From the IMG/VR virus record IMGVR_UViG_3300019458_000045, positions 1-50,214 of that record: a DNA stretch of 50,214 nucleotides, one strand, 5' to 3'. The stretch is from a virus. Positions 1 to 50,214 of this stretch are shown here, in pieces. The position numbers were made by a program, and so were the translations under genes. Position 1 is the stretch's first letter; each line of letters opens with the position of its first letter. Under the pieces are notes generated by a model that ran no database searches, was not told the origin of the DNA, and worked only from the letters and a program-made list of their open reading frames with translations.

Positions 1-60
1 CAAGGCCCTCCCGGCGGCGCGGACGCACTGAAGGTGTTTTCTACCCTCGCTTTCAGATAG
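1..60 (+). CDS. C-terminal end of tail fibre gene (partial, continues from right edge)
   Basis: Reading frame 1 is open from the first base and ends at TAG 58-60, giving 19 residues that begin Q-G-P-P-G-G and end in a hydrophobic tip (ALKVFSTLAFR). The Gly-rich opening matches the collagen-like Gly-X-Y repeats in which the gene starting at 47221 leaves the right edge. I infer that this is the last part of that gene and that the window is cut through it. If the terminal CAA codon is counted once, the Gly-X-Y register is unbroken across the junction. Confidence 0.7.
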   Translation, partial: QGPPGGADALKVFSTLAFR

Positions 61-67
61 GTGATAG

Positions 68-445
68 ATGGCGACCTCTCCGCAATTCCCCTCGACACCC
101 GTAATCGGGATCGCTCAGATTTCTACCGCGAACACGGCGCGGGACGGGACCGGAACCATTGGTACAGTTCTCACGGGCTCCACGAATGGCACAAAGGTTG
201 AGGCTCTCGTCATCAAGGCAATCGTCACGACCACGGCAGGGACCGTCCGCATCTTCATCCACGATGGGACCAACTTTAGACTTTGGCGGGAGATTCCGAT
301 TGTAGCAATTACCGTCTCGGCTACCATTCCCGCGTTCGAGACGGTCGTGCCGATAGGTATTACCCTGCCTAACAACTACTCAATCCGTGCCTCCACCGAG
401 AAGGCCGAAACGTTCAACGTGTTCGCGCACGGAGGGAATCTCTAG
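68..445 (+). CDS. small virion-associated beta-sandwich protein
   Basis: This 125-residue protein is made of alternating hydrophobic and Thr/Gly-rich strands, with motifs such as STPVIGIAQIST and IHDGTNFRLWREIP. I recall these from small uncharacterised phage proteins encoded next to tail fibres. There is no signal peptide or catalytic motif. The start ATG follows the fibre stop by 7 nt, and the stop TAG overlaps the next gene's GTG by one base, so translation is probably coupled. A role as a fibre-associated or decoration protein is inferred from position and composition only. Confidence 0.65.
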   Translation: MATSPQFPSTPVIGIAQISTANTARDGTGTIGTVLTGSTNGTKVEALVIKAIVTTTAGTVRIFIHDGTNFRLWREIPIVAITVSATIPAFETVVPIGITLPNNYSIRASTEKAETFNVFAHGGNL

Positions 446-1515
446 TGTACGGGGAGTATAGTCTCAGGGATCTTCAGACCTTCTTCGACTTCCCCGGGTC
501 TAGGCTGGAAAACCCATTGCCGCTTATCGGCCTGAACCCGGACTGGGATCAGCCGCCCACAAGACGTGAGTTGTGGGGAGTGGCGAGTGGGATTGCCGGA
601 GGCAGGCTGACTTACCTTTCTTCTACCCTTATTACCTACACTCCGTTTTCGAGCAACTACATCGAGGTCAACTCAGAGCTGGTCCCGATTATCAACCCCT
701 TCGCGGGCCCAGGTGTAGTCATCGTCGGATACCCAGTGGGCATGAGCATTGGAAATGCAAGCGCGAATCATCCACTCATCGATGCAAGCGGGGCTGCGGT
801 GGCTGGAGGTGCGGCGGGTAGCACCACCTATTATGCCTATGTGTCAAACAGTAAGGCTCACTATGCCCCCAACTCGCTGAAGTTGTCTACTACTCCACCA
901 ACAAGTCCACCTTTGGGAGGATTGACTTTCGAGCATGGTCAACCAATAAGTACGACATTTGTTCAAACCGGTCGGGCGATGCTTGGGCCGTATCTCAGAA
1001 CCACCGGCAACGCGAGAAATTGGAGATTCGTAGGATACGTAAGGACCAACGCAAGCGCCCAATTTGCTGATAGCGGGACTCAGAGATTCACAATCAACTA
1101 CTACAATCGCAGAAAGCTAACTCTCACAAAGACAGAAGCAACAGCGAGCTGGACGTACACCCTCTCCTCTTTTCGTCCGTGGAACAACTCTACGGCCAAC
1201 CGAGTCGAGTTCGTCGCTAACGGCGAGGACCCCGTATTCCTACTGTTCACGGCGTACATGACGAGCAATGGGTTTGCGGTGATTGGCATTGATCTAGACG
1301 GGACAACGACTAATGATGCCGTTACCGCGTGTCCCGGAAGTGGGAGTACCGGGCCTCACCGGGGCTCTATGATCTCCACGTACAACGCCGCGCCTAGCAT
1401 GGGCTATCACTTCCTTCAGCTTCTGGAGGCTACGGATACGGGGACTATGACATTCTACGGGGCGGAATCCTCCCCGACTCGGCAAAGCGGCGCTACGGGG
1501 TGGGTGATGGGATGA
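445..1515 (+). CDS. putative receptor-binding or tail-tip protein
   Basis: This 356-residue protein starts at GTG 445, overlapping the previous stop. It is rich in Ser, Thr, Tyr, Asn and Gly, with a short helical N-terminus (about residues 1-40) and then long beta-prone segments, a pattern typical of phage adhesins. Its base composition is visibly more AT-rich than that of the replication and head genes, as often seen for host-range genes exchanged between phages. No known catalytic motif is visible. Location directly after the tail fibre supports an adsorption role, which is an inference. Confidence 0.5.
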   Translation: MYGEYSLRDLQTFFDFPGSRLENPLPLIGLNPDWDQPPTRRELWGVASGIAGGRLTYLSSTLITYTPFSSNYIEVNSELVPIINPFAGPGVVIVGYPVGMSIGNASANHPLIDASGAAVAGGAAGSTTYYAYVSNSKAHYAPNSLKLSTTPPTSPPLGGLTFEHGQPISTTFVQTGRAMLGPYLRTTGNARNWRFVGYVRTNASAQFADSGTQRFTINYYNRRKLTLTKTEATASWTYTLSSFRPWNNSTANRVEFVANGEDPVFLLFTAYMTSNGFAVIGIDLDGTTTNDAVTACPGSGSTGPHRGSMISTYNAAPSMGYHFLQLLEATDTGTMTFYGAESSPTRQSGATGWVMG

Positions 1516-1787
1516 GCGACCCCTACAACGCGACGACCCTAGACGCAGAGCTTCGGGCGGCGGGTCTGGAGATCCACGGATGCTCCTCACGGGGGAGGAT
1601 TGACTGGAAGAATCCTCCCACGCCGCAGGAAGAAGCGACCGCCGCCGCCGTTCTCACCGAGCACGACAAGACGAAATTGTCCACCCAGGAAGCGTTCTTT
1701 AAGAACATGAAGGCGAAGCGCAGGGCCGGGCAGTTGCTCACGCCGGAAGAGCAGGCGAAGATCATGGATATGTTTCTTGGCGTTTAA
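1512..1787 (+). CDS. hypothetical protein, 91 aa
   Basis: I chose ATG 1512, which overlaps the preceding TGA in an ATGA arrangement, over the GTG at 1500. The product is charged and helical, with a Pro-rich central stretch (WKNPPTPQEE) and a C-terminal helix ending LTPEEQAKIMDMFLGV. No domain is recognised. It probably belongs to the fibre-associated operon because it is translationally coupled to the adhesin-like gene. Confidence 0.6.
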   Translation: MSDPYNATTLDAELRAAGLEIHGCSSRGRIDWKNPPTPQEEATAAAVLTEHDKTKLSTQEAFFKNMKAKRRAGQLLTPEEQAKIMDMFLGV

Positions 1788-1809
1788 GGATAACTAGGAG
1801 GACTTTGGC

Positions 1810-2181
1810 ATGGCATCCAACAAGCTGTTCAACTTCGGGCCCATCGCACTTACCACGACGTTGACGACGAACATCCTCAACCCGGCGGCGGCGTCGGGCG
1901 GCGTCAACGGCGGGTCGAGCGGTCAGTACATCATCCTGCGCCATATCAGGATTGTGAACAAGACCGGGTCGGCCGCGACGTTCTCGCTCTGGCGTGGCGC
2001 GACAGGTGCGAACACGGCCGGAACGGAGGTGGTCGGGCAGGCGCTTTCGGTTGCCGCCAACTCGGCCTTCGACTGGTACGGACAGATGAGGTTCGACACG
2101 GCCGATTTCCTCGTCGGGGGCGCGGGCACCACGACGGCCCTCTCGATCCAGGGCGAGGGCGAAGTCGGCGTTTCCGGGTAG
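1810..2181 (+). CDS. small virion-like protein, Gly/Thr/Ala-rich
   Basis: This 123-residue product is preceded by a strong AGGAGG at 1797-1802. Its architecture (a run of beta strands with Thr/Ala/Gly loops, an IVNKTGSAATFSLWRG segment, no charged clusters) resembles the other short virion-type proteins here at 68, 38835 and 39646. I read it as a structural or decoration-type protein. The exact function is unknown. Confidence 0.6.
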   Translation: MASNKLFNFGPIALTTTLTTNILNPAAASGGVNGGSSGQYIILRHIRIVNKTGSAATFSLWRGATGANTAGTEVVGQALSVAANSAFDWYGQMRFDTADFLVGGAGTTTALSIQGEGEVGVSG

Positions 2182-2268
2182 TCACCGGGCGTGCCGGATC
2201 GGAGCGTGACAGTCTAATGCCCGCAAGTCTCCGTCCGGCGGTCTCGTTATCCTTGTGGAGGTGAATCC

Positions 2269-2574
2269 ATGAGTGCTGAGGAACCCATCGTCATCAACAA
2301 GTATGGGGACGGTGACGGCCCGGAGTCCCTGACGGACGAGATCCGCGTCGAGTATTGGCGGGCCCGGTACGAGGGCATCAAGCGTGAGTACCGGGAACTC
2401 CTCCTGGCCAAGGAGGAATCCAAGCTGGCCAAGGACGAGGCGCTCCAGGATCGGGTCCGCAAGGGGTTCGAGCAGAACTGGCAGCGCAGGAAGGTCATCG
2501 TCTGCGAGCTGATCCGGCTGGGCCACGATCCCGGCGACAAGTACGTCCCACGGGCTGAGGCGAGCAACGCTTGA
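2269..2574 (+). CDS. hypothetical helical protein, 101 aa
   Basis: The start ATG is set by GGAGG at 2258-2262. The protein is strongly charged and almost wholly helical from about residue 24, with Glu/Lys/Arg periodicity suggesting a coiled coil (YEGIKREYRELLLAKEE). Its stop overlaps the TTG start of the next gene (TTGA). No family is recognised. Confidence 0.6.
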   Translation: MSAEEPIVINKYGDGDGPESLTDEIRVEYWRARYEGIKREYRELLLAKEESKLAKDEALQDRVRKGFEQNWQRRKVIVCELIRLGHDPGDKYVPRAEASNA

Positions 2575-3155
2575 AGGCAGTAACGTACCACACCCCTTCC
2601 TACGCCCAGTACGCTGACAAGTTCAAGGCGTCGTGCGCGGCCGTGAACCTGCCGTGCCTGGTGCGTGAACTGCCGTTCGAGTTCCAGTCCTGGTCCGAAG
2701 CCGTGCTGGAGAAGCCTGAATTCCTGTGGGAAATGCTGGTCGAGCACGGGGAAGTGCTGTGGCTGGACGTGGACAGCGAGGTACGTGAGTACCCGACGAT
2801 GGCGTTGGCCCATGACCGGGACGTGGCCGTCTACTTCGACCGCCCCGGGGACCCGTGGGCCGGGACCCTGTTCCTGCGGGACAGCGCACGGACCAGAAGT
2901 TTTCTGACGTTCTGGACCCACCTGCTGGCGAAGCACCAGCCGCCCTCCGACCAGGAAGTCCTGGACATGGCCCTGAAGTTGTCCGGTGTGTCGATCAATC
3001 GGCTGCCGCCGTCGTACCACTGGATTGAGCGCAAGATGCGGCGGCGTTTCGGAGCGGCGGTGCCCGTGATCGAACACCACATGGCGCATGGACGTACCAT
3101 CGTGCCGTGGACGGCAGGGGATCTCGGCGCAACACCGGACAGTCATGGCTCTTAG
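2571..3155 (+). CDS. nucleotide-diphospho-sugar transferase-like protein
   Basis: This 194-residue protein starts at TTG 2571 within the upstream stop. It carries a DxD motif in the context VLWLDVDSEV (D66, D68), the usual metal and nucleotide-sugar binding signature of GT-A glycosyltransferases, followed by a strand-like FDRPGDPWAGTLFL. Small proteins of this kind occur in many phages, but their substrates are not established. It could modify a virion or host-surface glycan, which is inference. The end overlaps the next small membrane gene by 11 nt. Confidence 0.55.
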   Translation: MKAVTYHTPSYAQYADKFKASCAAVNLPCLVRELPFEFQSWSEAVLEKPEFLWEMLVEHGEVLWLDVDSEVREYPTMALAHDRDVAVYFDRPGDPWAGTLFLRDSARTRSFLTFWTHLLAKHQPPSDQEVLDMALKLSGVSINRLPPSYHWIERKMRRRFGAAVPVIEHHMAHGRTIVPWTAGDLGATPDSHGS

Positions 3156-3342
3156 CTCTGAGGACCGCGAGTCCATCGGCAATCTCGTCAAGGTGTCCGT
3201 ATTGGAGGCCATGGCGCTTCACATCGACCAGTACCATCGTAACGGCCATAACCTGGCCAAGTGGGCCGGGGCCGTCGGTTCCGTGGTGGCCATCCTTGCC
3301 GCCATTCTAGGAGGATTGATTTGGCTGATAAAGCACGCTTAG
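3145..3342 (+). CDS. small one-TM membrane protein, holin-like candidate
   Basis: ATG 3145 gives 65 residues. About 38 are hydrophilic and helical, followed by a single C-terminal transmembrane helix (WAGAVGSVVAILAAILGGLIWLI) and the end KHA. This layout recalls XhlA-type haemolysin or holin accessory proteins, but the resemblance is architectural only. The next gene begins inside it. With the lipoprotein at 4089 it forms the most likely lysis cassette, although no endolysin is recognisable nearby. Confidence 0.55.
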   Translation: MALSSEDRESIGNLVKVSVLEAMALHIDQYHRNGHNLAKWAGAVGSVVAILAAILGGLIWLIKHA

Positions 3343-4085
3343 ACGGGAAAACCCGGGCCCGCGTCCTCCTCATCGACATCGAGAACCACGACCTGCACGC
3401 GGACTACGGGTGGTTCATCTGCGGCTGCTGGAAGGTCATGGGGGAGGACAAGATCCACACGGTCTCCCTGCTGGACTACCCGAAGTACATCAACCGGACG
3501 TCCAAGCACTTCTATCCCAACTACGACGCCCCGGCCGTGCAGGAGTACATCCGGCAGATTTCTGATGCAGATATCCTGGTGGGGCACTATGAAATATACC
3601 ACGACTTCCCGTACTTGCAGACCCGGGCGGTCATCCACAACCAGGATACGCTGCCGCCGGACATCCAGCTCCAGGATACCTGGAGCATAGCCAAACACAA
3701 GATGAAGTTCGGCTCGAACAGGCTGGCCTCGCTTGAGCGGGCCCTGAACATCAAGTTCCACAAGACGCAGATCCTCCCCGAGTATTGGGCCAAGGCGTCC
3801 TGGGGCCACAAGCCCAGCCTCCGGTACATCGTGGAACACTGCAAGCAGGACATCCTGGTCCTGGAAGAGGCGTACAAGCGCATCCGTGGCCTGTCCACGA
3901 CCCACCCGAACGTCTGCCTGCCCGGGGGCGTGGACGGCTGTACCAAGTGCGGGGCGGTCGGCACCATGGAGCGCCGGGGACGCCGCATCACCAAGTCGTC
4001 CATCGCGCAGCGTTACTATTGTCGGACGTGCCGGAGCTGGTCCGTCACGGCCCTGAAGCGTGTGCCTGAGGTTACGTTGAGGTAG
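3321..4085 (+). CDS. RNase H-fold 3'-5' exonuclease with C-terminal zinc ribbon
   Basis: I place the start at TTG 3321, about 6 nt after GGAGGA at 3310, rather than at the upstream in-frame codons. The 254-residue protein has the DEDD layout: exo I VLLIDIEN (D19, E21), an exo II-like segment GHYEIYHDFPYL, and an exo III-like segment HCKQDILVLEEAY. A C-terminal CTKC...YYCRTC zinc ribbon follows (about residues 210-240). It would remove nucleotides from DNA or RNA ends. The zinc ribbon suggests nucleic-acid binding. Its place among virion and lysis genes rather than with the polymerase is odd. Confidence 0.65.
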   Translation: MADKARLDGKTRARVLLIDIENHDLHADYGWFICGCWKVMGEDKIHTVSLLDYPKYINRTSKHFYPNYDAPAVQEYIRQISDADILVGHYEIYHDFPYLQTRAVIHNQDTLPPDIQLQDTWSIAKHKMKFGSNRLASLERALNIKFHKTQILPEYWAKASWGHKPSLRYIVEHCKQDILVLEEAYKRIRGLSTTHPNVCLPGGVDGCTKCGAVGTMERRGRRITKSSIAQRYYCRTCRSWSVTALKRVPEVTLR

Positions 4086-4088
4086 GCT

Positions 4089-4478
4089 ATGACCAATCGC
4101 GTTCTCTTCATGTTGGGGCTCCTGGTCGGCGTGCTGGGGTTCCTGGCCGGGTGCGGCATCATGGACACGATGATGGGGTTCGACCCCGAGACCGGGGCAT
4201 CCACTGGGGGAATCGTGGGCGCGGCCGGTACGGTGGCCTCCCCGTGGCTGCCCTGGGCGGGTGCCGCCGCAGGCTGGCTCACTTCCTTCTACGCGGCCCT
4301 TCGCGGGCGCAAGTGGAAGCGTGCCGCCAGCGTCACCTTCGACTCGCTTGAGGAGTTCCTCAAGACCCCCGAGGGTCTGGCGCTGGAAGGCAAGATCAAG
4401 GAATACCTGGCGTCTAAGCACGACGCCGCTGGCGTCTACGACTTCGTGAAGGCGTACGTCGAGCGGTTCGACCACTAG
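4089..4478 (+). CDS. lipoprotein-like membrane protein (spanin or holin candidate)
   Basis: The 129 residues open with a lipoprotein signal (MTNRVLFMLGLLVG... with lipobox LAGC, Cys22). A second hydrophobic segment follows at about residues 40-68, then a charged helical C-terminal half (EEFLKTPEGLALEGKIKEYL). A lipidated small protein at the end of a virion operon and directly before a terminator fits an outer-membrane spanin or other lysis accessory protein. The second hydrophobic segment is unusual for a spanin. Function is inferred. Confidence 0.55.
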   Translation: MTNRVLFMLGLLVGVLGFLAGCGIMDTMMGFDPETGASTGGIVGAAGTVASPWLPWAGAAAGWLTSFYAALRGRKWKRAASVTFDSLEEFLKTPEGLALEGKIKEYLASKHDAAGVYDFVKAYVERFDH

Positions 4479-4501
4479 TAGTTCCTCCCGCCCTCTCCCC
4501 T

Positions 4502-4542
4502 ACCCGGCGTCGGCTCACCGCTGACGCCGGGTTTTAATTTTT
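4502..4542 (+). terminator. rho-independent terminator closing the left operon
   Basis: A perfect 10-bp stem ACCCGGCGTC / GACGCCGGGT (4502-4511 and 4523-4532) with an 11-nt loop is followed by the T-rich run TTTTAATTTTT. This is the clearest intrinsic terminator in the window and separates the fibre/lysis operon from the early genes. Confidence 0.85.
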
Positions 4543-4580
4543 ACCGGGGTTGCGGCGTTATCCTGGTGGAGGATGACACG

Positions 4581-4673
4581 ATGTTGGAAAACATAATGGT
4601 GGGCGTTACCGGCGTGTTCGTGGTATTCGCTCTCTCGATAGCGGCAGTCTATTTGTTCCGGGAGGAGCAGTAG
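4581..4673 (+). CDS. micro-membrane protein 1 (30 aa)
   Basis: ATG 4581 is preceded by GTGGAGG at 4566-4572. The product is one transmembrane helix followed by a short charged tail ending AAVYLFREEQ. It is the first of three tandem tiny genes with the same plan. The similar endings (YLFREEQ here, YLFRDEK in the second) point to duplication. Confidence 0.55.
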   Translation: MLENIMVGVTGVFVVFALSIAAVYLFREEQ

Positions 4674-4674
4674 C

Positions 4675-4749
4675 GTGGAACCCCTGCTTGCCATTCTGAT
4701 GATCGCCCTCGTGATTGCGGCGGCCTACCTGTTCCGGGACGAGAAGTAG
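4675..4749 (+). CDS. micro-membrane protein 2 (24 aa)
   Basis: GTG 4675 lies one base after the previous stop; the upstream GGAGGAG (4661-4667) serves as its ribosome site. The peptide is a single hydrophobic helix (LLAILMIALVIAAAYLF) ending RDEK and is clearly related to its left neighbour. It may be a membrane microprotein acting on the host envelope or on phage entry; no function can be assigned. Confidence 0.5.
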   Translation: MEPLLAILMIALVIAAAYLFRDEK

Positions 4750-4750
4750 C

Positions 4751-4846
4751 GTGGACCACCTGCTTGCCATTATAGCCATGGTTGTGCTCACTGTCAGCGT
4801 AACCTTCGGCGTGTGTGTGTACATCACCATGAAGGATGGGGAGTAA
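4751..4846 (+). CDS. micro-membrane protein 3 (31 aa)
   Basis: GTG 4751 follows the previous stop by one base. The opening DHLLAIIAMVV resembles EPLLAILMIAL in the second copy, and the peptide ends with the charged tail YITMKDGE. It is again one transmembrane helix. The stop TAA shares its last base with the ATG of the next gene, which couples translation. Confidence 0.5.
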   Translation: MDHLLAIIAMVVLTVSVTFGVCVYITMKDGE

Positions 4847-5340
4847 TGCCCCTTCACGTCCCCGTTGACCGTATCCTGTGCAACCGCATCGCGGACATAT
4901 ACCGCGAACTGACGGGGGCCAACCGCTTCGTCAAGATCCGCCCCTCGCCCTCGGCCGCCGTGGAGTTCGATAGGACGGCTACGGCCCTGGGACTTGGGTT
5001 GCGGGAGGCTATAGTTCTGTCCACCGGCCGCTTCAGCGAGGACTGGTGCCAGGAGACCTTCGGCTCGAACTATCCGCCCATCAACGTGGTGCTCGGGCAT
5101 AGCTCCAGGACGTGGCTGTCCCGCACCCAGCGCCGACTGGCCCTCAAGGAGGAGACCCCGGCCCAGCGCAAGGATGCGGCCTCCGGCATCGTGCGCAACA
5201 TCTTGTCCACCATGAAGTTGCGTGACGCCCTGACCATGGTCCGCAGCGGCCTGTGGCCAACCGATGCCAAGGTGCGGGCCATGGTGGGGGAGATCCTGGA
5301 GGCCAGGGCTGCTGGAAGGGGTCGCCGTGGGCCGCTTTAG
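4846..5340 (+). CDS. hypothetical protein, 164 aa
   Basis: I chose ATG 4846, which overlaps the previous TAA (TAATG), over the upstream GTG at 4813. The protein is mixed alpha/beta with a basic central part (RTWLSRTQRRLALKEE) and a helical C-terminus ending in a basic RGRRGPL tail, so nucleic-acid binding is possible. I recognise no family. It overlaps the next gene by 14 nt in an early operon. Confidence 0.6.
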   Translation: MPLHVPVDRILCNRIADIYRELTGANRFVKIRPSPSAAVEFDRTATALGLGLREAIVLSTGRFSEDWCQETFGSNYPPINVVLGHSSRTWLSRTQRRLALKEETPAQRKDAASGIVRNILSTMKLRDALTMVRSGLWPTDAKVRAMVGEILEARAAGRGRRGPL

Positions 5341-5692
5341 GTTACCCCAAAATCTCGATCCCAACTCCTTGACCGCCAAGAGGTTACGCAGCACTTTTGA
5401 GGCTCGTATCAAATCCGGCGGGGGTGGTGTCCGAGACCATGCCCGTTCGCCGAACAAGCCAAAGACCCCCCTGCAATCCGCCCTAAGTCGTTGGGACTCA
5501 GCGATTAAGGACACCGATAAGCACTCTAATACGTGCCGTAGCTGCCGAAAGAGGCGACTAAGCAAGGCCAGGGCCGTATCTACCGGCCAAGAACCGTACC
5601 GGCTGTGTGGCCGGGCCCTGGCCCTGTGGAACGCCGAGACGTCCGCATGGCGGGCGTACATACGACTGGGTGGCGGGATTCCGACGAGGTAG
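5327..5692 (+). CDS. small basic Cys-containing protein, 121 aa
   Basis: GTG 5327 (VGRFRLPQNL...) begins inside the end of the upstream gene. The product is very basic and contains a CRSCRKRRLSKAR cluster (CxxC with Arg/Lys) and a further Cys near residue 95. This suggests a zinc-stabilised nucleic-acid-binding peptide. The gene is visibly less GC-rich than its neighbours, a sign of possible separate origin. No family is recognised. Confidence 0.5.
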   Translation: MGRFRLPQNLDPNSLTAKRLRSTFEARIKSGGGGVRDHARSPNKPKTPLQSALSRWDSAIKDTDKHSNTCRSCRKRRLSKARAVSTGQEPYRLCGRALALWNAETSAWRAYIRLGGGIPTR

Positions 5693-5694
5693 AT

Positions 5695-6564
5695 ATGCTG
5701 CACAACAAGGCAAGGCGCATGAGGTCCATGGCCCGCCCGTCCGTCCAGGAGGACGGGACCGTGGACGTGGACGCCATTTCCTACACACAGATCGCCATGT
5801 GGCTCAGGTGCGGGGAGCAGTACCGGCAGCGGTACGTGCTGGGCAAGAAGGAGCCGCCCGCCGTGGCCATGGCCGAGGGGATCGCGCAGCACGCGGCCAT
5901 GGAGGCGGACAACCGGGAGAAGCTGGACCACGGCAAGACCCTGCCGACCAGCCAGCTTACGGCGATCTTCGCCGGTCATTTCGACAAGACCATAACGGAG
6001 TTTGAGGAGGCGTGCGACAGCCTCAAGACCACGCTGGACTGGGGCGGGGAGGACCGGGACGCCATCCTCCTGCGCGGCAAGAAGCACCTGGACAAGTTCG
6101 CCGCCGAGGTGACGGCGAAGATCGAGCCCGAGAGCGCCGAGGAGCCGTTCATCCGGGAGGTACCGGCCGGGGAGCACGGGGAGTCGTTCCGGCTTGCCGG
6201 GCAGGTGGACTTCACCACCAAGTCGCTGGTGGGGGACTACAAGGTCTCCTCCCGGGCCAAGAGCGACCGGGACATCAGGGAGGACTTGCAGTTGACGCTC
6301 TACTCCTGGGTCCGCAAGAAGCACCGGGTGCAGTTCGTTAACTTTGTGAAGGCGAAAGACCCATGGATTCAACTGATAGACCACGAGCGGACGCCGAACG
6401 ACTGGGCCTGGTCCCTGGAGGTGGTGAGCCGCGTGGTGAAGTCCATCCGGGCTGGCCACTTCCCGCTGGTCAACACGACGCAGTACATCGTCCCGCCGTG
6501 GTGGTGTTCGGCGGATCGGTGCGGGTACTGGGCGGATTGCAAGGGCAAGTACGAGAATAGGTGA
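5695..6564 (+). CDS. Cas4/RecB-like PD-(D/E)XK exonuclease with Fe-S cysteines
   Basis: The 289-residue protein begins at ATG 5695, two bases after the previous stop. It has the RecB/Cas4 nuclease pattern: an N-terminal helix with SYTQIAMWLRCGEQYRQRYV (C39), the catalytic GQVDF...GDYKVS core (Asp near 172, Asp181, Lys183), a downstream QLTLYSW helix (motif Q-x-x-x-Y), and three C-terminal cysteines C271, C276 and C282. C39 with the C-terminal trio matches the four-Cys 4Fe-4S arrangement of Cas4/AddB nucleases. It probably resects DNA ends during phage recombination or replication. No CRISPR genes accompany it. Confidence 0.8.
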   Translation: MLHNKARRMRSMARPSVQEDGTVDVDAISYTQIAMWLRCGEQYRQRYVLGKKEPPAVAMAEGIAQHAAMEADNREKLDHGKTLPTSQLTAIFAGHFDKTITEFEEACDSLKTTLDWGGEDRDAILLRGKKHLDKFAAEVTAKIEPESAEEPFIREVPAGEHGESFRLAGQVDFTTKSLVGDYKVSSRAKSDRDIREDLQLTLYSWVRKKHRVQFVNFVKAKDPWIQLIDHERTPNDWAWSLEVVSRVVKSIRAGHFPLVNTTQYIVPPWWCSADRCGYWADCKGKYENR

Positions 6565-6567
6565 GCC

Positions 6568-6723
6568 ATGGCGGTGAGCGAACTGGTCCAGGGCTTGTCC
6601 CAGGACTTCCAGCGGTGGGGGTTGGAGGCTGCTACCCGCGTGGCCTACGGGGTTGGCCAGTGGGGGATTCCTGAGGACAACGTTTGGATTGGCCAGACTG
6701 CCGATGGACGAATTGCCGGTTGA
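6568..6723 (+). CDS. unit A, copy 1 (51 aa to an in-frame TGA)
   Basis: From ATG 6568 the frame reads 51 residues to TGA 6721-6723 and continues open for 64 more codons. The segment is about 40% identical by eye to the segment at 7772: both share ELV, two Ala, RV, GV, WGIP and WIG in register and end in Gly just before TGA. The residues are amphipathic and helical, with no recognised family. The TGA may be a true stop, a readthrough site or a recoded codon (see findings). Confidence 0.55.
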   Translation: MAVSELVQGLSQDFQRWGLEAATRVAYGVGQWGIPEDNVWIGQTADGRIAG

Positions 6724-6918
6724 CCTATCGCGTACGCTGCTGGCCGGATGCCAGGTCAGGATTTTGACGACATTCCCATGGATACAATCCGCTATTCGTA
6801 CATGCAGGTTGATGGTCCTATGGCAGGTCATGTCGTTTCCCTGCCTGAAGGAACTACGGCCAAGGACGTTCTGGCCGCCGCGAGGTTGGCTATCCGCAGG
6901 TTGAAGAGATCCTCCTAG
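6724..6918 (+). CDS. unit B, copy 1: in-frame continuation after TGA, no start codon at the aligned position
   Basis: Directly after TGA the same frame encodes PIAYAAG... and ends KDVLAAARLAIRRLKRSS before TAG 6916. It is plainly homologous to the ORF at 7937 (shared YAAG, QD, LP-GTTAKDVL-AAR, RRLK). Where that copy has ATG, this one has GCG. The first in-frame ATG (6748) would remove the conserved YAAG. The segment is therefore translated by readthrough or recoding, from a rare start (ATC 6727), or not at all. Confidence 0.5.
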   Translation, partial: PIAYAAGRMPGQDFDDIPMDTIRYSYMQVDGPMAGHVVSLPEGTTAKDVLAAARLAIRRLKRSS

Positions 6919-6978
6919 AAGCGTGGGGGGGCCGTAAACGAGCCCCTTAGAACAGTAGGCACCCACGCTTCTAGGGGG
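6911..6978. other. long imperfect hairpin at the 3' end of unit B1
   Basis: CCTCCTAGAAGCGTGGG (6911-6927) pairs with CCCACGCTTCTAGGGGG (6962-6978): 17 pairs with a single G-U. The loop contains a smaller GGGGC/GCCCC pairing. No T-run follows, so it is not a classical intrinsic terminator. It may be an RNA-processing or stability element, or a protein-binding site, between the B1 stop and the next membrane gene. Confidence 0.65.
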
Positions 6979-7014
6979 ATTGCTGAGGAATTCACTCTTT
7001 AGGAGGATGGGCTA

Positions 7015-7368
7015 GTGCAAGATAACCAAGCAGCGGACAAGGCCCTCGACCTACTTAGAGACTTGGCGGGGGTGGTTGGAGGAACAGCAGAGAAACTCTG
7101 GCCGATGGCTGTGGAAGCGACGTGGGCTCGTGGCGTTACCCACCTTGTTTGTGGGACGGCAGGGGCATTGGTCTCCATTGGGGTAGTGTGCTTGGTATTC
7201 CGGCTGACGAGGAACCTGCATTCTGATGACAAGACAACGGCAAGGGCCGCATTCTTTTTCACTGGCCTTATTGGAGGCATCATTTCTTGTATAACGGGGC
7301 TTTCAATGGGGCTTCCTATGGTGTTGGCCCCCCAAGGTATGACGATCTTCAATCTTCTTGGACGCTAA
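7015..7368 (+). CDS. membrane protein with two TM helices, 117 aa
   Basis: GTG 7015 follows AGGAGG at 7002-7007. After about 40 soluble helical residues there is a hydrophobic segment (HLVCGTAGALVSIGVVCLVF) and a second one (AAFFFTGLIGGIISCITGLS), with a charged loop between them (RNLHSDDKTTAR). Its composition is less GC-rich than that of its neighbours. No family is recognised. Membrane proteins in early operons often modify the host envelope or block superinfection, which is only a suggestion here. Confidence 0.6.
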   Translation: MQDNQAADKALDLLRDLAGVVGGTAEKLWPMAVEATWARGVTHLVCGTAGALVSIGVVCLVFRLTRNLHSDDKTTARAAFFFTGLIGGIISCITGLSMGLPMVLAPQGMTIFNLLGR

Positions 7369-7405
7369 GCTGGGGGAGTACTGTGAGGCGGAGGCGTGAC
7401 CTATA

Positions 7406-7762
7406 ATGACACACAAGTCCACCTGGAAGGCCGCCGAGAGGAAGGTCGCCAGGATCTTCAGGACCTCCCGCAGGCCATACTCGGGCGCGGCCGACAGCTA
7501 CGGCAAGGACGACATCATCCACGACAAGGCGTTCGTGGAGGTGAGGCTCCGCAAGTCGTTCCAGCCTGTTCGGTGGTGGCGCAAGGAAGTGGAGCCGGAG
7601 GCGAAAGAGGCCGGAAAGCTGCCGGTGCTGGTCCTGTTCCAGAAGGGGGACGGGCAGCCGTTCGTCCTGTGCCCGCTGGATGCCGACTATCTGCGCAATC
7701 TGTGGGAGTTGATCGGCACGCCGGACGTTATCCTAGCGAAGGACGACGAATCCTGCGGTTAG
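7406..7762 (+). CDS. small PD-(D/E)XK nuclease, Hjc-like resolvase type
   Basis: The 118-residue protein has the compact layout seen in Hjc-like and other phage PD-(D/E)XK enzymes: an N-terminal helix with E11 (WKAAERKVARIF), the loop RRPYSGAADSYGKDD (D35/D36), and the strand FVEVRLRK (E45 with R47, K50). The usual E-x-K is replaced by E-V-R, with K50 close by, so activity is not certain. Length fits the family. It lies in the replication operon between unit B1 and unit A2, which suggests a role in resolving branched DNA. Confidence 0.65.
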   Translation: MTHKSTWKAAERKVARIFRTSRRPYSGAADSYGKDDIIHDKAFVEVRLRKSFQPVRWWRKEVEPEAKEAGKLPVLVLFQKGDGQPFVLCPLDADYLRNLWELIGTPDVILAKDDESCG

Positions 7763-7771
7763 GGAGGAGAC

Positions 7772-7930
7772 ATGAGCAAGCGCGAGTTGGTGGAGGTCCT
7801 GGCGAGGTCGTTCAAGTCGTGGCGCTTGGGTGCCGCCAAGCGGGTGGTCAGTGGGGTCCTCAAGTGGGGGATTCCCCGCAACCTCGGTGAGTGGATCGGC
7901 TTGAACGTCAAGAGACGTATGTCCGGTTGA
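7772..7930 (+). CDS. unit A, copy 2 (52 aa to an in-frame TGA)
   Basis: ATG 7772 is preceded by a strong AGGGAGGAG (7761-7769). The 52 residues align with unit A1 along their length (ELV, AA, RV, GV, WGIP, WIG, final SG). The frame then meets TGA 7928-7930, at the same point as in copy 1, and remains open into the B2 segment. The preserved position of TGA in two diverged copies argues against random decay. Confidence 0.6.
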   Translation: MSKRELVEVLARSFKSWRLGAAKRVVSGVLKWGIPRNLGEWIGLNVKRRMSG

Positions 7931-7936
7931 CCCATC

Positions 7937-8119
7937 ATGTACGCCGCTGGCTGGACGCCGGTTCAGGACTCCAATGACTTCCCTGACGACATTGACCGTT
8001 ACCGCTATAGCTGGGATGGGTGGGGGAACCGCGCTGGCCTGCCTGGAGGAACTACGGCCAAGGACGTGCTGACCGCCGCACGGCGGGCCGTTCGCCGGTT
8101 GAAGGAGAAGAGGAGCTGA
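7937..8119 (+). CDS. unit B, copy 2 (60 aa), in frame with unit A2
   Basis: ATG 7937 lies two codons after the A2 TGA and in the same frame. The product (YAAGW..., basic C-terminus RRAVRRLKEKRS) is homologous to the frame after TGA in copy 1. It could start independently at this ATG, although no ribosome site is evident within 12 nt, or it could be the C-terminal half of a 115-residue A-B protein. The stop TGA is followed directly by the next gene's start region (TGACCAATG). Confidence 0.6.
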   Translation: MYAAGWTPVQDSNDFPDDIDRYRYSWDGWGNRAGLPGGTTAKDVLTAARRAVRRLKEKRS

Positions 8120-8122
8120 CCA

Positions 8123-8584
8123 ATGGCCATCGAGGAAAAGAACTGGCTTCCGTGGGACAGGTACTTCCCGGACCAGGAACTCACGGACGCGGAGAAGGAC
8201 GCCGGGTATGTTAACCTGAATACCCTGGGGTTTTCCGTCGGCCTGCTTGCGTTGTCTCACCTTGCCGATATGGCCCGGGCACAGGAGAGCGGCGGGGGCG
8301 TGGAGTCTGGCGGCATACTGACCGGGTACTCCACGGCCGGACTCATGGAGGCCATGGTGCGCTACGGATCGACCGCGGTCGAGCGCACCCTGGGCCGGGA
8401 TGAAGCCATCCGCTGGTGGAAAATGTGCGTGTTCGACAAGTTGGTCCGCGTTTTGGGTGAAAAGTACCCGGAGGTGGCCAGTCTTCATGTCTGGAAAGAC
8501 AAATCTCCTGGCGGACCCGGCGTGTCGGAAGTGCCCGCTCCACAAGACGGCGGGGACGGTTTGCATCCCAAGCCGGGGAGATAA
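8123..8584 (+). CDS. hypothetical protein, 153 aa, overlapping the polymerase gene
   Basis: ATG 8123 follows GAGGAG of the previous gene's end. Residues 1-118 look like a folded helical protein (DAEKDAGYVNLNTLGFS, DEAIRWWKMCVFDKLVRVLGEKYPEV). The last 30 residues are Pro/Gly-rich and overlap the glycosylase-polymerase gene by 98 nt in another frame, so the C-terminus may be a read-out tail. No family is recognised. Confidence 0.55.
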   Translation: MAIEEKNWLPWDRYFPDQELTDAEKDAGYVNLNTLGFSVGLLALSHLADMARAQESGGGVESGGILTGYSTAGLMEAMVRYGSTAVERTLGRDEAIRWWKMCVFDKLVRVLGEKYPEVASLHVWKDKSPGGPGVSEVPAPQDGGDGLHPKPGR

Positions 8585-10892
8585 GCGCCCCCGCATCCTG
8601 TTCGTCGGCCAGGCCCCGGGGGCGCTCGAGGACGAGACGGGCAAGTGCTTCGTCGGTCCGGCCGGACAGTTGCTCACCCGGGCCATCCGCAAGTACGTCA
8701 CCGTCCCGTACCGCCTGACGAACGCCGTCAAGTGCTTCCCTCCCGGGGACCGCAAGCCCAAGGCGGTGGAGCTGGGGTCGTGCCGGTCCTACCTGGACGC
8801 CGAGGTCCTGCACTACCGGCCGGACATCATCGTGGCCGTCGGGGACGTGCCCCTTCGTCACCTTACCGGCAAGACCGGGATCACGTCCTGGTCTGGCCGC
8901 GTGGCCGGTACCCTCAAGTTCGAGTCGGGGGACACCGAGTCGGGCGTGCCCCCCTACGAGCCCCGGGTGTTCGCGCTGATCCATCCCGCCTTCGTGCTCC
9001 GGGCCCCCGGCAACCTACCCAAGTTCGAGGCCGGGATGCGGGAACTGAACAGGCTGGCCGTGGGCGGGCCAAGCGGCAACCAAGCGCCGGTCTCCGAGGT
9101 GGACCAGGAAGGCTTCTGCAACTTCTTCCTGGCTGCCGGACACGCCGGGAAAATCATCGCCTTCGACTACGAGACGAACGGACATCCGTGGTGGTCCGGC
9201 GGCAAGCTGCGGTGCGTGTCCCTGTCGGATGGGACGTCCGCCGTCTGGATGGACGTGGAAAAGCACGGCAAGGCCGCGCTCCAAGCCCTGTTGCTGTTCC
9301 TGGACAGCCTGTTCCCAAAGGCCGCCCACAACATTTCGTTCGAGACCAACTGGTCCCGGGCGTTGTTCAGCCGGGAGCCCCGGCGTCTCAAGTGGGATAC
9401 GATGCTCCTCCACTACCTGTGGAACGAAAACTCCCACCACAACCTGGAATCGGTGGCCGGGGAGGTGTTGGGCGCGTCCCCCTGGGACATCCACCTGGAA
9501 ATGAAGGGCCGCAAGTGGACGTGGGATACGGTCCCCATGGAGGTCTTAGGTCCGTACAACGCCATGGACTCCTACTGGACGGCGAGGCTTGCGGGCGTCC
9601 TGCCTGAGAGGCTGTCTCCCAACCACTTGAAACTGTACAGGCGGCACATCATCAAGCAGGCCCGGGTATGCGCCCGCATGGAGTGGAACGGAATCCGCCT
9701 GGACCCCACCTGGGCCGAATGTGCGGACAAGTACCATGAGAAGGCGATGTCGGCCATCGAGTCCGAGATCCGCGCCCATCCCAAGGTCACGGCCGTTCAG
9801 AAGAAACTGAAAGACGTCACGTTCAACCTGCGATCCGCCTACCACATGAGGGCGCTGGTGTACGATCACCTGCGGATGCCCGTGTTCGAGCGCACCCCCG
9901 GGGGCTTGCCGTCCACGGCCGAGGAGGTACTGGACCGCCTCAAGGGCCGGTCCCCGCTTCTCGGCCGCATCATGGCGTGGCGGGAGACCGAGACCGTGCG
10001 CCGCAGGTACTTGCAGAAGTTCCCCGCCTACGCGCATACGGACGGCATCGTGCGCCCCGGGTACAACCCGGCCCGGATCGTCCCCGGCCGGATCGCCGTG
10101 ACGGACCCGCCGATGCAGACTCTCCCCACGTCCGCCGTCGTCCGGGGCATGGTCGTCTCGCGGTGGACCGGCGGCAAGATCCTGTCCGCCGACTACAAGC
10201 AGCTTGAGATCCGGCTGGTGGCCAACGAGTCCGGCGACGGCAAGTTGATCCGTTCCATAGCGGTTGGGGAGGACCAGCACGACAAGACCGCAAGTGAAAT
10301 CTTCGGTGGCAAGTTCACCAAGGATGATCGGCTGATCGCCAAGCGCATCAACTTCGGCATCGTCTACGGAATATCGCCATACAGCCTGGCCGCCCAGTTC
10401 AACATGACGGTGGACCGGGCCGAGGACATCTTCCGCCGGTTCCGAAAGGCCCGTCCGATGATTTTCCAGTGGATGGCCCGACAGCACGCCTTCATCGAGA
10501 AGCACGGATACATCAAGTCCCGGTTCGGCCGCAAGCGTCGGCTCCCTGAGATCCGCCACGCGGACGAGAAGCTGAAGGCCCGAATCTTCCGCCAGGCCGG
10601 GAACTTCCCCATCCAGTCCGCCGGGGCGGACATCACCAACCTGGCCATGATCCTGGTGGACCGGGAGCTGCGCAGGAGAAAGCTGAAGTCCCTGCTCGTC
10701 CTGCAAGTCCACGACTCCCTGCTGGTGGACCTGCACCCGGACGAGGTTAACGTGGTGCCCGATCTCGTCGTTAACCTTATGACCAAACAAGTTCAACGGC
10801 TCTGTCCCTGGATGCGCGTGAAGCTGGAAGTGGACGTGTCCGTGGAGGACCGATGGGGAGGCGCGACGAATGTGGGCGAGGCGGCTGCTTGA
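8487..10892 (+). CDS. fusion of family 4-type uracil-DNA glycosylase and family A DNA polymerase
   Basis: From ATG 8487 the protein has 801 residues. Residues 1-200 match family 4 uracil-DNA glycosylases: C13-x2-C16 plus C83 and C99 for an Fe-S cluster, motif GQAPGALED at 41-49, and HPAF near 164. Residues about 220-380 form a DEDDy proofreading domain (AFDYETNG, HNISFETNW, YNAMD). The rest is a family A polymerase with motif A DYKQLEIR (near 569), motif B RLIAKRINFGIVYG (near 615-628, Phe at the Pol I 762 position) and motif C QVHDS, where Ser replaces the usual Glu. It is the replicative polymerase. The fused glycosylase may couple uracil removal to synthesis. UDG-like N-terminal domains on phage polymerases have been described for SPO1-type phages. 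Confidence 0.88.
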   Translation: MSGKTNLLADPACRKCPLHKTAGTVCIPSRGDKRPRILFVGQAPGALEDETGKCFVGPAGQLLTRAIRKYVTVPYRLTNAVKCFPPGDRKPKAVELGSCRSYLDAEVLHYRPDIIVAVGDVPLRHLTGKTGITSWSGRVAGTLKFESGDTESGVPPYEPRVFALIHPAFVLRAPGNLPKFEAGMRELNRLAVGGPSGNQAPVSEVDQEGFCNFFLAAGHAGKIIAFDYETNGHPWWSGGKLRCVSLSDGTSAVWMDVEKHGKAALQALLLFLDSLFPKAAHNISFETNWSRALFSREPRRLKWDTMLLHYLWNENSHHNLESVAGEVLGASPWDIHLEMKGRKWTWDTVPMEVLGPYNAMDSYWTARLAGVLPERLSPNHLKLYRRHIIKQARVCARMEWNGIRLDPTWAECADKYHEKAMSAIESEIRAHPKVTAVQKKLKDVTFNLRSAYHMRALVYDHLRMPVFERTPGGLPSTAEEVLDRLKGRSPLLGRIMAWRETETVRRRYLQKFPAYAHTDGIVRPGYNPARIVPGRIAVTDPPMQTLPTSAVVRGMVVSRWTGGKILSADYKQLEIRLVANESGDGKLIRSIAVGEDQHDKTASEIFGGKFTKDDRLIAKRINFGIVYGISPYSLAAQFNMTVDRAEDIFRRFRKARPMIFQWMARQHAFIEKHGYIKSRFGRKRRLPEIRHADEKLKARIFRQAGNFPIQSAGADITNLAMILVDRELRRRKLKSLLVLQVHDSLLVDLHPDEVNVVPDLVVNLMTKQVQRLCPWMRVKLEVDVSVEDRWGGATNVGEAAA

Positions 10893-11070
10893 CGCGGAGG
10901 CGTTCCCCATCGACATCGAGGGCCGGGACAAGGAACCGGCCAGGTGCCGGTGGTGCAAGAAGCAGCAGTACGGGTTCGTCCGGCTGTTCCTCGTGACACA
11001 CTTGATGAGGGCCGAATACGTGGAGTGTACAAGATGTCGTCAGCGGTTGGGCAAGGAGGTCGTCGAGTGA
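10870..11070 (+). CDS. zinc-ribbon microprotein, 66 aa
   Basis: ATG 10870 lies inside the polymerase 3' end (23-nt overlap). The product has CRWC (near residue 26) and CTRC (near residue 53), a two-knuckle zinc ribbon, and an overall basic character. It is translationally coupled on both sides (its stop lies in the next GTGA), so it is probably a small nucleic-acid-binding partner of the replication module. Confidence 0.6.
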   Translation: MWARRLLDAEAFPIDIEGRDKEPARCRWCKKQQYGFVRLFLVTHLMRAEYVECTRCRQRLGKEVVE

Positions 11071-11279
11071 GGATCAAGTATTCCGTAGGGCGCACCGTGA
11101 ACATCGGGAATTTCGAGTCGCTGAGGTTCGATGTCGGCGCGGAACGCACGCCGGACGCGGGCCAGGACCCGCTGGATGTCTACGACGAACTCAAGCGGTG
11201 GTGTGATACCAGGATGGACGTGTTGACGGCTCCGTTTGACGGCGGGGCCAAGAAGAACAGAAAGAAAGGAGCGAAGTGA
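11067..11279 (+). CDS. conserved phage hypothetical protein (SxxRTVNIGNFES type), 70 aa
   Basis: GTG 11067 overlaps the previous TGA and has GGAGGT at 11054-11059. The N-terminal half YSVGRTVNIGNFESLRFDVG is a pattern I recall from many small phage proteins of unknown function encoded near replication genes. The C-terminal half is helical and ends in a Lys-rich tail (KKNRKKGAK). Its position immediately before the ssDNA-binding protein suggests a DNA-linked role. Confidence 0.65.
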   Translation: MRIKYSVGRTVNIGNFESLRFDVGAERTPDAGQDPLDVYDELKRWCDTRMDVLTAPFDGGAKKNRKKGAK

Positions 11280-11953
11280 TGGGACTGGACCTGGACAAGA
11301 TCCGCAAGCGTCAGGCCGACGACCGCGCCCGCCGGGGCGGACGGTTCAAGCTGGCCGACGGCAAGAACCGCATCCGCATCCTCAAGTTCAAGCACAAGGT
11401 CACCAAGGAGGACGTGGCGGCCAAGCTGTACGAGAAGGGCGAACTGGGGACCGTGGTCGAGGAGATCGACCGCCCTATCAGCATCCACTGGACCGGCAAG
11501 AACAACTCCCCGGTCCTGTCCACGCCGAAGCTGGTGGCCGAGTACGAGAAGTACGCCCAGTCCGGCAAGGCCAAGGACCTGGCGTACGCCAACAAGATCG
11601 GCCCCCGGTCGGTGTCGCTGGTGAACCTCGTGGACACGAACGAGCGCCCGTACCGCGTCCGACAGACCATGCTGCCCAAGTCCGTCATCGACGACGTGTG
11701 GGCGAAGGTGCTTGATGAGGACTACGGCGAGGGCGTCCTCGGTGTCAGGGGCCGGGACTTCACGGTAGTCAAGAACCCCAAGGCCAAGGCCCCCAAGGAC
11801 TACTACAAGACGGACGTCCGGGACAAGGACGCCTGCGCGGCCCTGCCCGCCAAACTGGAGAAGGACGTCGCGGACCTGTACCGTCAGGACGTCCTGGTCA
11901 AGGTGGGGCTGGTCCCCAAGGACGGGGGCGACGACTCCGGGGAGGAGGAGTAG
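11279..11953 (+). CDS. single-stranded DNA-binding protein, gp32-like
   Basis: ATG 11279 overlaps the previous TGA. The 224-residue protein has the lead-in RRGGRFKLADGKNRIRILKF, similar to the start of phage gp32-type and other OB-fold ssDNA-binding proteins. The middle is Lys-rich, and the acidic C-terminal tail (DGGDDSGEEE) is characteristic of ssDNA-binding proteins, whose tails recruit polymerase and helicase. It lies between polymerase and helicase genes. The zinc site of T4 gp32 is not visible. Confidence 0.65.
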   Translation: MGLDLDKIRKRQADDRARRGGRFKLADGKNRIRILKFKHKVTKEDVAAKLYEKGELGTVVEEIDRPISIHWTGKNNSPVLSTPKLVAEYEKYAQSGKAKDLAYANKIGPRSVSLVNLVDTNERPYRVRQTMLPKSVIDDVWAKVLDEDYGEGVLGVRGRDFTVVKNPKAKAPKDYYKTDVRDKDACAALPAKLEKDVADLYRQDVLVKVGLVPKDGGDDSGEEE

Positions 11954-11954
11954 C

Positions 11955-12263
11955 ATGGACAAACTGCACGCCCTCGGGGATCAGGTCATCATCGAGCCGG
12001 ACGCCGGGGAGAAGGAGTCCCCCGGCGGCATCCTGATCCCGGAGTCGGCACAGAAGCGCGGCGGCAAGCCGCTGCGGGGCCGTATCGTGGCCGTGGGGCC
12101 GGGCAAGCGCCACACGGACGGCAGGGTGTACCCAGTGTCCGTACGGGTGGGGTGGTCGGTCATCTACTCCAAGTACGATGGCTACGAGTTCACCCACGAG
12201 CGCAAGGACTACAAGGTCGTGCCGGAGTCGGGGGTCCTGGTGGTCGTCGAAGAGACCAGGTGA
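11955..12263 (+). CDS. groES: GroES-type co-chaperonin
   Basis: The 102-residue protein has the GroES pattern: ALGDQVIIEPD at the start, then the mobile-loop region GGILIPESAQKRGGKP, RGRIVAVGPGKR, VGWSVIYSKYDGYEF and a final VLVVVEE. Length is close to the roughly 95 residues of cellular GroES. Phage co-chaperonins replace or retune host GroES so that GroEL can fold capsid proteins. No GroEL gene is present, so it must work with the host chaperonin. It begins one base after the previous stop. Confidence 0.9.
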   Translation: MDKLHALGDQVIIEPDAGEKESPGGILIPESAQKRGGKPLRGRIVAVGPGKRHTDGRVYPVSVRVGWSVIYSKYDGYEFTHERKDYKVVPESGVLVVVEETR

Positions 12264-12271
12264 TGTCCGCC

Positions 12272-12316
12272 GGGCCGGGCTACTGCTGGCGGCCACGCCG
12301 CCCCGTAGCCCGGCCC
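12272..12316. other. strong hairpin after groES
   Basis: GGGCCGGGCTAC (12272-12283) and GTAGCCCGGCCC (12305-12316) form a perfect 12-bp stem around a GC-rich inner stem (GGCGG/CCGCC). There is no following T-run, and AGGAGGTG of the next gene starts 7 nt later. It may act as an RNA-stabilising or attenuating structure within the replication operon. Confidence 0.65.
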
Positions 12317-12334
12317 ACTTCCAGGAGGTGGCCC

Positions 12335-12457
12335 GTGAACGACGAGCAAGCCCGGATGGCCCGGTTCATCATCTACGCCTTCATTCTCGGGTTCGGCGTC
12401 CTGTTCATGACGCTGTTCCTGCACGCGGCGTACCGGACGCTGATGTTGTATACGTGA
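12335..12457 (+). CDS. micro-membrane protein, 40 aa
   Basis: GTG 12335 has the strong ribosome site AGGAGGTG at 12323-12330. The peptide is a soluble start (NDEQARMAR) followed by one transmembrane helix (FIIYAFILGFGVLFMTLFL) and a short tail. It sits alone between groES and the helicase loader region. Function unknown. Confidence 0.6.
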   Translation: MNDEQARMARFIIYAFILGFGVLFMTLFLHAAYRTLMLYT

Positions 12458-12465
12458 GGTGAACC

Positions 12466-12723
12466 ATGCCCTACATCAAGCCGCAGGATCGCACGGAGGG
12501 AGCGCGTCTGCACCCCTGCAACATTGGTGCGCTGAACTACGCCATTACCACGCTGATCGACGACTACCTTTCCTCCAAGGGCCTGCAGTACAGCGAGGTG
12601 AACGCCGTCATCGGGGCCCTGGAGTGCGCCAAGCTGGAACTTTACCGCAGGGTCGCGGCTCCCTACGAGGACCACAAGATCTATGAAAACGGCGACGTCT
12701 ATTCGCCTGGAAACCTCGTATGA
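12466..12723 (+). CDS. conserved small phage protein (MPYIKP...YENGDVY type), 85 aa
   Basis: The protein starts MPYIKPQDR and ends with [15 protein letters not shown], with [15 protein letters not shown] and [15 protein letters not shown] between. I recall this pattern from a widespread uncharacterised phage family (annotated DUF6899 in some resources), usually encoded next to replication genes. It is all-helical and lacks catalytic motifs. The helicase gene begins inside its 3' end with a 41-nt overlap. Confidence 0.7.
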
Positions 12724-13999
12724 CTTCGACGTTCCCTTCCAGCGCAACCTACTGGCGGCGGCCTGGAACGACCGGGACTTCCTCGCCAAGGCCGAGGAGT
12801 GCCTGCGGCCCGACTACTTCACGGACGAGGTGCTGGCGGGAGTAGCCCGCGCCCTGCTCCACCTGTGGTCGGCCCACCGGACGCTGCCGGACCTGCCCGC
12901 CGTCCTTGAGCGGGTCCGCGAGGAGGTCGCCCCCGGCCGCAAGTACGGCGAGTATGAGAAGGAAGTCAAGCGCGTATGGAGCCAGCGTGGAACCAACACC
13001 GAATACTACCGCGAGCGGGCCGTTGAGTTCGCCAGACGACAGGCTGTCGCGGATGCTGTACTCGCTGCTGACGGCCTCATGGCTGACGGGAAACTTGACT
13101 CGATTGAGCCTCTCCTTCGCCGGGCTCTCGCCACCGGGGGTGGGCTCGCTGGCCAGTCGTACAATCACCTTGAGGAAGCTGATGCCCGGCTTGCGCTGTA
13201 CGTTCAGCGCGACGGCGCACGATCCCGAGACGAACGGCGAGTACCTTGCGGAATTGGTCCTATTGATGCCGCCACGCAGGGCGGCCTCGGAAAGGGGGAA
13301 CTCGGATGCGTCGTAGGGCTGGCCGGAAAGGGCAAGACTACGTGTCTTATCAACCACGGGGCGAACGTCCTGATGGGGGGTCGGAACGTCCTGCACGTCA
13401 CCCTGGAGAACTCCCTGGAGGTGACGGCGGCGCGGTACGACGCCCGGCTGTTCGGCCGGTCGATGGCCAGGATCAAGAAGTTCCCGGCCAAGTTCCAGAA
13501 GCACATGGCGAAGCTGCGGGAGGATTTGACTTCCCGGCTGCTGATACGCTACTACCCGACTGGGATGCTTACGGCTTCGACCTTGGAGGTGGAGATTGAG
13601 CGGGCTTCACCTAGGCCGGACGTGGTGTTCGTGGACTATGCGGCCCTCATGCGAACAGCGGGTGCTGCTGGAGGTCGTGATGGGCTGCGGTTCGAACTGG
13701 CTGATACGTTTCGGGATCTACGCCGGGTCAGCGGCATTACGTCTGCACCTATATGGACGGCACATCAGGCGAACCGCCCGGGGGTGGGCGCTGAAAAGCT
13801 CGGTATGGTACATCTGTCCGAGTGTTTCGAGATTGCTGGCATCGTTGATGTGGGCCTTTCGATAAACTGGGACGACGACAAGCCCGCCGAGGTGTCGATG
13901 TATGTCTGGAAGAACCGGCTGGGTAAGGGCGATTTCGAGGTTCCCTGTTCTGTCAACTGGGAGACCAGCATCATTTCCTCTTACAGCGACGAGGTGTAG
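12683..13999 (+). CDS. DnaB-like replicative helicase
   Basis: This is a 438-residue protein with an N-terminal helical domain (about 1-150) and a RecA-fold C-terminal domain. Walker A is GLAGKGKTT (about 212-219), Walker B is VVFVDY (about 313-318), and there are DnaB/gp4-like downstream motifs ([20 protein letters not shown]). It unwinds DNA 5'-3' at the fork and would act with the primase at 14916. ATG 12683 overlaps the previous gene. The spacing between Walker motifs fits DnaB-type enzymes. Confidence 0.85.
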
Positions 14000-14500
14000 A
14001 TGAGCGATCAAGACACTGCTGGGAATTACCAGGAACTCCCCGTGCCTTCCGATTTGCCTCTCCCCCCAGGGGACCCCGTTGACAACCCAATGACTCCACT
14101 GGACCCTTATCTTTTCCGGGACCAATACACCCCAGTGGTAGGAGTCCCCGAGGAGTCCACCGTCGTCATCCGGCACAAGCCGGACGGCGGCTACAAGCTG
14201 GACCAGGACAAGCAGCGGTGGGACTTGCTGCCCATCCGCCCCATGCGGAAGGTCGTGGACGTGTACACCCGGGGCTCCAAGAAGTACGCGGATCGCAACT
14301 GGGAAAACGGCATGAAGTGGAGCCGGGTGTACGGGGCGCTGCTCCGGCACGTCACCGCCTTCTGGAACGGCGAGAGCATCGACGAGGAAGGTGGCCAGCA
14401 CCACTTGGCCAGCGTCGTATTCTCAGCCCTGGCCCTCATGCAGTACGAGGAGGACTTCCCCGACCTGGACGACAGGCCAAGGAAGCCGGGGGTGAAGTGA
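14000..14500 (+). CDS. dATP/dGTP diphosphohydrolase-domain protein (MazG/MazZ-like)
   Basis: ATG 14000 follows the helicase stop directly. After a Pro-rich lead of about 55 residues comes the pattern KLDQDKQRWDLLP...YTRGSKKYADRNWENG...ALLRHVTAFWNGE...GGQHHLASVVFSALALM. This matches the phage dATP/dGTP diphosphohydrolase N-terminal domain family (all-alpha NTP pyrophosphatases). Such enzymes trim particular dNTP pools. In some phages they accompany 2-aminoadenine synthesis, but no PurZ is seen here. The stop overlaps the next ATG. Confidence 0.75.
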   Translation: MSDQDTAGNYQELPVPSDLPLPPGDPVDNPMTPLDPYLFRDQYTPVVGVPEESTVVIRHKPDGGYKLDQDKQRWDLLPIRPMRKVVDVYTRGSKKYADRNWENGMKWSRVYGALLRHVTAFWNGESIDEEGGQHHLASVVFSALALMQYEEDFPDLDDRPRKPGVK

Positions 14501-14919
14501 TGGACGAGGCATACAGCCCGCTCAAGGTGTACATCGCCAGCCGGTTCCCCGACCGGGACGACTGTCTGTACCTTAAGGGGCAACTGGAAGCCCGAGGCTA
14601 TCAAGTCACCTCGACGTGGCTCACCCCGGCGGACGGCAACTCCGCGAACATGGCGACCCTGCGCGGCAAGCACGTTGAGTGCCGACAGCGGGCTATCAAG
14701 GACATCGAGGACATCAAGGCGGCCGATGTCGTCGTCCTGATGTCGCCCAAGAAGGCCCACAGGAACGGCACAGGCGGGCGTCACGTCGAGTGCGGCATCT
14801 CCATCGCCCTGGGCAAGCCCATCATCCTCGTTGGGGAGCGGGAGAACGTGTTCCACTATCACCCCCTGGTGCGGGTCGTCGGGGACGAAATGGGCGTATA
14901 CGGGGCGCTAGGAGCTTGA
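14500..14919 (+). CDS. nucleoside 2-deoxyribosyltransferase-like protein
   Basis: The 139 residues open with KVYIASRFPDRDD, the strand-loop typical of the nucleoside 2-deoxyribosyltransferase fold. AIKDIEDIKAADVVVLMSPKKAHRNGTGGRHVECGISIALGKPIILVG follows over residues 65-110, with an Asp-rich helix and a Gly-rich loop as in the family. It probably acts on nucleotides or nucleotide-linked ligands with its upstream neighbour. ATG 14500 overlaps the preceding TGA. Confidence 0.75.
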   Translation: MDEAYSPLKVYIASRFPDRDDCLYLKGQLEARGYQVTSTWLTPADGNSANMATLRGKHVECRQRAIKDIEDIKAADVVVLMSPKKAHRNGTGGRHVECGISIALGKPIILVGERENVFHYHPLVRVVGDEMGVYGALGA

Positions 14920-15878
14920 GCCTGTCCCTGCTGTCGGCCCTCACGTCCAAGCTCGGGGAGTACGACTCCAACCCTGTCCGAGACGACGGGGAGTACGAGT
15001 TCGTATGTCCCAGGTGCCCCAAGCAGGACGGCAAGCGCAAGCTGGGGGTCAACGTCTCCCGCAAGGTGTTCAACTGCTTCCGGTGCGGGTGGCGCGGGCG
15101 GCTGGTCGATCTCTTGCGGGCCCTGGGTATCAACCCGCTTTCCCTCGGCCCCGACCTGGGCATACGCCCGGTGGCCGCCTCGGACACCTACGGCCCGAAG
15201 GTGCGGCCGGACCAGATTCCCGGCTATACCCCTCTGCCGGAGCCGGACCAGCCCATGAGCCGGATAGAGCAGGTGGCGTACGACTACTGCCGGGAGCGCG
15301 GCCTGGACGACGTGGGCGAGGTCACGTCCCTTCGCCTGGGAACGTCCACGGAGAAGGACCTTGCCGGGCGGCTGGTGATCCCGGTGTTCGAGGACGGCCG
15401 CATGGCGGGGTACTTCGCCCGGTCCCTGTTCGACTACCTTGAACCCAAGGACAAGGTTGGGCCGGAGTACCTGGGCTGGGCCCCCAAGGGAGAGTTGGCG
15501 TACGGCCTGGACCTGATGCGGCCCGGCCACGTCCTCGTCCTGGTCGAGGGGTTTTGGGATTGGGTGCGGGTGCGGAAGGTATCGCGGTCCCTGGATTCGT
15601 TGGCGCTGCTTGGGTCCAACCTCGGGCCCGTGGCGGCGGGCAAGATCCTGGCCCGGCGGCCCGGCCGCATCGTCGTCATGCTGGACGGCGACGAGGCTGG
15701 GGAGCGCGGCACCCGCAAGATCGTGTCTGAGCTGCTGGTCCACCGGAAGTTCGCCTCCGTCCACGTCGCCCGTCCCCCAGTGGGCAAGGACCCCGACGAG
15801 TTGACGGCGGGCACGATCCTCGCCCTGGTGAACGAGGCCATACCCGCCGTCAACTGGCTTATCAAGCACGGGCGGTAG
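14916..15878 (+). CDS. DnaG-type primase with zinc finger and Toprim domain
   Basis: I chose TTG 14916 (overlapping TGA, AGGAG at 14905-14909), giving 320 residues. A CPRC...CFRC zinc-binding domain lies at about residues 31-56, and the Toprim motifs VLVEGFWDW (about 207) and VVMLDGDEAG (about 254) mark the catalytic core. The protein is shorter than bacterial DnaG and lacks a helicase-binding C-terminal domain. It would make primers for the polymerase at 8487 and work with the helicase at 12683. It is the last plus-strand gene before convergent minus-strand genes. Confidence 0.85.
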   Translation: MSLSLLSALTSKLGEYDSNPVRDDGEYEFVCPRCPKQDGKRKLGVNVSRKVFNCFRCGWRGRLVDLLRALGINPLSLGPDLGIRPVAASDTYGPKVRPDQIPGYTPLPEPDQPMSRIEQVAYDYCRERGLDDVGEVTSLRLGTSTEKDLAGRLVIPVFEDGRMAGYFARSLFDYLEPKDKVGPEYLGWAPKGELAYGLDLMRPGHVLVLVEGFWDWVRVRKVSRSLDSLALLGSNLGPVAAGKILARRPGRIVVMLDGDEAGERGTRKIVSELLVHRKFASVHVARPPVGKDPDELTAGTILALVNEAIPAVNWLIKHGR

Positions 15879-16164
15879 GTTCGCTGAACAGGTGGGCCGG
15901 GAACCTGAATCGGAAGGGCTTGGTGGGGAAATCCATGCCGACGTCCGTGATAGCCTAGGTTTGGATCTTGACCATACGTTTCGGCCAGGGATAGTTCAGG
16001 AGACCCTCTTCTCCATACACCATTGCGGACTTGACCTGAACACTGTGGCACTTGACTCCTGCGTCCAGCAGGGCTAGGGCCACAGGTCACTGCTCGGTGT
16101 TTCTCAACTGGGACCGTCCCCTCTTCAAGTGATCCTCGGTCACCGGGACGTAACGGTACTTCAT
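15862..16164 (-). pseudogene. interrupted CPVALA-family gene (in-frame TGA and TAG)
   Basis: ATG 16164 has a good ribosome site (AAAGGAGG). The frame reads MKYRYVPVTEDHLKRG..., meets TGA at 16089-16087, continues PVALALLDAGVK..., meets TAG at 15957-15955, continues AITDVG...TKPFRFRFP and ends at TGA 15864-15862. All three pieces match one protein family also present at 23084 (H-x-x-x-G, CPVALA, a late LP/YP segment, KPF-F). TGA stands where that paralogue has Cys25. It may be a decayed gene, three tiny coupled ORFs, or a recoded gene. Its 3' end overlaps the primase end by 17 nt. Confidence 0.55.
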
Positions 16165-16178
16165 GGCTGCCTCCTTTC

Positions 16179-16463
16179 CTAGACGGTAGCTCCAACCAAC
16201 CCCTTGCACGTCGTCCTCGTATGCAACTGGGACGATACCGCCCCCCCGCTCACCGGCTGCTGGATTGTCTGCTGACAGTGGAGGCACGTCCAGCCCGTGC
16301 CGCTCCTCCACTCAGCCGGATACCGCAGGTCGGCCGCATCTGACACCCGGGATAGACGATTCGCCTCCCCTGACAAGGATGCCAGCGCCCTCCCGCGCTT
16401 GCGGGCGCGTTCCACCGCCCGGTTCCTTGGGCGGTCCCGTTCGACACGTTTCAAGTAGCTCAT
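16179..16463 (-). CDS. small zinc-finger-like basic protein, 94 aa
   Basis: ATG 16463 is preceded by AGGAGG (16474-16469). The N-terminal half is strongly basic (ERARKRGRALASL). The C-terminal half holds TGWTCLHCQQTIQQP and a later HTRTTC, a CxxC...H..C arrangement suggesting a zinc site. It lies between the Ala-rich protein and the interrupted CPVALA gene in a minus-strand operon. No family is recognised with confidence. Confidence 0.6.
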   Translation of the reverse strand: MSYLKRVERDRPRNRAVERARKRGRALASLSGEANRLSRVSDAADLRYPAEWRSGTGWTCLHCQQTIQQPVSGGAVSSQLHTRTTCKGLVGATV

Positions 16464-16471
16464 TAGTCCTC

Positions 16472-17047
<576 letters not shown>

Positions 17048-17066
17048 ATTGGCCTCCTTCAGTACG

Positions 17067-17531
17067 TTAACGCGCCAGCCCGCGAATAGTTGCCTCGATT
17101 GTCGCCCACCGCCGGGAAATCTGCGGGGCGGTCACTCCCAGCTTCTCCGCGATGTCGCACTGTCGGTACCCTTTCCGGGCCCATGCCAGCACTTCCCGAT
17201 CCTTCGGCCCCAGCCGGGCGCTAACCTCGTCCAGGAAGATACGGGCCGTCTCGTCCCGCCCCGGGGCGTGAAGGGACCGTGCCTCGTTGATCGGCCGTTC
17301 CCCGTCCGCCAACCTCTTGGTGCGCCGGATAGCGTCCGTAGACACGTTGACGAAGGCCCGGGACGCTATCTTGCGGAACTCGCCCCACGTCCTGCCTGGG
17401 TACTTCACGGACAGCCGCCATACCAGGGTTGTCATGTCCGCTACGGCCGCCTCAACGTCCCCGGGGCGCATCCGTCGGGCGACGTGGTACATGAGCGGGC
17501 GCAGACGGACTACCGCCTCCTCGAGGTTCAC
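17067..17531 (-). CDS. sigma-70-like / HTH transcription factor, 154 aa
   Basis: GTG 17531 overlaps the TGA of the upstream gene. The N-terminal part (LRPLMYHVARRMRPGDVEAAVADMTTLVWRL) resembles sigma region 2. The C-terminal part, LGPKDREVLAWARKGYRQCDIAEKLGVTAPQISRRWATIEATIRGL, is a typical sigma region 4 helix-turn-helix. Length fits small ECF-like phage sigma factors. It may direct RNA polymerase to middle or late phage promoters; it could instead be only an HTH regulator. Confidence 0.65.
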   Translation of the reverse strand: MNLEEAVVRLRPLMYHVARRMRPGDVEAAVADMTTLVWRLSVKYPGRTWGEFRKIASRAFVNVSTDAIRRTKRLADGERPINEARSLHAPGRDETARIFLDEVSARLGPKDREVLAWARKGYRQCDIAEKLGVTAPQISRRWATIEATIRGLAR

Positions 17532-17752
17532 TCCTCCCGCTCCGTCCGTGGCGCCCACCGTGGAGTATGCCCGTAGTGCCGCTCCCGGTCGAGCATCCGA
17601 AGGATGTCCTGAAGCTCCCGCGCCAGTTTGCGCGACGGCAGCGGGACTCCCATCCGCCGATAGGCTCGGCGGTGCCTCATGAGTGTTTGCCACTTTGACC
17701 CCCGTTTCCTAATCGGGAAACTGATACCATGACTACAGGCGCTACACCGCAC
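17528..17752 (-). CDS. small Cys-containing basic protein, 74 aa
   Basis: I chose GTG 17752, 4 nt after the previous stop. The product begins with RCSACSHGISFPIRKRGSKW, a CxxC in a basic context, and continues as a basic helix (RHRRAYRRMG) and an acidic/basic tail ending RTEREE. An internal ATG (17680) is an alternative start. It is coupled to the sigma-like gene through GTGA. No family is assigned. Confidence 0.5.
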   Translation of the reverse strand: MRCSACSHGISFPIRKRGSKWQTLMRHRRAYRRMGVPLPSRKLARELQDILRMLDRERHYGHTPRWAPRTEREE

Positions 17753-17756
17753 GGGC

Positions 17757-18149
17757 CTACGCCCGGCAATCGCAAAGATCGGAGAAGTACACCGGGTCGA
17801 ACAGGCTCCCCACTTGGCGGTCCCGCCACGGGTCCCCGGGGCGGTGGAGCCCTTCCTGGGACAGCCGTATTTCCGCCCCGGTTGGAAGCGCATCGAAAAA
17901 CGTCCCGTGAACGTGCCAACAAGCGGCGGATGTCCGCCTGCGCTCTCCGCTCTTGACGCGGTGTAATCCGTGCTGCGCTCCCGGGCCGCGACGGTCCAGG
18001 ACTCGCAGGCGGACATTGTGCTTCTCGCTCCCGCCCCTTGTGTAACCGGCGGGGCGACAGAACAAGAATTGCACGTTGCCGCCGTAGTGTTCGTTGACGA
18101 TGTTCAGGGCGGCCTGAAGGTCTTCATACGACGCGTTGCGAACCAGCAT
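17757..18149 (-). CDS. conserved phage protein (WHVHGTFFDAL type), 130 aa
   Basis: This 130-residue protein opens MLVRNASYEDLQAALNIVNEHYGGNV and has LRVLDRRGPGAQH, ACWHVHGTFFDALP, GDPWRDRQVGSL and a final DPVYFSDLCDC. I know this set of motifs from a recurrent phage protein of unknown function found beside accessory genes. The conserved HVHG and CDC could bind metal. A GGGGATAG ribosome site precedes ATG 18149. Confidence 0.7.
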   Translation of the reverse strand: MLVRNASYEDLQAALNIVNEHYGGNVQFLFCRPAGYTRGGSEKHNVRLRVLDRRGPGAQHGLHRVKSGERRRTSAACWHVHGTFFDALPTGAEIRLSQEGLHRPGDPWRDRQVGSLFDPVYFSDLCDCRA

Positions 18150-18159
18150 GGCTATCCCC

Positions 18160-18861
18160 TTAAAGGGTGAATTCCTCCGCTTCCCCGCGTGTCAGGAAGA
18201 AATGAATCCCGCCCGCGCACTCGATCCACTTATCTGGTTCCCACTTGTGGGCCTTGACCATTTCCCCGGCCCGGTAGGCTGTTACCGCGTCCCGCAGGCT
18301 ATACCCAACATCCGCCCCGATAACGTCCAGGACGCGGACATGAGACGCTCGGCACTTTCGCCCCGTTGCGTTGGAGCGGGCCGCGTCGGCCGGGATTTCC
18401 AGTTTGACGATGACTTCTTTCTCGCCGCCCGGTTCCGCCTTACACTTTTTCCAACCGATGAAGGCCCCCTCCGGGGGCGTGATTTCAGTGGCTGGGAGGT
18501 CCGCCCCCTGGAGGTTCGCCCCCCGGAGGTTCGCCCCCCGGAGGTTCGCCCCCTGGAGGTCCGCCCCCTGGAGGTCCGCCCTCTGGAGGTACGCCCACTG
18601 GAGGTTCGCCCCCCGGAGGTCCGCCCTCTGGAGGTCCGCCCCCCGGAGGTCCGCCCCCTGGAGGTCCGCCCCCTGGAGGTCCGCCCCCTGGAGGTTCGCC
18701 CTCTGGAGGTCCGCCCCCCGGAGGTTCGCCCCATGGAGGTTCGCCCTCTGGAGGTACGCCCCCCGGAGGTTCGCCCCCCGGAGGTCCGCCCCGCCTGCTA
18801 CTGCGGTGGCCACGGATTCCCACTCCCCGATTGTCGAGCCGTCCAAGCGCTTGATCAGCAT
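18160..18861 (-). CDS. pentapeptide-repeat protein with conserved C-terminal domain
   Basis: Residues about 25-125 are an unbroken array of A-[DN]-L-[RQ]-[GR] pentapeptides, which form a right-handed quadrilateral beta-helix. Residues about 135-233 (FIGWKKC, VIVKLEIPADAARSNATGRKCR, ECAGGIHFFLTRGEAEEF) match a domain found after pentapeptide repeats in phage and bacterial proteins (DUF5758 in my recollection). Some pentapeptide proteins mimic DNA and inhibit gyrase; whether this one does is unknown. GGAGG lies just before ATG 18861. The coding DNA is a tandem 15-bp repeat. Confidence 0.85.
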   Translation of the reverse strand: MLIKRLDGSTIGEWESVATAVAGGADLRGANLRGAYLQRANLHGANLRGADLQRANLQGADLQGADLQGADLRGADLQRADLRGANLQWAYLQRADLQGADLQGANLRGANLRGANLQGADLPATEITPPEGAFIGWKKCKAEPGGEKEVIVKLEIPADAARSNATGRKCRASHVRVLDVIGADVGYSLRDAVTAYRAGEMVKAHKWEPDKWIECAGGIHFFLTRGEAEEFTL

Positions 18862-18882
18862 ATATCCTCCGCTTCCCTAGTG

Positions 18883-19065
18883 TTATCTGTGACAGTATCC
18901 CGCCTCGATCAACCGAACGGCCATCCGGCCATAGCTTCCCTGTAGCGTCCAGGCGAGCCCAGTGTCGATCAAATGCTGGAACAGCCGGACGATTTCCGCT
19001 TCGTCTAGCTCTCCCTGCTCATACCGGATGATTGCGTCCACGTCATCGTATTGTGTGTTCTTCAT
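18883..19065 (-). CDS. conserved small phage protein ([13 protein letters not shown] type), 60 aa
   Basis: ATG 19065 has GGAGG upstream (19078-19074). The protein reads [50 protein letters not shown], a pattern I recall from a very common short phage protein (DUF7417-like). It is all-helical; its function is unknown. It is the first gene after the TTGACA element at 19166. Confidence 0.75.
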
Positions 19066-19137
19066 GGACTGTCCTCCGCAATTACCATGCCATACGAATC
19101 CTCGATTTCCACGCGGGATTCCATGTTCGACCCGACA

Positions 19138-19166
19138 AATTTCGTCATTGTGACGGGAATTGTCAA
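19138..19166 (-). promoter_or_regulatory. TTGACA promoter-like element with operator palindrome
   Basis: On the minus strand TTGACA (19166-19161) is followed after 17 nt by GAAATT. The surrounding CAAATTGTTGACAATT and the downstream ATGACGAAATTT recur at 20335-20307. The plus strand reads GTGACGGGAATTGTCAAC, close to GTGACAGGAATTGTCAC at 21428. The -10 match is weak, so this may be an operator rather than a strong sigma-70 promoter. Confidence 0.5.
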
Positions 19167-19179
19167 CAATTTGTGTCAC

Positions 19180-19491
19180 CTATCCCCATATGAATCCCGT
19201 ATCCGGCCGGAACGTCGCCCGGTACGGCGAGTACCTGCGTCCGCCCCCGTCCCGTCGATTGCAGGGACCGCATAGCGGCCGTAGGTTCCCGGCCTTCCAG
19301 TCCCGGATGTACCGCGTCATCCTGGACCAGCGCGAGAGCCGGGCCGGATCATAGTCCCGGCCGTTCGGATGATCGAATTGCAAGTCCTTGCGCGTCTTGC
19401 ACTCGGCGCACCGTCCGCCCATAACGCGGAACAGCTCTTTACGCTTGGCCTTAGCCCAACGTACCAACCGGGCGGATTTGGATTCCTGCAC
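19180..19491 (-). CDS. HNH endonuclease
   Basis: GTG 19491 has AGGGAG upstream. The 103-residue protein carries C28-x2-C31, the catalytic FDHPNG (D40, H41), N69 in GNLRPLCGPCN and C74-x2-C77, the full ββα-metal HNH motif with its structural zinc cysteines. The N-terminus is basic. Stand-alone HNH genes in phages may be homing enzymes or packaging-linked nucleases. This one is far from the terminase and no intron is evident, so a homing-type gene is more likely. Confidence 0.85.
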   Translation of the reverse strand: MQESKSARLVRWAKAKRKELFRVMGGRCAECKTRKDLQFDHPNGRDYDPARLSRWSRMTRYIRDWKAGNLRPLCGPCNRRDGGGRRYSPYRATFRPDTGFIWG

Positions 19492-19501
19492 GTTGCTCTC
19501 C

Positions 19502-19699
19502 CTAATCCGTAGTGCCGAATTCCGGGCAATCGGGATACTCAGGCTCCGGCTCCCGGGGAACGTCAAGCTCGCAAGCGTAACAGATCCCCCGGTTATCCCG
19601 GTAGCATCCGCCGCACAAGTACACGTCGGCGTCGTGCCGGTCCATGTAGGCGCAAGAGAAGCTTGCGCCGGAACAGCCGCAGTTTACACAAGCGTACAT
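19502..19699 (-). CDS. Cys-rich zinc-finger-like protein, 65 aa
   Basis: The product has CVNCGCSG, SCAY, LCGGC, ICYAC and DCPE, nine cysteines mostly in CxxC pairs, so it very probably binds zinc. An AAGGAAG ribosome site precedes ATG 19699. The start overlaps the 3' end of the next upstream gene by 16 nt. No wider family is recognised. Confidence 0.6.
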   Translation of the reverse strand: MYACVNCGCSGASFSCAYMDRHDADVYLCGGCYRDNRGICYACELDVPREPEPEYPDCPEFGTTD

Positions 19700-19950
19700 G
19701 GGTTGCTTCCTTCCTGATATAGTACCGCGTCTTGGTCGAATTCGTTGCGAAGGCAGGCTGCCAGATCCCCGACGGCTTCCCCGCTCACTTCGATGATCCA
19801 GGTTTCCTCCCGCCTGCCTTGCCAGTACCCGATAGCGGGAATCAACGTGAATCCAAGGACACCGTAGTTAGCAAGGGCCCGGGCGAGAGCACCTTCGGGG
19901 ATGCGCGCCCCGTTCCTTGCATTGTCGCCACCTAGATAGATCCGGCTCAT
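19684..19950 (-). CDS. hypothetical protein, 88 aa
   Basis: I chose ATG 19950 (MSRIYLGGDNARNGARIPEGALARALANYG) over the upstream in-frame start at 20049 because it sits after GAGGA and within a normal intergenic spacing. The rest has a beta-alpha-beta feel (FTLIPAIGYWQGRREETWIIEVSG then a helix). It may be a small ferredoxin-like domain. Function unknown. Confidence 0.55.
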   Translation of the reverse strand: MSRIYLGGDNARNGARIPEGALARALANYGVLGFTLIPAIGYWQGRREETWIIEVSGEAVGDLAACLRNEFDQDAVLYQEGSNPCTLV

Positions 19951-19997
19951 ACCGCTAATCCTCGGGATGCGCCCCGGTCGGGGCGCATTGACGGGGA

Positions 19998-20204
19998 CTA
20001 GCAAACCTTGGTGATTCGCCCGTCCCGGACCGTTACTTGAGCATACCACTTGCGGACCGTGGGCGACGGCCCAACGACGGGGTACGTCCCGTCGCCCCGG
20101 TACTCCGGGCCAAACAGGGACGTTTCCAGGAATACCCGGCCCGCGTCACGGCCGACGAATCCGCGGAGATCCTTCTTGGTGCGGGCACCGTAAACGGACA
20201 TCAT
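19998..20204 (-). CDS. conserved small phage protein (ETSLFGPEYRGDG type), 68 aa
   Basis: A strong GGGGAGG precedes ATG 20204. The protein reads SVYGARTKKDLRGFVG...VFLETSLFGPEYRGDGTYPVVGPSPTVRKWYAQV, a pattern I recall from a widespread family of short phage proteins with no known role. It is likely a beta-rich single domain. The element at 20335-20307 lies about 100 nt upstream and may drive it. Confidence 0.7.
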   Translation of the reverse strand: MMSVYGARTKKDLRGFVGRDAGRVFLETSLFGPEYRGDGTYPVVGPSPTVRKWYAQVTVRDGRITKVC

Positions 20205-20294
20205 GGGTCTAACCTCCCCTCGCCACTATTGGCGCTATCAGTCTAGCAATCCCCTTGCCAACCGGAAACGCTCCGGCCGCCCAGGAATTGCAGT

Positions 20295-20672
20295 TTACCA
20301 CGGCCGAAATTTGTCATAGCGCCACGAATTGTCAACAATCTGCGTAATCCGTCCGCCTCGACCGTTCAACGCTCCTTCGAACAGGCAAGCGTAATGCGGC
20401 CCCCAACGTAGGGCGATCAGTCGGAAGTAGACGGCCGCATAGTCCGGCCCGTGATGGGCGAACCGGGGCGCTAGTACGTGGGCTACTTCATGCAGTACCA
20501 TTTTCTCGAATCGGGCCCACTTGGGTACCGTGATGTACCGACGTAGCGCACTACCCCCAGCCCTACGGCGGCCCCGGCCGTCCGCTACCGCTATGGGTCT
20601 ATTCTGTCCTGGGAAGGCTCTCCGGAACGCAGGGGACGATTGCAGGGACCGCACAATTGTGCCTACCTGCAC
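20295..20672 (-). CDS. zincin-like putative metallopeptidase (HEVAH)
   Basis: The 125-residue protein has H61-E62-V-A-H65 followed by HHGPDYAAVY (third ligand near H74), and upstream VADGRGRRRAGG and PKWARFEKMVLHE. This matches the TIGR04338-type putative metallohydrolase seen in actinobacteria and their phages. GTG 20672 overlaps the upstream stop. Upstream in the same frame, past a TAG, there is a short homologous-looking stretch (SPGNGRFPSGTEV), so the true N-terminus may be longer or lost. Substrate unknown. Confidence 0.65.
   Translation of the reverse strand: MQVGTIVRSLQSSPAFRRAFPGQNRPIAVADGRGRRRAGGSALRRYITVPKWARFEKMVLHEVAHVLAPRFAHHGPDYAAVYFRLIALRWGPHYACLFEGALNGRGGRITQIVDNSWRYDKFRPW
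20307..20335 (-). promoter_or_regulatory. second TTGACA promoter-like element
   Basis: Minus-strand TTGACA (20335-20330) and AAATTT (20312-20307) are 17 nt apart, within the repeated context GATTGTTGACAATTC...ATGACAAATTT shared with 19166-19138. It lies inside the 3' end of the zincin gene and upstream of the gene at 20204. The perfect -35 and poor -10 suggest either an activator-dependent promoter or an operator. Confidence 0.5.
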
Positions 20673-21142
20673 TTCCGTCCCGCTCGGGAAACGGCCGTTA
20701 CCCGGAGACTAGGATACCCGTATCTCCATGCCGCATAGGGTAGCGGTGCGCTCGGTAGGTTGGAATCGTAGATGTCATTGTCCAGGAACGCTACGGCGTG
20801 GGCCGCTACCACGTAAACTGGACTGAGGAAAGCAAACATCAAGACACCGCGTCCGCTAAGGTTAGGGTCATCTGTAGATATGACAGTCCGTCCTAGTACG
20901 TCCTGGATTGCGTCCCCTACCTGTTGATTGTGGCGCTCCCATGCTCGATAGGCCCACGGCGTCAATTCGGCCACGGCACGGAACGGCCCCGGGTTAGATA
21001 GATCATAGTATCCATGCGGCCGTAGGGCACGGTCGTACTCCGCGAGCAGGGGTTCGGCGTCCGCAGGCTCGAATCCTTCCGCTTGCAGGATGGCGGCCAG
21101 TAGACATATCGGCCGCCCGTGCTGCTGTAGATGGGTCACCAT
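20663..21142 (-). CDS. hypothetical protein, 159 aa
   Basis: ATG 21142 is set by GGGAGGAT (21158-21151). The protein has an N-terminal helical half (HLQQHGRPICLLAAILQAEGFEP, LLAEYDRALRP) resembling small phage proteins that begin with a short helix-turn pattern. A more hydrophobic stretch (MFAFLSPVYVVAAHAVAFL) follows, then a basic C-terminus. It overlaps the zincin gene by 10 nt. Family unknown. Confidence 0.55.
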   Translation of the reverse strand: MVTHLQQHGRPICLLAAILQAEGFEPADAEPLLAEYDRALRPHGYYDLSNPGPFRAVAELTPWAYRAWERHNQQVGDAIQDVLGRTVISTDDPNLSGRGVLMFAFLSPVYVVAAHAVAFLDNDIYDSNLPSAPLPYAAWRYGYPSLRVTAVSRAGRKCR

Positions 21143-21147
21143 AGCTG

Positions 21148-21339
21148 CTATCCTCCCGTGCCGTCGAACGTTTCCCATCCGGCGTCCGGATTGCCGTCCA
21201 GCGCCGCTATCACGCGGTTCGGGTCCAGGTAGGATAGGTCCCGTTCCTGGTCCCGGAGCGTATCGCCCGGGGCGCTAGTGGTCAGGCCCATGCGGGCACC
21301 TACACCTTCCGCCCGAACACATAGCGGACACTCCAGCAA
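21148..21339 (-). CDS. small CxxC protein, about 63 aa (start uncertain)
   Basis: The frame encodes LLECPLCVRAEGVGARMGLTTSAPGDTLRDQERDLSYLDPN, with a CPLC knuckle near the N-terminus as in many short phage proteins. I place the start at TTG 21339; GTG 21444 or ATG 21291 are alternatives. It is the first gene of the minus-strand block, downstream of the operator region at 21399-21443. Confidence 0.4.
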   Translation of the reverse strand: MLECPLCVRAEGVGARMGLTTSAPGDTLRDQERDLSYLDPNRVIAALDGNPDAGWETFDGTGG

Positions 21340-21398
21340 GTCCTGTGCCGTGCCGGAACAGCCTAGATTCGCGGGAATCGCGGTTCCAAACTGGGAAG

Positions 21399-21443
21399 TG
21401 ACAAAAACTGTCAACAATTTGCGGAAGGTGACAGGAATTGTCA
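21399..21443. promoter_or_regulatory. operator-like palindromes between divergent gene blocks
   Basis: TGACAAAAACTGTCA (21399-21413) and GTGACAGGAATTGTCAC (21427-21443) are short inverted repeats sharing the half-site TGACA/TGTCA. The first includes a minus-strand TTGACA (21414-21409). They sit between the leftward block (from 21339) and the rightward gene at 21538, a natural place for a divergent control region. Confidence 0.5.
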
Positions 21444-21537
21444 CGTGGAAACCGCGAAATTTGCGGAATTTGGGCTGGCATGGGGATTGCGGGAAGGTCA
21501 GGGTGGAAAGAATGGGGGATGGATGATGGAGGAAGCC

Positions 21538-21735
21538 ATGTACACGGTCAGCAGCGTCAAGACTAGCGACACGCAGTACCCTACTCTCCGAGATGCGGCC
21601 CGGGCCGCTCTGCGCATCGACGCTGAGTATCAGTCCGCCTACGGCGTGCAGGTCGAGGGCCCGAGCGGACGGTCGCTCTCGACGGACGACCCATCAGACC
21701 TGCTCCGCCTCCACCTCGCGGCGGCCCGCGAGTAG
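21538..21735 (+). CDS. hypothetical protein, 65 aa
   Basis: ATG 21538 follows GGAGGAAG at 21529. The protein is mixed (MYTVSSVKTSDTQYPTLRDAARAALRIDAEYQSAYGVQVEG) with an alpha-beta pattern and ends in an Ala/Arg helix. It is the only gene on the plus strand between the divergent control region and the long non-coding region. No family is recognised. Confidence 0.6.
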   Translation: MYTVSSVKTSDTQYPTLRDAARAALRIDAEYQSAYGVQVEGPSGRSLSTDDPSDLLRLHLAAARE

Positions 21736-21748
21736 CCCCCGCCCGGTC

Positions 21749-21766
21749 GGCCCCCTGCGGGGGGCC
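21749..21766 (+). terminator. GC hairpin after the gene at 21538
   Basis: GGCCCCC-TGCG-GGGGGCC is a perfect 7-bp stem 13 nt after the stop codon. No T-run follows, so termination strength is uncertain, but position and stability suggest a transcript end. Confidence 0.45.
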
Positions 21767-21780
21767 CTCCGGTTGTGGAC

Positions 21781-21825
21781 TGTGACACCATAGGTCGCAT
21801 ACGACCTGTGACCTATCCTGTCACA
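21781..21825. repeat. inverted repeat IR1 (16-bp arms, 2 mismatches)
   Basis: TGTGACACCATAGGTC (21781-21796) faces GACCTATCCTGTCACA (21810-21825). The outer TGTGACA/TGTCACA and inner ATAGGTC/GACCTAT pair perfectly, with only the central CC opposed by CC. The 13-nt middle contains CGACCT, which can also pair with the first AGGTCG. This is dyad symmetry suitable for a dimeric or tetrameric DNA-binding protein. Confidence 0.7.
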
Positions 21826-21840
21826 AAGGCAGCTAGCCTG

Positions 21841-21900
21841 CCTGCCACAATGACAGGGACAATTTGTCCCGCCATAATGGCAGGCTGCCATTGTGGCAGG
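21841..21900. repeat. inverted repeat IR2 with three nested palindromes
   Basis: CCTGCCACAATG (21841-21852) and CATTGTGGCAGG (21889-21900) are a perfect 12-bp inverted repeat. Inside lie GGGACAATTTGTCCC (21856-21870), GCCATAATGGC (21871-21881) and ATGGCAGGCTGCCAT (21877-21891), each itself a palindrome. The density of dyads in 60 bp is exceptional for this genome. Confidence 0.7.
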
Positions 21901-22010
21901 CGGTCGAGTACGGAGTCCGGATTTTGTTAGACGGCGGGGGGGTGGAGGGGGGTGATACCCACCACGGACTTCCCGCATATTTCACCCATACACCATGGCC
22001 CGGCCGTGCC

Positions 22011-22098
22011 CATGCCCAGCCGTACCCCAGCTCAGTCGCGCCGCCCATGCCCAGCCGTACCCCAGCTCAGTCGCGCCGCCCATGCCCAGCCGTACCCC
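22011..22098. repeat. iteron-like 35-bp direct repeats (2 full, 1 partial)
   Basis: A 35-bp unit beginning CATGCCCAGCCGTACCCC is present at 22011-22045 and identically at 22046-22080, with a third copy of its first 18 bases at 22081-22098. There are no spacers between them, so it is not a CRISPR array. Tandem non-coding repeats of this size next to palindromes are typical of replication-initiator binding sites. Confidence 0.75.
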
Positions 22099-22114
22099 GG
22101 TAGCTCCGGGGGTG

Positions 22115-22530
22115 TCCAATCCATAGCCGGGTCCCATCCTCGGAGTCCCGGCCAACCGCCTCGTCTACCCGCGTATACGCGTATATACCGGCCACTTTCG
22201 TAACTGGGTGGTGCCCTGGTACGTACCTGTTTGGACCCCAAATTGCCATCTGTAACCCACTGGCTATCAACAGGTTGCAGGGGTGTTTTTCAGGATTCCC
22301 AAAAGCGGCCCTTGGCGGGGCATCCTGGGGGAGGGCCTGATCACGCCCTGGCAAGGGGTGGATTTGGGGTCGGCCGGTTGGCCGGTGGGTGGGCTGGCAG
22401 GTTTGGGTGGATTAGGGGGTTGGTACGGCTTAGGGGGTGGCCTGGTTGGGTGGGCTGGTGGGTAGCTGGTGCGAGACTGGCTGGTACCCCGGTACCTGAT
22501 CCAATGGCCGGGTCCTATCCCCGGAGTCCC
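22115..22530. repeat. dispersed diverged repeat (about 35 bp) around a G-rich tract
   Basis: TCCAATCCATAGCCGGGTCC... at 22115-22150 reappears in diverged form as TCCAATGGCCGGGTCC... at 22500-22530, both ending CGGAGTCCC. Between them, 22305-22470 is rich in GGG and GGTGGG runs on the plus strand. Small palindromes GGTACGTACC (22218) and GGTACCCCGGTACC (22483) flank it. Confidence 0.5.
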
Positions 22531-22666
22531 ATACCCGCCGGGCCCATGTATGGTTCCTGCTGTCCCACCGCAAGGAGACTACGTTTTATGAAGGGTCCGC
22601 GTAAGGCTGGGTAGGGTCTGCATAGACTCCCCTACAGACAGGATTCCGAAATTCCGACAATAGGGC

Positions 22667-22696
22667 TTGACTTTTGCTGGTGCAAAATGTTACACT
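22667..22696 (+). promoter_or_regulatory. sigma-70-type promoter pointing right
   Basis: TTGACT (22667-22672) and TACACT (22691-22696) are 18 nt apart, preceded by an AT-richer stretch. This is the best promoter in the non-coding region. Its transcript would start near 22703, about 380 nt before the first credible gene at 23084, and run through the hairpin at 22988-23027. Confidence 0.6.
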
Positions 22697-22987
22697 CCTA
22701 ACCGGAGCGACTGAGTGAGTGAGCGAGCGCCGGGAGGCGCGAGCGAACGAACCCAGCCGACAGGGAAGGGACGGATGGCCGGGGTCGGGGGATGGATTTA
22801 TTCCTGCCGGTGATGGATTGTGTGTTTGGAACTGGCGGTTGGGTACGTTATCTTCATAGATTACGAGCGACGAGCGAAGCGAGGAGCGAGTACGACGAGG
22901 CGAAGCCGAGGAGTCACCCGGCAACCGGAATGGTCGAAATGGTCGAAATGGTCGGTATGGTTGAAATAGTCGTGGACCTGGGGTGAA

Positions 22988-23027
22988 AGCATCCCACCTC
23001 GCCCCTTGGGGGGCTCGGTGGGATGCT
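22988..23027 (+). terminator. long perfect hairpin (terminator- or leader-like)
   Basis: AGCATCCCACC (22988-22998) and GGTGGGATGCT (23017-23027) pair perfectly over 11 bp, with additional G/C pairing inside (GCCCC/GGGGGGC). An AT-rich segment follows, but no run of T. It would end or attenuate the transcript from 22667, leaving a leader or RNA of roughly 320 nt. Confidence 0.55.
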
Positions 23028-23083
23028 ACCCGGTGGTGATAATTACTAATAGCCGGTAGGAAACCGTGGTGGAGGAACCGTGT

Positions 23084-23365
23084 ATGAAGAAGGTGCTGAA
23101 GGTTCGTGTGGGGAAGTACCACATCCAGCAGGGCATCAGGTGTTCCCTGACCAAGTGCCCTGTAGCCCTCGCCATTAACTCCCTGCTGCCCTAGGGTCAA
23201 AGCGGGTGTGTGGCACCGGACAGCGTGGATATTGGGAGTTCCAGTGACTCCTGGTACAAGACGTTTTACTTGCCCCCGAAGGTGGTGGCCTTCATTTACG
23301 CCTTCGACACCGGCAAGCCTGTCAAGCCCTTCACGTTCAACCTGGTGGTGGAGTTGTGGGCGTAG
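23084..23365 (+). pseudogene. CPVALA-family gene interrupted by in-frame TAG
   Basis: ATG 23084 follows GTGGAGGAA. Thirty-six codons read to TAG 23192-23194 (HIQQGIRCSLTKCPVALAINSLLP). The same frame then continues for 56 codons to TAG 23363, ending LPPKVVAFIYAFDTGKPVKPFTFNL, which is the C-terminal half I recall for this phage family (LP..V..FI..FD.G.PV.PF.F). It is therefore one 93-codon gene with an internal amber codon. It may be a pseudogene, a readthrough gene or two coupled cistrons. The minus-strand relative at 16164 is also interrupted. Confidence 0.6.
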
Positions 23366-23376
23366 GAGATCAACCC

Positions 23377-23562
23377 ATGGATTCCTCGGCAACCGGCAAC
23401 TGCCCCTACTGTTGCCATGCTCCCGAAGAGCACGCCAATTGGATGGGGTGCCGCTACCCCGTCGAGCGGGATGCCCTCGGATTCGTGAGGGAGGTTTGCG
23501 GGTGTGTCTGGACGGCCGGTCACGATGCCCAAGACAGGAGGACCGATGAACCCCATCCTTGA
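23377..23562 (+). CDS. small Cys/His-rich protein, 61 aa
   Basis: ATG 23377 follows AGGAG at 23364-23368. The product has CPYCCH near its start, GCRYP in the middle and CGCVW later, so a zinc-binding fold is likely. It lies directly after the CPVALA gene and overlaps the next gene by 17 nt. No family is recognised; small treble-clef-like peptides of this kind are common in phage accessory regions. Confidence 0.6.
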   Translation: MDSSATGNCPYCCHAPEEHANWMGCRYPVERDALGFVREVCGCVWTAGHDAQDRRTDEPHP

Positions 23563-24136
23563 CGTGTACCGCGACGACCGCCTGATCCGCCACAAGTGGT
23601 CTGACGTGGCCCAGGACGGTCGCCAGCTCCTCTGTCTCTACACCGCGCTCGTTTCGGACCCAGCGGCACGCCCCTCGTCTTGCCCCCCCAACGTCGCCCC
23701 CAGGTGGGTGGCCTATCTTCTGCCATGGATGGATGATGCTGGGAGCGTGGAGGCATGGCCCCGCGTAGTAGAGCGGGTCGCGGCCCTTGCTCCACACCTG
23801 CATCGCCTATGTCCGGCCGCCGAGTGGCGCACGATGGCTATCATCATCCGTGAGGGGGTGCGGTATCTACAAGACGGACGGACGTTGGAGACTTGGGACC
23901 GTGTGGCTACGCTATACGAGCGGCTGGGACGCGGAGAGGATGTCCCGAAGGGGGAGTTCAATGAGGCGGCTGGGTGGGCCAAGGAGTTTGAGTCAGAGGC
24001 TTGGAGTGCGGCCGAGGTGGTAGTAGAGGCAGCAGCGGAGGGGGCGGACCTCCTGGTGGATGTGGTACGTGCGTCAGTGGCCGACCGCCTGACTGCGGCG
24101 ATCCTATCGGACTGGGAGGGTGAGTTGGGGGTATGA
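23546..24136 (+). CDS. conserved phage protein with Ala/Glu-rich C-terminus, 196 aa
   Basis: ATG 23546 follows AGGAGG. The sequence DGRQLLCLYTALVSDP...SCPPNVAPRWVAYLLPWMDDAGS...WPRVVERVAAL matches a family I recall from many phages (often LCLLVAL...CP..VMP.WLAHL.PWIDD). The C-terminal third is an Ala/Glu/Val-rich helix. It has the same general plan as the poly-Ala protein at 16472. Function unknown. Confidence 0.65.
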   Translation: MNPILDVYRDDRLIRHKWSDVAQDGRQLLCLYTALVSDPAARPSSCPPNVAPRWVAYLLPWMDDAGSVEAWPRVVERVAALAPHLHRLCPAAEWRTMAIIIREGVRYLQDGRTLETWDRVATLYERLGRGEDVPKGEFNEAAGWAKEFESEAWSAAEVVVEAAAEGADLLVDVVRASVADRLTAAILSDWEGELGV

Positions 24137-24228
24137 CGAAGACGAAGACTAAGAAGAAGAAGCGGGCGCGGTGCCTGACGTGCCGCAGGAGAGCGGTGTG
24201 CTGCGGGTACTGCGGGTGGTGCCATTGA
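24133..24228 (+). CDS. basic Cys-rich microprotein, 31 aa
   Basis: ATG 24133 overlaps the previous TGA. A Lys/Thr-rich start (MTKTKTKKKKR) is followed by ARCLTCRRRAVCCGYCGWCH: seven Cys/His in 19 residues, enough for one or two zinc sites. Very short zinc peptides with a basic head usually bind nucleic acid. The next gene starts 3 nt after the stop. Confidence 0.5.
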   Translation: MTKTKTKKKKRARCLTCRRRAVCCGYCGWCH

Positions 24229-24230
24229 CC

Positions 24231-24398
24231 ATGAGTTTCGCGTGTGACCGATGCGGCTCTAAGGCGGTGTTCGTGTGTACCGTATGTCGCGCCCCGTTCT
24301 GCACGGTGCGGGGATGCCCGCAGGGCGACTCGCATCATCCGTGCCTTCCGTATCCGGAAGCGATTCCGGACGACGGAGCGCCGCTACACGATACTTAA
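24231..24398 (+). CDS. zinc-finger-like protein, 55 aa
   Basis: The product reads CDRCGSKAVFVCTVCRAPFCTVRGCPQGDSHHPC, with regularly spaced CxxC pairs and a HH, a B-box or ZZ-like pattern. ATG 24231 lies 3 nt after the upstream stop. This is the second of several consecutive zinc microprotein genes. Confidence 0.6.
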   Translation: MSFACDRCGSKAVFVCTVCRAPFCTVRGCPQGDSHHPCLPYPEAIPDDGAPLHDT

Positions 24399-24423
24399 GA
24401 ACCGCGAGAGGTAAATAGTGCCT

Positions 24424-24596
24424 ATGACTAAACACGTCGTCATGTTCTCCGGGGAGTCGGCTCGTGGGCGGCGGCGAAGCGCGTTGTCGAGAAGCACGGT
24501 GTTAAAGATGTAACCCTCCTCTTCGCGGACACGCACATGGAGGATGAAGACCTCTACCACGACTGGGGCGGGTGCGGGTGCGCCCTTTCGGGCTAG
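24424..24596 (+). pseudogene. frameshifted, truncated PP-loop (PAPS-reductase-like) gene
   Basis: From ATG 24424 the frame reads MTKHVVMFSGE and is then lost. One G added to GGGG (24451-24454) would give MFSGGVGSWAAAKRVVEKHG, the canonical PP-loop SGGxxS motif of PAPS reductase-like proteins. It would continue VTLLFADTHMEDEDLY, a standard second motif. The frame then ends at TAG 24594 after about 57 residues, far short of the usual 200 or more. It is a remnant unless the missing G is a sequencing error; the truncation is real either way. Confidence 0.65.
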
Positions 24597-24627
24597 CTTG
24601 GCACAGAAAATGACCAGGAGACAACCC

Positions 24628-24837
24628 ATGCCCAGGACCGGCGTACCGACAAACGGCGATTGGCGTTCCTCATCCACCGGCACCAAGCAGCATTACGGGC
24701 GCGGCCCCATGGCCGTATGTGGATCGCCGCGATTGTTCTTGGACCCGGTAGACACGTCCCGGTACAAGTGTGTCAGGTGCCTTCGCATCGTCAACGGCCG
24801 CAATCCGTTCGTCGTCGATAAGTCCGAGGAGGAGTAG
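24628..24837 (+). CDS. hypothetical CxxC protein, 69 aa
   Basis: ATG 24628 has AGGAG 7 nt upstream. The second half reads DTSRYKCVRCLRIVNGRNPFVVDKSEEE with one CxxC; a further Cys lies near residue 31. The first half is polar and Gly-rich. The protein may form a minimal zinc ribbon. Its stop is followed at once by the next Cys-rich gene. Confidence 0.5.
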   Translation: MPRTGVPTNGDWRSSSTGTKQHYGRGPMAVCGSPRLFLDPVDTSRYKCVRCLRIVNGRNPFVVDKSEEE

Positions 24838-24838
24838 G

Positions 24839-25000
24839 ATGCCATACACAGGCTCGGTGTGCGACTGTTGTCGTCTGTGCGCCACCCACTGTCCCCGTGG
24901 GCCGGACTGTTTCGAGTTCGAGTCGCGCCGTTATGAGGATGGAGAGTGTGCAGACTGCTCCAGGCTCCCCAGCGAACCCGGACCCGCCGACCGAGTGTGA
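24839..25000 (+). CDS. Cys-rich protein, 53 aa
   Basis: ATG 24839 follows GAGGAG. The peptide opens MPYTGSVCDCCRLCATHCPRGPDC and continues to GECADCSRLP, with nine cysteines mostly in pairs. Zinc or another metal is likely. It overlaps the next Cys-rich ORF by 62 nt. Confidence 0.5.
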   Translation: MPYTGSVCDCCRLCATHCPRGPDCFEFESRRYEDGECADCSRLPSEPGPADRV

Positions 25001-25172
25001 GTTCGGCCGGTGCGACCCGGCTCATCCGCTCCACTGCTGCCACTGGGCCGTTGGCGAGCAGATACCCGCCGGACGCCGGGGACAATTCCTGTGCAGTTGG
25101 CGGTGCATCGTCTGTGAGTTGACGTCCAAGTCTGCTGTTCTGGTGTTCCTTCGCGGCGGCGTCCGGCGTTAA
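24939..25172 (+). CDS. Cys/His-rich protein, 77 aa (start uncertain)
   Basis: I suggest ATG 24939 (or 24933). After a Pro-rich lead the frame has CEFGRCDPAHPLHCCHWAVGEQ and FLCSWRCIVCE, a Cys/His spacing consistent with a FYVE- or MYM-like zinc finger. It precedes the RNA ligase gene by 19 nt. The long overlap with the upstream ORF lowers confidence in the exact start. Confidence 0.5.
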   Translation: MESVQTAPGSPANPDPPTECEFGRCDPAHPLHCCHWAVGEQIPAGRRGQFLCSWRCIVCELTSKSAVLVFLRGGVRR

Positions 25173-25191
25173 CCTTTCGGAGGATTGCGCT

Positions 25192-26130
25192 ATGAGTTCC
25201 TGGACGTCCTACCCGAAAATCTACAACCTCGGCCACCCGGCTATTGCCGACCTGTTTGCCGACCCGGTGATCGTGGAGGAGAAGGTGGACGGCAGCCAGT
25301 TCTCCTTCGGCATGATCTTCGATGCCCAGGAGAACGTCCACCGGCTTCGCGTCCGGTCTAGGGGAGCCGAGTTGAACATCGAGGCTCCCGACAAGATGTT
25401 CGCCGCCGGGGTCGCGGTGGCCCAGGAGCTTGCCCCGATACTTGCCCCGGGGTGGACCTATCGCTGTGAATACCTGGCGAAGCCCAAGCACAACACGCTG
25501 GCCTATGATCGCATCCCGGCGAAGCACCTGATACTGTTCGACGTGGCGACCGGGCCGGAGGAGTACCTGTCCCGCCGGGGGAAGGAGGAGGCGGCGGCCT
25601 CCCTCGGGCTGGAAGTGGTGCCGCTCATCTTCGATGATTCTGTGGACGGCTTTGACGTATTCCGCAGCTTCCTTGGTCGGACCAGCATCCTCGGCGGGCA
25701 GAAGATCGAGGGCGTCGTCGTCAAGAACTATGTCCGGTTCGGCCGGGACGCGAAGCCGCTCATGGGCAAGTTCGTCTCCGAGTCATTCCGGGAGGCCCAC
25801 GGCGCGGACTGGAAGGAACGGCATCCTGGCTACAAGGACATCGTGCAGCGGATCGTCGAGAAGTACCGGACGCCCGCCCGGTGGATGAAGGCTGTCCAGC
25901 ACCTCCGCGAGGCCGGGGCGCTGTTGGACGACCCGAAGGACATAGGCAACCTGTTCCGCGAGGTTCACCGGGACTTCGATGAGGAGTGCCGGGAGGCGGC
26001 CACGGCCACCCTGTACGGCTGGGCCGAGGCCAACATCAAGCGCGGGGTGACGGCCGGGTTGGCCGAGTGGTACAAGGACGAACTTCTCAAGAAGCAGTTT
26101 TCTGTTTACGTTCCTGTAGATGAAGAATGA
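25192..26130 (+). CDS. RNA ligase (Rnl2-like nucleotidyltransferase)
   Basis: CGGAGGAT precedes ATG 25192. The 312-residue protein has the covalent nucleotidyltransferase motifs: motif I EEKVDGSQFSF (Lys31 as the adenylated lysine), a YRCEYLAKPK segment (motif III-like), EGVVVKNY (motif IV) and MGKFVSESF (motif V). The C-terminal 110 residues are helical, as in Rnl2-type enzymes. Phage RNA ligases repair broken tRNA after host defence nucleases act. No polynucleotide kinase or tRNA gene is seen here. Confidence 0.8.
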   Translation: MSSWTSYPKIYNLGHPAIADLFADPVIVEEKVDGSQFSFGMIFDAQENVHRLRVRSRGAELNIEAPDKMFAAGVAVAQELAPILAPGWTYRCEYLAKPKHNTLAYDRIPAKHLILFDVATGPEEYLSRRGKEEAAASLGLEVVPLIFDDSVDGFDVFRSFLGRTSILGGQKIEGVVVKNYVRFGRDAKPLMGKFVSESFREAHGADWKERHPGYKDIVQRIVEKYRTPARWMKAVQHLREAGALLDDPKDIGNLFREVHRDFDEECREAATATLYGWAEANIKRGVTAGLAEWYKDELLKKQFSVYVPVDEE

Positions 26131-26690
26131 TGCCACTATGGATCGTCACGGACAAGTCTGACCAGCGGCCACGGAAATTGGCTGACAGGCACTATACCCG
26201 CCAGTCTGTAGGCCATCCCATGTGGACCCGACCTGGCTACAACCAGATCCTATACGCCGAGCATCCCAACGGCAAGGCGGCGTGCTTCTGCTGGTGGCGG
26301 CCGAAGTGGGAGTCCGGCATTAAGGGGACAGAGCGCAAGGACGGCCTGCGTTGTATTGAGTGTGCCCTCTTTAGAAATGAGACTCCTTGGCTATCATCCG
26401 AGTTGATCTCAGCGGCGGTCCAGGCCGTGATGTTGTGGGAACATGCCTGGGATGTTGAATGGCCGGATGGCCTAATTACCGGGATTGGCAGCAGACAGAC
26501 ATCTGCTGGTAGATCCAAGTTCCATAAGCCGGGTCACTGTTTCCGCAAGGCTGGGTTTGTAGCGTTCGAGAAGAATGTCGGGCGGGCCGACGTGTGGCTG
26601 AAGATCCCGAGAGAGTCCTTGCCCGGGGGCTGTGTACGCACCAACCCTAAGCAGTTTTCTGTTGACATTCCGGTGTCTGACAGTACATAA
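26127..26690 (+). CDS. conserved phage protein (ADRHYTRQSVG type), 187 aa
   Basis: ATG 26127 overlaps the ligase stop. The opening KLADRHYTRQSVGHPMWTRPGYNQILY and later RNETPWLSSELISAAVQ and GRSKFHKPGHCFRKAGF recall a phage family that some annotations place near acetyltransferase folds, but I cannot confirm a function. It is less GC-rich than its neighbours. Its C-terminus (KQFSVDIPV) repeats that of the RNA ligase (KQFSVYVPV). A promoter is embedded in its 3' end. Confidence 0.55.
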   Translation: MMPLWIVTDKSDQRPRKLADRHYTRQSVGHPMWTRPGYNQILYAEHPNGKAACFCWWRPKWESGIKGTERKDGLRCIECALFRNETPWLSSELISAAVQAVMLWEHAWDVEWPDGLITGIGSRQTSAGRSKFHKPGHCFRKAGFVAFEKNVGRADVWLKIPRESLPGGCVRTNPKQFSVDIPVSDST

Positions 26691-26692
26691 TC
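26663..26692 (+). promoter_or_regulatory. sigma-70-type late promoter upstream of terminase
   Basis: TTGACA (26663-26668) and CATAAT (26687-26692) are separated by 18 nt. The match is 6/6 and 5/6 to consensus, the strongest promoter I see. The terminase ATG (26698) is only 5 nt after the -10 box, so transcription would begin at or next to the start codon. Confidence 0.7.
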
Positions 26693-26697
26693 CTTAC

Positions 26698-27387
26698 ATG
26701 GGAAAGCCTGGCCGTCCCCGAACGAGAGTTCCTCCCCCCGACCCCTGCAAACTGGACATCGACCCCGACTGGCTCGACTGGTTCAAGCTGGAATGTCCCA
26801 GGAAGCGCGAGTTCCTTCTCAGGTTCGAGGCGTGCGGGTCGGCCAAGACCGCCTGCCGGTTGACCAAGATCCGGCCCTCCGAATTGGACAAGTGGCTCAA
26901 CGACAAGGACGAGTCCGGCCAGTTGACCCGGGACGCCGAGACCATGCGCATGGCCATGGACATGGCCCTCGAGCACCGCGTCCAGGTGCTTGAGAACGAG
27001 GCCCGCCGCCGGGCCTTCATGGGCTCCGACCTGCTGCTCATTTTCCTGCTCAAAGCGGCCAGGCCCAACGTGTACCAGGACAATATGCGGCTGGTCCATG
27101 CGGGCACCGATCCCCTGACCGGCCAGCCCCGGAACCAGTTGAACATCCAGGTCAACAACATGGCTCCCGCGCCGCTGGCGATTCACGAGCCAGAGCAGCT
27201 CGAGCGGGTAATGGAATTGGCCAGACGATACAATCTTGTAGACAGGCTGTTCCCGAAGGTCAAAGATGGCGAAGTTGCCGCAGATCCAGTTGGCGCAGAA
27301 CCTGTTGACGGCTCTGACGCCGAAGTGGACGAGGTACATCCCGATAACACCGCACCCGAAGCAACATCTTTTGCTGTGTCTGGATAA
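26698..27387 (+). CDS. terminase small subunit-like DNA-binding protein
   Basis: ATG 26698 gives 229 residues. The segment LRFEACGSAKTACRLTKIRPSELDKWLND is a helix-turn-helix of the kind found in phage small terminases. RAFMGSDLLLIFLLKAARPNVYQDN is the usual following oligomerisation-type region. The C-terminus is acidic and disordered. It would recognise the packaging start and present DNA to the large subunit. No ribosome site precedes the ATG, in line with a leaderless message. The 3' end overlaps the large subunit gene by 122 nt. Confidence 0.75.
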   Translation: MGKPGRPRTRVPPPDPCKLDIDPDWLDWFKLECPRKREFLLRFEACGSAKTACRLTKIRPSELDKWLNDKDESGQLTRDAETMRMAMDMALEHRVQVLENEARRRAFMGSDLLLIFLLKAARPNVYQDNMRLVHAGTDPLTGQPRNQLNIQVNNMAPAPLAIHEPEQLERVMELARRYNLVDRLFPKVKDGEVAADPVGAEPVDGSDAEVDEVHPDNTAPEATSFAVSG

Positions 27388-28714
27388 CGTTGAAGAGATT
27401 TTCTTCGGCGGCGCGGCCGGACCAGGAAAGAGTGCTGCCCTTCTCGCGTGTTGCCTTCAGTACGTGGACCAGCCCGATTACGCCGCGCTCATCGTGCGGC
27501 GCAACTATCCCGACCTGGTGCAGCCCGGCGGCCTGGTTGACATGAGCCACGATTGGCTGGACGGCACCGCCGCCAAGTGGAACGAGCAGTTCAAGAAGTG
27601 GCATTTCCCCGGCGGGGCCTGCCTGCAATTCGGCCACATGGACAACAAGACCGAGATCAAGCGGTACAAGGGTGGCCAGTACCAGACTATCTGCATCGAC
27701 GAAATGACCGACTTCAACAAGACCGAGGCTATGTTCCTACACTCCAGGCTTCGTCGCCGCACCGGGTCCACGATCCCGCTCCGGTTCCGGGCCGCCTCGA
27801 ACCCCGGGGGCACTGGGCACGAGTGGGTCAAGGCCCGGTACGTGGACTACGACGGCAGCGACCGCCTGTTCATCCCGGCCACACTGGACGACAACCCCTA
27901 CATCGACCGGGCCGCCTACGTGCGGTCCCTGGACCGGCTGGACCCCATCACCCGGGAACGACTACTCAAGGGGGACTGGACCGTCACGGACGGTGGCCGG
28001 ATCTTCGACCGTTCCTGGTTCGCCAACTTCTACGACGCCCGCCCGGAACTCGTGTCCGCTCGGGTGCGGGCGTGGGACCTTGCCGCCACGGTTCACGACG
28101 CCTCCAAGGAGACGGCTGGGGTGCTCATGTCCCGGACGGTCAAGGGACTGTGGGCGGTCGAGCACGTCGTCCACGGCAAGTGGCTGCCTGGCGACCGGGA
28201 TCGTGTCATCCGCCAGACAGCCGAGACGGACGGTGAGTACACCTCGGTCGTGATCGAGGAGGAGCCGGGTTCCGGTGGAAAGGCTCAGAACGAGAACCTG
28301 ATCCGTATGCTGGCTGGCTTCCGCGTGGAGTCCATCAAGGTCACGGGCGACAAGTTCGTGCGGGCCGGGGCCTTCGCCTCCCAGTGCCAGGCCGGTAACG
28401 TATTCCTGGTCCGGGGCCCGTGGAACGCGGCCTACATCGACCAGCTTCACGCGGCCGACCCTGAGAACGACGAGTTGCTGATTGACATGATGGACGCATC
28501 CAGCTTGGGATTCAACGCGCTGGTCCGCAAGCCGCTCAACCCGTACGCGGTGGAGACGCCGGAGCGCACCGCCAAGCGGTCCTTGGGCCTGGACCTGGAC
28601 TGGGAACGGGCCGAGGAAGAGGAGGCTGCCGAGGCCGCTAAAGCGCGCAAGGTCAACCTGTACGAGAGGATGTTCGCGGACACTGGATCTTCTTTCAGGG
28701 AGTGGTTCCTGTGA
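27266..28714 (+). CDS. terminase large subunit
   Basis: The 482-residue protein has Walker A GGAAGPGKSA (48-57), Walker B TICIDEMT (about 141-148), a coupling motif AASNPGG, and a C-terminal nuclease domain with VRAWDLAAT (first Asp), VVIEEEPGSGGK and a late MMDASS. It is the ATP-driven DNA translocase and headful or site cutter. ATG 27266 leaves a long overlap with the small subunit, needed because the ITPHPKQHLLL adenine-binding region lies early. Length is typical. Confidence 0.92.
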   Translation: MAKLPQIQLAQNLLTALTPKWTRYIPITPHPKQHLLLCLDNVEEIFFGGAAGPGKSAALLACCLQYVDQPDYAALIVRRNYPDLVQPGGLVDMSHDWLDGTAAKWNEQFKKWHFPGGACLQFGHMDNKTEIKRYKGGQYQTICIDEMTDFNKTEAMFLHSRLRRRTGSTIPLRFRAASNPGGTGHEWVKARYVDYDGSDRLFIPATLDDNPYIDRAAYVRSLDRLDPITRERLLKGDWTVTDGGRIFDRSWFANFYDARPELVSARVRAWDLAATVHDASKETAGVLMSRTVKGLWAVEHVVHGKWLPGDRDRVIRQTAETDGEYTSVVIEEEPGSGGKAQNENLIRMLAGFRVESIKVTGDKFVRAGAFASQCQAGNVFLVRGPWNAAYIDQLHAADPENDELLIDMMDASSLGFNALVRKPLNPYAVETPERTAKRSLGLDLDWERAEEEEAAEAAKARKVNLYERMFADTGSSFREWFL

Positions 28715-28902
28715 TCGTCAAGGGCGAGAATCACGAGGCCGACCCCGCCGTGAATAGGTATCTTACGGAGGGTTGCTGCCCCAACCGTCACGGCCCGCTT
28801 TTCCGGGCGGCCAGGTACGTGGCCGCGTGCAAGTCGTGTGCGTTTACGTGGCGTTCGCGCCGAATCGAGAACATCTTTCCATCGAGAGACGGCAAACACT
28901 AG
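28711..28902 (+). CDS. zinc-ribbon-like protein, 63 aa
   Basis: GTG 28711 overlaps the terminase stop (GTGA). The peptide has EGCCPNRHGPL and ACKSCAFTWRSRR, a C-C...CxxC arrangement fitting a small zinc ribbon. It is coupled to the terminase, so it may assist packaging, but no family is recognised. Confidence 0.55.
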   Translation: MIVKGENHEADPAVNRYLTEGCCPNRHGPLFRAARYVAACKSCAFTWRSRRIENIFPSRDGKH

Positions 28903-28909
28903 GTGCGAC

Positions 28910-29659
28910 ATGGTGAAGCTGCTTTTGCTCGCGGTCGTCCTGCTGGGGGGCTGCAACTACGCCAAGCTGAGTCACCGGGACCTGGAGGCGGCCTATCCGG
29001 CATCGAGCGCCTTCGGCTTGCCGGAAGTGGCAAGCGCCTCCTGTCGTGTCCTGTCCCCAAGCGGGTCGAGCGGGTCCGGCGTTTGCTTTCAGGCCGGGCG
29101 GTCGTATGCGCTGGTGATTACCGCCAATCATGTCGTGGACGAGGGGGACGAGGCCAGCATTTCGCCGGAGAACGGCACCGTTCACAAGGCCCTCGTGGTT
29201 TGGCGGGACGCCGCCGAGGACCTGGCGGTTCTGCGCGTTCCCGGGCGGGGCGTGTTCGGTCGCGCCGCGTCCATGGCCGCCCGGGACCTGGGATACCGAT
29301 GGGACCCCGTGCTGGTGTACGGATTCCCCGCTGGCGTGAAGCCCAACGGGCACCCCACCTTCGGGCTGGTCGCGGCCGAGGATGACGTCCTGGAACTCCA
29401 CGAGCCGACGCCGAACGGCACGTTCAACCACACCCGAACCGTCATCAAGTGGCGGATCACGGCTCCAATCTTCTTCGGCAACTCCGGGGGCGGCGTATTC
29501 GTGTCGGAGGGCGGCGAGTGGCGGCTCGCTGGCGTGGCCCAGTTGGTGGCGGGGTCCGGCTTCGGTGGGGTGGCCACCCACGTCGGGTGGAGTTCCCCGG
29601 TGTTCCGCACCAGGACGGCGGTCGAGGCTGGCCGCAGGGCCGGGGAGGACCACAAGTGA
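28910..29659 (+). CDS. secreted trypsin-like serine protease, lipoprotein
   Basis: I chose ATG 28910, which starts a clean lipoprotein signal (VKLLLLAVVLLGGC, Cys15). The mature 235 residues have the full chymotrypsin-fold triad: H74 in VITANHVV, D104 in EDLAVLRV and S192 in FFGNSGGGVF. Such a protein would be exported and anchored in the host membrane. Its place between terminase and portal genes is unusual, because virion proteases are neither lipidated nor of this fold. It may act in the envelope during lysis, superinfection exclusion or defence evasion. Confidence 0.75.
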   Translation: MVKLLLLAVVLLGGCNYAKLSHRDLEAAYPASSAFGLPEVASASCRVLSPSGSSGSGVCFQAGRSYALVITANHVVDEGDEASISPENGTVHKALVVWRDAAEDLAVLRVPGRGVFGRAASMAARDLGYRWDPVLVYGFPAGVKPNGHPTFGLVAAEDDVLELHEPTPNGTFNHTRTVIKWRITAPIFFGNSGGGVFVSEGGEWRLAGVAQLVAGSGFGGVATHVGWSSPVFRTRTAVEAGRRAGEDHK

Positions 29660-30057
29660 GCGAACCCTACGTGTCCGCCATGGTCCTGGCCGACGTCGTG
29701 ATCTGCGACGTCTTTTCTGACAAGTGGTCGTTGGTTGGAATCTTCTCCAAGGCCTGGGCCCACAAGTTTCCCGTCATCATCCCGAGAATCTGCTGCTATG
29801 CGTGCTTGTCTGATGTCAGCGGCGAGATAAACCCCAGCTTCAGGATTCTGGACCCGGATCTTAACGTTGTCCGTCAATGTCCGGTTCCAACCTTGACGGC
29901 CAGGCGCGAGGACGAACAGGAAATCGGCTGCGTGTTCCCGGAGGTGCTGATGGCCCGTCCGGGCAGGTACTCGGTTGAGCTTTTGCTTGACGGGTGCATG
30001 GTGCAGTCTGTACGCTTGGATGTAGTCGATGTGCCCACCCCGATCCCGGAGCAGTAA
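29656..30057 (+). CDS. DUF6941-like phage/bacterial protein, 133 aa
   Basis: GTG 29656 overlaps the protease stop. The sequence VICDVFSDKWSLVGIFSKAWAHKFPVIIPRICCYACLSDVSG...FRILDPDLNVV...FPEVLMARPGRYSVELLLDG matches a family I recall as DUF6941: a C-D-x...G-x-F-x pattern, then a beta-sandwich with a PG-Y element. Function unknown. The fold suggests an extracellular or virion beta domain. Confidence 0.6.
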   Translation: MSEPYVSAMVLADVVICDVFSDKWSLVGIFSKAWAHKFPVIIPRICCYACLSDVSGEINPSFRILDPDLNVVRQCPVPTLTARREDEQEIGCVFPEVLMARPGRYSVELLLDGCMVQSVRLDVVDVPTPIPEQ

Positions 30058-30060
30058 CCC

Positions 30061-31461
30061 ATGAGCCTTCCCTTCATGATCCGCCAGTCCGTATCCAAGG
30101 AACTGTACGGACACCAGTACGCCTCGCTGATTTGGGCGGGGCGGGCCCACGACCAGTCCCTCGCCCTGTCCAGGGACCCGGCCGTCTACGAGAAGCTGCG
30201 CCTGGACGCCACCATTTCCCACCTGATGCAGATTCGCAAACACATGGTCGCGGGGAGCAGGTGGCAGCTTGAACCCGCATCGAACCGGGACGTGGACAAG
30301 CGCGGCGCGGAGGTGATGGAGAGGCTGCTTGACATCGGCCTCAAGAGGTTCGCCACGGCACGGTTCAACCTGGCCGAGGCCGTATTTACCGGCTCGGCGT
30401 ACGCCCGGATCAACGGCCACCACAAGTGGATCACGGTTTTCGACGGCGTGCCCCGGCAGTTTTGGGTGGCCACGGACCTGGCGGACGTAGACCGCCGCCG
30501 CTTCGACAAGATGTACGTTCGGCTGAACGAGGGGACGCCCGACGAGCAGGTGACCATCCAGTGGCGGATGTTCAACGTCCAGAAGAACGACTGGGAGGTG
30601 TGGGACCACCCCGAGTGGTACGTCAAGAACATCTACAACGACCAGGAAGAGTCGCTGGGCTACGGGCAGGGCCTTATCGACTCCATGTACTTCTACTGGA
30701 GGGCCAAGGAGATCCTGTGGAAGGCGGGATTGCAGGGCGCGGAGCGGTGGGCCCTGGGCATGATGATCGCCAAGGTTGACAACGCCCGCAGCGCCTCCAC
30801 CGGCAAGACCAACGCGGCTCTCGTCAACTCCTTCATTTCTGAGCTGGAACGTCAGCGGTCCCAGCACTACTTCGTCATGGACAAGGTGGACGAACTGGAA
30901 ATGATGGACGGCCCGCAGACCGGCTCCGAGATCGTGGAGCGGTTGATTCAGTATTGCGACCGTCAGCTTCGGCTGCTTATCCTTGGGTCTAACCTGCCCA
31001 CCGAGGCTACCGGCGGCGGGTCGTACAACCTGGCCGAGGTGCAGCAGGGCACCACGGACACGCTCATCAAGTACGACCGGGCTCTGGTGGCTGAGGCTTT
31101 GACCCAGGACTTGCTGAACCTGCTGTGGCTCGTCAACCGCCCGGTGCTGTTCGGCATGGGCCTGGGGTCGGCTGAAATGCCCCGCATGGTCATCCTGGAC
31201 GAGCGTCGGAGCGACCCGAAGATGATGGCGGATGTTACCAAGACCATTCTTGAGGCTGGCATCCCGCTCAAGGCCGACGAGACCTACGAGTTGCTTGGTC
31301 GCACGCAGCCCGGACCCGGGGACGAACTGATCGAGCCGATGGCCCGTCAGCAGTTTGATCCAGGCGGGGAGTTCCGACAGGACGTCAACCCGCTGGATAC
31401 GCCCGAGACCGTCAATCCCACAGGATCAGACAAGAAGGAGTCACAGACCAATGGTGCCTGA
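30061..31461 (+). CDS. portal protein (Mu gp29 / DUF935 type)
   Basis: The 466-residue protein has the Mu gp29-like portal pattern: YEKLRLDATISHLMQIRKHMVAGSRWQLEP near the start, FNLAEAVFTGSAYARINGHHK and a WYVKNIYNDQEESLGYGQGLID clip region, a long wing with the ERQRSQHYFVMDKVDELEMMDG strand, LILGSNLPTEATGGGSYNLAEVQ, and a disordered C-terminus. It forms the dodecameric channel at the head vertex. The following gpF-, gpT- and gpG-like genes support a Mu-type head module. Confidence 0.85.
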   Translation: MSLPFMIRQSVSKELYGHQYASLIWAGRAHDQSLALSRDPAVYEKLRLDATISHLMQIRKHMVAGSRWQLEPASNRDVDKRGAEVMERLLDIGLKRFATARFNLAEAVFTGSAYARINGHHKWITVFDGVPRQFWVATDLADVDRRRFDKMYVRLNEGTPDEQVTIQWRMFNVQKNDWEVWDHPEWYVKNIYNDQEESLGYGQGLIDSMYFYWRAKEILWKAGLQGAERWALGMMIAKVDNARSASTGKTNAALVNSFISELERQRSQHYFVMDKVDELEMMDGPQTGSEIVERLIQYCDRQLRLLILGSNLPTEATGGGSYNLAEVQQGTTDTLIKYDRALVAEALTQDLLNLLWLVNRPVLFGMGLGSAEMPRMVILDERRSDPKMMADVTKTILEAGIPLKADETYELLGRTQPGPGDELIEPMARQQFDPGGEFRQDVNPLDTPETVNPTGSDKKESQTNGA

Positions 31462-31861
31462 TTTCGACGCCAAGGCCATTCGAGTCCGCCGCCGGATTCC
31501 ACCCGGAGAGCCCGTTGAGGACAAGGTGTATTTGGCCCTCCAACTGGACGCCCCGTTGTCCGCCGAGTTGCCCAGCCGTTGCGCCATCGAGGACGTAGAG
31601 CGCACCGTGGAGGAGCGGGACGTCTCCTTCGACGCCAAGACCGGCAGGCGCAGGGAGAAGGTCAACGTCCGCAAGGTGGTCAGCCCGTCCCAGGTGTTCC
31701 GCTTCACGGAACGTGAGGACAGCCATTGGCATGGCGGGTCCATCCGGGCCGCCAGGGGCGATTTCCTCGTCAAGGACGGGGATACGTTCTTCGTCGTGCC
31801 AGAAGTCATCAAGGCCACGAAACAGCCCGTGTTTTGGTCTAGGTTCGAGTTGGTCCGTTAG
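31451..31861 (+). CDS. hypothetical head-operon protein, 136 aa
   Basis: I chose ATG 31451, inside the portal 3' end, over an upstream in-frame ATG. The protein has basic beta-strand patches (AIRVRRRIPPGEPVEDKVYLALQLD) and a Trp-His containing HWHGGSIRAARGDFLV segment. It may be a connector or minor head protein, judged only by position. No family is recognised. Confidence 0.55.
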   Translation: MVPDFDAKAIRVRRRIPPGEPVEDKVYLALQLDAPLSAELPSRCAIEDVERTVEERDVSFDAKTGRRREKVNVRKVVSPSQVFRFTEREDSHWHGGSIRAARGDFLVKDGDTFFVVPEVIKATKQPVFWSRFELVR

Positions 31862-31872
31862 GAGAAACGCGC

Positions 31873-32292
31873 ATGGACCGCCCGTGGATGTGGTACCTGG
31901 GGCTTGCCCCGGGCATCGACTGGATCGTCGCCTTCCAGTCCCAGGATGAAGTTCTAGGGTCGACGGCCGCCCGGCTGACGATCCGCCGCCTGTCGAAGGT
32001 GGTGGTCAACAAGGAGCGCAGGCTCCAGTGCATCCCGTGGTTCCCCCGCTTCTTCAACGTGATCGACGCGGCGTCGGCCATGGAGATCGAACGGTCCCTG
32101 TTCGTCTGGATGTCGGCCACGACCGAGGCTGCCGGGGCCGACTGGAACGAGGCGTGGGAGACGGACAAGCAGATTGTCGAGGTTACGGAGGGCGAGGCCG
32201 AGGCCGTCGTCCGGGACACCGCCGCCCTCGCCAAGGCCAAGGCGGAACTGGCGAATTCCCTCCGCAAGGGCAAGTTGGAACTGGTCAAGTGA
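31873..32292 (+). CDS. hypothetical head-operon protein, 139 aa
   Basis: A GGAGAAACGC site precedes ATG 31873. The first half is Trp/Phe-rich (MDRPWMWYLGLAPGIDWIVAFQSQD). The second half is an Ala/Glu helix (EGEAEAVVRDTAALAKAKAELANSLRKGKLELVK) likely to form a coiled coil. The stop overlaps the GTG of the gpF-like gene. Function unknown. Confidence 0.55.
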   Translation: MDRPWMWYLGLAPGIDWIVAFQSQDEVLGSTAARLTIRRLSKVVVNKERRLQCIPWFPRFFNVIDAASAMEIERSLFVWMSATTEAAGADWNEAWETDKQIVEVTEGEAEAVVRDTAALAKAKAELANSLRKGKLELVK

Positions 32293-33185
32293 CGCTATCC
32301 GCACAGGACGAGTTCGAGCGCCTACAAGAGCGCAGCACGGCCGAGTTCACAGCGCGTGTTCTCGGCTTGATTGCTGCCCATGCACGCTCCGTGCCTGACT
32401 TGGCCGAGGTGCAGGGCGCTCGGACTCTCCTGGGCGAACTCATCGCTGGCACGTCCCTGGTCTCGAATATGCTCGGACGCCGCCGGGTGCGGCTGGAGGT
32501 CGGCAAGATAAAGAGCGGCGCGGCCTCGTACGACGCCATGCAGTACGCCGCCAGCGACCAGAATCTCCTGCCGAACGTGACGCCGGAACGTGCCGTCGAG
32601 GACATGGTGCGCCGCGAGCCTAAGCTGGCCGAGGGCTACCGCAAGGTCCAGGAGTTGTACTCCCGCGAGAGGGCCTTCGCCCTGGCCAAGTCCTCGGACG
32701 TCGCCGTCACGAACAAGGTGCAGTCCGTCATCGCGTCGGCCCTTCGTCGAGGGGATTTGCTGCCGACCGTGGACAAGATCATCGCGGAGTTGGGGGGCTG
32801 GGCCCGGGCATACGGGGAGACCGTGTTCCGCACGAACCTTAGCACCGCCTACGCCAATGGCCGGTTCATGGAGGCCATGGACCCGGACTTTGACGGGTTC
32901 ATCGTCGGCCTTGAGAGGATGGAGATTCTCGACGCCCGCACCCGGGACAACCACCGCGCCGCCCACGGACTCACGGCGGCGCAGCGAGACCCCATCTGGC
33001 TGCGGCTCGGGCTTCCCGGGGGATACCAGTGTCGCGGCACGTACCGGCTCGTTGATGTCTACGAGGCCCGCCGTGGGAGCCTAATGGACGGATCGGTGAT
33101 GCGTCGGGCCCAGTGGCCCACGGGGGCGTACAACGACGAGGGGTTTGACAACCGCGTATCGTTCAGCTTGATGGGTGCCTTCTAA
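32289..33185 (+). CDS. Mu gpF-like head morphogenesis protein
   Basis: GTG 32289 overlaps the previous TGA. The C-terminal half (about residues 165-260) has the gpF/SPP1 gp7 signature: YGETVFRTNLSTAYANGRF, then MEILDARTRDNHRAAHGLTA and a GLPGGYQCRGTYRLVDV ending, with conserved R-T-N and D-x-R-T-R-x-x-H motifs. Such proteins are minor head components that enter with DNA and are needed for correct assembly. The N-terminal half is helical. Length 298 fits the family. Confidence 0.8.
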   Translation: MTLSAQDEFERLQERSTAEFTARVLGLIAAHARSVPDLAEVQGARTLLGELIAGTSLVSNMLGRRRVRLEVGKIKSGAASYDAMQYAASDQNLLPNVTPERAVEDMVRREPKLAEGYRKVQELYSRERAFALAKSSDVAVTNKVQSVIASALRRGDLLPTVDKIIAELGGWARAYGETVFRTNLSTAYANGRFMEAMDPDFDGFIVGLERMEILDARTRDNHRAAHGLTAAQRDPIWLRLGLPGGYQCRGTYRLVDVYEARRGSLMDGSVMRRAQWPTGAYNDEGFDNRVSFSLMGAF

Positions 33186-33355
33186 TGCCCGAGTCTCCCA
33201 GGATTTCCGTTCGCGTTCCCGAGAGGGAGTACAGGGACCTGCAGTACGTGGCCGCCGAGGAGGACAAGTCCGTGTCCGAGGTGGTCCTGTCCGCCCTTCG
33301 CAAGGCCCTGTATCCCGTATCTACCCAGCCGGACCTGTCAGACACTTCTAAATAG
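33185..33355 (+). CDS. ribbon-helix-helix DNA-binding protein, 56 aa
   Basis: ATG 33185 shares a base with the previous TAA. The sequence PRISVRVPEREYRDLQYVAAEEDKSVSEVVLSALRKAL is a textbook ribbon-helix-helix: a short basic strand, helix A, a turn with K-S-V-S, and helix B. A Ser/Asp tail follows. RHH dimers bind short palindromes; a 10-bp inverted repeat lies 34 nt downstream over the next gene's start. A regulator inside a head operon is unusual. Confidence 0.7.
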   Translation: MPESPRISVRVPEREYRDLQYVAAEEDKSVSEVVLSALRKALYPVSTQPDLSDTSK

Positions 33356-33388
33356 TCCGGCGCATTACCCCTAGCTTTCACACCCCCC

Positions 33389-33420
33389 GCTTCTGTCTAA
33401 TGGATTTTATGACAGAAGCG
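33389..33420. promoter_or_regulatory. 10-bp inverted repeat overlapping the protease start codon
   Basis: CGCTTCTGTC (33389-33398) and GACAGAAGCG (33411-33420) are a perfect inverted repeat whose 12-nt centre TAATGGATTTTA holds ATG 33400, with ATG 33409 at its edge. As DNA it could be an operator for the RHH protein encoded just upstream; as RNA it would hide the start codons. No Shine-Dalgarno sequence precedes either ATG. Confidence 0.6.
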
Positions 33421-35022
33421 ATTGCGCTGCCCGACCTGATGTCCAAGCACGGGTACACCTACGCGGACTTCACCGAGGGCGAGCGCACCAGCATTTCCGA
33501 CCAGATCGGCAAACTGGTCGCGGCGGGCTACGGCAGCGACCAGGCCCTGGCTCGCGCCGTCAAGCATTGTGCCCCGTCCCGGACCCCCGTGGGCACCCCG
33601 GCCAAGGTCGGCGGTCAGTACGTCTGGTCCCGGAACGGCGACGGGACGTACAACATCTTCGACGTGCCGGTGTTCGTCAAGCACACCCGCAAGCTGGGGA
33701 TGCGGATGGTTGCCGACAAGGACGGGGAGCCCAAGGTCGTCGAGGAGACCATCGACATCGACGAGAAGTGGCTTAACCGCGCCTGCGAAGTCAACCAGCG
33801 CCGGTACTTCTCCGACAGCTATCTCGGGCCGCTGCACGTCCGTCACCACAAGCAGGACCCGAACGCCCAGGATCAGACCGAGGCGGCCGGTCACTTCCTG
33901 CTCAAGTACGTCAACGAGGTTTCGTACGACGGGGAGACGGTGCCCGTCCTGTTCGCAGACTTCTTGAGAATCCCGGCGGCCGTGTTCGAGCGGATCAAGG
34001 CCGGGCAACTCCCCTATCGCTCCATCGAGTCCCTCCCGCCCAAGTACGAGGAGATCGACTCCATCGCCCTCCTGGATACGGATACCCCGTGGTTCCGGCT
34101 GCCGCTGCTCGCGTTGGGCGCGGAGATCCAGCGGGAGGTGTACGCCGTCACGTCCGGTTCCAGCCTGGTTCGCGGATACGCCACGGCGGGCAAGGCGTGG
34201 GCCGCTCTTTGTTACGAGCACAGCGCGTCGTTCAGCGAGCGCAAGGACGAGGACGACGAGCCGGACAAGGATGAGGCTGGGGACAAGGGGGAGGCGGGCG
34301 ACAAGGACAAGATGAACGCTGGTGCTGGGTCCGAGAGCGACGAGTCCGACGTGGACGGTCTTTCGGACGACATGACTGACGAGAACGTTGAAGCTACCCT
34401 CGGAGGAGACACGATGAGCAAGATTCTGGAAGCCCTCCAGTCCCTCGCCAAGACGAACGAGTTGATTCTGGCGAGACTGGGCGGCGCTGTTCAGCCCCCG
34501 ACGCCGCAGGTTCCCGGGGCCCCCGTGGTCGAGACTGCCGGGGACAAGACCAAGACCGCCTCCTATGACGGTCGGCTGGCCGCCGTCGAGAGCATCCTCG
34601 CGGCCCAGCGCACGGAGGTCGATCTGCGCGGCAAGGTTAAGGCCCTGCTGGTGGACCTTGGCAAGCGGTTCAACCTCGGCTCGGACGCCGAGGAGCGCCT
34701 CTTCGCCAAGGCCCGCGAGTCCAAGGACCCGGACGCCGTTATCGCGGCGTACAAGGCCACCATCGAGGAGCACGGCACCCAGGTGCCTACCCCCTGGATT
34801 CCCGGGGTTCCTGCTTCCATCCTTCCCGCGTCCGGGACCGGACTGCCCGACGAGGTGAAGGAGTACCAGGCCAAGGGGCCGGAAGTCCTCGCCAAGGCGA
34901 TCAAGGCCAACGCCGCGTACGACGAGGCTAAGAAGGTCGGCCTCGTCTCCGGCGGCGTCACCCGCAAGGACTTCATCAAGTACAACATCGACCGCGACTT
35001 CTCGGCGCTTGTGACCGGGTAG
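33400..35022 (+). CDS. prohead protease fused to scaffold domain
   Basis: The 540-residue protein has an N-terminal protease-like region (about 80-260: a basic strand, PLHVRHHKQDPN, AGHFLLKYVNEV, LPYRSIESLP). A long acidic linker (Asp/Glu/Lys/Gly-rich, about 285-325) follows, then a helical scaffold region. This is the usual protease-scaffold arrangement directly before capsid genes, where the protease clears the scaffold after assembly. I could not fix the catalytic residues. The start may be ATG 33400 or 33409. Confidence 0.65.
   Translation: MDFMTEAIALPDLMSKHGYTYADFTEGERTSISDQIGKLVAAGYGSDQALARAVKHCAPSRTPVGTPAKVGGQYVWSRNGDGTYNIFDVPVFVKHTRKLGMRMVADKDGEPKVVEETIDIDEKWLNRACEVNQRRYFSDSYLGPLHVRHHKQDPNAQDQTEAAGHFLLKYVNEVSYDGETVPVLFADFLRIPAAVFERIKAGQLPYRSIESLPPKYEEIDSIALLDTDTPWFRLPLLALGAEIQREVYAVTSGSSLVRGYATAGKAWAALCYEHSASFSERKDEDDEPDKDEAGDKGEAGDKDKMNAGAGSESDESDVDGLSDDMTDENVEATLGGDTMSKILEALQSLAKTNELILARLGGAVQPPTPQVPGAPVVETAGDKTKTASYDGRLAAVESILAAQRTEVDLRGKVKALLVDLGKRFNLGSDAEERLFAKARESKDPDAVIAAYKATIEEHGTQVPTPWIPGVPASILPASGTGLPDEVKEYQAKGPEVLAKAIKANAAYDEAKKVGLVSGGVTRKDFIKYNIDRDFSALVTG
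34414..35022 (+). CDS. nested scaffold protein (in-frame internal start)
   Basis: Within the protease gene, ATG 34414 is preceded by a strong GGAGGAGA at 34402-34409 and opens the helical C-terminal domain (SKILEALQSLAKTNELILARLGG), 202 residues. An internal start giving free scaffold is the arrangement known from lambda C/Nu3 and similar head modules. The acidic linker ends just before this Met. The product would coassemble with the capsid protein and later be removed. Confidence 0.65.
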   Translation: MSKILEALQSLAKTNELILARLGGAVQPPTPQVPGAPVVETAGDKTKTASYDGRLAAVESILAAQRTEVDLRGKVKALLVDLGKRFNLGSDAEERLFAKARESKDPDAVIAAYKATIEEHGTQVPTPWIPGVPASILPASGTGLPDEVKEYQAKGPEVLAKAIKANAAYDEAKKVGLVSGGVTRKDFIKYNIDRDFSALVTG

Positions 35023-35040
35023 TTGGTAAAGGAGTAGAAC

Positions 35041-35877
35041 ATGGCGCTTTCCGCGAACGCAAACTACACGATCAAGGACCCGCGTACCTACGCCATCGAG
35101 GCCGTTGACGCGGCCGAGATCTACAACGGGTCGCTGCTCATGATGGGCAGCCGTAGCCACGGCACGGCCGGTGTCATCGGCCGCATCCGGGCGTGGAACG
35201 ACGAGGTTGGGGCGATCCCGATGGGATTCTCGTCCCGCCGGACCACGGGCAATACGACCAACCAGGTGCTTGCCGAGGTTGATCTCCAGGCCCGCGTGCT
35301 GTCCAACGTCGCCGTGACCGGGCTGGCCGGTACCAATGCCGACCGGGGCCGCGTGGTCTACGCCACGGACGACAACACGTTCACCCTGACCCGGCCGACC
35401 CTCGGCCATCCGGTGGGCATCGTGGTCCGTGACCGCTCGGCCACGAACGCCGACGTGTACTTCTTCGACTTCGGGACGCTCTGCGCCATCGGCTTCGCCG
35501 GGGCGGGGCGGCACTCGTGGTTGGTCGGCATCGTGAACGGCGTCGTCTCCACGGGCAATCACGCGACAGGCATCGTGGCTCCTTGCCACGGACGCATCCT
35601 GTCCACCTACGGCATCGTGTTCGAGCCGCAGACGGACGGGGACGCCACCGGCACGATCAACCTTGAGATCGGCGGGACGAACGTTACCGGAGGCGTCATC
35701 ACGTTCGCCACGGCGGACGCCCTGGGTGCCAATAAGGCTGGCACGGCGGTCACCGGAGCCAACGTGTTCCACGAGGGTGACCTTATCGACATCGAGTGTA
35801 CGGAAGGCACGGCGGGCGCGGCTGCGGACGGCTACATGGCCGTTTACGCCGACGTCCTGATCGAGCCTGGGCTGTAA
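35041..35877 (+). CDS. head decoration-like protein, 278 aa
   Basis: AAGGAGTAGAACATGGCGCTT gives a strong ribosome site. The protein is Gly/Thr/Ala-rich and beta-rich, with no catalytic motif. Its place between scaffold and major capsid is where many phages encode a capsid decoration or cement protein. The C-terminal half (TGTINLEIGGTNVTGG...ADGYMAVYADVLIEPGL) looks like a beta-tulip or jelly-roll domain. The leader sequence repeats that of the next gene. Confidence 0.6.
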   Translation: MALSANANYTIKDPRTYAIEAVDAAEIYNGSLLMMGSRSHGTAGVIGRIRAWNDEVGAIPMGFSSRRTTGNTTNQVLAEVDLQARVLSNVAVTGLAGTNADRGRVVYATDDNTFTLTRPTLGHPVGIVVRDRSATNADVYFFDFGTLCAIGFAGAGRHSWLVGIVNGVVSTGNHATGIVAPCHGRILSTYGIVFEPQTDGDATGTINLEIGGTNVTGGVITFATADALGANKAGTAVTGANVFHEGDLIDIECTEGTAGAAADGYMAVYADVLIEPGL

Positions 35878-35900
35878 TCTTGACGGTGAAGGAGTAGACT

Positions 35901-36884
35901 ATGGCGCTCAATCCCATCCAGGCCAATCAGGTCCTCACCGCAGGACTACAGGCCAACTTCGCGCACACGTACGCGGCTTCGGCTCGTGCGAACCGCGAGA
36001 AGCTGGCCAAGGTCATGTCCATGGGCGAGGCTGCCGGGGCCAGGGTGACGCCGCTCGGCTATTTCCAGTCGGCGGTTTACCCGGAGCATTGGCCGTACGG
36101 CGATCCCATCCCCGAGGGGACGCACGACTCCGTGTCGTACAACGTCACGATCCGCCGCTGGGCCAAGCGGATCAAGTGGAACCGTGACGACGTTACGGAC
36201 GAGCAGACGCATACCCTCAAGCAGCGTGCCCTCCAGCTTGGAGAGCACTTCGGAACCCTGCACGAGCGGGTGTTCTTCCAGCTTCTCCAGGCGACGGTGG
36301 ACGCGGCCCTTCTCCCCGGTCCCCTCCCCAACGCCCCGGACGGCGCGGCGTTCTTCGCCACCGCGGCGGGGGGCGTCAACCGCTTCGGCGTTGCCAGCGG
36401 CAACCTCCTGACTGGGAACGGCGTGGCTGACATCGCCTCGATCCAGCGCGACTACTACAGGGCGATCACTCAGTTCACGCGAATGACGGACACCCAGGGC
36501 CAGCCCCTCCACAACCCCGGGGACTCCGACCGTGGCGTGTGCGTCATCTTCAACACGGCGAACAAGGAGATCTTCGAGAGGGCGTTCCACGGCTCCCTGG
36601 TCCAGGGCATCGCGGCCGGGATCTCCAACATTGTCCTCGACACCCGCAAGGGCGTGGACCTGTGGGAGACCCAGCGCGTCACGACCGACGACTGGTTCAC
36701 GTTCATGACGGGCGATCCCCTCAAGGCCACGGCCCAGTTCGACAAGGAGGGCCTTGAGACGACCGAGGCCGACTGGTCGAACAGCGACGAGGCCCGGACG
36801 CTCGATCACGGGTACTTCCAGGCCAAGGCCCGATACGGGTACGTCATCAACCTTCCCTATCAGGCTCTCCAGGTCAACAACTAG
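35901..36884 (+). CDS. major capsid protein (Mu gpT-like)
   Basis: The 327-residue protein starts MALNPIQANQVLTAGLQANFAHTY, continues with the MGEAAGARVTPLGYF and IRRWAKRIKWNRDDVTDEQ segments, GVCVIFNTANKEIFERAF, and a C-terminal WSNSDEARTLDHGYFQAKARYGY. Length, position and these patterns match Mu gpT-type HK97-fold major head subunits. The leader GAAGGAGTAGACTATGGCGCT closely repeats the upstream gene's leader, in line with high and matched expression. A long hairpin follows the gene. Confidence 0.8.
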   Translation: MALNPIQANQVLTAGLQANFAHTYAASARANREKLAKVMSMGEAAGARVTPLGYFQSAVYPEHWPYGDPIPEGTHDSVSYNVTIRRWAKRIKWNRDDVTDEQTHTLKQRALQLGEHFGTLHERVFFQLLQATVDAALLPGPLPNAPDGAAFFATAAGGVNRFGVASGNLLTGNGVADIASIQRDYYRAITQFTRMTDTQGQPLHNPGDSDRGVCVIFNTANKEIFERAFHGSLVQGIAAGISNIVLDTRKGVDLWETQRVTTDDWFTFMTGDPLKATAQFDKEGLETTEADWSNSDEARTLDHGYFQAKARYGYVINLPYQALQVNN

Positions 36885-36897
36885 GCGTGCGCGTTTC

Positions 36898-36938
36898 TGG
36901 CCCGCAGGATCACCTTGGGCGGCTGGTCCTGCGGGCCA
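36898..36938 (+). terminator. hairpin after the major capsid gene
   Basis: TGGCCCGCAGGA (36898-36909) and TCCTGCGGGCCA (36927-36938) form a perfect 12-bp stem with a 17-nt loop, 13 nt after the capsid stop. Only short T-runs follow (CGTTTGACGGTTTT), so it is more likely a partial terminator or mRNA-stabilising structure that sets high capsid expression relative to downstream genes. Confidence 0.65.
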
Positions 36939-36967
36939 CCCGTTTGACGGTTTTAGGAGGCACCTAA

Positions 36968-37531
36968 ATGAGCGAGACCAAGCCGCAGGGCAACCCCTAC
37001 GATCTGCCCGTTTTCACAGAGCAGGAGGAGCGCAAGGCGTATTGGCTGGGCACTCTTCCCACGCTGCCCCAGTACAACTGCGCCATCGGCGGCATCCAGT
37101 TCCACCGCTTCACCGATCCACCCGTGGGCACGGACCCCGACTCTGGGGCCACCCAGCGGGCGTACGCCAAGGGCTGCGTCGAACTCCTGACCAGGCCCCA
37201 GGTGGATCACATCATGGCTTCGATGAAGGACTGCGTTGTCCGGTTCCACGGCAGTTCCGGGCGCGGCTCCATCCACAAGCGGTCGGCCCGATACTACACC
37301 CGCGAGCGCGAAGATCAGCCCATCGCCATGCACCTCTACATGACGCCTCTCTCCGAGGCCACGATGGTTCTCCGCGAGAACCCGAAGGCCGAGTATCCAC
37401 CGTCCGTGTATTCGGCGGCGGGCGGCGTGGAGCGTCCCCGGGTTCCCGTCCGGGACCCCTGGGTCCCCGAGGTGGCACCGGGCATCGAGGATCTCGACCG
37501 CGAGCCGGTTCTTGCCGGGAAGGGACGCTAA
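36968..37531 (+). CDS. hypothetical virion-region protein, 187 aa
   Basis: GGAGG at 36956-36960 sets ATG 36968. The protein is polar with a His/Tyr/Pro-rich composition: TLPTLPQYNCAIGGIQFHRF, a basic centre (SSGRGSIHKRSARYYTRERED), and a Pro/Val-rich C-terminus (RPRVPVRDPWVPEVAPG) that is probably extended. It may be a minor head or head-tail linking protein. No family is recognised. Confidence 0.55.
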   Translation: MSETKPQGNPYDLPVFTEQEERKAYWLGTLPTLPQYNCAIGGIQFHRFTDPPVGTDPDSGATQRAYAKGCVELLTRPQVDHIMASMKDCVVRFHGSSGRGSIHKRSARYYTREREDQPIAMHLYMTPLSEATMVLRENPKAEYPPSVYSAAGGVERPRVPVRDPWVPEVAPGIEDLDREPVLAGKGR

Positions 37532-37540
37532 CGGTGATGC

Positions 37541-38824
37541 GTGGCCAGTCCCACTAGGGCCGAGGTCGAGACTCAGTGGAAGAACGCCACCGAACTCATT
37601 GAGGAAACCCGGAAGTTCGGGAACGTCAACGCCGAGAACTGGGTAAGCAAAGAGGACACCCTCGTCCAATCGGTGGAGAGCGATTGGGCCGACGACGCTC
37701 TGAGCGCCACGGCACGTTCGCGTGCCCTGCTCGCCTCCATCCTCACGAACGCCAACGCGGCCTCCATGCAGGTGCCCCACCTCCGGGCGTACGTGCGCCA
37801 CGTCATCAACTCACCCGAGTTGACCGACCCACAGGCCATGTTCGACCGTCTGTATCTGTACATGCATGACAACGGCCTGACGGTGAATTCCAGGGGATTC
37901 ACCTTCGGCAGCCCGGCGGCCGGTGGCGGGAACGCCGGAAACGGGACCATCCTGCGCCTCACAAAGGACGCCTACAACTACGACCTTGAGGCTCAGCACG
38001 CGGACGCCAAGACGGCGACGTGCGTAGACGACGCGAACACCCTTACCGCCCGGCACGAGGAGGCGTTCGAGTTCCGTGGGGGGGCTCCCGGCCGGGACGC
38101 CCTTCAGGTCACCGGGTCGAGTCGCGTGCAGCGGATTTCAGCCCTGTCCGCCCGCCAATCCCTGCTTCTCAACCCCAGCTTCAGCCAGATTTCCGGCACG
38201 ATCTCCGCGCCCACGGACATCACGTCCTGGACGAGTTCGGTGACGGTGAACGGGACCAACTACACGCTTGACGAGACCAATTTCTACCGGGACTTCCAGG
38301 GGGACACGACTCCCCGGGCGCTGAACATCCGGGTCACCGCCAACCTGACCCAGCGAATCTCGGTCGGCAACTTCAAGCTGCGCCACGACGTCCCGTATAT
38401 GTTGCGGGTGCCGTGGAACCGGCAGGTCGGGTCCGCGTCCGGCACGCTGCTTATTCGCCAGGGAGCGGTGAGCAACTCCGTTGCCGTCGCCGCACAGACG
38501 GGATGGCAGCTCCTCTACGTCGTCGCCTCACCGTCGCAGAACAACTGGTACCGACAGTTCGACGAGCAGAACTTGGACGTCGCCATCGAGTGGACGCGGA
38601 CGGGCGGCGAATTGCTTATCGACGACGTGCTTCTCGTTCCGGCGACCAACTTCGACGGTTCCTGGTACTGGGTGCTCGGCGGGTCCACACCCTTCCTGCG
38701 GGACGACGTGTTCACTTGGTCCGACACCGAGGGCGGGGCCATTCTTCAGACCTGGTTCTGGCGGGCCTTCGGCCGCTACGCCCCCTCCAACAATGCCGGG
38801 GGGGAAACCTGGACCGACCCATAA
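37541..38824 (+). CDS. putative structural protein with beta-sandwich C-terminal domains, 427 aa
   Basis: I used GTG 37541 (VASPTRAEVETQW). Residues 1-120 are helical (SATARSRALLASILTNANA). From about 195 on, the protein is beta-rich, with LLLNPSFSQISG...TDITSWTSSVTVNG and WTRTGGELLIDDVLLVPATNFDGSWY. These resemble carbohydrate-binding-module-like domains of virion proteins (asset: N-P-x-F/x-x-W and late LxIDDVxLVP motifs). It may decorate the head or bind surface sugars. Confidence 0.55.
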   Translation: MASPTRAEVETQWKNATELIEETRKFGNVNAENWVSKEDTLVQSVESDWADDALSATARSRALLASILTNANAASMQVPHLRAYVRHVINSPELTDPQAMFDRLYLYMHDNGLTVNSRGFTFGSPAAGGGNAGNGTILRLTKDAYNYDLEAQHADAKTATCVDDANTLTARHEEAFEFRGGAPGRDALQVTGSSRVQRISALSARQSLLLNPSFSQISGTISAPTDITSWTSSVTVNGTNYTLDETNFYRDFQGDTTPRALNIRVTANLTQRISVGNFKLRHDVPYMLRVPWNRQVGSASGTLLIRQGAVSNSVAVAAQTGWQLLYVVASPSQNNWYRQFDEQNLDVAIEWTRTGGELLIDDVLLVPATNFDGSWYWVLGGSTPFLRDDVFTWSDTEGGAILQTWFWRAFGRYAPSNNAGGETWTDP

Positions 38825-38834
38825 AGGAAACGAC

Positions 38835-39161
38835 ATGGCCAGCCGCAGCAGATTCCTTCGCGTTGCTCCCGGGACCGCCTATACGGCGGGCCAGGACGTC
38901 GGGGGCAACCCCAATACGCTCACGCCCCGCCTCAACTGCGAATTGGACATCGAGGTGGCGGTCAGCGCCGCCACGATCCTGTACGAGCGGCTGAACTCGG
39001 TCAATCTGGAGTTGAACGACGGCGTGCCCCTCTCTGCGGATCGGGTGTACAGGTTCACCATCCTTGGGGGACCGGCGGATACCATTTCCTTCCGGTTCGC
39101 TGATTCGGTGACCCTCCGAAAGTTTGTGGTGGACGAGGTGTTTGAAGGGAGTGCGTCCTAA
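38835..39161 (+). CDS. small virion-like beta protein, 108 aa
   Basis: An AAAGGAAACGAC site precedes ATG 38835. The protein is beta-rich with TLTPRLNCELDIEVAVSAATILYERL and FRFADSVTLRKFVVDEVFEG. It belongs with the next two genes to a run of short structural proteins. The stop TAA overlaps the next ATG (TAATGG). No family is recognised. Confidence 0.6.
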   Translation: MASRSRFLRVAPGTAYTAGQDVGGNPNTLTPRLNCELDIEVAVSAATILYERLNSVNLELNDGVPLSADRVYRFTILGGPADTISFRFADSVTLRKFVVDEVFEGSAS

Positions 39162-39646
39162 TGGCTCTCCCCCAGGGCAACGGCAAGGTTCTCGACCTTC
39201 ACGGGATGTCCCGCCTTCGTCAGACCATTGATGGCGAACTCGCGGCGTGGAACACGGTGGCCCAGCATGAGGCGTTTACCGTCACCGGGGTTGTTGAGGT
39301 GTTTAGCATCATCGACGTGACCGAGACGGTGGCGTCCGCCGGGGCGGCTGAAATCTCCTTCGGCCGCGAGGGGGACACGGATGCGTACGCGGCGGCCCAG
39401 GTGGTGACCGGCTTGACTGCCGGTCAGTTGGTAAATCCCGGCGGGACCGTCATCACGGCTCGCGGGTTGGACGCCTACCAGGCGGCAGGCGCGGCCCTGC
39501 CTATCCACCACGTCATCGCGGACCTGGACATCGGCTATGAGGTCACGGTGGCCGCGCTCAACAACGGCTTGATCGACTGGTATCTTTGGTGGAGGCCGCT
39601 ATCCGACGATGGCCGGGTGGTCCTCGGCACGGGGGCGGCGTTCTAA
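39161..39646 (+). CDS. small virion-like protein, 161 aa
   Basis: ATG 39161 overlaps the previous stop. The protein reads as alternating strands and Gly/Ala-rich loops (VTGVVEVFSIIDVTETVASAGAAEISFGREGD) and ends YLWWRPLSDDGRVVLG. Proteins with this kind of composition are often head decoration or fibre components. The start and stop overlaps (TAATGG at both ends) show tight coupling with neighbours. Confidence 0.6.
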   Translation: MALPQGNGKVLDLHGMSRLRQTIDGELAAWNTVAQHEAFTVTGVVEVFSIIDVTETVASAGAAEISFGREGDTDAYAAAQVVTGLTAGQLVNPGGTVITARGLDAYQAAGAALPIHHVIADLDIGYEVTVAALNNGLIDWYLWWRPLSDDGRVVLGTGAAF

Positions 39647-39987
39647 TGGCACTCGTAGGGTACACGCTCAGGTCGGACGGCCACAACATCGCCGCGCCCG
39701 GGGCGAACACGAACATCCTGACCACGGGGATCACCCCGAACCGGAACGGCAAGATGCGGGTGGCCGTGGTCCTGGCGACCACCAGCGTGTTCAACGTGAC
39801 CTTCACCCGGGGAGCGACCACGTTCACCTGCGGGCTGAACGACAGCGTGGCCCTGCCTTCCGGGGACTTGAAGGAGTTCGAGTTCAGCGTTTCCACCTCG
39901 GACACCGTGAACTTCCAAGTGGAGACGGATGGCATCATCCGAAAGTTGCAGGTAGGTGAAGTCATCGACGGGGTTCAGGGCGCGTAA
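39646..39987 (+). CDS. small virion-like beta protein, 113 aa
   Basis: I used ATG 39646 in TAATGG, not the upstream in-frame start. The sequence (GANTNILTTGITPNRNGKMRVAVVLATTSVFNVTFTRGATTFTCGLN) is a single beta-sandwich-type domain similar in style to the proteins at 68, 1810 and 38835. It probably forms a decoration or spike component. Function inferred from composition and position. Confidence 0.6.
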   Translation: MALVGYTLRSDGHNIAAPGANTNILTTGITPNRNGKMRVAVVLATTSVFNVTFTRGATTFTCGLNDSVALPSGDLKEFEFSVSTSDTVNFQVETDGIIRKLQVGEVIDGVQGA

Positions 39988-40445
39988 TGGCCCTTATTGA
40001 TCGCGTCCAGGAGCGCGTCTCCTCCTCGCTGCTCGAGGCCCTGACCAACCCCGACGAGCCAGAGACTTCCTCCGTGGATACGACCTACTTGCAGCGCGTG
40101 TGCGACGACGTGGAGGTGGGGGAGTTCGTCGCCTGGATGAACGAGTCCTACGACGAGGCCATCCGCCTCCACATCCTGGCGGCCATCGCCCTTGTCCGGC
40201 TGAAGCTGATCGAGTTCGGCGCGGCCCCGGGGTCGGCCGAGGAGAAGCTGGTCGCCCGCCTGGAAAAGACCGTCGAGCGGTACAGACACATCCGCGCCCG
40301 GGACCGGATCGCCCCGCAGTCGTCGTCGGAACTCACGCCCTCCGTCGAGGTGGAGCAGGGAGAAACCATACGCCCGGCGTTCGACGACCGATACTTCGAG
40401 GACATGACGCCGGAGGCCCCTCCTTTCCGAACAGAGTTGGACTAG
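39987..40445 (+). CDS. gp36 / DUF1320-like head-tail connector protein
   Basis: ATG 39987 overlaps the previous stop. The N-terminal 95 residues are helical (LIDRVQERVSSSLLEAL...DEAIRLHILAAIALVRLKLIEFG) as in Mu gp36-type (DUF1320) adaptor proteins, followed by a charged tail (VERYRHIRARDR). In Mu-like modules this gene lies between the capsid and gpG genes, as here. Assignment rests on order and helical pattern. Confidence 0.5.
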   Translation: MALIDRVQERVSSSLLEALTNPDEPETSSVDTTYLQRVCDDVEVGEFVAWMNESYDEAIRLHILAAIALVRLKLIEFGAAPGSAEEKLVARLEKTVERYRHIRARDRIAPQSSSELTPSVEVEQGETIRPAFDDRYFEDMTPEAPPFRTELD

Positions 40446-41032
40446 TGGCGGCGGGCGACGGCGTTGAAGTCGTCAAGGGCTCTCGAATCCGGCTCATTGA
40501 GAACAGGCTGGCCGACCCGACCGTAATCCTCAAGCGCATCGGCGTCCTTGCAACTTCCCGGTCCCAGCGACGGATCAAGGACCAGGAGGACATCTACGGA
40601 AAGACCTGGCCCCCGAGAATGACGCCGGACATTCCCGGCATCCTCCGGGACATGGAGACCGGGAGCCGGATAAAGCCGTCCCGTTTGGTTTCGGGGGACG
40701 CGCTCAAGGACACCGGCCGGTTGTGGCAGTCGATAAGCTGGCAGGTCATCAGCAGAGACACGGTGGAGATCGGGACCAACATACCCTACGCCTCCCTTCA
40801 CCAGTTCGGCATCCCCCACGCCGTGCCCGTGTCGTCCGCCGCCAAGATGAACCTGTCCGCGTGGCTGTCCACGACGGTCGGTCTACCGTTCCGGCCGATG
40901 TTCGAGTGGCTGCTGTTCGTGGATGAGTTCGAGATCACCCCGATCCAGCGGGAATTCATCGGCCTCTCTGACCAGGACGTGGCGGACATCCAGGCTATGA
41001 TCCTGGACTCCCTGCTGGGCCGGAGGGCGTAG
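40445..41032 (+). CDS. gpG-like virion morphogenesis protein
   Basis: GTG 40445 overlaps the previous TAG. The protein has the gpG/HK97 gp10-like layout: DPTVILKRIGVLATSRSQRRIKDQEDIYGKTWPP, then ALKDTGRLWQSISWQVISRDTVEIGTNIPYASLHQFG, a strongly conserved motif of this family (LxxTGxLxxS ... VGTNxxYAxxHQFG). The C-terminal 70 residues include FRPMFEWLLFVDEFEITPIQREF. It probably acts at the head-tail joint or as a tail completion protein. Length 195 fits. Confidence 0.75.
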   Translation: MAAGDGVEVVKGSRIRLIENRLADPTVILKRIGVLATSRSQRRIKDQEDIYGKTWPPRMTPDIPGILRDMETGSRIKPSRLVSGDALKDTGRLWQSISWQVISRDTVEIGTNIPYASLHQFGIPHAVPVSSAAKMNLSAWLSTTVGLPFRPMFEWLLFVDEFEITPIQREFIGLSDQDVADIQAMILDSLLGRRA

Positions 41033-41169
41033 TGCAGGTCACCGTGGTCTTGATGGAGGATTGCCACGCCGATTGGCACGACGATTGTGCTGGATTTTTG
41101 CGGGACGATCTGGTAGTATACCTCTGCTATTGCCTCTGCCACGCCCATGTCGAAGCCGAACGTTCGTGA
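41032..41169 (+). CDS. possible small protein, 45 aa (low confidence)
   Basis: GTG 41032 overlaps the gpG stop and opens a 45-codon frame (VQVTVVLMEDCHADWHDDCAGFLRDDLVVYLCYCLCHAHVEAERS). It overlaps the next gene by 23 nt and is Cys/His-rich. It has no ribosome site of its own. Alternatively 41033-41146 is simply a less GC-rich intergenic stretch in an otherwise gapless operon. Confidence 0.3.
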   Translation: MQVTVVLMEDCHADWHDDCAGFLRDDLVVYLCYCLCHAHVEAERS

Positions 41170-41707
41170 CATCCTGACGGTTCCCGGGCGGCTGTCGGTA
41201 GGACCGACAGACCTGCTGGCCCCGTATCCCCATGGGGGCACGGCCCTGGGCATCGTCTTGGAAACCGTCCTGATTCTGGACGTTCCCTACCAGTCGATCA
41301 TCGCTGAGGAATACGGCGAGCGCGTGGAGGGCATCGTGACCGGCCAGGGATGCGCCCTGGGGTTCCTCCTTCGCGGGTGGGACTTCGATACGCTTGACTT
41401 GATCTTCCCGAACGTCGCGGCTGGGGCGGCCAGCGGACGTGCCCGCATTTCCGCCCCGGGGACGATCCGTCCGGGAGAGCCCATGAGCAACCGCTCCGTC
41501 GTCCTTCTCTTCACCCCGGACGACATCGACCGCCACCCCATGTTCCTGATGCGCCGGGCTCTCCCGGCCGTCCGCGAGACGGCCGAGATCGCCCTTCGCC
41601 TGGACCAGGAGTACGGCGTCCCGGCCATCTTCGTGGGCATCCGGGACACCAGCGGCCGATTGTATGAGGTCGGCTTGGCCCACGACCTACAACCCGTGCT
41701 TGCATGA
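41147..41707 (+). CDS. hypothetical tail-region protein, 186 aa
   Basis: ATG 41147 opens SKPNVRDILTVPGRLSVGPTDLLAPYPHGGTALGIV, with GYGERVEGIVTGQGCALGFLLRGWDFDTL-like strands and IFVGIRDTSGRLYEVG at the end, a beta-rich protein. No clear ribosome site precedes the ATG. The pattern recalls tail tube or baseplate beta-barrel subunits in general, but I cannot assign a family. It overlaps the next gene by 4 nt. Confidence 0.5.
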   Translation: MSKPNVRDILTVPGRLSVGPTDLLAPYPHGGTALGIVLETVLILDVPYQSIIAEEYGERVEGIVTGQGCALGFLLRGWDFDTLDLIFPNVAAGAASGRARISAPGTIRPGEPMSNRSVVLLFTPDDIDRHPMFLMRRALPAVRETAEIALRLDQEYGVPAIFVGIRDTSGRLYEVGLAHDLQPVLA

Positions 41708-42039
41708 TCTTCCTGTCCAAGTTCCAGTCTCCAGAGTTCGACGAGGCCGCCGTCCAGGCTATCGCCCGCGAAGTGGAGCGGTTCGTCCGGGCGGGCGGCA
41801 CCTTCCTGCCTGAGCATTGGGACCGGATGTCCCCCGTGGAGCAGGAGGCCCTGATCCGGGCTCGCCGGGCCGTGGACGTGGAACGGGCCATCCTGTCGGC
41901 CCGGGTCCAGGCCGTGGAGTCGCCGGAGGATCTCCTGGGCGTGGTCCAGTCGGTGGACCCCGCGACGGCAGCCACGGCTCACCTGACCATGGCTACCCGC
42001 AAGGCGGTGGATCGGCTACAGCAGGCCCCCGTGCGATGA
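41704..42039 (+). CDS. hypothetical helical protein, 111 aa
   Basis: ATG 41704 overlaps the previous TGA. The protein is all-helical (DEAAVQAIAREVERFVRAGG, EQEALIRARRAVDVERAILSARVQAVES) and of the size and position of tail assembly chaperones encoded just before tape measure genes. No frameshift site typical of lambda G/GT is evident. Its stop overlaps the next ATG. Confidence 0.5.
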   Translation: MIFLSKFQSPEFDEAAVQAIAREVERFVRAGGTFLPEHWDRMSPVEQEALIRARRAVDVERAILSARVQAVESPEDLLGVVQSVDPATAATAHLTMATRKAVDRLQQAPVR

Positions 42040-42863
42040 ACAGTTATCAACTGTCCAAGCAGTTCCGGTACAAGCTGCGGGCCCTGGAGTGGCCTGACCA
42101 GGAATACTCCACGGGCGACGTCGTGTTCGGCTCGGTTCACGTCACGAACGGGGTCCCCGAGGAGCAGTATCCATTCATGAAGTTCCCGGCCATCCTGATC
42201 GCGGTCAATGAGGCTGATTCCGACGAGCAGAAGCCCGACTACCTCAAGCAGACGTTCACCCTTACGTACGTGGCCCAGGTGGCCGGGGATCTTCGTGGAG
42301 AGGGCGTCCTGCTCGGGGCCAATCGGGTCGGGGCCGCCCTGTCGTCCAAGGGCCGTGGCCTGCTTGAGATCGAGGAGGAGGTGTCCCGCCTGGTCCGCCA
42401 GATCCAGGAGGATACCGGCGTGAAGATCCTCTCCCGCCGCCGGTCCACGGTAGGCGTCGGCGTCATCGACAACATGGGTTACGTCGCGGCTCGCTCCATG
42501 GTGATTGAGGCCCGTTGCACGGACGCCCGATACTACCACCCGCCCCAGCGGGTGCGGCTCGCGTCCACCAAGGACAACCGGGTGACCGTCACCTGGGAGG
42601 ACCCACCGGATAGATACGACGGGGTGGGACGATCCATCTACGTCCGGTATCTGGTGGGCGATACGCCCCCGACGTCCATCAACGATGGCCTGTCGGCCGG
42701 GTCTGTGGCCCGGGGCGTTCAATCTTTGGCCCACGATGCCGGGTCCGGCGTCCGAAGCTACTCCGTGTTCGCCGCCTATACGGATACCGGCGCGGCGGCG
42801 GATGAGCGCTACAGCGAGGGTCCCGTGACGGAGGATGGCGTCAGCGCCACGATTACGGTCTAA
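42036..42863 (+). CDS. tail-region protein with FN3-like C-terminal domain, 275 aa
   Basis: ATG 42036 overlaps TGA. Residues 1-165 are mixed alpha-beta with a helix EEVSRLVRQIQEDTG. Residues about 175-270 look like a fibronectin-III-type domain (RVRLASTKDNRVTVTWEDPPDRYDGVGRSIYVRYLVGD...YSVFAAYTDTG). FN3 and Ig-like insertions are common on phage tail proteins and bind surfaces weakly. The N-terminal domain may be a tail completion or tube-initiator protein. Confidence 0.5.
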   Translation: MNSYQLSKQFRYKLRALEWPDQEYSTGDVVFGSVHVTNGVPEEQYPFMKFPAILIAVNEADSDEQKPDYLKQTFTLTYVAQVAGDLRGEGVLLGANRVGAALSSKGRGLLEIEEEVSRLVRQIQEDTGVKILSRRRSTVGVGVIDNMGYVAARSMVIEARCTDARYYHPPQRVRLASTKDNRVTVTWEDPPDRYDGVGRSIYVRYLVGDTPPTSINDGLSAGSVARGVQSLAHDAGSGVRSYSVFAAYTDTGAAADERYSEGPVTEDGVSATITV

Positions 42864-43387
42864 TGGTCGTCCCCGCGCAAAACGAACTGTACATCCGCGT
42901 CCGGCTGGACGGGACGTCGGCCAAGAAGGAAATGGACAAGGTGGGCATGGAAGCCACCAAGATGGCCCGCGTCCTGCCCCGTATATTGGCGGCCACGCTT
43001 GGATATTTTTACGGGGGGATCGCCCAGGAAGCCGGAGCGGCCATGCAGCAGTTTGGGACGGCGGCTGGGCTTAGTTCCCCGCTTGGCCAGAACGCCGCCC
43101 AGTTTTGGCGCAAGTTCGGGGCTGAGGCCACGGCCACTGAACGTACGGTTGAAATGTTCGGCTACGCCGGGGCCAAGGCCGACAAGGGCCAGGTGCTTCA
43201 AGCCTACCACGTATTCCGTGAAATGGAGCAGCTTAGGGCCGCGTCCAAGACGAACGTGGAGTCCATTATCGGGGAATACCGGGTAGACGCCTCCCTCAAA
43301 GAGGCCATCATAAGCGGCAGCTACGCCACGAGAAACATTTGGTCCGTGCTTAAAGAACTCGGAAACTACGTACCGAGGTTTCGATAA
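42863..43387 (+). CDS. very short tape-measure-like protein, 174 aa
   Basis: The start ELYIRVRLDGTSAKKEMDKVGMEATKMARVLPRILAA is the typical tape-measure N-terminus (a beta strand 'VRLDGTSAKKEMDKV' then helix). The rest is helical and Ala/Gly-rich (FYGGIAQEAGAAMQQFGTAAG). It sits where a tape measure belongs, after chaperone-like genes and before large baseplate genes. It has no long helical or hydrophobic repeats. If it is the tape measure, the tail would be extremely short. Confidence 0.45.
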   Translation: MVVPAQNELYIRVRLDGTSAKKEMDKVGMEATKMARVLPRILAATLGYFYGGIAQEAGAAMQQFGTAAGLSSPLGQNAAQFWRKFGAEATATERTVEMFGYAGAKADKGQVLQAYHVFREMEQLRAASKTNVESIIGEYRVDASLKEAIISGSYATRNIWSVLKELGNYVPRFR

Positions 43388-45105
43388 TGGCCGTCGTTCC
43401 CCGCGAAATCCTGATCGTGTACGGCTCCGTGGCCGTGGGTTCCGTCGCCGCCGCCTCCGGCGGCAACACGGAATACACCATGGAGGATACCAACGGGGAC
43501 GGCACGGTTCCGTCCTGGATCGCTGCGGGGACGGAGATCAACTTTTACGCCAGCACCAACAGCGCGAACGACGGCACGTTCACGGTCGTTTCAGTGGCGG
43601 GTCTCGTGGTGACGGTGAACAACCCGGCGGGCGTCCTGGAAGCGGGATCGCCTGGATTGGCCGGATTCCCCGTCGCCGGACCCTCCAACTTCCATATGCA
43701 CGACCGTCACCGCAAGGGCGCGGACTACCGCACCCGAACCTACGACTTCGACGTGGTGATTTCCAGCACGGGCGCTGACCCTGAAAACGATTTCAACGTC
43801 CGCACCCTGTCCATCGAGCGGGCCTTCCGGTCCATCCGCCAGCGGTTCCGGTACGTGTTCGACGGCTCCGTTCGGGACGACCTGAACCCGGCCGCCGCAT
43901 CCGGCGGCAACACCGGCTTCAACCAGACTTCCCGGATCGAGAAGGTCGGGGACGACTTCGACACGGGCCGGTCCAGGAAATACCACGTCACCATCGAGGC
44001 CCAGCTTCCGGCGGACCACCCCGGGGTGTCCGGCAGGCAGGACTCCACGGTGGATCTCAGGTTCGAGGCGTCCCGTCGCCGGGTCGTTACCCTGAGCGGC
44101 CGGTATACCGCCCTTGGGGCCAACAACTCCCGGGCCCAGTACAACACGGCCATAGGCACGTACGTAACCGCCGTCCTGAACGGCCTCGGCGGCACCTACG
44201 AACTGGTGTCGGAAATGGCCGTGGCGGACGACCAGGACAAGAACCTGGACTTCCAGCGAACCTACGAGGAGATCATATACTCGCAGAGTTCCAGCACCTT
44301 CGATCATGCCTCCATCGTCCAGGGACGGTATACTTACAGCCGCCAGCAACTCGCCCCAGGGGATTCTGACTCCACCGCACGCCGCCTGGAAGTCTTGACG
44401 GTGGACTTCGACGCCTCCGTGGACAAGGACGTGACGGTTGACCTCGAGTCCTTGTGGACCGGCACCGTTCGTCCCTACCTGATAAGCCAGGCCCTCAGCC
44501 AGTTCCGCGCCGGGGCCGGGGCGCTGGTGGACATCCAGCCGAACCTGGACAGGTCCACGAACAGGATCTCGGCCAGGCTGACCCTTCACGTTGCCGCCGA
44601 GGGCGGCGGCGGCCTCGTCCAGGCCACCCAGGAAGTCCGGGTGGAGAACAACACCGGCAAGATCCTGGTGCCGGTATGGGACGGCAACGTCCTTGCCAAA
44701 CACGTCTACGACGGCCCGGCCCGGGCGATACGGACCAAGCGTTCGACAAAGCTGTATCTCGGCTCCGTTGGGCTGGGATCGAACCCCGGCCCGAACTCCC
44801 CAAACGTCGGCCTGCCCGGGGCGTTTACCGGCGGCATCGGCGTGGGGGCCCAGGTGCAGTTCGTATTCGCCAACGGCTTTACCACGCAGATATTCGGCTC
44901 CAACTCGGGGGCCGCGCAAACGGCCCTCGTAAACGCGGCCATCAACGACATTGTTTCAGGACAGCCTACCGGCCTTACCGGGTGGGTCCTCATGATGGCC
45001 GTCATTACGGTTCGTCCGATCTTCCTGGGGCTTCCCGGACACCAACTGGAGTTGTCCGAGGTGGAAGTGGAGCAGACGGAAGAGTACGTGGCGGCCCCGT
45101 CCTAG
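43387..45105 (+). CDS. large tail/baseplate structural protein, 572 aa
   Basis: ATG 43387 overlaps the previous TAA. The protein is beta-rich, with an N-terminal barrel-like section (GTEINFYASTNSANDGTFTVVSVAGLVVTVNN), a central repeated-strand region and VLVPVWDGNVLAKHVYDGP. It contains two ASGGNT motifs (about residues 23 and 181) that may mark related subdomains. Its size and place directly after the tape-measure-like gene suggest a distal tail or baseplate protein. Confidence 0.5.
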   Translation: MAVVPREILIVYGSVAVGSVAAASGGNTEYTMEDTNGDGTVPSWIAAGTEINFYASTNSANDGTFTVVSVAGLVVTVNNPAGVLEAGSPGLAGFPVAGPSNFHMHDRHRKGADYRTRTYDFDVVISSTGADPENDFNVRTLSIERAFRSIRQRFRYVFDGSVRDDLNPAAASGGNTGFNQTSRIEKVGDDFDTGRSRKYHVTIEAQLPADHPGVSGRQDSTVDLRFEASRRRVVTLSGRYTALGANNSRAQYNTAIGTYVTAVLNGLGGTYELVSEMAVADDQDKNLDFQRTYEEIIYSQSSSTFDHASIVQGRYTYSRQQLAPGDSDSTARRLEVLTVDFDASVDKDVTVDLESLWTGTVRPYLISQALSQFRAGAGALVDIQPNLDRSTNRISARLTLHVAAEGGGGLVQATQEVRVENNTGKILVPVWDGNVLAKHVYDGPARAIRTKRSTKLYLGSVGLGSNPGPNSPNVGLPGAFTGGIGVGAQVQFVFANGFTTQIFGSNSGAAQTALVNAAINDIVSGQPTGLTGWVLMMAVITVRPIFLGLPGHQLELSEVEVEQTEEYVAAPS

Positions 45106-45124
45106 CGTTTGTCCGCGATACGCC

Positions 45125-47221
45125 ATGCGTTGCATTTTGGGCGGCGTTTCCTGCGATGCGGTCGGGCCGAACGGGTGGATCTTCACCACGGGCCCTCATC
45201 CCAACGTCCAGTCGTTTGAAATGGACAAGGACAAGGCCCATCGTCTCCTGGGCGGAAATCCAGTCGTGGAACTGGTCATCGAGGACGGGGGCCAGGCCAA
45301 GACCATTAAGAACCTGTACCTGATCGGGGAGGGACCCTCCTCCGCGCCCATGTTCGCCACCGTTCAGGCGGCGGACTTGCGCTGGCGGTGGCCCCGGACC
45401 CACGTCAAGGGGGCGTACAACATTCGCCGTCGAACGGGGGACAAGACCCTCCTCGTGGAGGCGAACAGCCTGGTGCAGTTGGCCCAGGTGGTGGACGACT
45501 TCCAGTTCGCCGCCTGGTCCCTGAACAGGGGCAAGAAGTGGCGGCCCCGGGAGATCATCCGGGACGTTTTCGAGAAACTTCAATCCGGCGGCCCGTTCCC
45601 CTTCACCATCGAGGACGACATCACCGACGAACTGGAAGTGAACGAGGTGGACGTCGATCTTCCTGGCCCGGAAGCCGTCGCCATGGTCTTGAACCACCTG
45701 CCGGGCGCATCCCTTTGGGTGGACGCCGAGGGCAAGGTCATCGTTCAATCCGCCATCGGCCTGGCGGAGGCGGATGTCATCCGGGCGGCCGGTCCCGAGA
45801 TCGTCGGCGGCGGCCACGTATCCCAGGTCAGCTACCGTCTGACGCGGCCCGAAAAGATCGTCGTCTACTTCACCCGGGAACAGGAGATCCGGTTCGACTC
45901 CGTATTGGAGGGTGCGGCTCCGGCGTCCATCGACGACCGCTTCTGTCAGAACGTTGTCCTCGTAACCGACCCCCAGGTGCTTTTGACCGGCGTGGACGGG
46001 ATCGTTTCCCAGGGAAGCTGGGCCACCTTCGATTCCATATTCGATTGGTGGAACTTCACGAAAGAGATTCCCAAGGCCCATGACGTGGATCACGACTTCA
46101 TACAGGCGGCGTTCTTCGAGGACGCCCTGTACAACGTTCATGTGCCGTGGGGAAGCGACGAACCCCAGCCGGTTTGGATGGGTCGCATCGGGGCCATCAA
46201 GCGCGATTACCGGCAGACCTACAGGATCAACCGCTCGTGGATGGATCGTCTCCACAGGATTCTTCCGATCCGAGCGGCCATCCTTGATCAGGCCACGGGC
46301 CAGCGCGGCCGGGCCCAGGCGTATACGGATCATTGTGTGCGGTTGGCCACCCGGAATACGGAGAAGTCCACCACCAAGCAGCTTCTCTTCAAGAACGTGT
46401 CCGGGTATAGCGCGGAGTTGTCCAACGCCGAGGTATCCCCGGCCATTGTGCAGGTCCTTGACGATCAGGCGGGCATCTTCAGGCTGGACTACCACGTAGA
46501 TCCTTACGGACTGTCCAAGGAGATATACCCGTCTCAAATGATAAACGTGCCCACCGCGAACGTGGGGGACAAGCGTCCTCGGGGGCTGTCCATCCGCGTC
46601 GGTATGTTTGGCGCGTTTCCCAAGTTGGCCCCGGATCATCGCATGGCCGTCGTGTTGACCTGCATCCCGGCGGCTCCCAACTCCAAGGCCCAATTCTACC
46701 CGGTGACGGTTACGCCGGAGGACGTGAAGGGGCTGGTTCCCGGCTTGGTCATCAACCCGTCCCTTGGTCCCCAGTGGGAGATCCGGGTGGACCCTGGGGT
46801 CGTCACGGCCAGGATCGCCTGGGCGGACGGCCATGCGGCGAGCGCCATCGAGCGTTCGCTTGGTGTCGGCGGGCAGAACCTCAACCCGATAGAGGCGGAA
46901 CAGCAGGCCCAGCAGGACGCCAAGCTGCTGGACTCCCTGGTCGTCAACCGGGCTCACTTGGTCGCCGTGGCCCAGGCGTTGGCGGCCCAGCTTTGGTCCC
47001 TCATGACGGATCGCTCCATCGGCAGCAAAACCGTCCGAAACCTTGACGTCCGCATCCGGGGGTCCATCGAATCCGTCAGTCACACCATCGAGGTGGACGG
47101 GCGGGTGTTGACGACCATTGCCCTGCCTGAGAAACTCCGGGAGCGCAACATCTTCGCCCTGCTGCCGGAGGGGGTTCGCCGGGTGCTGTTGCGCGAGGTT
47201 CCCATCGGGAACGCATCCTAA
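45125..47221 (+). CDS. large tail hub-like protein, 698 aa
   Basis: ATG 45125 has no good ribosome site but gives the first full frame (RCILGGVSCDAVGPNGWIF). The protein is beta-rich with a middle section (REIIRDVFEKLQSGGPFPFTIEDDI...AVAMVLNHLPGASLWVDAEGKVIV) reminiscent of gp27/hub-type domains (a helical insert followed by strands LWVDAEGKV and VSYRLTRPEKIVV). The C-terminus is helical, then beta (TIEVDGRVLTTIALPEKLRERN). It is probably the tail hub or a baseplate component carrying the fibre. Confidence 0.5.
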   Translation: MRCILGGVSCDAVGPNGWIFTTGPHPNVQSFEMDKDKAHRLLGGNPVVELVIEDGGQAKTIKNLYLIGEGPSSAPMFATVQAADLRWRWPRTHVKGAYNIRRRTGDKTLLVEANSLVQLAQVVDDFQFAAWSLNRGKKWRPREIIRDVFEKLQSGGPFPFTIEDDITDELEVNEVDVDLPGPEAVAMVLNHLPGASLWVDAEGKVIVQSAIGLAEADVIRAAGPEIVGGGHVSQVSYRLTRPEKIVVYFTREQEIRFDSVLEGAAPASIDDRFCQNVVLVTDPQVLLTGVDGIVSQGSWATFDSIFDWWNFTKEIPKAHDVDHDFIQAAFFEDALYNVHVPWGSDEPQPVWMGRIGAIKRDYRQTYRINRSWMDRLHRILPIRAAILDQATGQRGRAQAYTDHCVRLATRNTEKSTTKQLLFKNVSGYSAELSNAEVSPAIVQVLDDQAGIFRLDYHVDPYGLSKEIYPSQMINVPTANVGDKRPRGLSIRVGMFGAFPKLAPDHRMAVVLTCIPAAPNSKAQFYPVTVTPEDVKGLVPGLVINPSLGPQWEIRVDPGVVTARIAWADGHAASAIERSLGVGGQNLNPIEAEQQAQQDAKLLDSLVVNRAHLVAVAQALAAQLWSLMTDRSIGSKTVRNLDVRIRGSIESVSHTIEVDGRVLTTIALPEKLRERNIFALLPEGVRRVLLREVPIGNAS

Positions 47222-50214
47222 TGGCCTTCATCAGCGACATATCCAAGCGCGGCATCCGGCCCGCGCAGCACCACGACAATTCCTGGGAGATCCCCGTCCG
47301 CATCGTGGAGTACAGCGCCCGGATTCTTGGCCGGGACTCCTTCGGAAACTACCAGTTGGACGAGGAATCCGTAGGGGACGAGCTGTGCCACACGCTTTGG
47401 GAGCGCGGCAACAGGGACATTTCCGGGTGGGCCGCCATCTGGCCGTCCGTGGTCCAACGCGCCACCGGCCCTCGCGGCCTGGCGTCCGGGTCCGGCCCCG
47501 TTCTTGGTCCCAGCGTAGCTTCGGGAAACATATCCGTAAGCGGTGGGCGCAAGCCTTCCTGCGACTTCCTGTCCACCAGCAATATGTTCGTCCTGCCCAT
47601 CTATGACGGCGGGACGGTCCCAGATCTTCGTTTCGCCCCGAAGCGGCCGATGGTCCCCAAGGACCGCGCCGGGCAGCCCATTTTCACCAAGATGCCGGTC
47701 GGCACGGTCGGCCTCATCACCTCGGCCACCTACGAATACGCCCAGGAGGATCTCTTCTTCCCCATCGAGCCCCGGCTGTTCGCGGTGAACATGGCCGGGG
47801 ACGCTGACATGGGCTCCCTCGTGTGCGACTTGAACGAGGAGTTTGAGGTAGACAAGGACCGCCGCGCCCGGTTGCAGTCGATGTTGTGGGTCCTCAAGAA
47901 GCCGGTCGGCGGCGAGAACGCCCTGGCGTGGAACATCGGATTCTCCGGCTGCCAGGACACCTCCGGCGGATTCGTCATCGACGACGTGGGCGGCAACAAG
48001 GTCATCGCCAGGGTGTCCGTCAACCAGGGCGGGTTCCTGGACGTAGGCACGGGGGGCTGCAAGCATAAACTGGGCAAGGACGAGGACGATCACAACGTCA
48101 TGTCCGCCCATATCTCCACGAAAGCCCTGTTCCGCAGGAACGACGTTGAGGATGGCCCGCTTCACTTCGAGGGGTTGTACGTGGAGCCCCCGAAAGCTCC
48201 TGAGTCCACGAGAGTACACCTGGAGTGGGCGGGCGGCGTCTGGAAGTGGCGGGCCGAGAGTCCCATCCGCCTTACCCCCTACACCTTCGACCCTAAACGC
48301 ACAGGCCCGACCAAGCCGTCCCCCGCCAACCCAGTTAGGCCGATGCCCGGGGACGCGCCGACTACGGCCCCGGGAGATAGACCCACGGCGGCAGATGGTA
48401 GCCCCGGGACGCCCCCGCAAATCGTTGACGTGGGGGATCCCAGCCCCCTCGGTCCCGGTGAGACCTTCATCCCGGAAGAGGACGAGCCCGGCCTTGAGCC
48501 GGACGATCCGTTTGACGAGGCTGGGAACCGGATCAGGGAGCGGCGTCGGCGGTTGCGCCGTACCGGCGTCCTGCCTGCTTCTTCCGAGTCCACCCCCACC
48601 GTACGGCCTACCGGCATCGGGGACGCGGCGGGCAACACCCTGGCCTCCATGTCCATGGCCCTTGGAGTGTCGGGCCTGCTGGCCATCCCGCAGAACTACG
48701 CTACCGGCATGGCGGACCTGCGGTACGACAACTCCCCTTCGGCCGCCGACGTGGCCAAGGTCGTCAACACCACCCCGGTATCCGGGGGGCTGTCGTCCTA
48801 CGGTGCCCAGGGCGGCGTGACGGCAACCGGCGGGTACGGAGACGAGGAAGTCGGCGGCGAGCATGATCCCTGGGGGTATACCCAGCGGCCGGGGGCTTCC
48901 CGATTCCGTGGCGGCACCGCACCCGGGGGCTGGGTGTTCCATCCGCCGGAGACCGGGCCGCAAGACCTTGACGACTACGGTATGGTCCCCCCGTCCATCG
49001 CCCGGTCGGCCGCCTACTTCGTGGCGGGTCCCGGGGCCTTCTTCGGGGCGGGCACGCCCGAGCTGGCCAACGGTGCCCTGCGGGACGGCTTCGTGTGGGG
49101 TGCGGATGAGTCCACTTTCGACTTGATCTTCAGTTCACACTCGGCGTCCGCCGCTGCGGTTACGGCCGTCCGGTTCGGCCGCACCAGCGGCAATATCTCG
49201 TGGAGAAGCGGCACATCATTTTGGGGGGAACTGGACCACGCCAACACGGTGGACCGCATCTACACCTTCCCCGACGCGAGCGGCACCATCCCGCTGGGAA
49301 CGGGCACGGCCAACCAGGTAGCCTACTGGAGCGGGACGAACGCGCTTGCCGGGGACGGCGGGCTGACCTACGACGCGCCCACGGATGTCCTGACCGTGAC
49401 GGGCGGGATCATCCTCTCGGCCCTCACCGCGTCACGCCTCATGGCTTCGGATGGAAGCAAGGCCCTGGTAAGCGTGGCGAACCTACAGTCCTGGATCGCC
49501 GGAACGTCGAACCAGATCATCACGGCGGACGACGGGGATGGCTCTATCACGCTCTCGCTGCCCCAGAACATCCATACCGGGGCAAGCCCGACGTTCTCAG
49601 GGCTCACCCTGACCGGGCTCACGGACGGAAGGGTGGTCTACACGGGGACGGGCGGGTTGCTGTCGGTTGCCAACGCCCTTCAATTCAACGCTGCGGGCGC
49701 TACTCTTCGGGTTGGAACGACCGGGCTGGAGGGGATCTTCCGCGTCTACGCGGACGACAACGCCAAGTACACACAGTACGGACTCGACGGCATCCAGCAG
49801 AACGCGAGCAGGCCCTTCCTGTTCGGGAGCAACGTTGCGGGCGTCGAGCTTGCCGCCGCGACGAACATGCTCACGTTCGCCGCGCTCGCCGTCAACCCCG
49901 GCACGGTCACGATGGCGGCCCTCACGGCGGTCCGCACCTGGACATTCCCGGACAGGAGCGGTACGGTCCTTCTGGATACCACGCCGTTGCCGCCAGGGCC
50001 TCAAGGAGAGCCGGGACAGGACGGTCAGGATGGTGCCCCTGGTCCGGCGGGTGCCGGGGGAGTGCCTGGATCTGCGGGGGCAACCGGGGCCCAAGGCCCC
50101 GTGGGGCCCGCCGTGTTTCTGGAGGCGGACCCCGGAGAGGAAGGACAGCCCGGACCCCGGGGCGTTGGAGGGCCGCAAGGAGCACAAGGTCCCCAAGGCG
50201 CGACCGGGGCCCAA
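47221..50214 (+). CDS. long tail fibre / adhesin with collagen-like repeats (partial at right edge)
   Basis: From ATG 47221 (TAATGG overlap) the frame is open for 998 codons to the last base, with no stop. Residues about 1-360 are a globular tail-attachment part. About 360-445 are a Pro/Asp/Glu/Arg-rich linker. About 620-900 are beta-solenoid-type tail-fibre modules (GTANQVAYWSGTNALAGDGG, then RTWTFPDRSGTVLLDTTP). From about 922 on, collagen-like Gly-X-Y repeats begin (GPQGEPGQDGQDGAPGPAG). It probably continues at base 1 and ends at 60, for about 1,017 residues. It should mediate host recognition. Confidence 0.75.
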   Translation, partial: MAFISDISKRGIRPAQHHDNSWEIPVRIVEYSARILGRDSFGNYQLDEESVGDELCHTLWERGNRDISGWAAIWPSVVQRATGPRGLASGSGPVLGPSVASGNISVSGGRKPSCDFLSTSNMFVLPIYDGGTVPDLRFAPKRPMVPKDRAGQPIFTKMPVGTVGLITSATYEYAQEDLFFPIEPRLFAVNMAGDADMGSLVCDLNEEFEVDKDRRARLQSMLWVLKKPVGGENALAWNIGFSGCQDTSGGFVIDDVGGNKVIARVSVNQGGFLDVGTGGCKHKLGKDEDDHNVMSAHISTKALFRRNDVEDGPLHFEGLYVEPPKAPESTRVHLEWAGGVWKWRAESPIRLTPYTFDPKRTGPTKPSPANPVRPMPGDAPTTAPGDRPTAADGSPGTPPQIVDVGDPSPLGPGETFIPEEDEPGLEPDDPFDEAGNRIRERRRRLRRTGVLPASSESTPTVRPTGIGDAAGNTLASMSMALGVSGLLAIPQNYATGMADLRYDNSPSAADVAKVVNTTPVSGGLSSYGAQGGVTATGGYGDEEVGGEHDPWGYTQRPGASRFRGGTAPGGWVFHPPETGPQDLDDYGMVPPSIARSAAYFVAGPGAFFGAGTPELANGALRDGFVWGADESTFDLIFSSHSASAAAVTAVRFGRTSGNISWRSGTSFWGELDHANTVDRIYTFPDASGTIPLGTGTANQVAYWSGTNALAGDGGLTYDAPTDVLTVTGGIILSALTASRLMASDGSKALVSVANLQSWIAGTSNQIITADDGDGSITLSLPQNIHTGASPTFSGLTLTGLTDGRVVYTGTGGLLSVANALQFNAAGATLRVGTTGLEGIFRVYADDNAKYTQYGLDGIQQNASRPFLFGSNVAGVELAAATNMLTFAALAVNPGTVTMAALTAVRTWTFPDRSGTVLLDTTPLPPGPQGEPGQDGQDGAPGPAGAGGVPGSAGATGAQGPVGPAVFLEADPGEEGQPGPRGVGGPQGAQGPQGATGAQ

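Follow-up and report, generated by a model that had tools for sequence, protein, structure and literature searches.

In-frame UGA codons kept in a duplicated gene of tailed phages suggest programmed readthrough

Why would two diverged copies of a gene in one phage genome each carry a TGA at the same internal position and remain open beyond it, in the same frame? The window, that is, the whole stretch of DNA analysed here, is a virus record of 50,214 bases with 63% G+C and a tailed-phage gene set that includes a terminase, a portal protein, a DnaB-like helicase, a PD-(D/E)XK nuclease and a family A DNA polymerase. Both units, each made of a first open stretch (A), a TGA and a second open stretch (B), sit between the nuclease (5605-6564) and the polymerase (8400-10892), in the following arrangement:

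5605-6564, + strand: PD-(D/E)XK nuclease, immediately 5' of copy 1 (Pfam PF12705, E = 1e-14)
6568-6720, + strand: A1, the 51 open codons with which copy 1 begins; ATG start behind an SD-like AGGTGA; alignable with A2 and with the third member, L007
6721-6723, + strand: in-frame TGA of copy 1, context GGT TGA CCT
6724-6918, + strand: B1, the open part of copy 1 after the TGA, read in the frame of A1, 64 codons (6724-6915) and closing TAG (6916-6918); coding-type divergence from B2
7406-7762, + strand: Holliday-junction-resolvase-like nuclease, immediately 5' of copy 2 (phrog_244, E = 2e-6)
7772-7927, + strand: A2, the 52 open codons with which copy 2 begins; strong SD GGGAGGAG
7928-7930, + strand: in-frame TGA of copy 2, context GGT TGA CCC
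7931-8119, + strand: B2, the open part of copy 2 after the TGA, read in the frame of A2, 62 codons (7931-8116) and closing TGA (8117-8119)
8123-8584: predicted gene between copy 2 and the polymerase, overlapping the 5' end of the latter
8400-10892, + strand: family A DNA polymerase, downstream of the units (phrog_17, E = 5e-120)

These coordinates bear out the preliminary description of the locus, in which each copy reads A, TGA, CCY ATC and B in a single frame and copy 1 has GCG as the third codon past the stop where copy 2 has ATG (7937), the codons after TGA being CCT ATC GCG and CCC ATC ATG, respectively. The copies are closer to each other than the ~40% identity then estimated by eye, with a measured amino acid identity of 54% from end to end. 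Used as a query on the window, copy 2 retrieved copy 1 with E = 3e-28 and one TGA inside the match; in the alignment the two TGA codons occupy one column and all gaps are multiples of three. B1 and B2 share 37 of 61 residues (61%). A neutral simulation, in which the same number of base changes was placed at random in 20,000 trials, gave an expected identity of 37% for B (sd 4%, maximum 53%), and none of the trials reached the observed value. Even the eight codons that lead from the TGA to the first ATG of copy 1 encode six identical residues (P = 0.03).

A gene that suffered a nonsense mutation, was duplicated and is now decaying would also leave a TGA shared by both copies. Under this model, both B stretches would stay open with a probability of ~12% (counting substitutions only), and a TGA would be found unchanged with a probability of ~0.23 at the divergence of the window pair and ~0.09 at that towards L007. 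In fact, since the genome is G+C-rich, open runs after TGA are frequent: 52 of the 165 long TGA-ended frames on the + strand of the window then run for at least 60 open codons. The openness of B alone and the identity of the TGA alone are thus each weak evidence, and changes counted by codon position were non-significant for both A and B at the present divergence. Nevertheless, decay is largely refuted, and we regard it as most improbable, by the amino acid identity of B far beyond the neutral value, by gaps that all preserve the frame, by the intact start sites of A and by the presence of a third member in another phage. The strength of the case lies in the combined evidence plus this third member.

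L007 belongs to a second phage, IMGVR_UViG_3300031576_000176 (38,191 bases), has its TGA in the same alignment column and reads MTIVQRLAADFRRWGKNRVRLVKKGVTKHGVIFDRWFNRHGTKG-TGA-PITYAAGWTPQ..., with ~34% identity to copy 2. Its contig was the sole new one with the whole unit in a scan of 2.9 million viral contigs with the pattern G-[TGN]-P-I-x-Y-A-A-G, and L007, with TGA in that column, was once more the sole family member recovered by a second scan, which left the column before the proline unconstrained. The P, I and YAAG of L007, as well as the CC after its TGA, were within the search patterns, so that conservation at these positions is partly imposed. The A half was never included in any search pattern. 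Compared with both window copies, the A half of L007 scored 108, against 43 ± 7 for shuffled sequences (0 of 5000 as high), and it ranked first when 2.16 million residues were searched with a profile of A only (E = 3e-4). In L007, the tail of B after YAAG showed weak similarity (P = 0.02), and the stop of B shares an ATGA with the start codon of the next gene. Across the three genes, the conserved PIxYAAG head of B exhibits synonymous third-base changes in its proline (CCT/CCC/CCG), isoleucine (ATC/ATC/ATT) and two alanine codons (GCT/GCC/GCG and GCT/GCT/GCA).

The two phages are distantly related. Both encode a DnaQ/RNase H-like exonuclease with a zinc-finger-like tail, and the two enzymes show 39% identity over the full length, above the roughly 25–31% found for the exonucleases of the best named phages; the terminase of the window had no match in the second record, which may be incomplete. 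With the exonucleases only 39% identical, the TGA has been retained for about as long as the two genomes have been apart, and through the duplication as well. In both phages, a nuclease-like gene precedes the unit, although the one ahead of L007 (127 residues) is RusA-like by eye and has no profile match.

Beyond these three genes the family was not detected. Searches by tblastn yielded no homologue in 50,697 phage records (queries copy 2, L007 and the consensus) or in 72,556 plasmids (consensus), related-locus searches with B2, the two-copy alignment and the polymerase gave no further member, and L007 was the only family member in the viral contig scans. A scan of 84,980 genomes produced chance matches only, and profiles found no member in ~1,200 genomes of three phyla or in six phages with related replication genes. 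The family matched nothing above noise in Pfam, PHROG and PDB, and a fold search in BFVD and PDB gave no match. As for the homologues by which the preliminary description proposed to judge its reading, our patterns and the searched collections, which may miss members, revealed neither a continuous A-B protein in which an amino acid codon replaces the TGA nor the refuting case of A and B lying apart. AlphaFold2 models of the fusion, built on an alignment of only three sequences, were helical (pTM 0.68 and 0.58), with two helices in A, one long C-terminal helix in B and a middle part of low confidence. They are too weak to name a fold and would fit a short protein to which a module has been added.

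If B is translated, where do its ribosomes come from? Between the TGA and the conserved PIxYAAG there is no ATG, GTG or TTG in copy 1 and L007, and copy 2 alone has one, the ATG at 7937. The preliminary description was right that copy 1 has no start at the conserved place, but it left unmentioned an in-frame ATG at 6748, eight codons into B1; this ATG lies after PIxYAAGR, lacks a Shine-Dalgarno sequence (-2.0 kcal/mol) and is preceded by no ATG, GTG or TTG in B1 before codon 9. L007 has a TTG with a good Shine-Dalgarno sequence ~20 codons into B; placed past the conserved head, it would not account for the conservation of that head. The anti-SD duplexes at the starts of A are moderate in A1 (-4.4 kcal/mol) and strong in A2 (-11.8) and in L007 (-8.2), and those of the candidate restarts at the head of B range from -2.0 to -4.5 kcal/mol. 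Protein-level selection on B up to the stop codon, together with the lack of a canonical start in two of the three genes, leads to either UGA readthrough or a restart at ATC/ATT.

In the restart model, A and B are coupled genes: A ends at the UGA and translation resumes three bases further, at AUC or AUU (AUG in copy 2). The second codon past the stop is indeed ATC, ATC and ATT in the three genes, the spacing from stop to restart suits termination-reinitiation, L007 has AAAGGG 7 nt 5' of its ATT (-4.5 kcal/mol), and in copy 2 a real ATG adjoins the ATC. An ATG, GTG or TTG overlapping or adjoining the stop, as termination-reinitiation would have it, occurs only in copy 2, whereas copy 1 and L007 have ATC and ATT. 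We prefer readthrough because one would expect AUG to arise at a restart site (AUC and AUU are very poor starts and one base change suffices, yet the change is absent in two of three genes), because the proline codon between the stop and ATH keeps its first two bases while the third varies (imposed by the pattern in L007 but not in the window pair), and because no Shine-Dalgarno sequence serves a restart in copies 1 and 2. Moreover, coupling does not require a common frame, yet one is found in all three genes. We consider the coupled-gene model rather unlikely. Several observations count against readthrough itself: the family has three genes, part of the conservation in L007 was imposed by the patterns, the tail of its B is weakly similar, no RNA structure better than shuffled sequences follows the TGA, in copy 1 the codon usage of B is less typical than that of A (-0.11 versus +0.18), and the ATG at 7937 in copy 2, the third codon past the stop and also without a Shine-Dalgarno sequence, could restart translation.

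Programmed UGA readthrough in a UGAC context, yielding A and a minor A-B fusion, is in our estimate the probable reading (roughly 60%). A stop codon kept in frame while B evolves as protein suggests that ribosomes read through it, making two products in a set ratio. The mechanism that we infer, comprising the readthrough itself, the inserted residue, the product ratio and the function, would operate as follows. Each unit would be one gene with a programmed leaky UGA, with ribosomes initiating at A by a normal Shine-Dalgarno interaction. Most of them would terminate at the UGA, given its weak UGAC context, and release A, a protein of ~50 residues forming mostly two helices. A minority would decode the UGA, with Trp (via near-cognate tRNA-Trp) as the most plausible residue, and continue to produce a fusion of ~115 residues bearing the B domain. 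Its likely use would be to provide a fixed low ratio of A-B to A within the replication/recombination gene block, as with the coat and A1 proteins of phage Q-beta; a role beside the recombination and replication enzymes is a guess based on position.

The local context GGT TGA CCN is common to all three genes (its CC being imposed by the pattern in L007). UGAC is a weak termination signal in E. coli, and bacterial readthrough needs no RNA structure. In all three genes, the 80-nt segment starting from the TGA gave no better fold than shuffled sequences (z +0.2 to +1.0, pseudoknots being outside the model). Of the three stop codons UGA is the leakiest, and readthrough depends in part on the next base, a C at position +4 raising it in yeast (PMC5289835). 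We give even odds to the broader proposal that this is a conserved, programmed UGA readthrough gene of tailed dsDNA phages which, retained across duplication and deep divergence without a detectable stimulatory structure, would set the ratio of a short to an extended product in a replication/recombination block and might act as a sensor of the state of RF2 or tRNA-Trp in the host.

UGA might instead be decoded generally as Trp or another residue by the host or the phage, the gene being simply continuous. Bacteria with a UGA-reading tRNA-Trp exist (PMC13092985), and the host could be one of them. However, TGA terminates 9 of 33 genes in the window and 8 of 11 in the second phage, TGG encodes Trp throughout, and ARAGORN found no tRNA gene in either phage genome, so general decoding is very unlikely. 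Selenocysteine insertion would be another way to pass the UGA. UGAC is also the Sec context of E. coli fdhF, and by eye copies 1 and 2 have a suitably spaced weak hairpin. Nevertheless, the fold of the 80 nt from the TGA, no better than shuffled sequences in any of the three genes, gave no sign of a SECIS element, Rfam had no match in the window, there is no redox motif, and the TGN-tolerant pattern recovered no Cys homologue, all family members having TGA. We find this explanation scarcely credible. Three further candidates were rejected: a ribosome hop over the stop would not retain PIxYAAG with synonymous changes, no partner hexamer was found for TTGACC as a -35 promoter box, and an assembly error is excluded by the TGA in three genes on two contigs. 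The interpretation put forward in the preliminary description has thus fared well in that decay is rejected, L007 keeps the TGA column and readthrough fits best, but the AUC/AUU restart stays as its rival.

Several other features of the two genomes were recorded. A very stable hairpin at 6908-6982 (arms of 19 nt, -49.6 kcal/mol, z -6.4) extends across the B1 stop codon just 5' of a membrane-protein gene of lower G+C (7015-7368; phrog_1486, moron class); it may mark the boundary of an inserted moron or serve as its terminator. At 8117-8125, TGACC recurs as the closing stop of B2, with CCA ATG next in frame; the following gene (8123-8584) is therefore in frame with B2, just as B2 is with A2. The start of the 830-residue DNA polymerase frame (8400-8990) resembles by eye a uracil-DNA-glycosylase domain, a possible UDG-PolA fusion. 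On the minus strand, ~20 copies of a 15-nt repeat (18495-18792) encode a pentapeptide-repeat-like protein. A trypsin-like serine protease gene (PF13365) common to both phages (window 28838-29659; L136:15694-16413) is cargo in both genomes.

If confirmed, these genes would represent a bacterial readthrough signal that seemingly depends on local context only and has survived duplication and divergence. Genes of this kind are split or left out by gene callers, and a confirmed case would show how phage genes may be hidden in this way.

Among known systems, the coat/A1 gene of Q-beta, with its UGA readthrough (Weiner and Weber 1973, cited in PMC8310308), offers a parallel: a phage, a leaky UGA and a second stretch in the same frame. 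The features of such a gene are found here as a single stop between same-frame stretches (three genes, two phages) and as a B constrained at the protein level; the head of B has no canonical start in copy 1 and L007, and copy 2 has the ATG at 7937. Q-beta is a positive-strand RNA phage and A1 a virion protein, whereas here we infer readthrough from sequence, in tailed dsDNA phages, for a first product of 50 residues encoded in a replication/recombination block. The RF2 gene, prfB, likewise has an early in-frame UGA followed by C that is conserved across diverged genes, but it continues in the +1 frame by frameshifting, unlike the units here, which stay in the same frame; according to the review, same-frame continuation is not known for RF2 (PMC5009743). 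Like the programmed frameshifting of tailed phages such as lambda, T7 and PSA, readthrough in these units would set the ratio of a short to an extended product (PMC5009743, PMC8310308), although it would do so with no change of frame and in a gene of neither tail nor capsid. Finally, the stop-recoded phages of code 15 also have a stop codon inside their genes, but they recode TAG genome-wide (PMC9523058), whereas TGA elsewhere in the present genomes stays a stop.
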